Of a stretch of DNA of 64,000 nt, positions 1 to 64,000 are shown one piece after another. Position 1 is the stretch's first letter. The number at the start of each line of letters is the position of its first letter. The position numbers and the translations under genes are program-made. The notes beneath the pieces were generated by a model. That model was not told the origin of the DNA and searched no databases. It saw nothing but the letters and a program-made list of their open reading frames with translations. Source of the DNA: Byssothecium circinans (Eukaryota > Ascomycota > Dothideomycetes > Pleosporales > Massarinaceae); NCBI GenBank assembly GCA_010015675.1, contig ML976988.1:138806-202805 (forward strand), given 5' to 3'.

Positions 1-939
1 TGAGATTCACTAGAAACTACGATTTGGCGGGGATTTGGGGGGGAATCGGAATCTTGTGCATACGCCAAGAATTCCTCGAATTCTGCATACGCTAACAGCT
101 TTTCCCCTGCGACGCTCTTATCAACGAGCTCCGGACTCGGTTGTTTGTCTTAATTGCACCACGCCACAGCGCCTTATGGACCTTTTCCTCCCACACTACC
201 TCGTTCGCTTTGATCTCTGCGCGGATTTGCTCATAGTTTCCTACCAAATCTAATGGCCATGACCAGTATCCAAAGTCGGGCATTAGCCATATCTCCTCAT
301 CTATCGCCAGCCTTGAAAGCGCCCAGAAGGTATGATGCTGGTGTTTAATATCTGGAAAATCGCTAACTACAAAAGAGAATTCGATATTCGGGAGTGGTTC
401 GGGGCTCGTCGCGACAGCGCGGTCGATTTGATGGAGCGTACTAAGTGCACGGCTAACCAGAAAATCATTGTTGATCTTCGACTCCAGGACATAAAGCTAA
501 GCACTCAGTCAGCGATGCGGCCATGGAGAGCATCCGGAAGAGCCACCTTTTGATTATAGATCATCGCCCTCACTGCACCTTCGGGCTTCCAGTCCAGATC
601 GATATCTGATTCGTTCACATTTCCAATCTTATTCCTATGCGCGACGGCGCGCTCGATCTCATAAAACAAGCTCTTGAACTCGGAAGAACATTGCGTCGCT
701 GTGAGTCCATAGCGACTGAAGTCCTTCGCCCACTCCTACAACTAGATTTCTGAATCCCCGAGATCGCTCAAAAGTACCTGATCGCTCGATGATGAGTGTG
801 CGCCCAGTTTTGATTTCCTGAGTGGACGGGGAGCGGCGGCGCCTGAATTGATATTCATAAAGATACTTGTCGTAAGTACTAGCATGCAGGCAATGCAGAA
901 GGCCAGAAGCCGCCGGAGATTCCTCATATCGATATTCAT
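1..939 (-). CDS. GT90 (CAP10-like) glycosyltransferase, 5' part, runs off the left edge
   Basis: Predicted type II Golgi-lumen glycosyltransferase of family GT90, the family of Cryptococcus CAP10 and other wall or capsule sugar transferases. The ATG at 937-939 opens a short basic N-terminus and one hydrophobic signal anchor (about residues 10-30). Three exons join in frame: 939-778, 735-547 and 496 onward, with introns 736-777 (42 bp, GTACTT...TAG) and 497-546 (50 bp, GTGGCT...TAG, branch CTGAC). After splicing the family blocks follow in order: a YGLT...C segment, GAVRAMIYNQ, LSTLHQIDRA, then MPDFGYWSWP and KALWRGA, which are hallmark GT90 segments. The readable frame ends near 92, where another intron or an unseen exon must follow, so the C-terminal catalytic half is outside the window. 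Family call is secure; substrate is unknown. Confidence 0.82.
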
Positions 940-1554
940 GGGCGTCGTATTCGAACCTGAAGGTAATGATGGAGAAAGAAAGAGATATCCTCACGCCCTA
1001 CAGAGTCAGGCTCTCGGATGTATATTTTCAGACGAGTCAAGGACGCCGCAGAGAGGCTGTGTCTATCACCATACAATATCCCACACACCTTAAGCCACGG
1101 CGAGATACCACCTGCTGTGCCGCAGGCGGGGCATACACAGGAGGTTGGTGGCGTGGGTGGGATGACCTTCCCTCGCCGCACTGATGCTCATACGGTATTA
1201 AATACAAGAATTCGATACACTCTTTTGGAGTAGTGTCGACTGTTATTATTAGTCTCGGTGTGGTATCGAGGGTAACGTAGAGGCCCGATTGCGGCACAGC
1301 TACTTCAAAACGGATAAGCTCAACGGGGGCGTAACATTACCTATTGCAGTGAAATCCTTGCAATATGACAATAGATGGTAAAGGGTACGCCAAGGGAGCA
1401 CAGTAACTGGGGCACAGTAAGCATCTCTACTTCTTGCAGTGTCTACTATTAGCATATTAACCCAACGTAGACTTTTGGTGAATGCATCCGTAAGTAGGCC
1501 TGACGGACTTCTTCGCGGGCGGGAGTCTTGCCGTAGTCGGTGACATTCGTTTTG

Positions 1555-1644
1555 CTTCATCTTATCTCTGCTAGTCTTTTGCTCAGGACACTATAGTTCG
1601 CTGCCTCCCCACTCAATCAATGAACTCTTTCTCTCCTACTTGAA
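1555..1644 (+). repeat. 90-bp direct repeat, copy 1
   Basis: This 90-base stretch recurs at 1719-1808 in the same orientation, without gaps and with about 85% identity by eye. Both copies start CTTCATCT and end CTTGAA, and share TATAGTT(C/T)GCTGCCTCC and ATCAATGAACTCT. The offset between copies is 164 bp. Origin unknown; it could be a tandem duplication or the remains of a repetitive element. Confidence 0.75.
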
Positions 1645-1718
1645 GCGGCCCCTCTACTTGCGCAAACTCCCCTTTTTCAACATGGGCGGAATTTAGGTAG
1701 CTGTTCGAGGCCTGTAGG

Positions 1719-1808
1719 CTTCATCTAATCTCTGCTAGACTTTTGCTAAGGGCAGTATAGTTTGCTGCCTCCTCACTCGATCAATGAACTCTAGCTCTCC
1801 TGCTTGAA
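1719..1808 (+). repeat. 90-bp direct repeat, copy 2
   Basis: Second copy of the repeat at 1555-1644. Differences are scattered single substitutions, which points to an old duplication rather than an assembly artefact. Confidence 0.75.
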
Positions 1809-2130
1809 CCTCTGAAGCTAATGATCTTGGCACACTGGGCAAATCTTTGACCCCCCATGGACGGTGGTGTTCATTACATTTACATAATATCATACTATGG
1901 TAGTTACGACATATATATTGTGTTGTAAGCGGAATTCAAAGTCAGCTGCGGTATGATACGCCAACTTCTCTACCTATCTCTCGTTTTACTGGATTTCTGA
2001 CTTGTCTCATCCCCAATGCGCTTTTATTCTGCAAGATTACCTACCTACTTTAACGTTGCACCGTACAACAAAAGAGTGTAGTTTCACCCACCCTCCATTT
2101 CTTGTCGCCAACAGCTCCATCCAACCATCC

Positions 2131-2901
2131 TCACAGCCGACTCATCCCCTTCCCCATTCCCCCATCCCTCGCAGCAGCAGCACCACCTTCCTGTCCTCCA
2201 GCAGCACCACTCTCCTGTCCTCCAGCAGCAGCACCCTCCTGTCCTCCAGCAGCCGTATCAGCCGTATTACTCGCACCCCACATAATCAAACCCTGACTCA
2301 ACCTAAACCAATTATACCCCTCAACATCCCCCGCCTCCAACAACGCCTCCGCCCCAACCTCCCCATTATAAACCCTTTTCCTCACCCTCCCAACCCGGAA
2401 ATTCTCCTCGGCCCGCTCCAGCAACTCCCCGTCCTCCCCCGCATCCCTGAGCAACTTCCTCACTTTATCATGAACCCTGCTCTCCTCCTCCTCGTGAAGC
2501 CAACAAGACGTCGGCGTTTCCGTTTTCAACTTTACATTACGACCCGTCATGATGCTCATAAACTGGTCCTCCAAACCGCGCTGACGCAGCAGCACGCACA
2601 GCTGATCCCACGCCCGCGTGTTTTCGGCATATTCGGCTGACTCGTGCGCTTCGAAGAAGTCGGCGCGTAGAGGTAGTGGCGAGGTGGCGATGAATTCGGC
2701 TTGGTCTTGCTTGGTCCCGGGGCAGATGTGGCGGTAGTTTGGGGCGAAGGGGTCGGTGGAGTAGGGGGACTGCTTGGGGGGTGGGGTGGTGGTTGTTGGA
2801 GTAGTTGGGGTTGGAGTGGTACTAGTACCAGCAGACTGGACGAGCGATTTTCTTGGGAGTGAGGTGTCTGGTTGACGGTGTTGATGATAGGGGGATTCCA
2901 T
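2131..2901 (-). CDS. Hypothetical protein, 256 aa, with Gly-Gln repeat C-terminus
   Basis: Not recognised. The first in-frame ATG (2899-2901) is used; the frame is open further upstream but without an ATG. Residues 1-55 are Pro/Thr/Ser-rich and probably disordered. The middle (about 60-190) is an acidic, helical-looking domain with many Glu and Arg residues and a conserved-looking segment ending YNWFRLSQGLIMWG. The last 40 residues are a low-complexity tail of AAGGQEG-like units encoded by an 18-30 bp minisatellite at about 2165-2265. No signal peptide or membrane segment. The opposite strand also has a long frame (2002-2640), but it is low-complexity Pro/Ser and is taken as a shadow. Function unknown. 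Confidence 0.5.
   Translation of the reverse strand: MESPYHQHRQPDTSLPRKSLVQSAGTSTTPTPTTPTTTTPPPKQSPYSTDPFAPNYRHICPGTKQDQAEFIATSPLPLRADFFEAHESAEYAENTRAWDQLCVLLRQRGLEDQFMSIMTGRNVKLKTETPTSCWLHEEEESRVHDKVRKLLRDAGEDGELLERAEENFRVGRVRKRVYNGEVGAEALLEAGDVEGYNWFRLSQGLIMWGASNTADTAAGGQEGAAAGGQESGAAGGQEGGAAAARDGGMGKGMSRL
2165..2265 (+). repeat. Coding minisatellite
   Basis: Three near-identical units built on CCTGTCCTCCAGCAGC occur in a row, with variable CAC/AGC spacers. On the minus strand they encode the repeating Gly-Gly-Gln-Glu tail of the 256-aa protein. Unit number could vary between strains. Confidence 0.7.
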
Positions 2902-3382
2902 GGTGCTTGTGGTGGCGTTACTGGTGTTGTGGACGGGATAGATAAACCTTGAGGTGAAGAAGGCTGCGATGTCTGTCTGTTGTTGTGGTAGGTGGCAAAG
3001 GACGATGGTGAGTCCCGTGGGAGAACGTCGGAAGGGCGACAGCAGGTACACATGCTGTGCCGTAGACGAGTAAGATGCACGTGATGGGTATGGCTTGGCA
3101 GTATTGATTGAACACGGATTGAGGCGGTGTTGAAGTAAACGTAGATTGGATTAGAGGTTGTCATGTGGAAAGTGTTTCGGTGAAACTTGGTACCGTAATC
3201 CCAACGAGCAAGCGCTTTGAGCTTGTCTCTGCCGCATGTTTTGTACAATCGCTACCTAGATATCTTCCCACTCTCATGCTAGGAAAGCGCGCACACTCTG
3301 CATCGGCTCTGCTGGCGATTGCAACTCAGCCCACAAGATTATTAACCCCGTGGCACACTCTTGCATAATCAACTGGTATCGT
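2902..3382. other. Intergenic, about 480 bp
   Basis: Upstream of the 256-aa gene and downstream of the 332-aa gene. No gene, RNA or repeat recognised. Confidence 0.6.
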
Positions 3383-4433
3383 TTACAGCTCACTTTCATC
3401 TTTGGGATACAACTTCGACCGCCACTTACAGCCGAAAGCAGATTCAACCTGCGTCTCAAAGTCGATCGTATCCATGTGCTCATGCACAACATGAGCCATG
3501 AAGGCCATGCCATCAAAAACTGAACTAGACACCCGCGCGTCTCGAACTAGGTCTGAGCCTAGTATGTCCTTGAGCATGTGGTGGAGAGTCTCGTTCTTCG
3601 CGTCGTCACCGTACACAACCAAATAACGGAACTGCGCCGGGAGATTGAAATCGGGTGGAGGGTTTGCGAAAAGAGAATTCAATGTGTCTCTGAGTGCGTC
3701 GAGTTGGTTCTCTTCTCCAATCCTTGGACCTCTTACAGTACTGTGGACCGGGAGCACGAGACCAATTTCGTCTATGGTGTACACGCCGACATCGAACCAA
3801 TGAAAGCTGTAATCCACGGCAAGAACAACCCAGGGATCCTCATCATATGCGGGCTCACTGTCGGGGCGGTTGGCATGCACCGCATATCTAGCTGGCTGGA
3901 CGGTGGGAATGACTTGGCGAAGGCCAAGAGCCTGGAGAGCTTCCTGGGCGATATCCCTCGTATGTTCTTCGACGCCGTCAAGAGAAAGTCCAGCAAAGCA
4001 GATATTGGTACCGAGATACGATTCAACTGCCGACTTTAGAGTCGCCAACAGGGCCTTGGTGCTGGTGAAATCGGTACCGCGACAGATGTCTAAGTCAGGC
4101 CTGAATGCAGGTGGCAGACGCTCCAGGGCTGGGGGGAGAAACCGACAGAGCATGCTATCTTCAGTAGATGCTGAGGCGGTATTGTTTCTCATGAAGACTC
4201 GGTACTGTCGAGATCCGTGGACCTGGGCTACGGGGACGGTGGTTCCATCATTGAAGTAGATGACGGCAATTCTGTTGCCTGCGTGTTAAATAAAAGCTGC
4301 GAGGAAGATAGAAGACAACTTACCCGTAGTCGGGGGTCAGCCTAAAGGCTACACCAGGAGCGCGGGGTCGAGCTGGATACTGCGCCGCTACACCGAGTGC
4401 GGCGGTTAGAAGGTGAGCAAACAATAGCAACAT
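3383..4433 (-). CDS. Secreted-looking protein with weak Hsp70/actin-fold resemblance, 332 aa
   Basis: Two exons, 4433-4324 and 4271-3383, flank a 52-bp intron (4272-4323; GTAAGT donor, CAG acceptor), giving 999 nt. The ATG at 4431-4433 starts a classic signal peptide (MLLLFAHLLTAALGVAA) with likely cleavage before QYPARP. An upstream CAG acceptor seven bases earlier would break the frame, so the downstream one is chosen. After the signal comes a beta-strand-like TPDYGIAVIYFND...VPVAQVHG, reminiscent of the N-terminal strands of Hsp70-type ATPases. Later segments include WVVLAVDYSFHWFDVGVYTI and FDGMAFMAHVVHEH near the C-terminus. It lacks the phosphate-binding glycines of true Hsp70s, so ATPase activity is doubtful. 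Gene structure is well supported; the fold is an inference. Confidence 0.7.
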
Positions 4434-5280
4434 TGCAGGATGGGCAGGTCGGGACCTTAGGCGATGAGTTGAGGTACGATCCTTCAGTGTTCGGTGTTTC
4501 AAAGTTAAGATATGATTTTGGCCAAAGTACAAGCACTCACATCTCTAGTGCTGGGCCGCTCCAGGGCTCCAGCTGGCCGGTGCGCACTTGATGGGGTCGG
4601 CCTGCAAACGCGCATAGGTGGTATACAATCGGATTTTAAGATTGTTTACTTACGACACCTGATAGGAATTGCGTGTCTGGTAGGTGGTTGATTACAAAAG
4701 CGTTGCTGATTCGATTCAATGGCAGGTTTATCAACTTCTCAGCCGTGTTGCATATGTAGACGAGGTGTGAGACATATGGAGAGTTTGTATTTGTGTTTGC
4801 AGGAGGATTTCACGGGTGGGTGAATGGGAAGTTGTGAGAGCATTACGTCAGAGGGCGTTAAAATAGGGCGCTAAAATAGGGCTGGCGTTCGGCTCGGCTC
4901 ATCTCAAGCGCTTGTCGTTCGCATCATGTGGGCAATGTGGCTGTAGGAATCCTGCCGTCGCACCGTGGATCGGACAGAAGCAAAGAAAGTCTACAATTCA
5001 CTCATTCACTCACCCCGGACCTCTTTATTCCCTTTCCCCCCTTTTTTCTTCCCGCATTCAGGCCCATGCTGGGTGAGCGGCTCTGAGAATGTTGCGCTCG
5101 GGGATGCTGGCTGTGGAAAACGCGTAATCGAGACTTGGTACGCCCAACCGTGGGAGCTGCCGATAGGATAGCCTGATTCTGGACCGCGAACACTCGGCCT
5201 CTTGTGCTATGAGAAGAAAGGGCGTGCGTGTCTGATAGCGATACATAGGCACCGTCTACAACTGCGAATGCGCGGCTACC
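4434..5280. other. Intergenic, divergent upstream region, about 850 bp
   Basis: Separates the secreted-protein gene (minus) from the flippase gene (plus), so it should hold both promoters. There is a pyrimidine-rich tract at about 5024-5055 ahead of the flippase start. No ORF is convincing. Confidence 0.5.
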
Positions 5281-8200
5281 ATGTCGTCTGGTGGAGAGCC
5301 CCCCAGCGGAGGAATACGCAGACGGCGGTCCCGTCCTGAAGAGGATGACGAGGGGGTTGCGCCGGTTGGGGGAAATGGAGCCTCGACGTATACCACTATA
5401 GCAGAGACGTCGCATCATGACTCAGCTGTTGACGCCGATGCCGCCCTTGATTCCATATCGCGTCCCTCCACTGATGCGCCGCCACGAGTACGCTTTTCCT
5501 CCGATATCGAACGACACGCGCCAGGGCAGTGGTCGAGGCCCATGACGGGGTCGATTGGGGAGGTAGAGGAGGCGGGGAGTGGTGGAGCGAAGAATACCGG
5601 GACGTCGGACCTCAGGATTGATACGCGAGAGGCGCCGGTTGAAAGGGAAGCTGTTTTGGCTGTGGAATCGCCTTCCTCTTCACCTCATACGTCCCCGTTG
5701 TCCCCGCGGAGTGCAATACACTCACCTCTTTCACCATCATCGAATCGCAGCCGCGGATACTCGTTACGGAGCGCACTCTTTAAGAAGAAGGTGTTCGATC
5801 AGACTCAGACGCCGGAATCGAATATTGAGTTAGAGGAAAGAGCTGGATCTTCGAGGATGCAGGGCGGATCTGGATCGTGGCAGACTGATGGTGTGGGGCA
5901 AGAGGTGGGTTTTGGGAAGACGGGGACCGCAAGGGTCACGGTTTCGTCGGCTCAAGGTTCGGATCCAACGAAGACGACACTGAGCAAGGGACCGATCGCG
6001 CTGAAGAATTACGACAATTGGTGGCAGACGAAGAAAAAGACGGGATACGCACAACGTGCGCGGGAGTGGGGCACACAGGCGAAGAAGTTCGCCCTAAGGA
6101 TAAAGGACATACCGTCTAGCAAAGATGGGCGGCATATTTACCTGGACCCTTCTAGGCGAGAACCGCTGATAGACGAACGTACAACGAAACCGTACATCAG
6201 CAATTGGATTCGCTCGACACGGTACTCGGCTTGGAACTTCGTACCTCGACAGCTCATTGCTCAGTTCTCTAAACTCGCCAATTTTTACTTTCTATGCATT
6301 TCCATTCTACAGCTGATACCTGGACTTAGTACGACGGGCATGTATACGACGATAGTGCCCTTGATGTTTTTCGTCACCCTTTCCATCGCTAAGGAAGGGT
6401 ACGATGATCTGAGACGGTATCGACTAGACAAGGCGGAAAATAATCGCGAGACCAAGGTTTTGAGAGCGACTGGGCGTTCATCTGATCACGGGGAAGGCTC
6501 CGAGAGGGGCGTGCCATCGGTGGATGAGATGAATTGGGAGACGCTGAAGTGGCAGGATCTTAACGTTGGAGACATTGTCAAGCTGGAGCGAGATGAAGCG
6601 GCGCCAGCGGATCTCATCCTCCTACATACCCACGGTGAAAACAGTGTAGCTTACGTGGAGACCATGGCTTTGGATGGCGAGACAAACTTGAAGAGCAAGC
6701 AAACAACGGCATCCATGTCAAAAGCTATCGAGAGCCAGGAGGATATACTTGCCTGCCCAGCCGAAGTTGTCGTCGAAGACCCAAACCAGGATCTGTACAG
6801 CTTTGAAGGCCGCGTTACTGTGGATGGCAAGACTGCGCCGCTGACACTAAACGAGATCATCTTCCGAGGCAGTATCCTGAGGAACACGCCAGATGCTGTG
6901 GGTATGGTCATTTACTCCGGCGAGGAGTGCCGCATCCGCATGAACGCGAACAAGAATCCTCGTATCAAAGCCCCGAACCTCCAGCGTCTGGTCAATCGAA
7001 TCGTCATTCTCATCGTCGTTTTCGTCATCTTACTTGCCGTCTTCAACACCGTCGCATACCGGATATGGCGGAAAGAGGAAGACAAGTTGTACTATCTCGC
7101 CGGACAGTCTGTCGCTTTCTTTCCTAATCTTACCTCGTTCATCATCATGTTCAATACTATGATCCCACTGTCGCTGTATGTCAGTTTGGAAATCGTCAAG
7201 CTGGCGCAGATGTTCTTCCTGCACACGGATATTGATATGTACGATCCTAAATCCGATACGCCCTGCGAACCGCGCACTTCGACTATCAACGAGGAGTTGG
7301 GCCAGATCAGCTACATATTCTCAGACAAAACGGGCACGCTGACGGATAACTCGATGAAATTCCGTAAGATGAGTGTAGGCGGGGCGTCTTGGTTGCATGA
7401 TGCGGATTTGAAAGAGCAGCAGAAGAAGAAACTAATTCACAAGAAGAGGAAGAAGGGGAAACAACCTGTTCAGATGAGTCGTCGATCGGTCAAAGATGCA
7501 CAGTCACCGATAGAGCCTGTGGTGGAAGCTGTCGAGCAGACTGAACGGATTCCAGAGGACGCACAGGATTCGAAGTGGAAGTCTTCGGCCAGACCGGGGA
7601 AGTCACAACGAGAGCTTCTTACTTGGGATATGCTGCGGTATATGCAGCGTAGGCCTCACACGTCGTTCTCAAAAAAAGCAAGAATGTTCTTGCTTTCGTT
7701 AGCGCTATGTCACACCTGCTTACCAGAAGTGCAAGAGGATGGAAAGACGCAGTTCATGGCTTCTTCGCCGGATGAACTTGCGCTGGTCGAAGCTGCGCAG
7801 GATATGGGTTTTCTCGTCATCAACCGCGATGTGCAAACCATCACGCTGCAGATCATGCCTTCTGGAACGGAGGCCGAGCCAGTGTCGGAGACGTATGAGA
7901 TCCTAGATATCATTGAATTCTCGAGCAAGCGGAAGCGGATGTCGATTGTCGTCCGTTTCCCGGATCGTCGCATATGCATCATTTGCAAAGGCGCGGATTC
8001 TATTGTCATGGAACGTCTAAAACTGGCTACGTTGGCGAACAAGAAGATGGTGGAGATTGAGCGTCGGGCTAGTAAACGCAAGAGCTTGGAGGCACAGCAT
8101 GCGATCGCCCGGATGAGTGAACACAATGAACGCAAGAGTAGTGTTACGGGTCGCAAGAGCCTCACCCTCAGTCAGGCAGCACGTGCGAGTCTTTCTCTTG

Positions 8201-10331
8201 GGAGACCGTCGCTTGGACGGGCGGGAAGTGTTGGCGGGATTGGGCGGTCGAGTACGGGCGGAAGGTCCCTTCAGCCTGTGCGGGATGAGGTTGATCAGTG
8301 GCTTCGCCAACGCGAGAATGACTTTGAGATGCAATCGGTCGATGCGAATACGCCGGCGCAGACACCGAGGCCTTCAGGATTGGAAAGGCTGTCGATGGCT
8401 TTTTCGGAGGCGAGAAGCTCATTGCAAGTCGAAGAGATGGATGAGATGGTCGATGAGAACGTTGCTGGGGATGAGTCTGCGGTCATTGAACGCTGTCTTC
8501 AACACATCAATGAATTCGCTACGGAGGGCTTGCGAACTCTGCTCTATGGGTATCGTTTTCTCGATGACGAAGAGTACACAAAGTGGAAGAAGAAATACCT
8601 TGATGCGACAACCAGCCTCGTCGACCGATCCCGCTTGATTGAAGAAGCCGGCGAACTCATCGAGCAAGAGCTGGAGTTATGTGCTGCCACCGCGATTGAA
8701 GATAAGCTCCAAAAAGGCGTCCCAGAAGCCATTGACAAGCTCCGAAGAGCAAAGATCAAGATGTGGATGCTCACAGGTGACAAGCGTGAGACAGCCATCA
8801 ACATCGGCTATTCGTGCCGTCTTATAAAAGACTACTCCACCGTCACTGTCCTCGATCACGAATCAGGCGAAGTCGAACAAAGCATCGCCGCAGCCGTCCT
8901 CGCCATCAATTCTGGCACAGTAGCCCACTCCGTCATAGTCGTTGATGGACCCACCCTCGCTCAAATCAGCGACGTCGAGCCCCTCAAAATTCTCTTCTAT
9001 GATCTCGCTATCCTCGCGGACTCGGTGATCTGTTGTCGCGCATCTCCCGCGCAGAAAGCGAGCCTGGTCAAGAATATCAGAAAGAGGGTTAAGAAGAGCA
9101 TCACTCTAGCGATTGGTGATGGTGCAAATGATATCGCTATGATTCAAGAGGCGCATGTGGGCATTGGGATTACGGGCAAGGAGGGGTTGCAGGCCGCGAG
9201 GACGAGCGATTACTCGATTGCGCAGTTTAGATTCTTGACCAAGTTGCTGCTTGTACATGGGCGGTGGAATTACGTGCGGACGTGCAAATACACCGTGGGC
9301 ACGTTTTGGAAAGAAATGGCAAGTCACCCCAATCAAACTTCACCAACTCGGTGCTAACACACTAAACCTAGGTCTTCTACCTCACGCAAGCACTCTACCA
9401 ACGCTCCGTCGGTTACACTGGCACCTCTCTCTATGAATCCTGGTCCCTCTCAATGTTTAACACGCTCTTCACCTCGCTCCCCGTAATCTTCATGGGCATA
9501 TTCGAAAAAGACCTCTCAGCGTCCACCCTCCTCGCGGTCCCCGAACTCTACACCAAAGGCCAACGCAACGGCGGTTTCAACTTCCGCGTCTACCTCGCGT
9601 GGATGTTCATGGCGTCCGCGGAAGCCATGATTATCTATTTCTGCATGCTGGGTCTCTACGGCGAAATGCGCTTCACGGAAGACAACTCCGTCTACGCGCT
9701 CGGCACCATCACCTTCACCGCCGCCGTGGTGATCATAAGCATGAAGATGCAATTCATAGAAACGCATTCGAAAACCTGGACGAACGGTCTCGCCATCTTT
9801 CTATCCGTCGGCGGCTGGTTCCTCTGGAACCTCATCCTCACAGTGCGCTACTCCCCCTCCGCAGCAATCTACTACGTCCACGACGCGCTCCTGCGCACCT
9901 TCGGCCGCTCGCCGACATGGTGGCTCTGCCTCATCCTCATCCTCTCCTCGGTCCTCGTCTTCGAGTTCGGCGTCGCGTCACTCCGCGCAGCCTTCTTCAC
10001 CACGGACGAAGACGTGTTCCAGGCGCTCGAAAAAGATCCCGTGGTTAAGAGACGTTTTGAAGAGGCGGCGAGTGAGGAGCTGCAGATGGGGTGGGATCGG
10101 GAGACGAATCGCGAGAGGAGGGAGGAAGACGCTGTGCGGAGGGTGGTGGGGGGGATGAGGGAGAGGGAGATGGTGAGGAGGGAGGGGGAGGTGGTGGAGA
10201 TTTTGAGGAATAGGGAGGGGCAGGGGAAGGGGGGGAGGAAGAGGAGTACGGGGACGATTGGGGAGGAGCTGGGGACTGAGGAGATGGATAGGGCGCTTAG
10301 TCGGGGGTATGGGAGGGTGAGGAGTGAGTAG
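5281..10331 (+). CDS. P4-type ATPase, phospholipid flippase (Dnf3-like), 1,665 aa
   Basis: Membrane pump expected to move phospholipid from the outer/lumenal to the cytosolic leaflet of Golgi or plasma membranes, using ATP and a phospho-Asp intermediate. Exons 5281-9318 and 9372-10331 flank a 53-bp intron with a GC donor (GCAAGT) and CTAG acceptor. Motifs in order: PADLILL (about 442), LDGETNLK (about 464), PLSLYVS in membrane segment 4, which is the P4 hallmark, phosphorylation site DKTGTLT (Asp about 682), SSPDE in the nucleotide domain, MLTGDKRETA and GDGANDIAM (about 1279). Exon 2 carries the last membrane segments. The first 240 residues are disordered. A long Ser/Arg/Lys-rich insert (about 910-1010) and the total length resemble yeast Dnf3 more than Drs2 or Dnf1, so the subfamily call is tentative. 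The C-tail is basic and Gly/Arg-rich. Confidence 0.93.
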
Positions 10332-11221
10332 CGGGATTGGGGGGCCAGGTGTTTGAGGGCGTGTTGGTAGGGCTTGGTTTGGCCTAGCTTTGCTTGGGGC
10401 GGATCGTTGTGTTGTGGCGTTTTTACGGTACAGTAGGGCCATTGGGCTCTAGCGCGGAGGATGGAGGATGGAGATCTCGCTGCATATCTTCCCTTTTGCT
10501 TCACCTTTTTATTGTATTTCCTTTACTGATACCACGCCACAGAATCTGGCAATATATATAAGAAGGGGCGGGCAGGTTTTTTGATAACGTTGAATGTTGT
10601 TAGTTAGGGTGGGAGGTGAGGGTGTGGTGTATACACAGAGACGTACATATACATGAATCAACGGCCCTGGTCTCCTTTCCTCTTTTCTTCAGCAATGTGG
10701 TTTCCTCTAACAATTTGCAACCTCCCTTTTCCGCTCAAGACGACGTTGAAGCTGCGGTTGCAGCCGGAGTTGATGTATTTGCTGTATTCATAGTGGATTG
10801 ACCCTTATAAATTAAATCCATAATAAGGATGTGTGGCACAAGATTGCTCATCTGGTGGGAACGTTAAAAGAAGTTCGAAAACCATGGAAAATCTAGTTTA
10901 GGGTGATTAGGAGTAGTGGCGGGAGAGTACGATGAGGTTTATGTTTTCGAAAGCAAAGTTTGAGCCGAGTTTCAGCAAGGGGATAGATAAATCTCAATTG
11001 ACTGCAGGCGCTCATATCCTCAGCATTGCAACCGCATTCCCTTATTCACAGCCAAACACAACAGCACCTTTCTCCGGCAATGGAAACAAGACAGTTCGAC
11101 TCTTCTGCAAACCCCTTCCGAGCTTCAGTATGAGCTGAAGAAAGCCTTCACTCTCGATCTGCTGAAGCTTCATTGCCCAAGTCAGGCAATCACGGTCCGA
11201 GACATTCTACTACTCGCATGC
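10332..11221. other. Intergenic, about 890 bp
   Basis: Convergent 3' ends of the flippase gene and the decayed gene that follows. A TATATATAAG stretch at about 10552 is followed by a small frame with no recognisable features. Nothing else supported. Confidence 0.5.
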
Positions 11222-13193
11222 TTAGAAGGGCCTCCCAGATAGTTTCCATACATGGTGATTCGGCAGCGACATCAGTGACGGATGAGGTGAAACGCCAAAG
11301 CGCTGGATATTCGAGCGATGTGTGAGGGATTCCAAGCATGACAGATGAGCAACGAGGTAATCTCGCCCCGTTGGAGCAAAGCTGCATATTGGACAGCTAG
11401 CGTGTGGCGGGGCACTACTTGTCGGTACGATGGCCTGGCCTAGATCAGAGCACACTAAGATGGCGTCGACGATGTTGGCGATAGGGATCCAGTTGCCGCA
11501 TCTTCCAAGCTTTATCTTCTTCATTACCGCGCCTCTGCCGGGTTCCGTGACGACGTCCAGGAGCTCGACACCGTAGATGTGCTTGCCTGCGCTTTTTTTT
11601 TCTGTCGTGCCTATAGTGGCGAGGAGGTTGATGTTGAAGCCGAGGAGGAGACTCCGTAGGCGAAACGTGTCGTCGTTATGGCCGCAGAGAACAAGGTCTC
11701 CTTTGTCGAGAAACTGGTCGGCGAGTGCCTTTCCGTTATCATGCGGATCGGCAAATGGAATGGAATGGCCAAGTCCACTGTTGGTAGCCCAGACGTGGGC
11801 CATGTAGATCAGAAGGCTGAGCTTGGGTACTAGCCACGATCGCTGTGCCGAGGCATCGCAGATTGCAACAGTCTGGTGTGAGGAATCTATGAGCATCTTC
11901 GTATACACCGAAGTCGGCGAGAATCGAACGCGGTGGGATACGAAGGAGAATGTGGTCTGCCCGTTAAGTCCGGCCTGCAGCGGGAAAGCTGATGTAGCTT
12001 GGAATCCGACAGCAATTCCGTTCAGGCGAAGAATCCTCGGTTTCTCTGTTGCATCCGAGTATTTTACTGTTGATGGTAGTGCCTGGGTTTCCGAGCATTA
12101 TGTGCGCAGTCTCACAACAGCCTAAGAAACAACGCTTTCCTTTGAACAACGCTGGATCCTCGCAGAAAGCTCTTTGACCATATTTGAGCGTGAATGGGTT
12201 GATCTGGTCGTCTTGGTTGACCTCGATGTGGAACTGGACGTAATCTCGGTGTATCTGAACTGGTACAATGACCGTCTGGTAACCCACGAATACTAAACCT
12301 CCGTCGACCATGACGGGGTACTCTGCCCCAGCAAGGGAAAGCATTTGCTCAAAAGATACCTCTAGACCTTTTCCATTGGGCTGTAACATTGGAAGTCTCG
12401 CTTCGTGCTTAAGAATTGTATATTGTTCAAACAGCTTCAGCCAACAGTTGCTGTCGCATTCTTCGAGCGGCTGTCGAAGCTGTGAGAACTCAAGTTTGAT
12501 GTGATCAACGTCGTGCTCCGAAACGATTGATACGTGACATTGTGATTCCAAGATGGTCTTGTCAGAGTCTGGGTCGTGAGCTGTAGCCTAAAGACAGTCT
12601 AATACTTGCATAACCGTCATGAGATGCTGCGAGTAGAGTTCCGGCAAGACCTGAAGTTGGATAAATGAGTCGTATTTGTACAGGCGTAAGCGATGGGATT
12701 GTATGCCTTTGAGAGCGTTAGACGGGTGCGATAACATAACTAGTCAGGTTGGGAGGCATGGCTTACCACATGTGGCTATTTCACCATTACTGAAGAAGGT
12801 CTGCGCAAGGTTTTCCAGAGCCAAAAGTACTTCCGTGCCTTCTGCACCCCATGTTTTTTCTACGTATTTTGCGCAGGTTATTAACTCGATCCGGGATGAG
12901 TTTGAAGCTTCCTCGGACGTTTTTACAATGATTGGAAGTCCGGAAAGATGTCGTAGAGGAAGGTCGTTACCTGTCAAAGTAATGTGTGTGGAAGGCCGGC
13001 ATATGAACTGGCACTCTAGTGGCAGAGAATGGTTACTGTCAGTCTCGAGATCGCGCATCAGCTCACCAAGGCCATGGTAGTTGTGGCTCTTAAAAGCCCT
13101 TCCATGGGTCCCTGTTGGACCAACACTGTCGTTTAGAATTTGCGCAAGTTCTACGGGCTGACCTACGATAGTATGCTCCGGCGGAATAGCCAT
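11222..13193 (-). pseudogene. Fungal protein family of unknown function, broken by a stop and a frameshift
   Basis: The ATG at 13191-13193 opens exon 1 (to 12767), followed by a 60-bp intron (12707-12766, GTAAGC...AAG) and exon 2. Exon 2 starts with an LPELYSQHLMTV block that I associate with a large fungal family often found near incompatibility-type genes; this is from memory, not a search. Two lesions follow: an in-frame TAG at 12588-12590, and one surplus base in the TTTT run at 12062-12065, after which reading continues in another frame as KPRILRLNGIAVGF and WLVPKLSLLIYMAHVWA. A CPIC...H segment near the end could bind metal. The stop could instead be removed by a 63-bp GTCTTG...TAG intron, but the frameshift has no splice explanation. 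Biochemical role unknown. Confidence 0.6.
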
Positions 13194-14607
13194 ATGATAG
13201 GCTGGGGATTGATCTTTGATCGAAAAGATTTTGGAGGAAAGACATCGGCTTCCCGAAGGCTCCTAGACCGATGCTTCCTAGTCCTGGTCCAAGTAGTTCT
13301 GGCGTTGTTACAGAACCATTGTGCAAAGATTGGCTGTTTGGAGTCGCCAACTGCTCCTCATCCGCAAGCTTGAGACATTCGAAGACGGAATCCGGATTCC
13401 AAGGTTGGGAGAGTGGAATGATGATGAGACGGCCGCAAAACGGGCGTTTTTTGTGTGGGGTCTAACGTCGTGTATGAGTTAAACGTAGAAATGTGTACTG
13501 AGCAAGGTCTGCTCTCGGTCTTGTCGTTGTCTGCAACATGGACGGTAAAAGTTGACCAGCTACCATCAACAGAATCAAATGTGTGGAACTTCCGCTCAAG
13601 GCTTTCGGCGATGGAATATCCACACTGAGCCGTGCGGCTGTAGTGAACAAGACCGGGAGTCCTCTCATTGTATTGCGAGGAGCGTGAATGCGGATGAGCG
13701 AGCGGTGGACAGTCGAAAATCGAGAAGGATGTGTGAGACCTAGAATGGAGCGTCTAAAGGCTCGAAACGAGATCGCTGCCTTCCCGTGGAAGCTCTAAGG
13801 CGGGAACCATGTAGCTGCGGGGTTACGCTCAGCCTTGTCGACCAGTGAACATGCCACAAAGATACCTTGCGAGATGCGCAAGGCAAATTCATGCTGATCC
13901 AATGACAAGGGCATTGCGGTGAAGGAATATGCAAGCCTAATTCCAAGCAACGTGGTAATCGTGGAATATGTGAGGCGTTAGGGCTAACTAACATGGGTGA
14001 AGCTGGAGATAAGATGTAACAAGCAGAAAGTATACAGGTAAGTAAATAAGTGCAGGTGATAGTGTAGGAATAAAGGCTATTGATAGAAATGAAGAAGTAA
14101 TCAAAGAAGGAGCAATCATCGCCACTAGTACTGAGTACAGTAGGGTATCAACACAAGGAAAAAACACGATAAGGATAAGGCGCACCGGCCTCGGAACTCG
14201 AACGACTTCGGATGAACGATTACGTAAGCGGAGCGGATTAACCTGCGTCCGAAAATGAAGAAGTAATCAGAAGTTTACATGCAGGACCACATTTTTCACA
14301 TGCGTGAAAATCCTCAACACAACCCCAGCGCCGCCGTCGAAATGCAAAAGCGCTTTTTAGCACGCTAAAGCCTCACCAACGAAAATGTATGACTTAGAAC
14401 CAGGATTTGATCCTACATATAAACGGTAAAAACGACAAATGTACCAAACACTACCCTTTAAACATTCCTTACCCTCAACGCCTATCCTTTTTCCCTAGCA
14501 CTTACCTCGCTGGTCACGTGTTCTCATCCCTTGCCTCTTTTCATATACACATGCACTATACATATGCGACAACGCTACAAGATGGATACAAAGCAGCCGC
14601 ACTGTTT
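13194..14607. other. Intergenic, about 1.4 kb
   Basis: Upstream of the decayed gene and downstream of TEL1. Only short frames without domains. The AGTA/GATA-rich stretch at about 14000-14110 is AT-richer than its surroundings. No tRNA recognised. Confidence 0.5.
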
Positions 14608-17600
14608 TTACGCATAGCTCGCCCACCCCTGATACAGCACCGCCAAATTCCTCTCGTCCGTCGCCGTCTGAATAAGCTCATTGACCGTCGCTTTAGTACT
14701 CAGCGTCTTGCTCAACTTCTTCTCCACCACTGCAAGTGCCCTGCCCGCCTCCCCAGCCTGTTCCTCTTTCTTCTTATTACTTTCCTGTACCTCTTGAGGT
14801 TCCGGCGGCGGCAACATTCCAGACTGCGCTGTCGATGGCGCCGGTGTACCGCCCGGCCCAACAGTACCCGCACGCGATGTAGTCGCAGTCGCACCGTTGG
14901 CGTTAGCGTTCGTTTCTTGGCCTTCTTGCATGCGTTTGGCTTTTGTGGGCGTGACGCTCCAGTTCACGAGCGGGTCGTAGCGCAGTACGTTGAGGAGCGT
15001 CATGATGGACTCTCGTTCCTCGCGGAGCGTATCCATGGTGAATTCACAGCACCGGCGGAAGACGCCTTCGGTTTTGGTGTAACCCATTGCGTCGACTATG
15101 TCCCGTGTGAGGCGGAAAGGCACGACTTCCGGGACGGGGAGAACGCGACCTGCTTCGAAACTGACGCCGAGATCAATGTGCACGACTTCGCCGCTCTTCT
15201 TGTCGAGGAGGATGTTATGGCAGTGGCGATCTCCGAGGCCGAGCACGTGACCGAGAATCGATATAGCGGCTGTGGAGCGAGTGTATGCGAGGCGCTTTTC
15301 GAACCATTCGTCTGGGTCTTGGAAGAGCTCCAGGAGGAAGTAGCGGAGTACGGGGTGGAAGTTGTTTGCGATCTTCTGCCATGTTTTGACGCGTGTGGCG
15401 AGTGAATCTTGCTGGACTGCGCCGATTTGTTTGCGGCATGTGTCGGGTTTGATGTCGTTTGGATAGTACCGTTCATGAGCGGGCATCACCCACAAGTGGA
15501 GTGGAGTGGTGTCTTGGACGAACTCCATGAGGCCTGATCGAGTGGAAAGCGGCACCACTTGATATGTGCGAATGCCTAGGTTACGAAGGCGTGTCGCAGT
15601 ATGATTCTTGAGTAGACGTGAAACCTGATCGAAGACTTGTTCCATGATTGCGTCCTGGCGCATATCATCGTTCCCAGATTTGAACTATTTGATGTCAGCG
15701 AGCTGTATTTCCACAGTTTATGCTAAGCTTACCAATATCTTGTAAGCCTTGCCGTCGGTGCCTTTGGCTGTGATGATCTTAGGCGCACTGAGACCGTTGG
15801 CAATGCTCATCCTAGAAGAAAAGCCTGCGATCTTAGGCAAGTCACTGTAGTCCATGTTTGCCCGAACCTCGGTCTGCATTGTAGGTGGAGGAACCCTCAG
15901 CCCTGGAACCTTGTTCACGAGATCTCTTGACTCCTGGTACCTGTCCAGAGGAATATCTCGGACTTGTCGGTCCCGCTCATCTTTGAACATTGCAAGGGCA
16001 TGATAGATCTCGTCCGATTTATGGATAACCTTCCAAATCGCTTGCGATCGCTTGTCTTTAGCGAGAAGCTGCGCAACATTTCCCGCAGCCCTTTGCCGAG
16101 ATTTGGCAGATTCATCTTTGGATCGCACAATGTCTTCTTTGGTGTAGTTGCCGACCTGCGTTTGGATCGCAAAAATTTGGTGCATTCCATGGTATGGATG
16201 GTCTTTGCATATGCGGAAGACCAAGCCCAGAAGAAGCTGCTGGAACTTTGTGTCCTCATACTGCAAGCGGGATGAAAGCTGATTCATCAGCAAAGCGAAT
16301 TTGCCGCTTGGTACCCGATCGAGATATAGACCAACAGCCTCATTTGCTAGAGGCAAATCTGAAAACTCCAGCCACAATGAGAACACTCGAAGGGCATCAT
16401 TGTTGAACTCGTCGCTGGCTTGTAATGAAAGCAGATAGTTCTCTAGGCACTGTCGTAGGAACTGTTCGCGACCTCTCCGTAGTCGCTCATATTCCGCGTT
16501 GTCCAGATTGTACCAGTTCTTCGCCCTCGTCGCACTCCGTCTGTAGGTATCTCTCATTGTCTTGCTCTTATCTGAAGCGGACAGTTTCTGGAACTCCTGC
16601 ATTTCTTGGTGTCGTCGTTCAACCCCAAGCTTGGCGCGTTCTATATCCTCCGCGGCCTCTGGGTTCTGCAATTGCTTGTCACAAAATAAGGCGAACTCGT
16701 GGAATACTTGACCAGGCCCTGAACCCTGCATCTGGCCTTTGAGTTCCCGAATGGCTGGCTCAAGATAGTCTCGAATAATAATGTCAGGCTTCTTCAGTCG
16801 AGCCTCGGCAAGATGATGACCCTATCCAGGTTAGTATAACGAAGTGGCTCAATGGGCAAATAGTACTCACAAGCTTCGCCAATAGAACCGGTAGGCTGAT
16901 GTCTGTGTTCTGAGAATCGAAATGGGCATTCTCAATCAGATGCTCCCGCATCCCGGTTGATGTCTCAGCCTCGCCTTGTTCCCATAGTACGCAAGCAACC
17001 TCGTGCTGCGCGATTGCTTCGATGTCCAGGCCAACAGCTTTACACGGCTGTACAATGTCTGCGAGATATGTCACACGTGCAAGTGACTCTTGGAGAGCCC
17101 CATGCTTCCTGCATATCACAGACGAGGATACAAGAGCGTCGACCTCCATGTGGCGAATTGTTGCGGATTTCGCTCGCATGGATTCTAACAGAGGCGCATT
17201 TGTACCTAGAACGTTGAAAAGTGTCTCACGGCATGATAGTAGCTGTCTAACATCTTCGAACCTGCGAGCTGTGATTAGCTCAGTTGCAACTAAACTTGTA
17301 TGCCGGGGATATTGACTCACTCGCCAGCGCGCATCCATGCATCTCGCCCTTTCATTCGGTCCAACACATCAAGCAGATTATTGGGATGGCAGCTGATAAC
17401 TTCGTCCGCCTCAGCTAGTGCTGCCAGCGCTCGTAGACGAGACTTCGTAGATGCTGTGGAACTATTTTGGCCGGATAGGTATTGCATTGCGGGTAGAAAT
17501 TGCTGGTCGAAGCTGACTTTGGCAGATAGCGCATCTGTCGCGTAGTAAAGACCTTGAAAAGCCTTGAATAGAATGCTCGGCTCTGAGTAGTTCTTCTCTG

Positions 17601-20600
17601 GGGCTTTGATATTCCATTGCCCGAGTTTTCGTGCTGTGTGAAGTGTGTTCTCCACTGCATCGTCCCCTATGTCACTGAACTGATCGTTTGACAGTAGGGA
17701 GTGCGTGATGCTATTCATGTTGAGCATGATGAGGCTTTTCACCATGCCTCGTGAGTCAGCTACTTCCAGAGCGTTGGATCGGCGGATTTGACTGTCCAAG
17801 CGCGCCCCGCGAAACAATAGACTCTTAACGCCGTCCCCCTCATAGTCCACACGGTCCATCACAGACGCGAGACTGTACCCTCGGTCTACGCCGTAAAAGG
17901 AATCTGGCTCGTCTAGATTCTTGTATATTGAGAGTTGCAAGTCTGCCGGTAGCTTCTTTGGCGTTTCTGGTACGCTGGAACTTCTCCGTGGCACTTTCGC
18001 CGGTGGTTGCCCGGATGTTTCTGCAAAGATCAGAGCACTGCGGTACATACCACAATCACATGCCGCACGAGATACCCTTACATAATCGATCTCCAGCCAT
18101 CGGTCCCTATCAACTCTCGTGACCTCTTTGGGAATTGGCTGGCTCCGCAGATAGAGCAGTGAATGGATTAGTATACGCACGTGGGGTACACGTGCCGAGT
18201 CGCATCCGGCAAACCAAGCTATCATTGCTGATGATACTGTCTGGCGAACAACTCGTTCTCCTTCGAACTCGTCGATCAGGACAAGGTGGAGGATGTAAGG
18301 AAATAGTCTCTCAGCTACATGACTGAAGCCTAAAAGAAGCTTTGGTAACGCGCCGAGCAAAGGCTCATGGGAGGCGACGCGACACAATGAAATTGCAAAA
18401 TCCCTGATCCATGAAGATGCATTTTTGCTGTCGCCGATTGCTGCACACTTCTCAACTGAGTCAGTTACCAAAGGCAGGATTGACTCTTCATCTGGTATGA
18501 CGGGCAGGTCTAAGGCTTTTCTGATTGGTTCCGGGATGATACCCTTAAGCTCTGCTTTATGGCTGGTATGAGCATGGGAAAGGCGGGCAAGGGCAAGTCG
18601 AATTGCCTCTTCAGCAAGGCCGACCTCAGTGCGGTCGTCGCTGTAGAACACATCAATGATCTCTTTGACAATGGCTTCACGCGAAGCATGGCCAAGTGAT
18701 TCTTTCTCGGCCGAACTAGTAACCATCCATGGGCGAGATCGAGCTGTGTTGCGTTTGACTTCGCCGTGAGCACTGAAAGCTCGGCCAAGAACCCGAGCAG
18801 CCCATAGCAGATATCCGTTTCCAACTTTGCCTCTGCGACAGGAGTCCCAGACTTGGGGCGCATACTTGGCTGCTTCGGAATCCACCCCAAGTACATCGTC
18901 ACGTGCGGTTGGGGCTGGTTGAAAATTCTGGCAGAGTAGATCAAGCGCAACCTCGCGAGAGGTGTTGTTGAGAAGGTTACGTCCAGATCGAACGTCTTCT
19001 AGGATTTCAAGGAGGAGCCTGCTTTCTTCACTGCCTTGGACCGAGTTGCCTTCTGTCCGAACCTTGGACGCCGCGGATGTAATGAGTCTAAAAGCACGAA
19101 TGGCGGATCTGCTCTCATTCTCAGCGATGCTGTCGGCATACGACTCGAGATACCTGGTGAACCATCCGTGAAACTTTGTTGCTGTACTTATCGTTGCGAT
19201 GAATTGTGACTGTTGCGTTGTGCTTTCCTGCGACGAACCTAAGAACTCGCGTATGGAAATCAAGACTGAAAGGCCGATGCCCGTCACAAAGTTGAGATTA
19301 CTTCTCAAGTATGAAGCCCCATGTTCGAAAAGGTACTGCATGACTCCCACTACGTCTTCTGCGCACTGTATGTCGGCGAGAAAAGGCCTGAGAGACTGGA
19401 GGGTCATCTGAAGTGGGTATCCGGTAAAAGCCACAGGACCAGCAAGGGCAACGAGGATCCTTACTTTGCGGATGACTGATCTAGCATAGAGAGAACCAAG
19501 CGCTGGGTGGATGCGATCTAAAAGCATGCGCATTACCAGTGTGTAATTGCTGGATGCCCAAAAGTTGCCATAGTCCTCCCCAGTTCGACGACAGAGGCGC
19601 TCCAATTGATCACTGAGGTAGTATGCCGGGAAGGCGGGCTCGATGCCAATATTCAGATCCAATTTGGATTGGCTGATGTTGGTCATCTCCGCCAAAGCTT
19701 TGGAAGCATTGTGGAAAGGCGGTCGTTTATCGAACTGTTTGCTCACGCGATCTTCCTGTATCATTGCTTGAAGAATGTAGCCTAGAATTCGAGGTGACTG
19801 CTTTGAATGCATGTCGTAGTATAGCTCTTTTCCGACCAAATCGCGCAACAGATTGCAGCTGCTTGGGACCGTTTTGTCGCGAGCAGACCCGAAACAGGTA
19901 TCCCATGAAATGGTATAAGCAGCAGCTTTCGCCATGTTTCTCACTAAAACTTCTGATGTGCTGCTGCTGAGCTGCTTGGCTAAGTAGTCGACATCCTCTT
20001 TGCGGCCCCTCATGATCGCTTGGCTAACAGCTTCCGCCTCGACGTCGCGTAAGAGGTCTACGAGGCTCTCATAGCCGAACGTGACGAAGGGGATCTCTGC
20101 GAATTTGCGTTGTCGATCGAGCCAAGTAAAGATAATTTGCGAGGCAAATAGTTGGAATAATCTCTTAGCATCTTTCATATCTCTTGCTTCAGCGACTTCA
20201 TTGATGCATCGCCGCGCATGTTGTGCAGCCTCTGTGATCGTGCCGGCGGTGGCGAACATTCGATATATGCACTGTCGTTGGATTGTGTGCCATCGCGACG
20301 CAAGTTTGGACAGGACAAGCAAACGGATGGCGATGCCTTCGAGCCATGAATCCTCGCCTGGTAGACTGGCATCGACGTCCTGCAGTATCTCATCGTGCTT
20401 TGACAGAACAAAGTCCTCGAAGATGTCGGGCAACCGTTCTGCTATATGGTACTTGACCGTCATTTCCCCTTCCAGAAGGAGTTGAAACAGGCTGGTGCGG
20501 ACCGATGGGATTTTCCGATTTTTACCAAAGTCAGGATGATGTCTGAGGAGTCGGTACAGAAAAGAAGCGACTTGAGTTAGCAAATCAGGAGATCTGCGTA

Positions 20601-23600
20601 CGCCGCTCTTCTCCATTCCTCTTGCATAGTACGCATAAAGCGCTTCCACGTGATCATACAAATCTTGCGTCTCACGATCAGTAGAGTCTAGGCTCCATAC
20701 TTGCGTCGTGCCAATCAGTACTTCCACCATCATGCTATTGGCAACCTCAGATGTATTATATTCCCGAGCGCGAGGGTCAATAAGAGCATCGCTGAGTCTC
20801 TCAAGGAGCTTCATAGAATCGGCCCGAGAAATACTATATTGACTGGATAAGAGTGACCGAATGAACTGCCGCGACCGGAGAAGATCAGCTTCTGAAATCG
20901 AGACTAGATACTCTATGAACTCTGAGGGTATCTTGTCTCTCTCTTCGTCCGGAATATCTATGACTGAAGACACTAGGTGGAGGTAGGTCGAGCAGGAAGC
21001 GTAGAGGGCACTGGCATCCGACGATGCTGAAATGTCGTGGCGAGGTACGTCCACATCGGTACTGGAGACGCCCGCAGTCATTTGAGAATTCCCGCCGTCG
21101 TCAATATCCATGAAGTCATCATCGTCGACGTAGAACGATTGTTTTATCTCCTTCCGTTCATCGAGGGCTTTGGGAAGATGTTTCGCCAGGGTTAAGACAC
21201 CTGCACTTTTGAACGCAGACCGCGAGAGAATGTTGAGCCGCTGGATATTCGGAAGGTTCTGTGCATACGTTTCGAGTACTGCATCGACCTTGTATTGCTC
21301 TGTCTGCGTCTTTGTCAGCAGCCGTGCAGATGAATATGCAAGCTCATCAACAGCAGTTTCCAAATCGGATATTTGGTGATTGGCGTGCTCCATCAAGGAA
21401 CCGAGTGCTGATGCAACAACACACAGATTTATAACCACGCGAAGCATGTCAGGTGTTATGCTTTGGGGCTGCTGCTGCGACCATTCTTTCCACCGCTGAA
21501 TCGTCTTCTCAACTTCTGATAGGCTGAACTCAAAGATTTTGCTTTCAAGATGCATAGAATGACTTGCAGGCGAAGCGTTTGTAGAGCTAGGCAGCGATGC
21601 AGGTTCCAATGTGAAAGGGGTGTTGTGATCGAGGAGCAAAATGTAATGCGAAAGTTTACGATATGCATTCGTTCGCACGCGTGCTTGTGCGATGGGTCCC
21701 AATATCCGGTATGGCGGAGATTCTGGAAGTAGAAAAGGGCGATCGAGGCAAGCGTGAAGCACGCGCAAGACATCTCGGGCACTGCAATGATGTGCATTGA
21801 GCGCTGCATAAGTCCTTTCTGACCAATGACCTTCAAATTGTTAGCCATGATAAAGGAAGTCACGAGCCTCACTTACTAGGTGTCCATTTGCTGAGTAGCC
21901 AATTGAGCACCTTCTCAGCGGTCTGGTTGAAATGCGTGGGATTCTCAGCAACTTTCTCTCGAATCAAGGTCGTCATAAGAGCGGATGTACTCTCTGTAAG
22001 TAGGGCTGGACCATTCAATTCAATTGATGTGAGTACGGTCTGCACGGTCTCGGAAATCGTTGAGAAGGGAACGATGCCCAGTTTCAGGAGAGTGTCCATA
22101 AGATGAGCAGCCGTGCGAGACGAAGATGAGGACGTAATGACTCGTGACGCAGTTTTCCAGGCCGATATCCAGAGACACGACAGAGACGCTAACTTTGCAG
22201 TCTGCTGAAAGGCAGCCCTATCGATGTCAACAGTAGCAACACAAATGAAGATGGGAACTTACGCTGCAAGAGCTATCATGGCCCAAGAAGAGTGTGCTGA
22301 GTTTTCATCAGTTATACAGGGAACTAGTCTGTCCAGCAAAGACTGAAGCTCCTCCTCACTAAGGGGACCTTCTTGTACAATGAAGGCAGTGACTTGCAAC
22401 GCAGCCCGTTTGGCGTTTGAGCGAATTTCCGAGACATGGCGGAGATACTCTTGGAAGTGGTGTGTTATACGAAGCCGTTTCACCATGCTTTCATCCCCGT
22501 CATCGCGAGCTTCTGCCAGTCGACGTCTTCTCTCATCGAGAAGATATGACAGACGCGCAATGACAGCAGGTGTGGCCCACAGCCCTTCGTAACGGAAAAA
22601 TTCGGGGTCCATTGAGAAGGCGCATGTGCTGAGAGGATGAGTGTCTTCGTCGGGTCGACCAATGCGACGAAAGCAAAGGTGATCCTCCTCCAGAAATTGG
22701 TGGGCGGCGGTATCTTGCCTGCGTCTGTAGTCGTTGTAGATGACATCGAGGAAGGCTTCCACTTCCAAGCTGAACGACTCGTCACGAGTATGCGTCAGAA
22801 CACTTGCAACATGTGCTTCAGTGTGTGTCAAAGCAATCAATATCTCGTCTCTCAAGAGCATGTCCGCCCACATAACCTTCATTAGCGGCAGTAACTCCTG
22901 CACGAGTTGCTCGGTAAGGCGTGACGAATGAAGATTAATACGCGGTAAGATTGAATTGATGGCAGCAAGCGCAGCGGACTTTCCCCGCGCGGCCTTTTGT
23001 TGCAAGAAGCCGACCAAGGCTTTCAAGATCACCTCGACTTTCTCCAAGACGGGCGAATTGGAGGCCTTGACGAGCAACTGAAGGCAGGTCACTAGATCTT
23101 CTGCAGCGTGAACGGTTTCATTGGGTATGACATTCTTCTTTGCAGAAGGTGTCCGTCCGCCGTCAGTAGACTCGAATGGCGTTCGTCCTCGACTTGACAC
23201 GCCAGTACTCCAGCTAGCAGGCTCATCTGGTTCTGATGTAGTAAATATGCCAGCTAATGATGTGATACAAAAGTTGACAGTCTCATTCCAGCACTGTGGG
23301 GAGAGGCGTTCAACATGAGGCTGATACTCTAGTAGAGCGCGCAGTGTCTTGGGCAGATCCTCCACAAGTGGTTTGACAAGAATTCCATTCTTGTCAGGAA
23401 GCGTGTCGGTGATGCCCTCGACGATCAGCTCGACAGTAGAGCTCTTGATGGTGCGTACTCCAGCGTGTATGACATGGCGCAGGGCTTTTGCTGCGTGGGG
23501 AAGGAGCGGTGCGGCTTTGGATGTTTTGGTTCTACTTCGCAGGTAGGTTCCCCTCTCGTCGCGCAGACATTGCAGCAGTGTCTCGCACAGCGCAAGATAG

Positions 23601-23796
23601 GCCTTGTTGCCCAGGATCTCGAGGGTTGGCTTTCCACGATTGTGCTGGAGGATGTGCACGAGGTCCTTGAGGCCTGCGCTGCGGTCCGTTACCTTGCTCG
23701 AAGAGATGAGGACTGTTCCTGTCAGCATGCTTTATATGTAGAAAGTTGCGTGTCACGTTACTCACTCTTCGCATCCTGGATGCTCGTCGCGCCCAT
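14608..23796 (-). CDS. tel1: Serine/threonine kinase Tel1 (ATM orthologue), 2,964 aa
   Basis: PI3K-like checkpoint kinase that is recruited to DNA double-strand breaks by Mre11-Rad50-Xrs2/Nbs1 and maintains telomeres. Seven exons join in frame: 23796-23766, 23718-22263, 22217-21877, 21830-17321, 17261-16871, 16821-15733 and 15684-14608. All six introns are 45-59 bp. The start [10 protein letters not shown] leads into the N-terminal TAN motif region ([18 protein letters not shown]). HEAT-like helices fill the middle, then FAT. The kinase domain has GLGDRHCHN (catalytic Asp about 2758) and HIDLG (about 2777). The last 30 residues are a FATC domain ending [10 protein letters not shown] Gly/Pro/Ala/Ser-rich linker of about 50 residues separates kinase from FATC. 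No frameshift in 8.9 kb of coding sequence. Yeast Tel1 is about 2,790 aa, so the length fits. Confidence 0.96.
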
Positions 23797-24200
23797 TGCG
23801 TGCACTCACTAGTTGGCGCGGGTGGAATTGACAGGGCGCGGGAGAGGGAGCGGGTGCATGGCGGGGAAGAAGCAAGAAGCAATGGGTGAATTGATCAATT
23901 GGAGGGGTTATGTCATCAGGCAGCCGTCGCCTTCAAATATTGTCGCCTTTCACTCCGGTGCTTGCGCTTCCATCCGGTGTCGACGCGGAGCTATGGCGGA
24001 GGCTAGTGATAGTAGGAAAGCTGAGAGTCGACGCCAAGCCTGCAGGGGTCCACAGCGGAAAGGAAAGCGCGTCCGAGCTCCCAAGCAGGCGCGTTCGGAA
24101 ACTTTGAGCATCTGCTGAACACACCCAAACACCCAAACACCCCCCCATTGCACGCTCCTTTGCCGGCACACGATGCCCAGTCGCCCTCTTCGACTCTGCC
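23797..24200. promoter_or_regulatory. Shared divergent promoter region of tel1 and nup192
   Basis: 404 bp separate the two start codons, so both promoters and 5' leaders must lie here. There is a C-rich ACACCCAAACACCCAAACACC block at about 24119-24143 just upstream of the nup192 ATG. No clear TATA box, as is usual for fungal housekeeping genes. Inferred from position only. Confidence 0.5.
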
Positions 24201-27200
24201 ATGGCTGACGACGAATCCCTCCGCGCCCTCGAGGGCATGCACCGCGACCTGTGCGCCCTCATCGACAACCGCCTGCCTGCGCTTGACCGCCTGCTGCAAA
24301 ATGTGGAAGCCCACTTTACCGAATTCAAAGCCCTGGTAGACAAGAAGCCGAAAAGCGACGCGAGCAGGAAAAAGCTTGGGGAGGGGAAGATCACGCTCGA
24401 CGATGTGGAGTACGAGCTCAACGACGAGTTCAAGCAGATGGCACTGGAGATGGCCGAGGCGCTGGATCTGGACGAGATGGAGGCCGCAGCCTACCTGATC
24501 GGTGCGCAATCCGAAGCCAAAGAGCTCGACCGCTCCCAAATTCAGACGGCTGTGATCCGCTTCCACCGCCGCCGCGAATACGTCCTGCTCTGTCTGCGCA
24601 TACTGATGAAGATCACCCTGGGCGACGAAGACTCCGAGACCGACCTGTCCATGCTGCAGATGGCTGTTCAGATAATTCTGGGCGTGCACGGCCAGAACAG
24701 TCTTACGGCTGCGTGGACATTTTGGGGGAGGTGTTTGGAGAGCATGGGTGCGATTGAGAGATGGCTACAACACATCGCGGAGCGGCTCCAGAGTGCCCAA
24801 ATTGTTGGACAAGTGCCGCTTCCCGGCTTCGTGGAGACGATGACCTTCCAGCGCCAGAGTCTGACCCGCCAGCACGAGAATCTGGCCGCTATATGCACGC
24901 ACATGGTCAAGCCGGGCTTCGCAAATATGGACAATCTGAAAGCTCTTCTCGCCAGGGCAAAGACCATCGACAAGCACGACCTCATCACCATCCACTACGT
25001 ACCGATGCTCATTGCACTGATATCCCACGTCGCATCAGAGACCATCACGACAACAAGCCCGGCGCGACAATTCCACGATTCTCTCATGAAGGGACGAGAC
25101 AACGATCAATGGGCTTTGAGAAACCTGCATGCCGCTACTCTCGCCTGGTGGTTGGCCGAGTACAGCGGGAGATACGTGGATCCCAACATGAACGACGAGG
25201 ACCTGGCCAATGTCAACTTCGACCAGGAAGCCGCTGCGCGATCCGAAGCCTTTCTCCGCGCGCTAGACGATGGCGCCTACCACTTCATGCTCTCCTTCAG
25301 CCAAGATGTACGCCCGACGCGATGGTACGACCCGCAAAAAACCAGCATGATCTCTACACTCTTGCAGGATACCGCCGTTCTGCCTCCAGAATCTGCGCAA
25401 CCGGAAGAGTTCTTTAAAGAGCTGGTTATGGAACAGTTGCAAATATTTGTGGACTCATTCATTACCAACATGCCCGATACGCTGCGAAGATTAAAAGTGG
25501 AAGAAGACGACCAACGGAGGCGACTGCAGCTGCATTTTGGTCAATCTAGCGGGGAACATCCTTTGCATCTGGAACGTTTTCTTGTCATTGTGTCCTACGC
25601 TTTCGACGGCTTTCCGGACGCTGCTAGCGACTTCTGGGCAGACAAGGAGAGCAATCTGTACGGCTTCCTGCAATGGGCTGCAAAGCGACAGCCTACACCT
25701 CGAATCGCCATGTTTTGCGAAATGCTACGTGCTATATCGACTGGCGAAACAAATGCTGATTCGGCGCACCGATTCCTTCTTGAAGAAGGCGCAGTGTCGG
25801 CTGGCAGGATTCGCCGTACAAGCTCCCTTAGCTACACACATATTTTCAATGAGCTCATCGAATTTCAAACCGATCTCCATGAACCCAAGGCGGCTATCAG
25901 GGGTAATGGACTCTACGCGCCCAACCAGAACCCAGTTGACCAGATTGTGGAGCCTGAAAGCGCCACAATGCTCGAAAGCTACCTGCGTTTGTTAGCGCAT
26001 CTGTGCCGGGAGAGCAAGACCGCACGGAAATGGCTACTCGATTCCCAGGATCACAATCTCGCGGGTATCTGCTTTGGTCTATGCGCCGACAAGATCGAAA
26101 GCGGTCTTCGTGCGTCCGCCTTTGACGCGGTGTCTGCCTTACTAGTTGAGAAAGACTCTCTACGCGCAGCAGCTGTTTGGAACAACCTCGACGACTGGAC
26201 CATATCTGGATTTTATGTTGGCTCCAAACACAGTAGCACCATGAGTCCATATCCTCGCGAGGAGCTGTGGGCCACCTTGGCCCACGGATATGATGAGTCG
26301 ATAGCGTTCATCCGACTACTCCAAGCGCTCGTCGAGCCATATTCCTTTGATGACGGGCTGAACGACACCCTTCCCTTCCCTGAAGGCCTTGGATCTGCCC
26401 GGAGAATGCCTGGAATTGAAAAATACATCGATTTCGTCATGCAACAGGTCTTTGCAGAGCGCAGTCCGGATGTTCTAGAACCGCTGCAGCGCAACGTTAT
26501 GAGGTGGACGTGCTTGCGATTCATAGGCACCTGCCTGCGGACGTTCAACGAGAATCTCGTCGTGTTTGCCAACAAGTCCAGCATTCCCGTAGACGACGTT
26601 ATCGACCCCTCATCATTGGCCGTCTACGTCACTCTGCATCCATTCACAAGAGTCATGGAGTGGCTTTTCAACGACAAAGTACTGAGAGCGCTCTTCGAAT
26701 CTGCTCATCACGATGTCAACGAAGTCGACGCCGCCCCCACAGATTCACCTTTAGTACAATCCCTCATGCTGAGCATTGATGTCATGGACCAAGTAATGAA
26801 GCTACAAGCTACTTACCTCGACATAGTCCGACCAGTCCTTAGACAACAGACTTTTGCTTCAAGCTCACCAGTAGCCAATGCCTCTCTTGCTTCCTTCGAG
26901 GATGCAATCTTGAACAATCTCCACATCATAGTTGACCTAGGACTTTACTGCGGTACCGGCCATGAGTCGCTCACCATTGCCTCGCTCCAATTGCTGGAGA
27001 AGATGGCATCGTCACGGAAACTTGCCATTTCTCCGGCCGGCTTTGGGCAGCGGACAGGGCGTAGCAAGATCGTTGGCATATTAGAGAAGGACAATGAATC
27101 CGAACGTATAGGCCGTTCGCTCGCAGGACTGATGAAGTTTAGCGACGAAGAGCTAGAGTCCAGAGAGGAAGCCCCTGGATACAGCATCAAGCTTCGCATC

Positions 27201-29270
27201 CTTGACTTCCTTAACAGTTGCCTTGCAGCTGTATCCCAAAGGCCTACTATCGCTCACATTCTTCTCGGGTTTTCATGTGGCAGCACATCCGTTCGAATCG
27301 CTGACGACAGCTTGTGGTCAACTGGTAATTCCCTTTTTCACTCCATCCTCCTATTGGCGGCAACCTACCCCGACAACGACGGCGAGACCTTCACTGCCTG
27401 GATGTCTGAGATCAAGTCGAAATCCTGGGAGGTCCTGCAGAGGCTTTGGAGATCACCACTAACGAGTGGTCTCGTCATGGAAGAGTTGCGAATTAACGAA
27501 TTGCTTTTCATCCATGCCCCTAGTCTGATACCGATCAGCCCCGAGACTCCTTGGGATGGAATTCCATTAGTACAAGGACTCGAAGAGATCGCAGCTGGGC
27601 CACAATCGACTTTCTTCCATGGTCCTTCGGCTAAAGCATTGCAAAACTTCTTACAACAGCGTGCCGCGTTCCTGGACTACGAGTCGAGAGAGTTGCGTTT
27701 GACTGTCAAAGAAGGCATGCCAACAATGAGATCACGCATTCAGTCCGTTCTGTTGGGAACCACAATACGACCAGGCGAGGAACCCATTTCGAATGCGACT
27801 ATATTCGATCTATTCGACTTTATCGAGATGAGCTATCCCGAGATGGGTGTTCCAGACCACAACCTGCTCGACGGTGTCAACCTCGCTTCGTGTCAAGAAG
27901 AAAAGGACGGCATCCAGCTGTTTTCACGACCGCTGCTAGAACAAGTGCTTCTTTTGAAGTTGAAGTTATACAAAAAACAGCAAGTTTTTGCCGTTGAAAG
28001 TGAGGAGCTCACAGCTCAGTACACTGCCGAGGTTTTGCTATTGGCCTTTGATGACTGGAACCGATGCGCGCAACTCATCCGTTACCACAAAGACATCCTT
28101 CAATCTTGGGTTCAACTACTCTTGGTCACACTGCATGCCTGCGAATTCGACACTAGCTCACGGACCGCCTTCATCTTGCAAACCTTGCAAGTCATTCTCC
28201 CCAAGCTCGAGCTTTCGTACAGTGCCGATCTGTACACCGCGCTACAACTCGCAAGCCTAGGCGAAGCTCTCATTCAGAAAATCGACTTCGAATCAACAGC
28301 ATTTGAAAAGACCCGCAACGGTGATTTCGCCAATGACCGTCTCTCACAACTCTTCCGCGCCGCTCTCGTCGGCATATACAGCCCCGTCTCGACGATCGAG
28401 CTTCGAGGATACTGCTACCAGATCTGCATCCGCTACATCCAAGGCACCTTTGACAAAGCAACAAAAGGCTCCCTCCTTGGCCGCCACACTCTCAGCACAG
28501 TCAAAAACTGCGGCAGCAATCTCTTAGAAGTCCTCTGCGACGATGCATACAGCGGCCAGGGAATGTGCAAAGTTTCCGCCCTCCTCCTCCTCAACGCCCT
28601 CGTCTCAGTCGCCGCACGACAGGAATCAAAATACATACTCGAAGCCTTCGTTTCCCTCAACTTCATCGGCGTCCTCGTGGACAACATCAAGCACATCCCC
28701 GCCGAACTAAAAGCAGCTTCTGCACCCCAAATCCCGGCCCTCCTCTCCTATTACGATGCCAGTCTCGCACTCCTTCTCCGCATCTGCCAGACGCGTATAG
28801 GTGCCGCGTACGTCCTAAACGCAAGCCTCTTCCCTGCCATACGCGAATCCCGCATCTTCGACGTAGATCCCGACATCGGGCTCGAATTCGACAACCCCAA
28901 CTCGCTGAAGAAATACTACGAACTCATGCTCTCCGTCCTCCGCGTCATCAACGCGGCGGTCATTGCGCGGGGGCGGCAAAACGACCAGACCGTCTTCCAG
29001 GCCCGGCAGTTTCTCAAGGAGAGCAGACATAGTATGGTTGCGATTTTCAAGAGGAGTGTCCATGTTGGCGCTGGCAGGGGTCAGGGTGAAGAGTTGAGGG
29101 AGGATTTGACGGAGTTGGTGGATTGTTTTACGGTTTTGGTGGATGTTTGTGGGTTCTTGGAGGTAGGTTTTTCGTGTGAATCGCGTGGTGGTGGGGATGG
29201 AGTGCTGATTGAGTTACAGTATGAAGATTCTTCTAGCCAGAAGAGGGCGAGGGCGAATATGTTCTCGTGA
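24201..29270 (+). CDS. nup192: Nucleoporin Nup192 (metazoan Nup205), inner-ring scaffold, 1,670 aa
   Basis: Large alpha-solenoid of the nuclear pore inner ring that binds Nic96, Nup53 and other adaptors. One long exon (24201-29162) and a 51-nt final exon (29220-29270) flank a 57-bp intron with GTAGGT donor, TGCTGAT branch and TTACAG acceptor. This intron contains no stop and is a multiple of three, so naive ORF calling adds 19 residues. The N-terminus has the family pattern LDDVEYELNDEFKQMALEMA (about 74-93) and DEMEAAAYLIGAQSEA. A further family segment, DGVNLASCQEEKDGIQL, lies at about 1224. Helical throughout, with no signal or membrane segments. The last exon ends in a basic QKRARANMFS. 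Length is close to the Chaetomium Nup192 I recall (about 1,750). Confidence 0.92.
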   Translation: MADDESLRALEGMHRDLCALIDNRLPALDRLLQNVEAHFTEFKALVDKKPKSDASRKKLGEGKITLDDVEYELNDEFKQMALEMAEALDLDEMEAAAYLIGAQSEAKELDRSQIQTAVIRFHRRREYVLLCLRILMKITLGDEDSETDLSMLQMAVQIILGVHGQNSLTAAWTFWGRCLESMGAIERWLQHIAERLQSAQIVGQVPLPGFVETMTFQRQSLTRQHENLAAICTHMVKPGFANMDNLKALLARAKTIDKHDLITIHYVPMLIALISHVASETITTTSPARQFHDSLMKGRDNDQWALRNLHAATLAWWLAEYSGRYVDPNMNDEDLANVNFDQEAAARSEAFLRALDDGAYHFMLSFSQDVRPTRWYDPQKTSMISTLLQDTAVLPPESAQPEEFFKELVMEQLQIFVDSFITNMPDTLRRLKVEEDDQRRRLQLHFGQSSGEHPLHLERFLVIVSYAFDGFPDAASDFWADKESNLYGFLQWAAKRQPTPRIAMFCEMLRAISTGETNADSAHRFLLEEGAVSAGRIRRTSSLSYTHIFNELIEFQTDLHEPKAAIRGNGLYAPNQNPVDQIVEPESATMLESYLRLLAHLCRESKTARKWLLDSQDHNLAGICFGLCADKIESGLRASAFDAVSALLVEKDSLRAAAVWNNLDDWTISGFYVGSKHSSTMSPYPREELWATLAHGYDESIAFIRLLQALVEPYSFDDGLNDTLPFPEGLGSARRMPGIEKYIDFVMQQVFAERSPDVLEPLQRNVMRWTCLRFIGTCLRTFNENLVVFANKSSIPVDDVIDPSSLAVYVTLHPFTRVMEWLFNDKVLRALFESAHHDVNEVDAAPTDSPLVQSLMLSIDVMDQVMKLQATYLDIVRPVLRQQTFASSSPVANASLASFEDAILNNLHIIVDLGLYCGTGHESLTIASLQLLEKMASSRKLAISPAGFGQRTGRSKIVGILEKDNESERIGRSLAGLMKFSDEELESREEAPGYSIKLRILDFLNSCLAAVSQRPTIAHILLGFSCGSTSVRIADDSLWSTGNSLFHSILLLAATYPDNDGETFTAWMSEIKSKSWEVLQRLWRSPLTSGLVMEELRINELLFIHAPSLIPISPETPWDGIPLVQGLEEIAAGPQSTFFHGPSAKALQNFLQQRAAFLDYESRELRLTVKEGMPTMRSRIQSVLLGTTIRPGEEPISNATIFDLFDFIEMSYPEMGVPDHNLLDGVNLASCQEEKDGIQLFSRPLLEQVLLLKLKLYKKQQVFAVESEELTAQYTAEVLLLAFDDWNRCAQLIRYHKDILQSWVQLLLVTLHACEFDTSSRTAFILQTLQVILPKLELSYSADLYTALQLASLGEALIQKIDFESTAFEKTRNGDFANDRLSQLFRAALVGIYSPVSTIELRGYCYQICIRYIQGTFDKATKGSLLGRHTLSTVKNCGSNLLEVLCDDAYSGQGMCKVSALLLLNALVSVAARQESKYILEAFVSLNFIGVLVDNIKHIPAELKAASAPQIPALLSYYDASLALLLRICQTRIGAAYVLNASLFPAIRESRIFDVDPDIGLEFDNPNSLKKYYELMLSVLRVINAAVIARGRQNDQTVFQARQFLKESRHSMVAIFKRSVHVGAGRGQGEELREDLTELVDCFTVLVDVCGFLEVGFSCESRGGGDGVLIELQYEDSSSQKRARANMFS

Positions 29271-30022
29271 GTGAGAGTGTGTTGGGTTGGTGGTAGATGG
29301 AAGGTATTGGAAGGCATATGAGCGGGTGACGAGAGCAATGAAATCTAGATCGATGGATTGGTCGCGTATTGAAGCGAGCGAGTGGGTTTGTAGTCATGTG
29401 GACAGAGCGTAGCATTAGTTCTAGCCAGCATTGGATTGGAAAAAAACGTCTTCTTCCTCGCGGTCCTTGTTTTCTTGTGGGCTTTTCCTGTTCCACGGTT
29501 GCGCCACAGCCGGAGATGCTCGTTCTCGCCAAGACGGTCTATCAGAAAACCATCCGAGTTGCCGAGTGCTTATGAATGCCTCCTTGGCATCCACGCACGG
29601 AATCCAGCCCGCGCACGCACAACTTTTCATCGAAGCTAGACTGACATTGTATTCTCGAGGCCTCTTCTGCGAGCGTCTTCGGCTACCCGGTGAAGGGAGG
29701 CTCGGGTTAGTCCGCCGGATGCCGTGTACGATGCAGCTGTATGAATCAAATCATACATTACACCGAACCAGCGAGAAAGAGGTGTGCTAACGTTCGGTGA
29801 CTCGGGAAGGAAGGGAATAGAGAAAGTTTTGCAAACCGCGGCTATAGCCTATGATTGATGGTGGTTACTTGAATACCTGGGAAAGCTAGATATAAAAATC
29901 ACAATGAAGAAGCCCATTCCCCCAGAGACGAGATCTCCAGTCAGTCAGTCAGTCAGTCATCCAACCCTTCAACAAACCCTCAACCAAACATACTCGAAAC
30001 CCAAACCCAACCCCAACCCCAA
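29271..30022. other. Intergenic, about 750 bp, with tetranucleotide run
   Basis: Downstream of nup192 and upstream of the MDR gene. Holds a (GTCA)n run at about 29939-29959 and a CCCAAA/CCCCAA-rich leader (about 29999-30022) directly before the MDR start codon. No gene. Confidence 0.6.
29939..29959 (+). repeat. (GTCA)n microsatellite
   Basis: Five consecutive GTCA units. Probably lies in the 5' leader or promoter of the MDR gene and could be length-variable. Confidence 0.8.
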
Positions 30023-31161
30023 ATGGCCAACCCAAACACCAACACAAACCTCCCACGCACCCAACGCGCCCTCATCTACCCCACCCTCTCCCCCCCAACC
30101 ACCTCCTCCCTAATCCTCACCACCACCGCCCCGCTCCCCCACCCCTCACCCTCCGAACTCCTCATCCGCGTCCACTCCACCGCCATAACAAACAAAGAAC
30201 TAACATGGGCCCCCTACGTCAACTGGCCCAGCGAACAGTACGTACCCGCCAAACCCCACGCTCTACGCTAGCTCCGCTGACTTTGAACCTCCCTAACCAC
30301 AGTGTCCCCTGCTACGACGTCTCGGGCACCATCGTTTCCACAGCCCCTGCCTCGCCGTTCAAAATCGGGGATGTAATCTACGGCCGCGTGGATGGGAACC
30401 GCGAAGGCACGGCGCGTGAATACGCCACTATCTTGTCCAGCGAAGCCGCGCTTGTGCCTAAGGTGTTGGTGGAGAGGGGTGCGGAGGGTATGGACGAGGC
30501 GGCTAGTATTCCTATGAGTGCGTTGACGGCGTGGCAGGGGTTGTTTGAGCACGGGGGATTGGTAACTGGGGAGTATACGGCGAGTAACGTGCCGCGGGTT
30601 AGTGAGACGGGAGAGGTTGTTGGGGGGCAGGCGGAGGGGAAACGGGTGCTTGTTCTTGGGGCGGCGGGTGGGGTGGGGTTGATGGCTGTGCAGTTTGCGC
30701 GGATTGCTGGGGCGTGGGTTGTGGGGACGGCGTCTGGGGGGAATGAGGAGCTTGTTAAGAGGGCTGGTGCGGATGAGGTTGTTGATTATAGGAAGGTTTC
30801 TATGAAGGAGTGGGTTGCGGGTGATGAGGGGAAGAAGTTTGATCTTGTGTTGGATTGTGTGGGTGGGGAGAGCATGCTGGATGGATGGAATGCGGTGAAA
30901 GGGGATGGGGTGTATGTTTCGGTGGCTCCGGGGTTTAGGAAACCTGATGAGGGGGGCAAGTATGGGGGTGTGAGGAGTGCGTGGTTTGTGATGGAGAGTC
31001 GGGGGAGTGAGTTGGAGGGGATTGGGAAGTTTATTGAGAAGGGTTTGGTTAGGGGGGCTGTGGACTCGGTGTGGAAGTTTAAGGAGTTTAATGAGGCGTT
31101 TGAAAAGACGGCGGGCGGGCATGCGAGAGGGAAGGTTGTAATTAGGATTGCTGAGGAGTAA
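30023..31161 (+). CDS. MDR-superfamily NAD(P)H oxidoreductase (quinone/enoyl reductase type), 357 aa
   Basis: Zinc-free medium-chain dehydrogenase/reductase, likely using NADPH to reduce quinones or enoyl/enone substrates; the actual substrate is unknown. Exons 30023-30237 and 30303-31161 flank a 65-bp intron (GTACGT...CACAG), 1,074 nt in all. The N-terminal GroES-like half has SELLIRVHSTAITNKELTW and CYDVSGTIV...FKIGDVIYG, with MSALTAWQGLFEHGGL before the cofactor domain. The Rossmann dinucleotide motif is GAAGGVGLMAVQFARIAGA, followed by GADEVVDYRK. The structural zinc cysteines of alcohol dehydrogenases are absent. Codon use in the second half is strikingly G/T-rich. No signal peptide, so probably cytosolic. 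The antisense frame at 30268-31122 is a shadow. Confidence 0.88.
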
Positions 31162-31357
31162 GATGGAGTAGAGTTTGAAGGGAGAGAATGTCGGAGGAAG
31201 GTTATATGGTGCACTAAAAGTGTTCTTGTTAGCAATCTCATCTCAAATCAGTGACGCAATCCATCTCGTCACCGTAAGCCTTCCAAACTCAATCATGTTG
31301 AAATCGTTCATTCTCTACTCCTTCAATGTTGAACTCCAGTACTCTCCTCCCTTCCCC

Positions 31358-32005
31358 TCAAGCATCCTCAGTAAACGCCTTGTACTCCTCCGCGCTCATC
31401 AACTTGCCCTCAGGCTCTCCGCTCAACGCAATCTTCGCAATCCAGCTATCACCCTCAGGGTCCTTGTTTAACTGTCCAGGCTTATCTTCAAGCGCATTGT
31501 TCACCTCGGCCACAGTCCCCGAAACAGGTGTCAGGATATCAGAGGCCGACTTTACAGATTCGACGGCGCCAATGGCCTCTCCGGCGCTAACTTCAAGCTC
31601 AAGTTGGGGGAGCTCGACGAAGACGACGTCACCGAGGGCGTGCGCAGCGTAGGTGGAAATGCCAAGGGTGCCTATTGTATGGTGTCAGAATTCGTGTCGG
31701 TAGATGAAGGCCAGACGAGGTGAAGAGACGGTGAGGGCGGGAACGCACATGTCTTCCCGTCTTCTGAGAGCTCAATCCATTCATGGTCCTCAGTGTATTT
31801 CTTCTCCTTCACTACACCCCATCAGCTGTGATTTCTTCAATTTTGGCTGGGCGCAATGCGTACGTGCGGCAGATACCGTAAATAGCCGCTTCTCCACCAT
31901 CTGCGGGCGCTGCCATCGCTTCTGGCAGGCAAAAGGTGAGGGCCTGCGAGCGGCCTGGGAGGTCAATTGGCGTGCAGCGCGTGCAACGGAGAATCGAGCG
32001 GCCAT
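31358..32005 (-). CDS. gcv3: Glycine cleavage system H protein, mitochondrial, 172 aa
   Basis: Lipoyl carrier that shuttles the methylamine group between the P, T and L proteins of the mitochondrial glycine decarboxylase complex. Three exons (32005-31864, 31811-31749, 31671-31358) and two introns (52 and 77 bp) give 519 nt. Residues 1-45 are Arg/Ala-rich without acids, a clear mitochondrial presequence (MAARFSVARAARQL). An ATG 18 nt upstream would add six residues. The mature part begins KYTEDHEWIEL, a hallmark of H proteins. The lipoylation site is the Lys in AVESVKSASDI. Then come PVSGTVAEVNNAL and DSWIAKI. A Cys in GKTCTLGIS replaces a residue that is usually small. Divergent from the bS6m gene, 191 bp apart. 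Confidence 0.93.
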
Positions 32006-32196
32006 TTGGAGAAGATACGACAATGTGGGCAGGAAGTGTGGAAGGAGTGACGGTGCAGGTGGTTTGGAGCTTGAGCTTTGATAATGACGACAGTTTAGAC
32101 GCTAGGCCTGCTTAGGAAAAGGTTGCCGCGGGCTGTGAATCTTTTCTCCGTCTTCGGATTCGCGGACGGACGCGACAGTAACGACAACGATCTAAA
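32006..32196. promoter_or_regulatory. Bidirectional promoter of gcv3 and mrp17
   Basis: Only 191 bp separate the start codons of two nuclear genes for mitochondrial proteins. Transcription of both must start here. No TATA box noticed. Shared regulation is inferred from the spacing. Confidence 0.5.
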
Positions 32197-32660
32197 ATGC
32201 TGTATGAGATGATCGGAGTGGTATGTTCACTTTCTTTTAAGATGCAATTAACGACACTGCTAACTTGCGTAGGTCCGGCCTGGCCGCCTCTCCGAAGTCA
32301 AAGAGTACACCTCCCTCCTATCCCCTTAGCTCAACACCGCCCCCCGTACGTTCACCGCATTCTAATTTTGTATCCAGAATCGCCAAAACCGCCGGCAAAA
32401 TCGTCCTCGAATCCCAAGGTGTTGTTCGCGGCGTCACAAATTGGGGCACCTTCCTCCTCCCGAAACCTACGCGCAAACTGCAATCCACACACAACGTCGG
32501 TCACCACTTCATCATGCGCTTTGATGCGAGCGCTCGCACACAGCATTCATTGCGAAAGACGATGAGTCTGGATCCGAGATTGATCAGGTACTCCATTGTG
32601 AAGATGGGGACAAAGTTTGAGGAGATTAAGGATGTTGGGGGGCATGCGAAGTTCAGATGA
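32197..32660 (+). CDS. mrp17: Mitochondrial small ribosomal subunit protein bS6m, 112 aa
   Basis: Nuclear-encoded homologue of bacterial ribosomal protein S6, part of the mitoribosomal small subunit. Three exons, 32197-32220, 32273-32304 and 32378-32660, are joined by introns of 52 bp (GTATGT...GTAG) and 73 bp (GTACAC...CCAG), giving 339 nt. The first exon codes only MLYEMIGV and the second VRPGRLSEVK plus two bases. The joined protein then reads EIAKTAGKIVLESQGVVRG and NWGTFLLPKP, the S6 pattern. DPRLIRYSIVKMG sits near the C-terminus. No separate presequence, as in other fungal bS6m proteins. A longer frame using an internal start would drop the conserved N-terminus and is wrong. Confidence 0.92.
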
Positions 32661-33425
32661 GCTAGGGGTGTAAAAGAAGGGAGCAAATGGGAAGAGGTTG
32701 GAAGAGGATGTACGTGTATATTGAATTGTACAGTAGAGAAAGACTGCATTGCGAGGCGTTACGGGTTGATACAACAATAGCACGCTATTAGTCGCGAGAG
32801 GACCCACAACACATCGAAAGCTTCCTTCACTCCGTTCCCGCCTCTCCTTTCCAAACACCTATGCGGGTTTCATTTTACGATGCTAAATCGGGGGACTACC
32901 AGCACCTAGGAAGCAATCGCTAGTAGTGGAAGGATAACTCTTACCGAGGTTGTGTGGGTGGATGGAGGATATGGAAGGGGAGGATTTGATGGAGGAGCAG
33001 GTTGTGATGACGCACTTGTTGGAAAGGTGACAGATACGGCTATAGCATTCTTCCTACTTGATGGAGAATATGCATAGTCTGATCTTGCGATCTCTTGCAC
33101 GAAATACAAATAGCTAGCCTAATGCATTTATGCCTTGCTACCTGTGTCAACGCAGCCAGACCATTTCCGGAGCCTCACGTCAGCTTATACCAATAAGTCT
33201 CTTCAATCTTCAGCCTCGTGAGGGGAAGAAGCAGCTGATCGGTGAAGATCCACCAACGCATCAATACGAATGCTACCTAACCATAAGCAAAGACAGGCGG
33301 CATGTGGTATGTATAAAGTTTCCTTCTAATTCCGCTTCTACTACTTCTCTTCTCACTTCACTCACTCCTTCCATAGTCGAATCCATATCCCCATACCTTC
33401 ACATCTCAAATCATACGAACGCAAA
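32661..33425. other. Intergenic, about 765 bp
   Basis: Downstream of mrp17. Only small frames. Pyrimidine-rich sequence at about 33330-33400 precedes the 44-aa micro-gene and may be its promoter or leader. Confidence 0.5.
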
Positions 33426-33634
33426 ATGCCTACCCCTGCCGATAATAAAGGGGCCTGTGAAGTCGACACTACACACTGTTCGGCGTTCAAGGCCAATACT
33501 GAGAAGGGCTTGACGTTGTGTAAATGCGGACATTCGAATGCGAGTAAGTAGCCTTCTCAAATTGAAGGACGAAGAGATGGGGAAGATGAGAAGACCATGT
33601 TGTGCTGATGGGTTTAGATCATAAGGCGAATTAA
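33426..33634 (+). CDS. Cysteine-rich micro-protein, 44 aa
   Basis: Unrecognised. The ATG at 33426 is in good context (CAAAATGCC). Exons 33426-33543 and 33618-33634 flank a 74-bp intron with every consensus element: GTAAGT donor, GCTGATG branch and TTTAG acceptor. The frame continues across it to TAA. The protein has four Cys (positions 11, 18, 32, 34) and four His, with a CKCGHSNANHKAN C-terminus. The C-x-C-x2-S pattern recalls the start of a CDGSH iron-sulfur motif, but the rest (P-x-C-D-G-x-H) is missing. No signal peptide, so probably intracellular and perhaps metal-binding. The case for a gene rests on the intron and the start context; without splicing the frame still ends after 41 codons. 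Confidence 0.5.
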
Positions 33635-33903
33635 AGACGGTTTTGGACTCTGTTCGGGTCAGGTGAGAGTGAGTTGTATCAAGCAAGGTTGTGACATTTC
33701 GCTGAGTGGTCTGCGCTGTAGCATCATTAGCGCGCGGAACGTAGGAGAGACACCATTTGAAGAATTCCTGTTACAAACTCCGAGTCGAACGAACGGTACG
33801 TAAGGCCCGGGTTCATTGGATGAGTACATATGAAGTATGTGAGAGTACGCCCTTGAGAGTCCAAATATACGCATAAAGAGCAACAAGGCCTCGTGGCTTC
33901 GAC

Positions 33904-34764
33904 TCATTCATTTTCCGCTGCATCGTGAGCTCCTGCAATGAAGCCTTCTGACAAGGCATCCACTACTTCTTGAGCACTCTTGAAATCCCCTTTCCAGCAA
34001 CCTTCAATGACTCGTCCGCACGAATAGCTCCGCACATCTGGGTATTCCATTCGTGAATAACGGGCCGCTACCTCTTCGTCTGCCAGGTCGTCATATGGCT
34101 GGTGATCTGACATTATGAAATATATAGTCGAGCCCAATGCGAACAGATCCGTCTTCGCGTCTGGGGTAGTAAGTGGATCCCTTGGTAGAAAAAACCGAAC
34201 GCTCTCCATAGCAGCCCCATCCAGGGTACCAAACACGGATCCAGCAAAGTCGCAGAGTTTGATGTCAAGATGCTCGTCAAGAAGAAAGTTATTGGGATGG
34301 ATGTCGCTGTGGATGACGCCTTTGTCGTGGATAAAGGCTAGTGCTTCGGCGGCTTGCATTGCCCACTTCCTTCGCAGCTGCTCTGGACTTTCGCTGGGAT
34401 CGTGACTTGAAAGGTACCGGCTTACATCACCGTTGGCTGCCAACTCGAATCGGAGACCGTGTTCGTGCCTCCCTAGGTACTTGATGATCCTTTCATGACC
34501 GCCTAGTGCCGAGAGAATGGAATGTTCGACATCGAGACAGGTTTTGTCGCGACGATCGTCCCGGTCCCGGACGTACTTCAGTACTGTCCCATCCGCAAGT
34601 AATGCTACTTGTGCCGTACTGCCACCCCATAACATGCTCGTCTCGGATACACCGGGCGGGTACCATGCCTCGAGGTATTTCACCATGATCATGGGGTTTG
34701 ATGGATCAACGTGATATTTTCCATCCATCGGCACCCCGAGATTCGCAAAGGAGAACGGCGGCAT
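33904..34764 (-). CDS. Small protein kinase domain protein, 286 aa
   Basis: Stand-alone serine/threonine kinase-like domain of a type common in filamentous fungi. The first ATG is 34762-34764; the frame is open 13 codons upstream without ATG. Conserved elements in order: a Gly-poor loop, AQVALLADGTVLKY with the likely ATP-binding Lys, EHSILSALGGHERIIKYLG, catalytic loop VIHSDIHPNNFLLD (HSD instead of HRD), and KLCDFAGS where DFG is usual (DFA). ALGSTIYFIMSDHQPYDDL follows and a Trp/Cys segment (VIEGCWKGD) closes the lobe. Catalytic Asp, Asn and the metal-binding Asp are all present, so activity is possible despite the changes. No other domains. A heterokaryon or defence role is only a guess from neighbours 4-15 kb away. 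Confidence 0.8.
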   Translation of the reverse strand: MPPFSFANLGVPMDGKYHVDPSNPMIMVKYLEAWYPPGVSETSMLWGGSTAQVALLADGTVLKYVRDRDDRRDKTCLDVEHSILSALGGHERIIKYLGRHEHGLRFELAANGDVSRYLSSHDPSESPEQLRRKWAMQAAEALAFIHDKGVIHSDIHPNNFLLDEHLDIKLCDFAGSVFGTLDGAAMESVRFFLPRDPLTTPDAKTDLFALGSTIYFIMSDHQPYDDLADEEVAARYSRMEYPDVRSYSCGRVIEGCWKGDFKSAQEVVDALSEGFIAGAHDAAENE

Positions 34765-35824
34765 GTTCAAAAGGACCTCGGGACGAGAAATCTTTAAGTG
34801 CAAGTTGGAAGTTCGAGGTGGAAGAAGATAACGTTAAAAATGGCTGCAAGTATCAACGAAACAGTTTTCGGCTGTGCAGATGTGTTGAGGGGGCTGGGTT
34901 GAGATATTACGCCGCATGAAGATCGGCTGGGAGACTTTCGTTCACTGGAACAACCGCTTTGTGTCCTCACCGGCGACAAGTCATATATTCATTCATTGTT
35001 GCTTTAATAATTGCAATATCCGAAGGGTATGGGTCCAAAAGATGGGTACAAGTGTGGGTATATTGATCTAACCTGAGTGTGTTGGAGCGAGACACTTGAT
35101 GGACCTGGACTGTCAAGTACGCTAGTCCATATGAAGTATAGCCTCATCCTTAACCGTACCAGTTATCACCATGTTTTACTACCCTATCAATATCATTTAT
35201 CCCACGGAGTACACGAATCGCAGTCTTTTTCAAGAAAGCTACTTCGAGTTTTAGAGGTGATGTCTTCCTAGCACTATTACAGAAACTATATAGGGCACCC
35301 CTCTCAACCAACCCCAAATGTCTGTTTGGGAATAACCATCCTCGCAGTCTTCGGCCGCCGCATCGGCTGCTAGAGATATACACTCATGGCTAGCATGCAC
35401 ATAATAGTTGTTTTTGACACCCTACTTCTGAGTCTCCGTCTTGCTGCTACAGGCAGGAAACCCATGTTGATGGCTCTCGTCACGTGCAGGATTTGGTTAG
35501 CCATGGGTACATTATAGGGTAAGCGTATCCCAATAACAGCAGTCACCCTCCAAAGCCTCTCAACAGGGCAACAACGACTTGTGAACTACCTTCCAAACCC
35601 CATTTAACAGCCTTGAAAGGAGCCTAACAGAGTTTCTAATCTGGAAAGCAAACTGAACAGTCTGTCTTACAGGCTGTCAAGTGGGTGTTTTAAGGTATGC
35701 GGTTACCTATAATGTACTTTTCGATTGCGTTTATCCAGTTAGGTTTGCTGCAGGTAGTTTGGGATTGCGGGTGCTTCAAATTTTGCAGGAGGTGCATGTG
35801 CTATTGCGCTCATCCATAAAATGA
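34765..35824. other. Intergenic, AT-richer, about 1.06 kb
   Basis: Lies between the kinase gene and the hAT target duplication. No gene, and the AT-rich, stop-rich sequence is compatible with RIP spreading from the element. No repeat unit recognised. Confidence 0.5.
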
Positions 35825-35832
35825 GGGGCACG
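35825..35832. repeat. hAT target-site duplication, left
   Basis: GGGGCACG directly outside the left inverted repeat; identical to 38904-38911. Confidence 0.95.
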
Positions 35833-38800
35833 CAGAGTAGTCAACAATCAACCAGGTCAGGCTTTCAACGTAGGCCTGGACTGATTGGTCCTCGGGACCC
35901 GAGAGGCCTGGACTGATTGACCTGATGGTGATTTGGGACCCAGATTGGTTGATTGATTGATGAAATTGATCCTCTACGTATACATTTTGTGTGTATGAAG
36001 CTATATAGCGTCATCCCACTCGGATATTCGAAATCGTTCCTGAATCTCCTGCTCTGAGAGCTCAACCCAGTCGTCGTCGCCCGAAGGAGCCCTGGGTGGA
36101 CTGAAACCGGCCTTCCGCCAAGCCCGTACACAGGTGATTGTGGAGATCAATTGAGGGCTCATTAATCGGCGTTTGGGCTCCATCATATCACCAACCTCAG
36201 AGAACATCCTCTCACAGGCACAAGAGGACGCTGGTATCGATAGGAGATCAATAGCTAGCTGAGAAAGGCAGGGGAACCTATCCTTAATAGATAGCCAGTA
36301 CCCAATAGGATCACGTCGATGCGAGTGATCCCCAGGCACGCCTAGTTCGTTGTGCCACCACTTCTTGAACTCATCATCGCTGCTGACGAGGGGTGCCGTC
36401 GTATCAACTCGTAGAGGCTTGGTAAGCCCGTCGGTGTAGTCGTCGATATTACTAACGTGCTTAGCTCTCTTGCGCGGAGGTGAGTTGACAGTGCTGTCAT
36501 CCTTATACTCGTTCCACAGCACCTTAAACTGGGCGTTTACAGTAATAAGCCAGTCGCTGTAATCCCCAGTCCAAGAGTTTACAAAGTAATACTTGTAATA
36601 CGGGTTAAGGAGCGTTGCAGCGTAATACACCGGCGTAGCGTCAAGTAGCCTGTAATACTTAGAGAGCTTCTTATAGGCAGCTATGATATTAATTTTGACG
36701 TGGTCCTCTGGGGCGTCAGCCTTATTAAAATTAACGTCCGCAAATCCCTTAACCAATCACTTAAAGTGGTTAAGGAGATACTTAAACGTTAGGTAGACTT
36801 CGTAAATAGCCCCATAACCACCGGAGGCCCCGCGACCTTCAAGTCTCTTTGTAGCCTCCTTTAAGGGCTGGAGGATTTAAATATACTGGTTGATTATATC
36901 CTAATCGCCAGCAGTAAGGCCTTTGGAGGGTGGAGTCGCGTCCCCCCAAGCCTCGCCCTGGGCGCGGGCTGACGCCTTATCCCTCAACGCTCTCTCCGCG
37001 CGGTGATTAGTAAGGGCGTCAATCAGGCGGTAGAGTTTAACGCCTCTCTTAATAAAGTTGAGATAGCTGTTCCAGCGGGTAACGACGGGTTTAATGGGTG
37101 CAAGCAGCGGGCCCGTCTCACCCTCTTCGCGGGTTGATAGTTGAAACTCATTAAATAAGTCGTATTGCTGAGGCGTTAATATTGAATAAATAACGTCGAC
37201 AAGGACGCCAATGGGGCCCTTCTCGCGCCACTTATGAAGATATTTCTCCTCCAGTCCTAATTGCGCGTCGTCGTTATTAAAGGAGTCCTTGTCAACTCTA
37301 AATATCACGGTTTAGCTAACCAGGTTAAATGAGTGAGGTAAGCAGCGGAGACGCCTCTTAGGAGCCATAAAGCCGTAATAGGTAGCTAGTACGTCAACGC
37401 AGGTGTCGTTATTTGTCGCGTTATTAAGCGTAAAGTATCTGATAGAGTTACTGTTAATGCTAAAGCTCTCTAGAGTCTTAATAACTACAGTAGCGATCCT
37501 CTCCCCAGTATGCGCGCTAGAGAGTTGAGGGAGGGCAATGGGCAGGTCGCAGACCTTGCCGCTACTATTAACGTAGTGGGCAACAAGCCCACAAAACGCG
37601 CTCTTACCGCCCTTCATAGACCAGCCGTCAAAACTAAAGTGGACCTTACTGAGCGAGCGCGACAGCTCAGCCTGCACCTGGGGCTGGAGATTTGTGTATA
37701 GCCTTACTAGAAAGGCTGAGACGCTGGCCTTACTCTTCCATATGGCCCGGTCGGCGTCTGGGTTGGCGAGGCGTAGGAGGTTGCGAAAAGCCGGCGTCTC
37801 TACCTCACGCAGAGGGTGATTATTCTCAGCCAGCCAGCTGACTACGGCTAGTTGAAAGCGCTGTTGATTAAAGTTTCCAAGGGCGTTAGAAACCTCTTAC
37901 GGTACATGCACGCCGCTAGCTATAAGAGACCTAAGAGTACGCTGCCCAGTCTCCAGCTGACGCTAGTTTGCAAGCGTACTTGGGCGGGACTGGTTATAGC
38001 CCCGAATCCTCTGCTCAATATGTCTCCACGCTGACGTCGTAGAGCTCGTCGTCTTGAGTATCCCGTTGCCCCTAAGGGCGCTGGATATATTGTGTATGTG
38101 GCAGTAGCGACAGACGAAGAATATACGCCTAGTGTTAGCGCGCAGCGCGACGCGGTAACCGTGATTATAAAGAGCTGACTTCTTATATAGCTGCGTCCGC
38201 AGAGGCTTCGTGTACGTAGAGAGACGTTGCCAGATAATCCCATCAAAGTTATCCGTAAAGCGCGCGTCAAAGTTGTCGTCTAAGCTGTCGGCAGCACCTA
38301 AGGACACTGTGGCACTAATGGAGGACGCCGGCGCCCTGCGGCCGGCGCGGGTAAAGGGCGTAGGTGTACAAGAGGGCGTTGACGACGCGTCCGAAGGCCC
38401 TGCGAGAGTAGGCGTCGCGTCCTGGCTGAAGGACTCAGCTGTACTGTTTTGGAGCTCAGTTTCAAAGCTCTGGGTGCTCTGTGAGTCGACAGGAACCCAG
38501 GGGGGCGACGGCAACCTGACTACTGTACTCAGGGTAGCCTGTTTGCCCTTATTGCGTAGAGCGCGCGGCATAGTACGTGTATGGGCGGGGGCGTCGTTAG
38601 TAGTCGGGCGGAAAATTGGGTCCTGAGTACGTATTACCCAATTAGGAAATCGCTTATTACACCCTCAACACCACGGAATCGTCTATATAGCTCATATTTA
38701 ACGTATTTACGGCTTCAAAAACCCGTCTTAGCACCTCTAAGACGATCAAACAAGATCAGGTCAATCAAGCGGATCAAGCGAAAAATCTCTAATACCTGAC

Positions 38801-38903
38801 CTGAAGCCAAATTTGTAGGAGCCCGAGATTGACCTGATTGATATGATCAATCAGGTAAAAATCGGGCCCCGCTTGAGGGCTTGGTTGATTGTTGACTAGT
38901 CTG
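35833..38903 (-). mobile_element. hAT DNA transposon, full length 3,071 bp
   Basis: Both ends carry a terminal inverted repeat of at least 22 bp starting CAGA(G/C)TAGTCAACAATC, with one mismatch at position 5. The element is flanked by a perfect 8-bp duplication GGGGCACG (35825-35832 and 38904-38911), the length expected for hAT. Subterminal regions hold repeated CCTGGACTGATTG and GACCTGATTGA-type words, likely transposase binding sites. One large transposase frame runs on the minus strand, with six premature stops. The intact ends mean it could still be moved in trans by a working relative. Confidence 0.95.
36001..38571 (-). pseudogene. hAT transposase with BED finger, six in-frame stops
   Basis: An 857-codon reading frame begins MPRALRNKGKQ and stays in one register from 38571 to 36001. 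The N-terminus has a Ser/Thr/Pro-rich region, then a BED-like zinc finger (FVCRYCHIHN...WRHIEQRI). The RNase H-like core includes KVHFSFDGWSMKG and LRCLPHSFNL. The C-terminal dimerisation region has SQLAIDLLSIPASSCACERM and EPKRRLMSPQ, the hAT hallmark. Stops lie at 37963 (TAG), 37897 (TAA), 37312 (TAA), 36901 (TAG), 36877 (TAA) and 36757 (TGA). Each can come from Gln, Trp or Arg codons by a single C-to-T or G-to-A change, and there is no frameshift. This is the RIP pattern. The protein cannot be made in full. Confidence 0.92.
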
Positions 38904-38911
38904 GGGGCACG
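38904..38911. repeat. hAT target-site duplication, right
   Basis: GGGGCACG directly outside the right inverted repeat; identical to the left copy, which points to a relatively recent insertion. Confidence 0.95.
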
Positions 38912-39337
38912 ACAAGAAGGTATTGTGACATCTGGATTAAGTAACCAGTGAAAAAGGCTAAGGATGGATACTGAATAGATGGAGGACAGCGTAAATCAGC
39001 AAATATACTATATAACTTTGTCGAATGCTATAAAAAGGATCCTAAAGCTCTGTATAACGCTCTCCACTGAATATGTGCTGCCTGGAGGATGGATCGCTTT
39101 AGAGGGATCCTACCTTCTCAGAACAATTCATTAACAGCTATTTCTCAATTCAAACCCATCTACAGCTCGTTTATTGCTTGTTCATGAGAGGTACACGTGG
39201 AGGAATTGAGCTTGGGGGAGGAACGACTCATTAACTGTGTTTTGAGAAGGCACGATCCCCGTAAGGCCGATCGGCAGCCACGTGATATTTGGAGAAGAAA
39301 GAAAATAGCTTCATTACATCTACCAACATAGCGACGA
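38912..39337. other. Intergenic, about 430 bp
   Basis: Between the hAT element and the 3' end of the chimeric peptidase gene. Nothing recognised. Confidence 0.6.
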
Positions 39338-42052
39338 TTATCTATTCCAATCATCATACAACTTACGTGCGACTAGTGAGATTTGGCACCACTTTTCCTC
39401 TTCAGACAGATCCTTCTTCTTCAAATCCTCACTAGGTGTCTTGAACAGCTTCTCCACGTCCAGTCTTTTGTCTTCCGGGTATTCATAGCCGAACTTCCTG
39501 AAAGCCTTTTCCATCCATTGGTATTTTTTGATGTTTTGAAGTGCCTTGTTATCCGCTGCGTTGGGGAAATGTTTGTTGAGATAACAATGATCGTACAAAG
39601 CGCCCATCCTAACACACTGAACGATGAGTGCCGCCAGGCCTGCAGCTAACGCGGTAGCTACCGACGAACCTGTAAGTGGCTGGGCATCATCTATGCTGAC
39701 CATGTCTCCTTCCTTAGTCTTCACGTTCACGCCAGGGAGTATGAAGTCCACGTTCGTCAGACTGCCCGTTCGGACGTTTATGTTCCCGTTGTGATCAGCT
39801 GCTCCAATCTTGAAGATCTCCTTGATGCCACAGCCGAAAGGCCAGTAGTTACTGAGCACGTCGGTGCTTTGCTTCCCAATATCTGGGGCAGAGCAAAAAA
39901 TCAAAATGTTTTCCTCGTGCGCTTCCTTTAGAGCAGTTCGTAGCCGTTCGAAAGACTTCGAAGTTTCCTTCGTGGCATCTCTCATCTGTTCGATCGTCCA
40001 GGACATGGAGATGATATCGAACTTTCGCTTGACGGCGTGTTCTACTGCCTTCAAAGTGTTATTACGGATCAAAGATGATTTCAAAGCCAAAAGTAGTCCG
40101 TGTTAAGAAAGTTGAGCTTACATCTGCAGCGCTTTTGGCTGTAAAATATGATAACATATTTCCCTGCTGAGGAATCACCTCGAGCTTGCAAACATATATC
40201 TTGACTCTGGGGCAGATTCGGCTGATTAGATACGCCATTTTGGTGCCATGGCCTGTTTCCGAGCCATGGAAGGGCTGCGAATCGTCTTCGATGTCTCTAC
40301 CTGGGTAACCACTGCTGAAACTGTTTCCAGATGTCACGTTTCGGGCAATGGTAGGATTCAGGAGGTCAACACCGTCGTCAATCAGTGCAACCGTAACGTC
40401 CTTTTTCAGCTCATTGGGTAGGCTCGAATTCTCTGAGAAGTTCTGTGCGAACTGTGGTGGAAACATCAACTTGGATATACCTGCGGCAAATCCATCCATG
40501 ACCTGGAGCCATCTATCAACGTCAATAGCGTTCGCCAATTCTCCGTGGGCCGCGGACGGCTGTGAGGGGAGCTCTTTCTCGCTGATGATGATCTTGGTTC
40601 CCTGGTGACTATCAAAGGATAGAGCTCGTTCCTTTTCCTTGAATTGCTGGGATAGTCGCTGATGAAACTGCTTGAGGTCTCGTTTCCAGCGACTGGTAGA
40701 GTTCAATGCTGCCTGGGAAGTTTTGTTAGCTCACAGATCTCAAATATGCGACGGTAATTTGCTTGTAGAAAGGGCGTGCGTACAGTTGGCTCGTGCAGAT
40801 GAATTTTCCTGAGCGCTGGTAGTTGTACCAGCCCGTACTTAGGGTCACCTCATGCTCGGAGGATGGCATTGTTGCCACTCCACCAGAGGTGTAACTCTTG
40901 CAGGTTCTTTGAGCCCTCACATACTGTTCGTATGACTTGAGGGCAAAGATCAATTTTTTGCCAGTCCAGTATCTCGATGCTGAACCTGCAAAGCGATTCC
41001 TCGATCGACTCATCGCTGTGTGGAACTCCGTCCTTGTCTCTCACTGTTACTTTGATGATGTTGCTTACTTTCTTCCCTGAAAGCCATTCAAAGAATTTTT
41101 GAACATCTCTCCTTCCTTTTCCGTCGAATTCTCCTTCCCTAGGAGGGTCGCGGGGTGGAATGGGTACCAGTTCTGGAATGTCGAAATCAACGTACAGCAG
41201 TACCTCGTCGAATTTGAACCCTGCATAATTCTCTTTGAACGTCCTAAAGTTTACTCTCTCTCCCTTCTTCAACTTAGTTGCCGGGAACTTGAAGCGTATG
41301 TTTTTCTCTGGCCATAATCAGCATGTGGTGTTGACGTGGTAATGGTTAGGATTAGATACTTACCTTCCAAATTGGTGCCGTACAAAAACTCCACAGCAGA
41401 ATCAGGAGTCCTTTCGGCGCACTCGGACGTTGGTCGGAGCAGCGTAATACGTACAAGAGCGGCAACGGAGGAATAGATATTGCGATACATGGTCCGACCA
41501 AACGCTGCCTGTATAAGTGCCTCCTTGATGATAACACCTCCAATATCATGCCCGATGAGGATGATATCTGCATTTTTGGGTCTGTCAAGCTCGCAGAGTG
41601 CATCAAGAAGCCTTACGGCTTGATCTCTGATGCCCGGGTGGACGAATATGCTCGTGTGATTCTCAGCAATATGGTAGTTGAATGCGGATATTCTTGTGCT
41701 CGGGTGTTTCATTGCCATTTTCTCGATGAACCATAGCTTATGGTCCTCATCTTTGAGAGGAAACCGCGGCCGGGTCCACCGAGTGCCGTTCAGCCCGTGT
41801 ACGACGATGACACTAGAATTGTTGATAGCAGTTAGTATTGAGAATTAACTTTTTGAGTCCCTAAGAAAGTCACATATGAACTCACTCGGCGCGGCACTCT
41901 CCATTGGTATGATTCCTAAGTCTCCTGAGGCCTGTTTCTCTCCCGTCTCTACTAGAGCAGAACACCCTTCTCGAAAAATGTCTCCGAACAACATCCCACG
42001 ATCTCTTCGCAGATAACGCAGGAGACAGGTCGGAGTCCGCTAATGTAGCCAT
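39338..42052 (-). pseudogene. Chimeric gene: alpha/beta-hydrolase N-terminus joined to subtilase (S8) C-terminus
   Basis: Five exons (42052-41886, 41812-41364, 41307-40784, 40712-40122, 40048-39338) join in frame to 814 codons, introns 56-73 bp. The first part is a lipase-like alpha/beta hydrolase of the kind that heads fungal NLRs: DVIVVHGLNG, then LIGHDIGGVIIKEALIQA, where Asp takes the place of the nucleophile Ser (GxSxG). At about 41451 it switches to a subtilase: SAVEFLYGTNLE, ELHLWWSGNNAILR, then S8 catalytic residues Asp in VALIDDGVD, His in TGHGTKMA and Ser in LTGSSVATALAAGLAALI. This subtilase family normally starts with an ankyrin domain, which lies at 43861-45222 on the other strand. 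An in-frame TGA at 40850-40852, probably a former Trp, cuts the peptidase off. Mechanism: inversion, listed separately. Confidence 0.82.
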
Positions 42053-42405
42053 TTCATCATAGATACCATAAGGTGGAGTTGAGCTATGCGATGAGAATAG
42101 AATGCATTGTCGGAATGAGGAAGGACAAACCGAACCGCATCCCGCCTCAATCAAAAATCCCGCAGCTGGACCGGTGGAGTTACAGGGAGTACTGGTCGGC
42201 CAATATACATGGATTATATTATACACCACATGAATCAATTGGTGTGAAGTGGCAAAATCTCCAATGAGATTGCGTCCATAGAACGTGATACACAGACATT
42301 GAAATGAGTACTAGTAACCGAAAAGCTATGCCCACACCACCTAAGAACACTGAAGCGGTGATCACCTTCAGCTCTCCGAGCGTATCGAAAATCCATGCCA
42401 CCTCC
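42053..42405. other. Intergenic, about 350 bp
   Basis: Upstream of the hydrolase start and downstream of the middle gene, inside the inverted segment. No gene. Confidence 0.6.
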
Positions 42406-43264
42406 CTAAATGGCAAGGGAGTCTTGGGAGGGAATACCGGCAAGCGATTTCAGCTCCACTTTTCCGAGGTTCTGAACATCGTAATCCTGCAGCTTATTTG
42501 TTGGCAGCCGCCGCGCAGGGTCAAACAAGATAGGATCGTCCTTTGGTGTACTGAAAGCAGCCTCGATCTTGGTGAAGAGATCCGCTTTGATCTGCATTGT
42601 CACTGTGCCTGGAACTGGTTCCTGTCGTCCCGCTTCAATAAGATCGCTGATCGAAGGTGTGGTATAACACCACTCTTTACGGTGGCGTTTTCCATGAAGT
42701 TCCACGATGCGCTGTTCTTCGCGCCCCAGATGCGCCCGTTCAGATCCATCGAGGCACGTACGCGGGTTGTATCCGTCGTCACCCTGTCGATCACCTTCTC
42801 CAACTTGAAATCACCTCCCAACTGAACACCTGCGACACCACTGATATTGATCCCCGCACCTTGTGTCACCTGCTCGCGCTGCTGTGTAGACTGCAACTGG
42901 AAGAATCCGTCGGGATACATCGCATACACCTCCGGGTCCTGCGGTCCAATTTGGTGTGATCCGAACTGCATGACAACCTCAGCCTCCTTGATTCGACTAG
43001 CAATGCGATTAGGCGTGAATCGAAAATCGACGACCAGCAGGGTACATTCATCGTCACAGTCATCCGAGAAATACCCATGTGCAATATCTTTAATTCGCAG
43101 CGAACGTCCACACGGCCTTTGCGTTCGATAGCGTTCTCCCTCTCAAAAGGATTTTTCGGGTCATTCTGCGTATGGAATGCGGAGCTCTCTCCCAGAGGGT
43201 ACAGGGCAATGTCGTATGAGAGCAGGTCTTCGGCGAGGCCGGACACAGCTAGATTGTCCACCAT
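42406..43264 (-). pseudogene. Beta-rich hypothetical protein of the NLR cluster, two frameshifts
   Basis: Fungal family of unknown function. The ATG at 43264 opens MVDNLAVSGLAEDLLSYDIALYPLG and reads to ERKGR. Near 43102-43106 one base is missing and the protein continues in the next frame as KDIAHGYFSDD, TLLVVDFRFTPNRIASRIKE and QFGSHQIGPQDPEVYAMYPD. A Gly/Val-rich amphipathic stretch follows (GAGINISGVAGVQLGGDF), then RIWGAKNSASWNFMEN. Near 42601-42608 a second base is missing, and the last 60 residues (MQIKADLFTKIEAAF...LAGI) are in yet another frame. Neither gap fits an intron. The order resembles fungal proteins that I recall next to NLR genes; that link is inference. Once divergent from the subtilase and co-directional with the NLR, if the inversion is undone. 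Start may lie in an earlier exon. Confidence 0.6.
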
Positions 43265-43860
43265 TTCTGCGAGGTGATCTGTCAGTTGGGAACGCGATAA
43301 AAATGAGGCGTCTGGTTATCAAGTTAGATCGTCTATCCATGAAATCTGCAAAATTGTGGGACATACGCGGACTCATTGCTGTGAGTTTCTGTGTGAACAC
43401 AACTGGCTTCTCGTTGCTGATTTGTTTCTTGAGAAGTTGGGAGCGCGACGGCTCTACAGGCTTTTATCTGTATGCGAGGCGTGAAATTGTCGAGCGGTTC
43501 ACAGCTACGCAGAAGAAGTCTGACGCGGAACCAGGGAAGTGGAATGCCAGAACGTGCATATCGACTGAGAAGGCAAGACGCCAGTAGATCTCGAAGAGGC
43601 AGGTAACTCGTAAAAAACAAGGCTATGCGAGCACAAATTATCAAGCCCAGGGTCGGACGACATGTAAGCTAACAGAATGAGTTCGGCGGAACCACAGAGT
43701 GCCTTCCGTCAGTACTTTGCTTCCAAGTTTTGTCCTAGTAATTTGTCCTAGTATAAGCTCGCACAAACAGTATTGTCATCATTTTTTCATTTGATCACCA
43801 AGCAGATCTCCTTAGAAAGCACACAGCCCTCCAAGCCAAGTGGGGAAAGGAGCCAGCGAC
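43265..43860. other. Divergent upstream region, about 600 bp
   Basis: Separates the middle gene (minus) from the ankyrin gene (plus). Could contain a small 5' exon of the middle gene at about 43300-43380, but no convincing splice pair was found. CTTAG/AAGCACACAGCC-type leader precedes 43861. Confidence 0.4.
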
Positions 43861-45327
43861 ATGAATGACAACAACAATTTTTCTGAAGATGAAAATCACC
43901 ACTCACAGCACGACAATTCAAGGTCTCAAACGGACTCAGAAGGAGAGAACAGTCACAAGCCGAGACGGAAGATCGGAGGGGACGATGATGAAAGTGACTA
44001 CTCGTCTGAAAGCTCTGGCGATGCTGTCGGCATTCATGATCTCAAAGATCTAGATGCCTTGATGAAGGCATTGATGGCAGCATTCTATGATCTCAGGGAC
44101 TCCCTCGACAACGATGTATCCAGACAAAAGAACTTCACACAACAACATCAGGCCGTCCTCAAACCACAACGGCAAATTCTGCAGAATCAAGCCGATCCTC
44201 AAGACAATATCCTGTTTAAGATGGCTTTGCAGGGACCTGGATCAAGCTCAAACGCATGGCTTGTCAAAAGAATTGTCGAGGCGCATCCCGAAATGTTAGA
44301 GGAACTGGACGGAGAGATTGGCGGACCGCTGTTCGCTGCAGTCACAAATAAGACGTTGTGGTTCATTGATGCTGTGTTGGATAGTGATATCAAAGAGGAC
44401 GACTTGCAAGCAGCGCTTGGGCCTGTATGGGAAAAGACTTCCAAAAACTGCGTTCAGAATGCGAGCAAGAGGAATCTACCGGCACCAATCACCATCAAGA
44501 TGATCGAGAAAGCATCTAAACAAACACTTGCAGCCCAGGATTCGGCTGGGTGTTCGCCGCTGCATACTGCCGTCGAATATACCAGGTGCACACGGTCACA
44601 CGAAAAAGTGATCCTGAAACTTATTGAATGTGATAGCGGGGCATTGGATTGCATCACAGGAAAGCCTGATTTCTATTCCGTCTATCAACATCATGTGAAG
44701 ACTCGACGAACTTTTCTTGAGGACGCTGCGGAGAAGAAAAAGACGGCGGAGAAGGGCATAGGAGGGGCTTTCGCGAGCGAAGTCGGACGATTGCAGGCGC
44801 AGAAGCTTGAAGGAGATCCTACCAGACATAAGAAACAATTGGCGGATCCTTGGGAAGCTCGTGGAGATGGCCATTTCTCAAATTCGTTCAATCGATGCTT
44901 GACGGATATGAATCTTTTGGATAGAGATCCTAGGTCCTTTGCCGAAGATATAATGCCGAACGAGATGGAGTTGTTCATCAAGACGGGCGAAGTCAAGCTT
45001 CCAAGGGAAACAAATGCGCCCCAGGCAATCGAAACAGGCCATCAACGTACCAAAGTAACTGAAGAGAGGACCAAAATAGCCACCTCTTCAGATATTTATG
45101 GGAAACGGAAAGCCCGAGCAAAATCCAAGGCAACAAGACCCGCTGGTGGAGGCAAAAGGGGAGAGGAGCCTTCTGAGGAGGTTGCGAATCAAGTTGCAAA
45201 GGCGCTCAAGTTACATTACTTGCGTTCTGTGCTTCTTTTTCCACATAGGTATTGCCGCATTGCTAACAATTCAAATTTTAGGCCTTCCTCGGTTGCCCAC
45301 ACGAATGCAGCGATGGTACACTCTTGA
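43861..45327 (+). CDS. Ankyrin-type N-terminal part of an S8-peptidase gene, cut off by the inversion, 488 aa
   Basis: The first ATG is 43861. Residues 1-65 are acidic and Ser-rich, probably disordered. The middle has ankyrin-like segments: GGPLFAAVTNKTLWFIDAVL and AAQDSAGCSPLHTAVEYTR, then DFYSVYQHH and a Lys/Glu helical stretch (AAEKKKTAEKG). These are the usual front half of fungal ankyrin-subtilase proteins. The conserved LKLHYLR near residue 455 should be followed by the FLYG block of the peptidase, which is instead found at 41380-41410 on the other strand. After LHYLR the frame reads foreign sequence and stops at 45325-45327. A weak GTGCTT donor at 45229 with the TTTTAG acceptor at 45281 could splice it in frame to the NLR exon that follows. 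Whether a product is made is unknown. Confidence 0.7.
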   Translation: MNDNNNFSEDENHHSQHDNSRSQTDSEGENSHKPRRKIGGDDDESDYSSESSGDAVGIHDLKDLDALMKALMAAFYDLRDSLDNDVSRQKNFTQQHQAVLKPQRQILQNQADPQDNILFKMALQGPGSSSNAWLVKRIVEAHPEMLEELDGEIGGPLFAAVTNKTLWFIDAVLDSDIKEDDLQAALGPVWEKTSKNCVQNASKRNLPAPITIKMIEKASKQTLAAQDSAGCSPLHTAVEYTRCTRSHEKVILKLIECDSGALDCITGKPDFYSVYQHHVKTRRTFLEDAAEKKKTAEKGIGGAFASEVGRLQAQKLEGDPTRHKKQLADPWEARGDGHFSNSFNRCLTDMNLLDRDPRSFAEDIMPNEMELFIKTGEVKLPRETNAPQAIETGHQRTKVTEERTKIATSSDIYGKRKARAKSKATRPAGGGKRGEEPSEEVANQVAKALKLHYLRSVLLFPHRYCRIANNSNFRPSSVAHTNAAMVHS

Positions 45328-48300
45328 GAGATGAACTCTATCAACTGTTCAGATTGAATGAAACCGCCGATTTCACGCTTTCGTATTCACTTGCTTGTAG
45401 CTTAGCTCAATCGGCACTGGAGATCAATGAAGACTTCCTACGTACTCAGCTCTACGACTCTGTTCCAATATCCATTGTCATCTCAACCGCCGAGGAGGCG
45501 TCTCAACGTGTACGTATGGGATTTTCATATGTATTTGTTCAAATAGAACGCTCAAATTCTAACAAAACGTCCTAGATCTTTTCAGATCCAATACCATGGA
45601 CTACGGCTGGGAGCGCACGAAAATGGAGTACTCTCAAATGTCCAGTTCCACATTGGCAACTTGCACGAGGCTTCGAGCTTGTTACTACTCCAGAACAAGC
45701 TCGCTGTATGTCAACCTGCTTCACGTTAAGTCAGCAACTTCTAACAACATTCAAAAATAGCCATGTTACAAACTCTTCGAGCGTTCACATCGACAAAAAC
45801 CGATCCTGTCCAGCCATTTAGTGCAGACTACGATACCAGCATCAGCAGAAACCCGCAGATTGTGGATTGGACATCCGCTAGCGGCACCGCAAGCCTCGTT
45901 GTTCAGACCGTTTCTCCAGTCAAAACAGCCAATTCTATCTGCAAGTACATCCAAGATTCAAAGATTTCTTCGTATTTCCTTTTTGATTTCCAGTTTTATC
46001 ACTGGGATTGCCGATTCGACTCAGTCAAGTCACTCTTGCGTTCGCTGCTCAACAGCTATTGGATGCAAAATCTCGAGGTTAAAACGATTCAGGGTAAATT
46101 GATCAAAGTTCTTGAGGAACGATCTAAATCCTGCGATTTATATCACGAACTGAATTTAGAGGACCTCTGGGCTTTGGTTCTGGAAGTTGTTCGTCTGACT
46201 GGTCGCATTGATATAACGTTGGTTCTACTTGATCTGAACGAACGTATTCGATCACATAGGTGGTTACTGGACAAGATAACCACTGTTTGCAACGGATCGG
46301 ATCTCAAATTCCAAGTGCTCTTCGTCACCGGACACGTTCCATGCCCTCTCTTCAAAGAATACGACATCGCAACTACGGCAATCAGCACGAAGAATATCAT
46401 CGATGGTACAGTTTCATCCAATGCGACCGCCGAAAAGGACGATGATGAGAAAGATGAGGATAAATCAAGCGAGATCTCCCCCCACGAGCGTGTCGAAGGA
46501 TATACTACGAGCTTAGTTATGCTGGAAATGCTTCGAAACCAACCACGACTTCACACGCATAGTCGTCGGATTGCACAAATCCTCCGAGACTGCGCACCTG
46601 ACAAGGACCTGCAAGCCATGATTTCAACCTGGCTAGTGAGTTCGAATTTGCACTTCGACAACGTCAAGCTCAGCTCCTTGCTTGCCGACCTCTCTCCGAT
46701 AACACCACAAAAGATTTTCCAACGTATCCTAGCCACTGTGGTCGTGGAACAGGGGGAGCCGGCCCTCGAAGCTCTTCAACTCGTGACCAGCACTTTCCGA
46801 CCTCTGAGCATCCATGAGCTTGAGATACTACATAGCGCCAAGTTCCATCACCGTGGGGCGAATAGTGTCATATGTACGGACAGTGCAGGCCTTACATCTC
46901 TTTTTCGGGGCTTGCTCGTCGTTCGCAAAAACGAGGTGAAATTCGGACATCCTCTTCTTCGAGAGTTCTTGTCGCCAAAGGTTTAACGGTTGGAAAGCAA
47001 AATCGAGACTCGAAAGTCCACTCACAGATAGCGAGGCTGTGTTTGGAATGCATTCAATCTATGACTCTCGAAGCCTTGAGCAATCACCACGGCGTTCCAA
47101 AATGCCCTCCAGCACCTGAGTCACGCTTGAGCTTCTCCGGATACGCTATCAAATACTGGCCTCAGCACGCCCAACTCGCAGGATCGCAATTATGGGAAGC
47201 CGATGAGCCTACAATGAGTTCCTTCGGAGATCTATCCCTCCTTGGCAGTTGGGCAAAGGCTTACTGGACACACTCTGGCCGCATGCTCCCCGAGAACGAT
47301 GATCTTCCCACCGCAACATCAATTTTGGCAGAAAATGGTCTTGGAGATGCTGTCGATAAGGTTCTTTCATTGCATCGGAACTGCAGATCCTTCACTCGAG
47401 AATTTATCACTTCTCTTGAGGCAGCCGCAAAAACAGGAAACAAGCAAGTCCTCTGGCAACTAGTGAAGTCGGGTGTTCCACCTGGGGTAAGCTTCGACGA
47501 AGCGATCCTAGCTGCAGTTGATTCAATGGACTCAGAAACTACGCACATGCTGCTAGAGAAGGTGAAACGGGAACCGGATCTATTCGTTGACCCTACAACA
47601 GCTCTTCACCGAGCCGTAATCCTGGGACTGCACGATGTGTTAGATCGCATCGTTACCTTTATCGCGACCAAGAACAGTACACTCGATACAAGGAAGAGCT
47701 TTATGGTGTCAGCGTGCGGAGGAGGCAACTTGGCCATCGTCAAGTTTCTTCTAGACCGAAAGGCTGATCTTCATCTTGGGAACATTGAGGAGGAAGAAGT
47801 TTCCAAGTGGCTGAGCCGAGCCTGCATATACGGACATCACGAAGTCGCCAATTATCTGGCGAAAGAAACCGTATCTTTGGCAACAGGACCAAGTGAGCAA
47901 GATTAGCCCGGTGTGATAAGACTGCGGATGCTCTACGCGCTCGAAGTTGCGATCACTTTCGGGCAGTCGCAGACTTTGAAATCTATGCTCGACAAATTTG
48001 TGCATTACGACCCTACTTTCCTAACTCACAATGATCTGGTGACTCACTCAATTCGCTTCAGAAGACCTCATTGCTGTAAAGTGATGATGGACTACCTCTG
48101 CGAGTCACCGGATTATCGTGAATCCTTGAAGGAGCAAATGAAGCTTCTAATGGACCTTGCTATAAACTTAGCAGACCTAGCCATCATCGAGATTCTCATC
48201 GTTTTCGGTGCAAAGCTTAATCCATGCGCAGCCATTTTGTCTGTGATCGACTCTTCCGAAAATATCGAAGCTTGGATCAACTCTTTCTTTCGAATGGATG

Positions 48301-50317
48301 CACAGGCTTGGTCGTCTCTTGCGTACTATCAGAGTGCTCTCGACAATGCTCTACTCTTATATGCAGCCCCGAAAGGAAAGCTGGAACTCACGAAGCTGCT
48401 CGTTTCGAAGGGGGCCAACATTGGAGCTGAGGACTCTGCAAAGCGTACTTCGTTATACATGGCTACAATGAGAACACATACGGACGTTGCGGAAGCGCTT
48501 GTTGAAGCTGGGGCGAATCTCAAAGTGCGACGGAACGGGGAGTACAGCTTGTCACCAGTCGATGTCGCAGCCGGATATTGCAGCCACAGACTTTTGTCCT
48601 ACATGCTCGCCAAAGCCGGCGACGTCCATGCACTCTCGGCAGAAACCCACACGCCTCTCGACCTTGCAGTGCAGCAGAATAAGGTAGACTCAGTGGGAGT
48701 ACTTTTAAACCACACGCCAGACTTGAAGCCTCCCGAGAACAGGGCATATGTGTTGCACGCAGCAGTTTACAACGGGAATCTCCGTATCGTTACCATGCTC
48801 TTAGAAGCCGGTGCCGACCCATGCTACAAGTCCATAGGACTCCCGTATTCTCTTCTTTGTGTTTGGAACAACTCGATCAAAATCCTCGAAAAGCTCGTTT
48901 CCTATGGAATGCAGTTAGAACAAACATCTCTGAAAGGTAATCAGGCACTACATTGCTTGAGTTCCAAGACAGACTTACCGGTCATCAAGTATCTAGTTTG
49001 TCGAGGTGCCTCACTAGAAGCAGTGAGTCGTATTTCCATGACTCCCCTCACTTCGGCTATACGCACCAACAATATCAAGATTGCAGAGTATTAGATCTCC
49101 AAAGGAGCAAACGTAGTTTCGGGAGTGGGCAATGAGGGAACACCTCTTCACACAGCCTGCCAGGTCAGCACACTGGCGATGGTGAAGTTACTGGTCAGCC
49201 ACGGTGCAGATCCGGCAAATGCTGTCGAAAGCATACATGGAACACCATTCCAGGCGGCCTGTAAACGGAGAGAAGGCACTGCCAAGAAGAGAATCTTATC
49301 GTATTTACTCGAGACCGGTAAGATCACTGCCGAGAAAAGCAGTTCCTTGTTGGGCCCGAACATCATCACTGCAAGTCTGCACACTGAATCGAGCGTGGTG
49401 GAGAAGATGCTCGATCTCAAAGAGAATAGTAGTGATAAGGTACGGAGAGATATCGTCAACATTCAAGGCAACTACGGACAAAGGCCGGTACACTTCGCGT
49501 TACGGAGCTCAATCAAGCATGTAGACGTTCTGCATGGGGCAGGAGCAGATATGTTAGCAAGGGATCTCATTAAACAAGGGCCTTTGCACTTCGCCGTGGC
49601 AGGAGGAAGACTAGATCTTGTCCAGTATGTGCTAAAAGAGAATGGGAACCTCGTCCATGAGGAAGATAGCCATGGTTGGACTCCACTGCTATGCGCTCTT
49701 AGAGTGGGCTGGAGAGCGCATTTAGGCAGAAGGTTATATGTAGTTCAGGAACTGCTTCAACGCGGCGCTAGTAAAATGGTTCAAGGAAAGGGTGCCAAAG
49801 GGAGAGTGTGGACAGCATTGCTGATTGCGAGTTATCATGGGCTTGATCAGAAAATCATTGATCTCGTCACTCCGACAACCGAAGAAGTCAGAGCAAGCGA
49901 AGATCGTCAGTTCTGGGAGAATCATCTCGCGCAGAAGCATCGACAAGCTCGTCGAATTGAGGACTCCCACTGCAACGTTTGTCTTACGGTAAGTTCACTC
50001 TCCGAACCCAACGCTTTCATTTTTCATCATCAAGTCCTGACTAGCAGCTACCCTAGATTACATACGGGTTTCACTATGTGTGCGATGATTGCAAGGATAT
50101 CAATTTCGTGCTCTGTTCGAAGTGTTATCTGTCTAAGGAGGACGTTCATCCTGACCATGATTTCTCGCCTAAATTAGAGGACGACGAGTATGTATCGGAA
50201 GACGAAGAGAGCGATGCTTCACAAAGCGAGAATGGAGAGGAGACAGATGCTCTAAATGGTGGAAGTGAAGTGGTCAGTCAAAGTGATAGCAAACAGAATG
50301 TACAAGGTACGCCCTAG
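45282..50317 (+). pseudogene. NLR-like gene body: NB-type domain, ankyrin repeats and ZZ zinc finger, broken
   Basis: Downstream part of an NLR (STAND) gene whose hydrolase front now lies at 41453-42052 on the minus strand. Exons 45282-45509, 45576-45705 and 45761 onward, with introns of 66 and 55 bp, then a last intron 49989-50056 (68 bp). It starts AFLGCPHECSDGTLLRDELY, the end of the hydrolase module. The NB-like part (RNPQIVDWTSASGTASLVV, then SYFLFDFQFYHWD) lacks a GxxxxGK(S/T) P-loop. A winged-helix-like region ends FGHPLLREFL. About 15 ankyrin-type units follow (47400-49950). The C-terminus is a ZZ finger: CNVC, CDDC, CSKC, HPDH. Lesions: missing base near 46971-46990, TAG at 47904-47906, TAG at 49092-49094. 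Incompatibility or non-self recognition is the expected role of the intact family. Confidence 0.8.
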
Positions 50318-51489
50318 TTGAAGTGTGCAACGGGGTATCATACAGAGCGCTGGATCAATTCGAGATGCAAAGGGTTTTATTCGGTGCGGACAAGATTATC
50401 TCTAGCTCTGATGAGAACAGTATGTAACTTCAAATAGATCACAATTTGAATGAGAGAGAGACGTCCTCAGGACCTCAATACTACAAAACCCACTTTCCGC
50501 ACTCTGTATACCCTAAAATAGGTCTTTTCCTATATTAACAAGGCCGTTGAGGTACATATTAGTCTCGTAAACTTCTAGGATACAGACAGTTTTTTTTTTT
50601 ACAAGGCTAAGCGAGTCAATTTCAACTTCCAAAATCCGCGCTTATTTCCCAAGGATTTGCTACTGCAAGAGGCTGAGATAGATCAGAGATATTCTTATTG
50701 ATATGTTAGGGCTAAAACAATGCAATGGATAGCATTTGATGGTCACTTGATTGTATTGCTATCTAGAAGGGTTTTTACGTGCGAAAAGGAAAATGGTCTG
50801 TGTGTCCGACTGCTTCGGATGTGAACCAGATTCTCCACTCAAAACACCAAATGTAACGAATTAAGGACATGTCAGAGCCATCTAACCGTTCATCTTGAAC
50901 CGAGACAAGATCTCACGTACCTAATTTATCGTCCTTTCCAGTCATTCTCCTGCCCCTCGCCCACTTATACCTCTTGATCAATACATTTGAACGATAGCTC
51001 GATCAATCTTGAAGGAATAGGAATTATAAATTGATTTATGGAAATATTACGCGGTGGATTGTTCGATTGATTGATCAGGCTTTTTAATTCCCAATCAAAA
51101 AAGAATAATCGGTTGGTTGTTGATACGTACGGGCGGCGGAAAGGAGTTGAATCAGACTTCACATACACGCCCACATCTGTGGGCTCGTCAAGACCTGTAC
51201 CCTTCGATGGATGAGCCAGTTTTCAATATCGATGTCAGTAATTGGGTTGGTTTAGTTTAAACTTGTCAGACGTAAACGATCACTGTTGTCAAGCCCTCGA
51301 GATTTTGATAGAAAATGCTGAATTTGTTGGTAGTATTCACTTATACTCCGCTCTGCCTGAAGTTCTCATGCCGCAAGATCGCTCTGAGCGTCCACCTATG
51401 CCGTGCTTCTTCATCCCCCTCATAGTAGACGTTGCAACTTCACCCACTCAGCCCACGTCGCTTTCTCCTCATACTGAAGCCTCTCAACC
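50318..51489. other. Intergenic, AT-rich, about 1.17 kb
   Basis: Many TA-rich and stop-rich stretches (50400-50720, 50990-51110). GATTGATTGATC words recall subterminal words of the hAT element, but no inverted repeats or duplication could be found. No gene supported. Confidence 0.5.
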
Positions 51490-52196
51490 TCATACGAGTT
51501 TCTGTCCTTGAAACAAGAACCTCAAGTCCTCCAGTGCATCTTCCGAATGTCCAGCTCTAGCTTCCATCGTACTGAACGTTCCAACATATAAATGAAGAGT
51601 TCCCAAAGTGCGCACATCCCAGAGGCCAAGTTCTTGTTGTAGTTTCCGCACATGCCTCGCCTGATTTGTCATCATACGCAAATATCCCGGCATGAGCTGC
51701 AAACTAGACGATGGCCCATATTCCGTCCAGCCCATCGCAACCTCAATCTGACGGTGCTTGTGTAGGAAAGTCTTCAGTATAGGCCAAATAGACGCGTTGG
51801 ACCCTGGAACTTCCATCCATTGTTGACTTTCTGTGCGTTCCAGCCCAAGAGCGACGGGAACTTCTGCATGGTTGTATTCAAATCCCGGGTGTACGTAGAT
51901 TTGGAGGTGCGTAACTGACGTCTGTGTGGCTAGAATATCGAGAGTGTGGCCGACATATGCCGCAAGATGACGACCGGAGTCCCATCCAACTCGGAGGACA
52001 TTGGGCTTTTTTCCTACTGATGGGGGAGCCCTACCCCATTCCGTCGACTCTTTACCACCAGGCAATGCCTTCCGCCGAATGATGGGCGGACCGTTGCGGT
52101 CAATAAACGGTGTACCCATTACAACCGTCTTGATGCACTGCGCATTGTGCACTCCGATGGACTTGAGGAAGTGTGGAATCTCCAAGTACATATCTA

Positions 52197-52246
52197 CAGT
52201 AATGCGTCAAAAGTTCGTTCCGCTAAGCGAGAAACACCAAAACGCG
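52197..52246 (+). repeat. Mariner left inverted repeat
   Basis: About 50 bp, mirrored at 53424-53475 with about 85% identity and a 2-bp indel. Confidence 0.9.
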
Positions 52247-52279
52247 TGAACGCGTCAACACCTTCAACCCACCACCACA

Positions 52280-53169
52280 ATGCCTCAATCACGTCGGTTT
52301 GGTACAGAAATCTCTGGAAATGCCCGTAAAAGGCCAAATACTACTCCCCTTGAGCGTGAGCAAATCATTGCTAAGTGGCAAGCTGGGTGTACGACGGGAG
52401 AGCTAGCTAATAAGTTTGGCCGCACCACGCGTGGGATACGCAAAATCATCCACCGATTTTCACAGCACCACACCACTAAGGATTTGCCTCGCTCTGGCCG
52501 TCCAAAATACCTCTCACAAAGAACAATTAATCGAATTAAATACTTTATACGAAAGACACCAAAAATCGAGTACAATACGCTTATGTGTGAGATGGGATGG
52601 GACCCCCCTACTACTGACCCCTCACGCTCTACCATCTATCACGCGATTAGAGAGGTTGGATTACGGAACTACCGATGCTCTAAGCGACCCAAAATTAACC
52701 GTGCGACGGCTATTTTAAGGCTTAAGTGGTCCAGAGAGCATCGCAACTACCCATGGAGGCGCCGCCCGTTTCGCTTCTCAGATGAGTGCTCTATTTAAAA
52801 GGGCTCTGGGGCCAATACTGAGTGGGCCTTTCGATATCCTGACGAGAGATGGAGTCACAAGATGGTTACTGAGTATACTAAGAGCCGTCCTCCTCAACAA
52901 ATGGTGTGGGCAGAGGTGTGGCTTACTCGAAGGGGTGGTGTACGAAGGAGTGAATTAGTGATTATAAAAAGAGACCCACAAGCCGCCCACCAAGGATATA
53001 CGACCCAGAGCTATTTAGAGGCTTTAGAGGAGGGCTTATTGCCCTATTACTAACCAGGAGAGATCTTTATGCAGGATAACGCTCCTATCCATACGTCGGG
53101 GGCAGCAAAGGATTTCTTGGAGAGACACGGCATTTGGGTCACTGAGTGGCCACCCTATTCACCTGACCT
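52280..53169 (+). pseudogene. Tc1/mariner transposase, two in-frame stops, 3' end in gap
   Basis: ATG at 52280. The N-terminal paired-type helix-turn-helix region includes KWQAGCTTGELANKFGRT and IRKIIHRF, followed by LPRSGRPKYLS. The catalytic core starts with Asp in RFSDECSI; the second Asp is in MQDNAPIHTSG, then WPPYSPDL leads into the gap, where the third acidic residue should lie. The frame is continuous from 52280 to the gap apart from TAA at 52796-52798 and TAA at 53051-53053. Both look like Gln CAA codons changed by C-to-T, as expected from RIP. Not functional as sequenced. Confidence 0.9.
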
Positions 53170-53384
53170 NNNNNNNNNNNNNNNNNNNNNNNNNNNNNNN
53201 NNNNNNNNNNNNNNNNNNNNNNNNNNNNNNNNNNNNNNNNNNNNNNNNNNNNNNNNNNNNNNNNNNNNNNNNNNNNNNNNNNNNNNNNNNNNNNNNNNNN
53301 NNNNNNNNNNNNNNNNNNNNNNNNNNNNNNNNNNNNNNNNNNNNNNNNNNNNNNNNNNNNNNNNNNNNNNNNNNNNNNNNNNNN
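53170..53384. other. Assembly gap, 215 N
   Basis: Unknown bases inside the mariner transposase, a typical place for a repeat-induced gap. Any frame crossing it is unreliable. Confidence 0.99.
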
Positions 53385-53423
53385 GCTCTATATATATAGC
53401 CTCAATTTGGATGGGCGTTGGGT

Positions 53424-53475
53424 CGCGTTTTGGTGATTTTCGCTTAGCGCGGAACGAACTTTTGACCTAGTACTG
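53424..53475 (-). repeat. Mariner right inverted repeat
   Basis: About 52 bp, reverse complement of 52197-52246 with small changes. Confidence 0.9.
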
Positions 53476-53922
53476 TACCTGATCAAACCTGAATACATTG
53501 TCTCCGTAGAACATCGCTCGTGTTTCGGCGTTGACAAGCTTGCAAGTTCGGAGGAGGCTCCTACTGGTGGCGGACACACTCCTGAACTTAGGCCCAGGTA
53601 TGGACGGCCCGAGGGGTCGAATGACGAGGCCCTGTACAACAACATATTGGTAAATTCGACGGCGGATTTCCAGTGGGAGGGTCAAGAAGGAAGGAAGCGC
53701 TGGGGCCGTTCGTTTGATCATGCGCTTTCGTTCTCTGTACAGGACAGGGAGGCGTTTGAACGGGTCAAGCTGCGTGGGGGCGTACATCTGATATACTGGA
53801 ACAAGCTCGCCATCTTTATCCTTCACCCATTCCCGAAGGCGGTCCTTTGGTGCAGGTTGGACCAGACGGGGACCTTCGATAAGGTACTCGAGAGCACGCT
53901 TTTTGCTTCGATGGTGACTCAT

Positions 53923-54794
53923 TGTGAGAGTATAGAAGTTTTATAGTAATCGAAAGAATCGGACAGTGGGCGTGGTTGCGGTGGGGCGAGGACCCGTTGA
54001 GGGATGGCCCATGAGGGCAGATTATATACTTAAGGCAAGGTAATACAAACGCGAAGTGGCTTGGTAAACGTTGCTGTCATCGAACTTCGCTTAGTCATTT
54101 TACATTGTGTAAGTAAGGAAGTCTTTGGCGTAATGGTAAACACCATTGAGGTATCCTGGTATCTGCGACTCACTTGCTCCATATAATCCGTAGTATAGTA
54201 GGCTCCTGACGTTATCTGTTTCTTTCTTACACAGGCTAAGCCACCATACTGATACAACCATCTCTGATAACTCTCGACATCTGAAAGTCATGGTGTGGTT
54301 TGTAGAGTTGCGATGCATCGACCCAAAGGGTGACCGGCAATAACAGAGTCATAGACCAAAAGGAAATCCTGTTCAGTAATAGATGTACGGTATTCCGTTT
54401 GGATTCGTGTCGTACCTCAACATCCCCTTCAGCTAGCTCTTTGTAACCTTTTGACCCTTCAAATGGTCCCATAGATGAGACACTCTCATATATACGAGAC
54501 GGAATTGCTATGAGGTGAGTGCTCATCTGATGGATTGTAGGATCCTTCATCCATCGTACCTACCAGACTTACCGTATCTCGAGTCTTTGAGAGAAAACTG
54601 TGCGAGAATAAGGCAACTGAATATGCGGCTCCTTTCGCGTGCATTGGTGAAGTCATCTTAGAAGACGGGAACTAGAGAGATGCTGCGTTTCACACTAGCC
54701 GAACCGAGCCGACGCGGCTTCAACATGCCCCTCCAGCCCAATCCAGAAGTTTAAAGTCGCCTCATTTCACCAACAACCACACTACCGCGCAGCA
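53923..54794. other. Intergenic, about 870 bp
   Basis: Divergent upstream region of the split gene and HEM3. No gene. Longest frame, 104 codons on the minus strand at 54236-54550, has no recognisable features. Confidence 0.5.
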
Positions 54795-56038
54795 ATGGCA
54801 TCTGCAACAGCTTCAGACCTGCAGACGCCTTCAGAATCTGTCCCGAAGGCCACCACCACATCGGCTACCACCCAATTCGCACCCATCAATATCGGTACCC
54901 GGCGGTCAACCCTCGCTCAGATCCAAGCACGAGCGGTGGAACAAGCTTTGAAGAATGCTTTCCCAGACCGGACGTATAACATTTGTCCGGTGCTGGCACA
55001 GGGCGACAAGGACAAGATCACACCTCTGCAGCAATTGAGTCAAGGCGAGAATGCAAAGAGCTTGTGGACAGGTGAACTGGAGGGCATGCTGGAGGCGGGC
55101 GAGCTGAGCTTCATTGTGCATTGTTTGAAGGGTGAGTTAAGCTCTTACTGCACATATATGAATCATGGCTAAGGACCGAAGATATGCCCACCCAACTCCC
55201 CGAAACTCTGATGCTCGGAGCTATCCTCGAGCGCGAAGACCCCCGCGATGCACTCATCATATCGCCCCGGCTACCCAAAGATACAACCGTTGCCACGTTG
55301 CCCCATGGCTCCACCATTGGAACATCTTCCGTCCGACGAGCCGCTCAACTCCGGCGATTATACCCCCATCTCAAGTTCGATAATCTGCGGGGGAATGTCG
55401 GGACACGGTTAGGCAAACTTGACGCTGAAGATTCGCCATTCGCAGCGATCGTACTAGCAGCAGCTGGTCTGAAGAGATTGGGCATGGAGAATCGCATATC
55501 ACAGTATCTGAGTGGCGACAACGGAGGCATGTTGCACGCTGTGGGACAAGGCGCGCTGGCTCTCGAAGTCAGGAAGAACGACGAAGTAATCAAGGGAATG
55601 TTGGAGAAGATCAAATGCGAGCGAACAACGAGAGCATGTTCAGCGGAACGCGCGCTACTCCGCGCTTTAGAAGGCGGATGCAGTGTGCCGATTGGCGTGG
55701 AGACGACGTGGCGAGGAGGCAAAGGTCTTTCTGTTGGCACGCAACCGGCAAGGGACTATGACAAGCACGGCGAAGCGGTCGCTGAAGCAGAGCCAGATCT
55801 CAACGATCAGGAGCTGGTGATCAAGACGATTGTGGTTAGTGTCGACGGTACGGAGTCTGTGGAGTACGAGACAGCGCGGAAAGTGCGGTCGACGGAAGAG
55901 GCGGAGGTGCTGGGTAGAGATGTTGCGAAGATTCTGATGGAGAAGGGGGCTGACAAGATATTGGCAAAAATTCATGAGGAGAAGCAGTGGGCAGCGAAGA
56001 AGGAGTTGGAGCAAGTAACGGATGCGGGTGCATTATGA
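54795..56038 (+). CDS. hem3: Porphobilinogen deaminase (hydroxymethylbilane synthase), 397 aa
   Basis: Third enzyme of tetrapyrrole synthesis: polymerises four porphobilinogens to hydroxymethylbilane in the cytosol, using a covalent dipyrromethane cofactor. Exons 54795-55131 and 55182-56038 flank a 50-bp intron (GTGAGT...GAAG), 1,194 nt. Residues 1-30 are a Ser/Thr/Ala-rich extension, then INIGTRRSTLAQIQA. FIVHCLKDMPTQLP carries the active-site Lys-Asp pair; a Cys is seen where Ser is usual. TSSVRRAAQL, LRGNVGTRLGKLD and GQGALALEVR follow. The cofactor Cys is in LEGGCSVPIGV. The C-terminal domain (about 300-397) has a short acidic insert (AEPDLNDQEL). Somewhat longer than the usual 330-360 aa because of the N-terminus and insert. 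Confidence 0.95.
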
Positions 56039-57178
56039 GGTATCTACGGGTAGTGTCGTACATACAACCATGATGGGTCAGTCTTCCCAATCAAAATTCA
56101 ATCAATAAACATGTTTCTGTGCATTGCAGCGGTCGCTAATAACATGAGGCCGCTCGCTATTATCTATACTACTGCCAGTAAGGCTAAAGTATCCACTTGT
56201 TTCCATTAATCTCTGCCTTTACTTCACATATTCCACCCCTTGCACGAAATTCCAAAGCCCCAGTGTCAGCCTACAATCGAAGTCCGTTTGAAGCCAACAA
56301 CATGTCAGCCACTCCTGGCACCAGGTGAAGCACTCGCAAACGGCAGTACACCACAACTCATCACACGCCTTCCAGAATAATGTTGACCTTCCACTTCCAC
56401 CATTCTCTCTACCCCCAAATCCACGCCTTTCATACACATCCCACTGAACAGAGATACATTCCTCCAATCAGGACCTCTCCTCAGCATCAAACCACGTCCC
56501 CTTGATACTGTCTCCTCTCCTCTTCTCTCACTTTCAAACACCATACGAAAAGAACGCCAATGTGTTAGATCAGCTGCTACATCTACCCAGTCTGCGGGTG
56601 CGTCGCCCACTTTATCCCCGGTATTCGTCGCTGTGCGGATTTTCGACCCGGAGGCCCGGTCTGCGGCGGTCATCTCAATCTTGATATCGTGGGGATGCGA
56701 GCAGGGATTTGCAGGAGGCACTCGCAGCAGGGGCGTCAGGAGCTGAGCAGTGGTGAAGACGAGGGAGAAAATGATTCTACAAGGCGGGGCGGGAGTAGGA
56801 GGGCGGAAAGGAAAATGGAGGGTCTGGATGAATGCTTGAGAGGAGGGAGTGAGGACAAAGCTGAGAATGGTAGAATCACTCAGGGGTTCGGAGTGAGAAC
56901 GTGTACTCAACTCTTTTTTCCTTTCATCTCCTTCTTTTCCGGTGGTCCCTCAGACTAAGAAAACAGGAAGACAGAGGTCAGAAGACACTCAAGAATCCAG
57001 TAAATCCACTACAGAAACCCGAGCCGGGCACGAGATCAGCAAAGACAATATCCATTTACCACCGACCCTACCAAATCCATCCATCTCTCCCCATCCCTCA
57101 ATACTCGTAGTCAGACCCATACGCATCCTCAGCCCTCTGCACCCCGAACCCCGGGTGCCTCCCACACTCTCCATCCCA
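56039..57178. other. Intergenic, about 1.14 kb
   Basis: A 201-codon minus-strand frame (56305-56910) is Pro/Ser/Arg-rich with no domain and no splice support, so it is left out. No repeats recognised. Confidence 0.4.
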
Positions 57179-57403
57179 ATGGCCTACAGTTCTGACGAAC
57201 TCTATATGACGAGAAGAATCACCCCGACACCTACGGATAGGGAAGATTTTCGCAATGCATCTGCATTGCGGATATTTGAGGACTTCGATATAGCACATGT
57301 TGATATGGTGGTTTGGCTTACGCGCGAACGGGAGGGGGACGATCGAGGGCGGTATGGGATGTTCGGCTTATTGCAAGGACTTGTGCGGTGGAGAAGGGAG
57401 TGA
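57179..57403 (+). CDS. Possible small acidic/basic protein, 74 aa
   Basis: Unrecognised. ATG at 57179 in fair context (CCAATGGCC). Contains ALRIFEDFDIAHVDMVVWLT, then REREGDDRGRYGMFGLLQGL, a plausible amphipathic-helix composition rather than random sequence. No signal peptide. The frame is open far upstream, so the start is uncertain. Could be spurious. Confidence 0.25.
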   Translation: MAYSSDELYMTRRITPTPTDREDFRNASALRIFEDFDIAHVDMVVWLTREREGDDRGRYGMFGLLQGLVRWRRE

Positions 57404-57709
57404 AGGGACGGTTGGATGGAAGGGATTGGAGTGGGTGAGGCATTTATGAGGATGGTTGGTTGGGTGTTGGTGGTGGGCGTTTGTTCTCTCGCTGTCGGCC
57501 CCCGACGTGTAGAGATGACGAGTGCTGATGCAATCACCCAGTGAACGACGCATATGTGCCAGCAGAGTAAGTTTCTCCATGGTTATCGACTTGAGTGAAG
57601 TGGAGGTATGCTGAGTTGTAAGAGGCGAAGTTACTGGCTTACGAGATAGAGTTTTCAAAACACATCTGCGAGTTCATTTACAGTACTTAGTCAAACATTT
57701 TGTAAGAGT
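57404..57709. other. Intergenic, about 300 bp
   Basis: Nothing recognised. Confidence 0.5.
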
Positions 57710-58393
57710 TTACCATGCCTCGACTATGATTGCATGGAGCTGTATCCAAAAACCGAATATCGCATTAATTGAACTGTGAGTCCCATCCAATGTAGTGTAC
57801 ATTTTCCAGGAGACTTTAGCAGCGCTTCTTGCATACATGCTTACTCTTTCACCCCCTATCATCAATACAAGAATATCACCACAAGTCGAAACCTCGTCAG
57901 CATGAACAACAACAACAGTTATCTTTTGGATCCGGGCAGACAATTGTGTGGGAGCGGCTGTGACGCTATCCTCGAATCCGCGAGCAAGGAGTGCAGTATA
58001 CGGGATGAAGCTATTCGATCCTTCTAGGGGTTTTAGGTAGGTAGTGAACGAAGAGACTGGAGGTTGCGAAGAGATGATTGTGTAGTGCGCAAGTATTTGT
58101 AGGTCTGTGAGACTGATGCCGTACCCGAATCGTGTGGTTGATGGGGGAGAAGAGCGGGTGGGCGTATTAGAGTGAATGGTTTGGAGAGGTTGTTGGATTT
58201 GGATAATTGGATTTGTCGGAGTACACAGATATAGTGAGCGCGGAGAGGTAAGTGATGAGATTGTGAGATGCTTGAAACGTCGAATGGGCGGGGAAGGACA
58301 TTCGGATATGAGAAGAACTTGGTGCAGATATTTCGAGTCTTTAGGGAAAACATGGGCTGGATCTCTGTGTGGCGATAGAGTGAGTGTGTGCAT
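57710..58393 (-). CDS. Possible hypothetical protein, 227 aa
   Basis: Unrecognised. ATG at 58391-58393. The first 95 residues are Pro/Ser/Thr-rich and look low-complexity. The second half is more protein-like (GISLTDLQILAHYTIISSQ, IQKITVVVVHADEV, DILVLMIGGERVSMYA). No introns, signal peptide or domain hallmarks. Codon composition is weak evidence only, so it may be a chance frame in gene-poor DNA. Confidence 0.28.
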   Translation of the reverse strand: MHTLTLSPHRDPAHVFPKDSKYLHQVLLISECPSPPIRRFKHLTISSLTSPRSLYLCTPTNPIIQIQQPLQTIHSNTPTRSSPPSTTRFGYGISLTDLQILAHYTIISSQPPVSSFTTYLKPLEGSNSFIPYTALLARGFEDSVTAAPTQLSARIQKITVVVVHADEVSTCGDILVLMIGGERVSMYARSAAKVSWKMYTTLDGTHSSINAIFGFWIQLHAIIVEAW

Positions 58394-61300
58394 CGCATTG
58401 CTACAATCCTGATCCCCTCACCCTTTGTAACTTTGACACGGGTATACAGTACATATTTTACGACCAGGCTTTGTGCACAAGGAGTTTTACAGCTAGCTGT
58501 TATCCAGTACCATACTTCCGCCAATGTCCCCCTTATCAAGCTTCGGTGGCGTTGTCACGACGAGTTTCGAGATCGTAGACTTATTAAAGAAGATGAGAGA
58601 GCAGTTTCACGTCGCTCTTACGGCTCGTGTGGACGTTAAGGTACACATATCGTCTGCTTGTGGCAGATTGCATTAGCCATGTTCAAGAGCGTCTATGAGT
58701 ATGAAAGTTAACTCGCACAAATCCAAGGGAGAGGCAACCTAGAGAAAGCAAACCCCAAGACGCCTGCGAGCTCAACAGCTACCTCGGCATCTTGTTTCAA
58801 CAACGACTCAGTTGCACGAAATCGAGATCACGGTCTCTTTTGCCACTCGAGCTTCCAAGATGGCGAAATACTAAGCCGTGCGAAGAAAGACCAGAATTCA
58901 AAAGTGAGGCCAACTTGGGGCTTCGATCTGCAAAAAGGGATGTTATGTAGGACTAGGCACTGGGATAGCCTTGCCACAATCTATAGTAGGTACTAGGTAA
59001 CGAGCTGACATGCCGTCCTCGAATGTTGGAGGTTTTCCGACAAAAAGAAGCGGGTGAGTGGCGATCATGGTCTATAGCAAGGCCAGACACCAACACCCGC
59101 AGGAGATCCCTCACCATGTCAACAATAATGATGACAGGCCCGGGATGTATCGCAGACCCTGCGCTCATCAATCATCTAAGGACTATGTCCACTGTAAGGA
59201 AGGCTGCCCTCCTCTACCCTACCCAGGTACTCACCAACATCCACGACGCTGAGCACTCACTCATCCACATCCGCATCAATTGCATTCCCAAGGAAAAGCC
59301 AAACCAGCCCAACTCAATTCCCCAACACATAATCATACCTATCGCAGCACAACATCACTGCACCCACCCGTGAAGCTACTTCCCCGCCCATCTCAACCCA
59401 CCGCATGACATGCTGCCCAACCGACGCCAACGGCGACGACCCCTCACTGCCCAGCCCCAGCTCCCAGCCCAGCGCAGTGGGCACAGCGGCCACATCATCG
59501 CCGCTCGCCCCCAGGCTCCCCGCGGGACGATCCCCAGGCCCACCCTGCTCCCGCGGCGCTTTTTGACTGAGGCAATGCCGTACTGTACAACGCATCGCCT
59601 CGTCCATCGCCATCGCCATCGCACCTTTGGGTGTCACAATGTCGTGTCTGCAGTATCCCCACGCCCCGTTTGGTTCCGCAGACTTCCTACAGGTGGGCCG
59701 CTTGCATCTGGAGCTGCACGGAACGTACGATGCATCGTACTGTAGAATAATGGAGAGGTATAGTGTGGATTGTGATTATGATTGTTAGTTCATGTAGCTT
59801 TTATTGGTTTGACTAAAGGCCAAGAGGGTATTGGCAATACCGACGACGAGATTAATGAGAGATGGTGTTGAGGGGATGGGCGGATGAAGAGGGGAGGTAG
59901 TGTTGGGTGTGCAAGGCGGAGCACACGTTGGGAGCTTGAAGGAGTTAGACGGGAAGATGGGAATGGGTGACTGTAAAGTATATCCTTCGCTGGTTATTGA
60001 GATACGGTACTTTTGTGCTGGGCAGGCGCTTTGGGAACCTTATATTGCGGTAGGGAGACGGTTACCCAACGCTGCTAGCAGAGAGAATGAATGAGAATAT
60101 CTTTTTGACGCATCAATACTAGATACAGACGTAAATATATTATGTGCCCGGTGTGGGGTATCGGCGAGACACTGCAGTTCGGCGATCAACAGGGAAGTTA
60201 CAGTATGGGACAACTGAGGTCCCTTCCGATGCCCAAAGATGGCCACCAAGTGCTGGCATCAATTCCTTTGATCCGAAGAAGTAAAAACTAAAGCAGGGCA
60301 CATGTTCGAAAGCCGAGACACGAAACCTGTCCTTTTTTCTGCCTTCAGTACCTCAGCCCTTTCTTGATCGGATGGATGGGAACGAACGGAACGAGTTCCC
60401 TTAATCACCTTCTGCAACAAGCTTGCCCCCAGGACAAGTCACACCATCCAGACCAACAATTAACAAGTAGCGAATCTGCCACTCAAACCCAATCCACACT
60501 TGACATGTCTGACTGACCAGCGCATCGACGAAGGTATCTGCAATAATAGTACTCGCCCAGAGGCCCTCACGTCAGTGTCGCACCAAACATCAATTCTTTG
60601 GAATACCTTCATTCCATTCGGCCCACCGACGCTTCCATGTCAAAGCAACTAAACGCCAACTGCCATTTTTTTGAGTTTTTTGACATGCGGCCGTTGGTCG
60701 CGCAAGAAAAGATCCTTGATCCAGACAAGCCCGGGTTGCCGGCAGACAGGGGAGCCGTTGATTTGTGTTTGTGACGGTGGCGCTGTTTATGCGCGGGAGA
60801 GGGTTGAAACAGAGGCGCTATAAGGAGCTAGAACGCGGTCGCGCGGTTGACGGGTGTGGTGAAACCTTCTATTTGGGCTTCTTGCTTTGGGGAGGCCCGC
60901 GACGAGGGACTGTAACGGTCATGTCAGGAATCGTCTGTGCATTTTCGGGTTGTGACTGCTGCTACGATGTCGGATGTCGTGATCGAGGCTTGTAACTTTT
61001 GTTGTTGCTTGCGGTCGCGGAATTTGTAAGGTGAGGTTGGCACTCCGCACTACGCGGGGAATAATGGTCAGTCGATCTCGGACGTGAGGAAAACGGACTT
61101 CTGTTTTGCGCCAGCAGTGCGGTAATCGTGAAGGCTCAGGTAGTTGTGTTATACACGGAACGTTTTCACAAAAGGTCAGCTCGGTACCAGAGACCTTCGC
61201 CGTGGGATAAAGGCAATCCCATCAATGCTATAACACCGCGTTGGGAGAGTGATACAACGCTACACGAGCCACGCGAGGGTGTGGTCGACACGCATTCGCA

Positions 61301-64000
61301 ATAATTCTCGTGGGGTTTCAATCGAATCCCAACGGTCTGGTCGAGGAATGCACAATGCCTTCTCGACCGTGAAGGCGTCCAGTCTAGAATCCGAGAGCTC
61401 ATGTGCAGTCCTTGTGAGACGATCTGTGTAGCGCTTCACCACTCAATAATCTATTAATTCCATCTTCCACCTGACCGACTGGTGTGTGTGGGTATCTATT
61501 GGCGCAAGAAGCGCCGGTGCTGCACGCAGCCTTGGTATGCGTCCACTCTGGCGGTGTGTAGCAATTAACGCATGAAACTGGGCAGCTCGAAAGGAAGGTC
61601 GAGAGAAGGCTTCCAGGCGCCCTAACAAATCGGTGCAGAGGGCGTTATGTGAAATGAAACAACGCTGCAGAGCATGTGGTGAGGTGTGGTATCGGATACA
61701 GACACAAGAAGAGAATAATAGATTAGCAGTCAGTCGTGGTAGCAAAAGGGTGGGTAGCGAGATGAAAAGGACATGGGCGAGTAGGGCTGACCTAACACGA
61801 CTCGCGCGTGGAGCCTACTGTGCTGTGACCAACGCTAGTATCACAGACCACGTCGTCGACATGCCTCCGACGTCGACTGATGGTGGACTGCATTGACTGT
61901 TGCCATTGTGACGAAACTTGCCTTCAAATTGGAGTTTGCGTGAACGTGTCGTCATGCTTCGAGAAGGAGTTGTTCGTTCCGCGGCCTGGTTTTGGCAGCG
62001 AATACGAGAGTGAGAGACTTGATTCCCGCGATGGATGACCCGTGCCTGCAGCCGACTATGTGCTGCATCTCCAGCAGAAGGCGCGGGCCGTACACGAACG
62101 AGCGGAACGAATATGAGGGTATCAGCTGGTGGCCGCAATCGAGACCTCCTTTACTCTGCATGTCGTGCTTGGCGGTGGTCTGCAACTCTGCGGGCATGGG
62201 TACCGGTAGCTGGGTATCTATTCTGTTGTGATACTGCAGGTTGGGGGCTGATGTGTGAAAGTGGCGAATAGACGAGACGATGATTGCTGAAAGTGTATTG
62301 AATACGCGCATTACGGCATAACTAATGACTATCGGGGCTGAAGTGAAGACCGTGAGGGTTGCATCTTCAATTTATTCAAAGTTTGGGGACGTGATGGAGC
62401 TCGTCGGAGGTGTTGCCGTACTAGTGCTTGGCGAGTGTAACGTAGATGTGCGCTCTCCTTTTCTTTTGATTCCTTCGAGCACGTGAAGTTGCATCTGCCG
62501 GACGAGCGCATTTGCTGCGAAATTTAGTTGGTGGAGCGAGCTGAGGTCGGTTGCTATTCTGAGTCCGCGTCTATTGCTGATGGAGAAGGAGAAGAACACT
62601 TTGCTGCATGTGACATGTCGTGTGTACGAGGTCACGGGACGAGCTGCAAGTGCGAACAGCGGCTCTGTGTAATAATAATAGCTAGCGATCCTGATCTCCA
62701 AGTGGAAGCAACGGGCATCGTGTTCACAGCCACGCCAAGATCTTTACTGACTTTGAAGAATTGAATGCTGGTTTGATATGCCACGTCAGCTCTCAGCCGC
62801 CAAAGGGCCACAGGAAATTAATTGCTTCGCGGCTCAACCGGACGTAGCTCTTCGCTCAGTAAGTAATTTGCCGATACTGTGACGATTGTTGCCGCATAGG
62901 ATCGCTTTCCAATTTTCTGAGTTGTATTGTCGGAATTGACTCCTCCAAAGCGACAAGTGGTTTCTATTTTCTTCGCACACAGCATGACAGTTGACAATCC
63001 GCATGTTCTCGAGATCCTATGTATCCACACGTCCCCACAGATCCACGCCTGCCATGTTTGAAGTGCGCGATGCGATGCCCAACAGTGGCCAGTGCAGTCT
63101 TTCATAGTCAGGGCGGAAGGATGACACGGCTGACGACCCGACAGTCTGGTTCCGCCTCCTGAAATACCACGACAGCCAATCACAAAAATGACGGGGCGAG
63201 TTCAAGACAGGCGTGGAACTGTCCGCCAGCCGAAGCTCCATCAGGATAAAGGGCCGAGCATGTCGGATCAGCGCGCTGCAGCTGACATCATGGAGGCAGA
63301 AGAATCTGAGATGTGGTGCGCGGAAGCTGCAGACATCAGCCCATGTCGAACCCCTCCACTCAATTCCCGCGCGAATCATCGAAGCGAGCAGCCATCTCCA
63401 CTGACCCGGACAATGCGGCAAGCCAGGCTGTCCCTGCCATTGCGTTTTGATATTGACTGGGATACGTCTTATTGCCGCGATAAAAGCCGGCAGAAGCAAA
63501 AGAGAAGGCTTCGTCGAATCAGCACTGCGGCTCGGGCGACCAAAACAACGCTTATGCAGAGGCGTTGAATTCTGAGTGCTCGGCTAGAGAAGCAGCGCCA
63601 TCATGCCATGAGGATTTCAAAGCAGCGACCGAGGTCTTGATGTCCAGACTGCAGAGAGCAAGGCGGAGATGTGATGGGAGTTGGAACTCGTTGATGTCGC
63701 TGCATGTGGATTCGGATCGTCACGCTCGTTTCAATCGTTGTCAGGCGATTGCCGGCCCTGGTCCAGCAGCCGACGCCTGTGGGTATCTGTGAGGAATCAG
63801 GACGATGGATCATGGCCTGCGCCCTCCCAGGTCGAAGGGCAGCAACCCTCGAGGGCGCGCGGGAAGCATGGTCGAGGGGCCCTGGGACGATCTCCAACGC
63901 CTGTCGCGAGTTGAGGCCTACGAACAGCTTGTTCCAACGTGCTGTCTTCCCTCAACCAGGTCAAAGGAAGACATCAAGGACAGCGGTGAGTTTGTGCGAA
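58394..64000. other. Gene-poor right end, about 5.6 kb
   Basis: No frame exceeds about 160 codons and none carries a recognisable domain or a good intron pair. Frames on opposite strands overlap heavily (59314-59745, 61815-62311, 63017-63570), typical of chance ORFs in moderately GC-rich DNA. No inverted repeats, long tandem repeats or RNA genes recognised. A protein gene with many short exons cannot be excluded. Confidence 0.5.

What the first reader, a model, noticed from the sequence alone, without database searches (positions are those of the whole stretch)
39338..50317. One 3.8-kb inversion swapped the 5' halves of an NLR gene and an ankyrin-subtilase gene
The minus gene is hydrolase-front plus subtilase-back; the plus gene is ankyrin-subtilase-front plus NLR-back. 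Undoing an inversion of about 41451-45224 restores both usual domain orders (LHYLR next to FLYG; hydrolase next to FLGCPHE) and rebuilds a 61-bp intron from a GTACGT donor at one join and a GCTAAC branch plus TTTTAG acceptor at the other. The joins share CGT. The left chimera stays in frame across the join. This is a direct example of domain shuffling between two defence-type genes by inversion, or an inversion polymorphism.
Basis: partly seen in the sequence, partly recalled or inferred. Interest (0 to 1): 0.9.

Follow-up and report, generated by a model that had tools for sequence, protein, structure and literature searches.

The report
Inversion broke a fungal death-gene trio
In a filamentous fungus a 3.8-kb stretch flipped inside a three-gene set that looks like a cell-suicide switch (a sensor, a protein-cutting enzyme and a pore-like protein), swapping the front halves of the first two genes, and all three genes now carry further damage.

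Summary
Confirmed. In Byssothecium circinans one inversion (joins 41449-41451 and 45223-45225) swapped the 5' parts of a hydrolase-NLR and an ankyrin-subtilase. Of 120 listed subtilase homologues, 104 carry the window's ankyrin front ahead of its subtilase back; of the 119 other than the window's own deposited chimera, none carries the hydrolase half. Both NLR homologues found carry the hydrolase half directly before the NLR back. A paralogous locus in the same genome has the un-inverted order. New working genes are unlikely: the subtilase back, the NLR back and the gene caught inside carry stops or frame changes. The larger result is that inner gene (42409-43266, minus). Relatives sit beside, or fused to, this subtilase family, and two AlphaFold models of relatives match hemolysin/leukocidin-type pore-forming proteins. 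So the locus was probably a three-gene cell-death cassette: SesB-like NLR, ankyrin-S8 protease and non-gasdermin pore-former candidate, a variant of known fungal gasdermin-S8 clusters. The inversion rests on sequence comparison without reads; function is inferred.

The parts
39338..41450 (-). Subtilase (Peptidase S8) back half, 'A', with an in-frame TGA upstream of the S8 domain
   Evidence: PF00082 1e-12 for the piece 39338-40102; D, H and S catalytic motifs present; TGA at 40850-40852; 106 of 106 long homologues match it
41449..41451 (.). Left inversion join (shared trinucleotide)
   Evidence: NLR homologue alignments end at 41452; the 301 bp across the join have one match in the genome, themselves
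41452..42052 (-). Hydrolase (SesB-like/DUF676) front half of the NLR gene, 'B'; first intron 41813-41885
   Evidence: DUF676 8.2e-05, 22.6 bits against a cut-off of 20.3, for the frame 41269-41844; intron; matches N-termini of P0131 and P0132
42409..43266 (-). Third gene, 'C', inside the inversion: all-beta pore-former candidate, with two changes of frame
   Evidence: fold of relatives:
43861..45222 (+). Ankyrin front half of the subtilase gene, 'D' (454 codons open); the frame runs on to a stop ending at 45327
   Evidence: 104 of 120 listed S8 homologues carry it N-terminal to A. Pfam finds no ankyrin model in D itself; P0002 and others carry Ank there
45223..45225 (.). Right inversion join (CGT)
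   Evidence: the 301 bp across the join have one match in the genome, themselves
45226..45281 (+). Remnant of the split NLR intron (branch GCTAAC, acceptor TTTTAG)
45282..50317 (+). NLR back half, 'E': end of the hydrolase domain (FLGCPHE), NACHT-like region, ankyrin repeats, C-terminal stretch matching the ZZ-like end of P0131; change of frame near 46980, TAG near 47904 and 49092

Best explanation
The ancestral locus was a head-to-head cluster: an ankyrin-subtilase gene on the minus strand, then on the plus strand gene C and a hydrolase (SesB-like)-NACHT-ankyrin NLR. Two breaks, one in the coding part of the subtilase just after its LKLHYLR motif and one in the intron that splits the NLR's hydrolase domain before FLGCPHE, were rejoined after the segment between them flipped, with 3 bp of shared sequence, consistent with end-joining. 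That one event made both chimeras and turned C round (shown by sequence comparison). The chimeras are most likely dead (inferred from stops and frame changes). Before the break the cluster most likely worked as a cell-death module: the NLR senses a trigger and activates the ankyrin-S8 protease, which cleaves and releases the C protein, a hemolysin-fold pore-former, in the manner of fungal gasdermin-S8 protease pairs (inferred, about 0.42 likely). The confidence below is for the inversion.
For: Subtilase: the search scored the 7997 candidates sharing most words and found 331 at E<=0.001, 120 listed. Of the 120, 104 hold both D and A, all 104 with D first; 15 hold A only; the one with hydrolase B is the window's own deposited chimera P0001 (one of the other 119, P0027, is a paralogue from the same genome). 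By tblastn 106 of 106 long homologues match A, 102 match D, and none matches the hydrolase front 41453-42052. NLR: 2 of 2 homologues carry B ending at residue 143 or 131 and E starting at 144 or 132 (in P0131 only the last 42 residues of B match); neither carries D. Same genome: contig C13 reads E, B, C (minus) then D, A (plus), the mirror of the un-inverted window, and its exon joins ...LKSRYLR... to ...KKFLYG.... Contig C20 also has D-A collinear. Module: by consecutive locus tags on the same contig, C relatives are next to S8 homologues in Piccolia ochrophora and Fusarium poae; NLR and S8 tags are two apart in Fonsecaea erecta and Gaeumannomyces tritici; C is fused N-terminal to the ankyrin-subtilase in P0049 and P0076. 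C fold: Foldseek and VIA-align give hemolysin/leukocidin-type proteins for two models. Clustering of fungal gasdermins with S8 proteases is reported in PMC10197012 and PMC12881547 (passages read).
Against: No reads or second isolate were available. For the module: the two AlphaFold models are only moderately confident (mean pLDDT 59.9 and 64.7, pTM 0.60 and 0.68), rest on 9 and 8 largely shared sequences, and leave a central stretch below pLDDT 50. Foldseek TM-scores are low, about 0.2-0.3. Sequence searches of C against Pfam and PDB found nothing. A test for unusually amphipathic strands was negative: 0 of 6 sequences exceeded the 95% point of their shuffles. Only 10 C-family proteins were found against 331 S8 hits, and of the 8 C relatives outside B. 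circinans adjacency by tag was seen for 2; for the rest no tag was given or no matching tag was in the list. The genes between the NLR and S8 tags could not be read. Only 2 NLR homologues were found.
Confidence: 0.93

Rival explanations
1. Assembly error: the joins do not exist in the organism.
For: Only one assembly is held and no reads could be checked.
Against: Each 301-bp stretch across a join has one match in the genome, itself; no inverted match of 10 bp or more exists between the 600-bp surroundings of the two joins; no N lies in 39338-50317. Misassembled inversions normally need repeats (general knowledge).
Confidence: 0.04
2. Adaptive domain shuffling: the chimeras are new working genes.
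For: The left chimera is in frame across the join; a 774-aa model of it is deposited (P0001); S8 catalytic motifs are intact.
Against: In-frame TGA after 357 aa, which the deposited model avoids by dropping a stretch that P0002 keeps as coding; part of a hydrolase domain is left on each side; the right frame stops 33 aa after the join; the NLR back has two TAG codons and a change of frame.
Confidence: 0.05
3. The present order is ancestral and the usual genes arose by the opposite rearrangement.
For: None found.
Against: The usual order is in 104 of the 119 listed S8 homologues other than P0001 (the other 15 show the back only), in 2 of 2 NLR homologues, and in the C13 locus of the same genome; one break cuts a single hydrolase domain.
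Confidence: 0.01
4. Two independent rearrangements rather than one inversion.
For: Not excluded by the joins alone.
Against: One inversion also explains the orientation of gene C and the reciprocal intron halves.
Confidence: 0.02
5. Gene C is a fungal gasdermin or another beta-rich protein, not a hemolysin-type fold.
For: Fungal gasdermins are usually next to protease genes, mostly S8 (PMC10197012, passages read); the models are shallow.
Against: For the second model 43 Foldseek matches reach E<=0.001, 42 of them pore-forming proteins of this type by title and one (6u3y) with a title that names no molecule; of the 50 VIA rows listed per model, 45 and 44 are of this type by title, the rest being 6u-entries whose titles name no molecule. 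No gasdermin is in the listed rows, which does not exclude one.
Confidence: 0.3

Closest known systems
Fungal gasdermin (HET-Q1, RCD-1) and S8 protease (HET-Q2-like) clusters
   Same: Small predicted pore-former next to a multidomain S8 protease with ankyrin repeats; two- or three-gene clusters (PMC12881547, PMC10197012, passages)
   Different: The small protein is predicted to have a hemolysin-type fold, and a SesB-like NLR is a third member; homology to HET-Q2 was not tested
Fungal NLRs with SesB-like (alpha/beta hydrolase) N-terminus
   Same: DUF676-type hydrolase in the window, NACHT-like (NPHP3_N) region and ankyrin repeats in homologues
   Different: Clustered with an S8 protease and gene C; His-Asp-x-Gly stands where many hydrolases have the serine nucleophile (consensus recalled)
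Hemolysin/leukocidin-type beta-pore-forming proteins
   Different: No sequence similarity found; fungal, presumably intracellular; a secretion signal was not tested
Chimeric genes made by inversion breakpoints (general knowledge)
   Same: Reciprocal fusion of two genes by one inversion
   Different: Here both partners belong to one gene cluster and both carry further damage

Membership tests
Reciprocal inversion | Undoing one segment restores both partner genes as found in relatives | tested here: met
Reciprocal inversion | Outgroup locus with un-inverted order | tested here: met
   C13 locus
Peptidase S8 | Pfam PF00082 above cut-off and D/H/S motifs | tested here: met
   48.4 bits against 21.8; motifs
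SesB-like fungal NLR | alpha/beta hydrolase N-terminus | tested here: met
   DUF676 22.6 bits against 20.3
SesB-like fungal NLR | NACHT/NB domain | tested here: inconclusive
   No Pfam match in window 45745-46983; NPHP3_N in homologues P0131 and P0132, which align across E
SesB-like fungal NLR | C-terminal repeats | tested here: met
   Ank_2 and others
Fungal gasdermin-protease cluster | Gasdermin-fold effector | tested here: inconclusive
   Structure searches listed hemolysin-type matches at the top; a family that is not listed is not excluded
Fungal gasdermin-protease cluster | Neighbouring or fused S8 protease | tested here: met
   C13 and C5 loci, locus tags, fusions
Hemolysin/leukocidin beta-PFT | Fold | tested here: met
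   Predicted models of relatives only, moderate confidence
Hemolysin/leukocidin beta-PFT | Sequence homology to a described family | tested here: not met
   No Pfam match at E<=1 for P0125, P0126, P0123; no PDB sequence match at E<=1 for the profile
Hemolysin/leukocidin beta-PFT | Oligomeric membrane pore | not testable with these tools
   needs biochemistry

The most novel reading that the evidence does not exclude
Filamentous fungi hold a conserved three-gene cell-death cassette in which the executioner is not a gasdermin or HeLo protein but a hemolysin-fold beta-pore-former, released by an ankyrin-subtilase under the control of a SesB-like NLR; B. circinans is losing it by inversion, core deletion and point decay at three loci.
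Probability: 0.42. Interest if true: 0.82.

Novelty: new variant of a known kind. Interest (0 to 1): 0.6.

Why it matters
It gives a clean case of one inversion making two reciprocal chimeras in an immunity-type cluster, with an un-inverted paralogous locus in the same genome to compare, and shows that the deposited chimera is likely a dead gene. More important, it exposes a small uncharacterised protein family that occurs beside ankyrin-subtilases and a SesB-like NLR and is predicted to have a pore-former fold, which makes an alternative to gasdermin-type fungal cell death directly testable.

Tried and rejected
Repeat-mediated inversion: no inverted match of 10 bp or more between the breakpoint surroundings, against a null whose longest match is usually 8-10 bp; one direct 10-bp match exists. 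RIP as cause of the stops: dinucleotide indices of A, B, C, D and E are not RIP-like (usual thresholds recalled). Amphipathic-stem test of C relatives: negative. Sequence searches of C relatives in Pfam, PDB and NCBIfam: nothing relevant. In one search a loose filter reported 6 matches on the 'hydrolase front'; reading them showed that all lie on gene C, from two proteins. Two further matches of S8 homologues on E were single short stretches in the ankyrin region. In the VIA-align and Foldseek lists no gasdermin appeared; that does not exclude one. Paper searches for a hemolysin-type effector in fungal NLR or S8 clusters listed no such report by title and start of abstract (listings only; most subscription papers are not held), and term searches inside PMC10197012 and PMC9815663 gave 0 occurrences of hemolysin. 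Searches for inversion-born NLR chimeras in fungi listed none (listings only). Other isolates could not be compared.
Full report
ORIGIN. The window lies at C12:138806-202805 of a 48.4-Mb, 109-contig fungal genome. Proteins from its own loci are deposited under Byssothecium circinans: P0001 (the left chimera, 774 aa), P0122 (gene C, 201 aa) and P0121 (the C gene of contig C13, 100% over the query, whose contig length equals that of C13). The listed contig length for P0001 and P0122 (1,242,750) differs slightly from C12 (1,241,189); I did not resolve why.

THE JOINS. Piece A (39338-41450, minus) is a Peptidase S8 back half; B (41452-42052, minus) a DUF676/SesB-like hydrolase front; D (43861-45222, plus) the front of an ankyrin-subtilase; E (45282-50317, plus) an NLR back with ankyrin repeats. 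The joins share a trinucleotide: plus-strand ACG at 41449-41451 and CGT at 45223-45225. Next to the left join is a GTACGT donor in the hydrolase, and after the right join a 56-bp remnant ends in GCTAAC...TTTTAG. The 301 bp across each join match only themselves in the genome, and no inverted match of 10 bp or more lies around the two joins.

HOMOLOGUES OF THE SUBTILASE. I searched with the left chimera as it stands, so that natural hydrolase-subtilases could have been found. Of 7997 scored candidates, 331 passed E<=0.001 and 120 are listed. Of the 120, 104 match D and A, all with D first; 15 match A only; one, the window's own P0001, matches B and A. Of the 106 proteins of 800 aa or more, 104 carry D. 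In 24 of the first 40 listed proteins a simple pattern finds LKLHYLR (or a close form) followed within tens of residues by FLYG or FLFG, the two motifs that the inversion separates; 16 of 40, P0001 among them, do not fit that pattern. On the DNA, 106 of 106 long homologues match A and 102 match D; none matches 41453-42052. Some alignments run past the joins (37 past 45225, 7 past 41450), by short chance similarity.

HOMOLOGUES OF THE NLR. Searching with D followed by E (present order; residues 1-1060 scored) gave two proteins among 7565 candidates: P0131 (Fonsecaea erecta) and P0132 (Gaeumannomyces tritici). Both carry B and E, with B ending at residue 131 or 143 and E beginning at 132 or 144; in P0131 only the last 42 residues of B match. 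Neither carries D (a D match to P0131 at E 0.23 lies in its ankyrin region). On the window these alignments end at 41452 and resume at 45285.

A SAME-GENOME OUTGROUP. Protein searches of the genome showed subtilase-front and NLR-back relatives about 3 kb apart on contig C13. Reading that locus gives, left to right, NLR back, hydrolase, gene C (all minus), then subtilase front and back (plus). That is the mirror of the window with the inversion undone. The C13 copy is itself damaged: its hydrolase region appears decayed after the part that corresponds to B (by eye), and its C frame holds one TAG. On contig C20 the subtilase is collinear (minus), and its start (homologue residue 125) lies 32 bp from ankyrin repeats of an NLR read the other way (homologue residue 1238): the core of the cluster appears lost there.

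STATE OF THE GENES. The left chimera meets TGA at 40850-40852 after 357 aa. The deposited 774-aa model avoids it by leaving out a stretch that P0002 keeps. The D frame runs through the intron remnant to a stop ending at 45327, 33 aa after the join. E has TAG codons near 47904 and 49092 and a change of frame near 46980, which could also be an unusually short intron; one further exon boundary near 45745 I could not model. Gene C has two changes of frame. Only B and D are open over their length. So the shuffled products are most likely not working genes. Whether decay preceded or followed the inversion cannot be said.

GENE C. The inversion contains a third gene. A profile of its largest open piece with the C13 exon found 10 proteins: two from B. 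circinans and eight others, none with a precomputed Pfam domain. By consecutive locus tags and equal contig length, P0125 (M1833_000695) is next to S8 homologue P0113 (M1833_000696) in Piccolia ochrophora, and P0127 (FPOAC1_003800) is next to P0079 (FPOAC1_003801) in Fusarium poae. For the other six no tag was given or none matched the list. The NLR tags AYL99_04045 and RB598_005240 are two away from S8 homologues AYL99_04047 (P0023) and RB598_005242 (P0048) on the same contigs. I could not see the genes between. In two of the 120 listed S8 homologues, P0049 and P0076, the C domain is fused in front of the ankyrin-subtilase (51% and 65% identity to P0125); these could be true fusions or merged gene models of tandem neighbours. 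A distant C relative (24% identity, E 4e-8) and a subtilase lie together on contig C5, with no NLR match in 19.8 kb.

HOW IT PROBABLY WORKED. In fungi, gasdermin genes are mostly clustered with protease genes: about 63% with S8 proteases by PMC10197012; by PMC12881547 the proteases often carry ankyrin or other repeats, a subset are NLRs, and such pathways are often two- or three-gene clusters (passages read). SesB-like domains are among the common N-termini of ascomycete NLRs (PMC9815663, passage). By analogy, the NLR would sense, the ankyrin-subtilase cut, and C, freed, form a pore. Shown: the cluster at two loci of this genome, the domains, adjacency by tag in four other species (C-S8 in two, NLR-S8 two tags apart in two), and fusion in two. 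Inferred: activation order, cleavage, pore.

NOVELTY. My paper searches listed no report of a hemolysin-type effector in such clusters, nor of inversion-born fungal NLR chimeras; these were listings, and the library lacks most subscription papers. The inversion is an ordinary mechanism in an unusual place; the C family in this cluster is a new variant of a known kind.

Noticed in passing
window 36001-38000, minus: hAT-like transposase remnant in several frames (by eye); the 2-kb block with the most RIP-like dinucleotide indices (TA/AT 1.5, (CA+TG)/(AC+GT) 0.87); 52001-54000 is borderline (thresholds recalled).
   Followed up: no
window 52250-52798, plus: Tc1/mariner-like transposase fragment to the right of the NLR (by eye), so transposon remnants lie on both sides of the cluster.
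   Followed up: no
L012 5900-9600 and L013 1500-2200 (contig C20): Second paralogous cluster whose core appears deleted: subtilase start and NLR ankyrin repeats lie 32 bp apart, head to head; the subtilase also holds an in-frame TAG.
   Followed up: partly
L023 4689-5696 and 7165-9219, minus (contig C5): Distant C relative with an open 335-aa frame beside a subtilase; no NLR match in the 19.8 kb read.
   Followed up: partly
L021 8290-9214, minus (contig C12): Fragment of a subtilase of the same family elsewhere on the window's contig.
   Followed up: no
P0049 and P0076: C domain fused N-terminal to the ankyrin-subtilase in Nemania abortiva and Mollisia scopiformis.
   Followed up: yes
window 41452-41844, minus; P0131, P0132; L010 8541-8849: Hydrolase domains of this NLR clade read His-Asp-x-Gly where serine esterases have His-Ser (the esterase motif is recalled), so they may be non-catalytic.
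   Followed up: no
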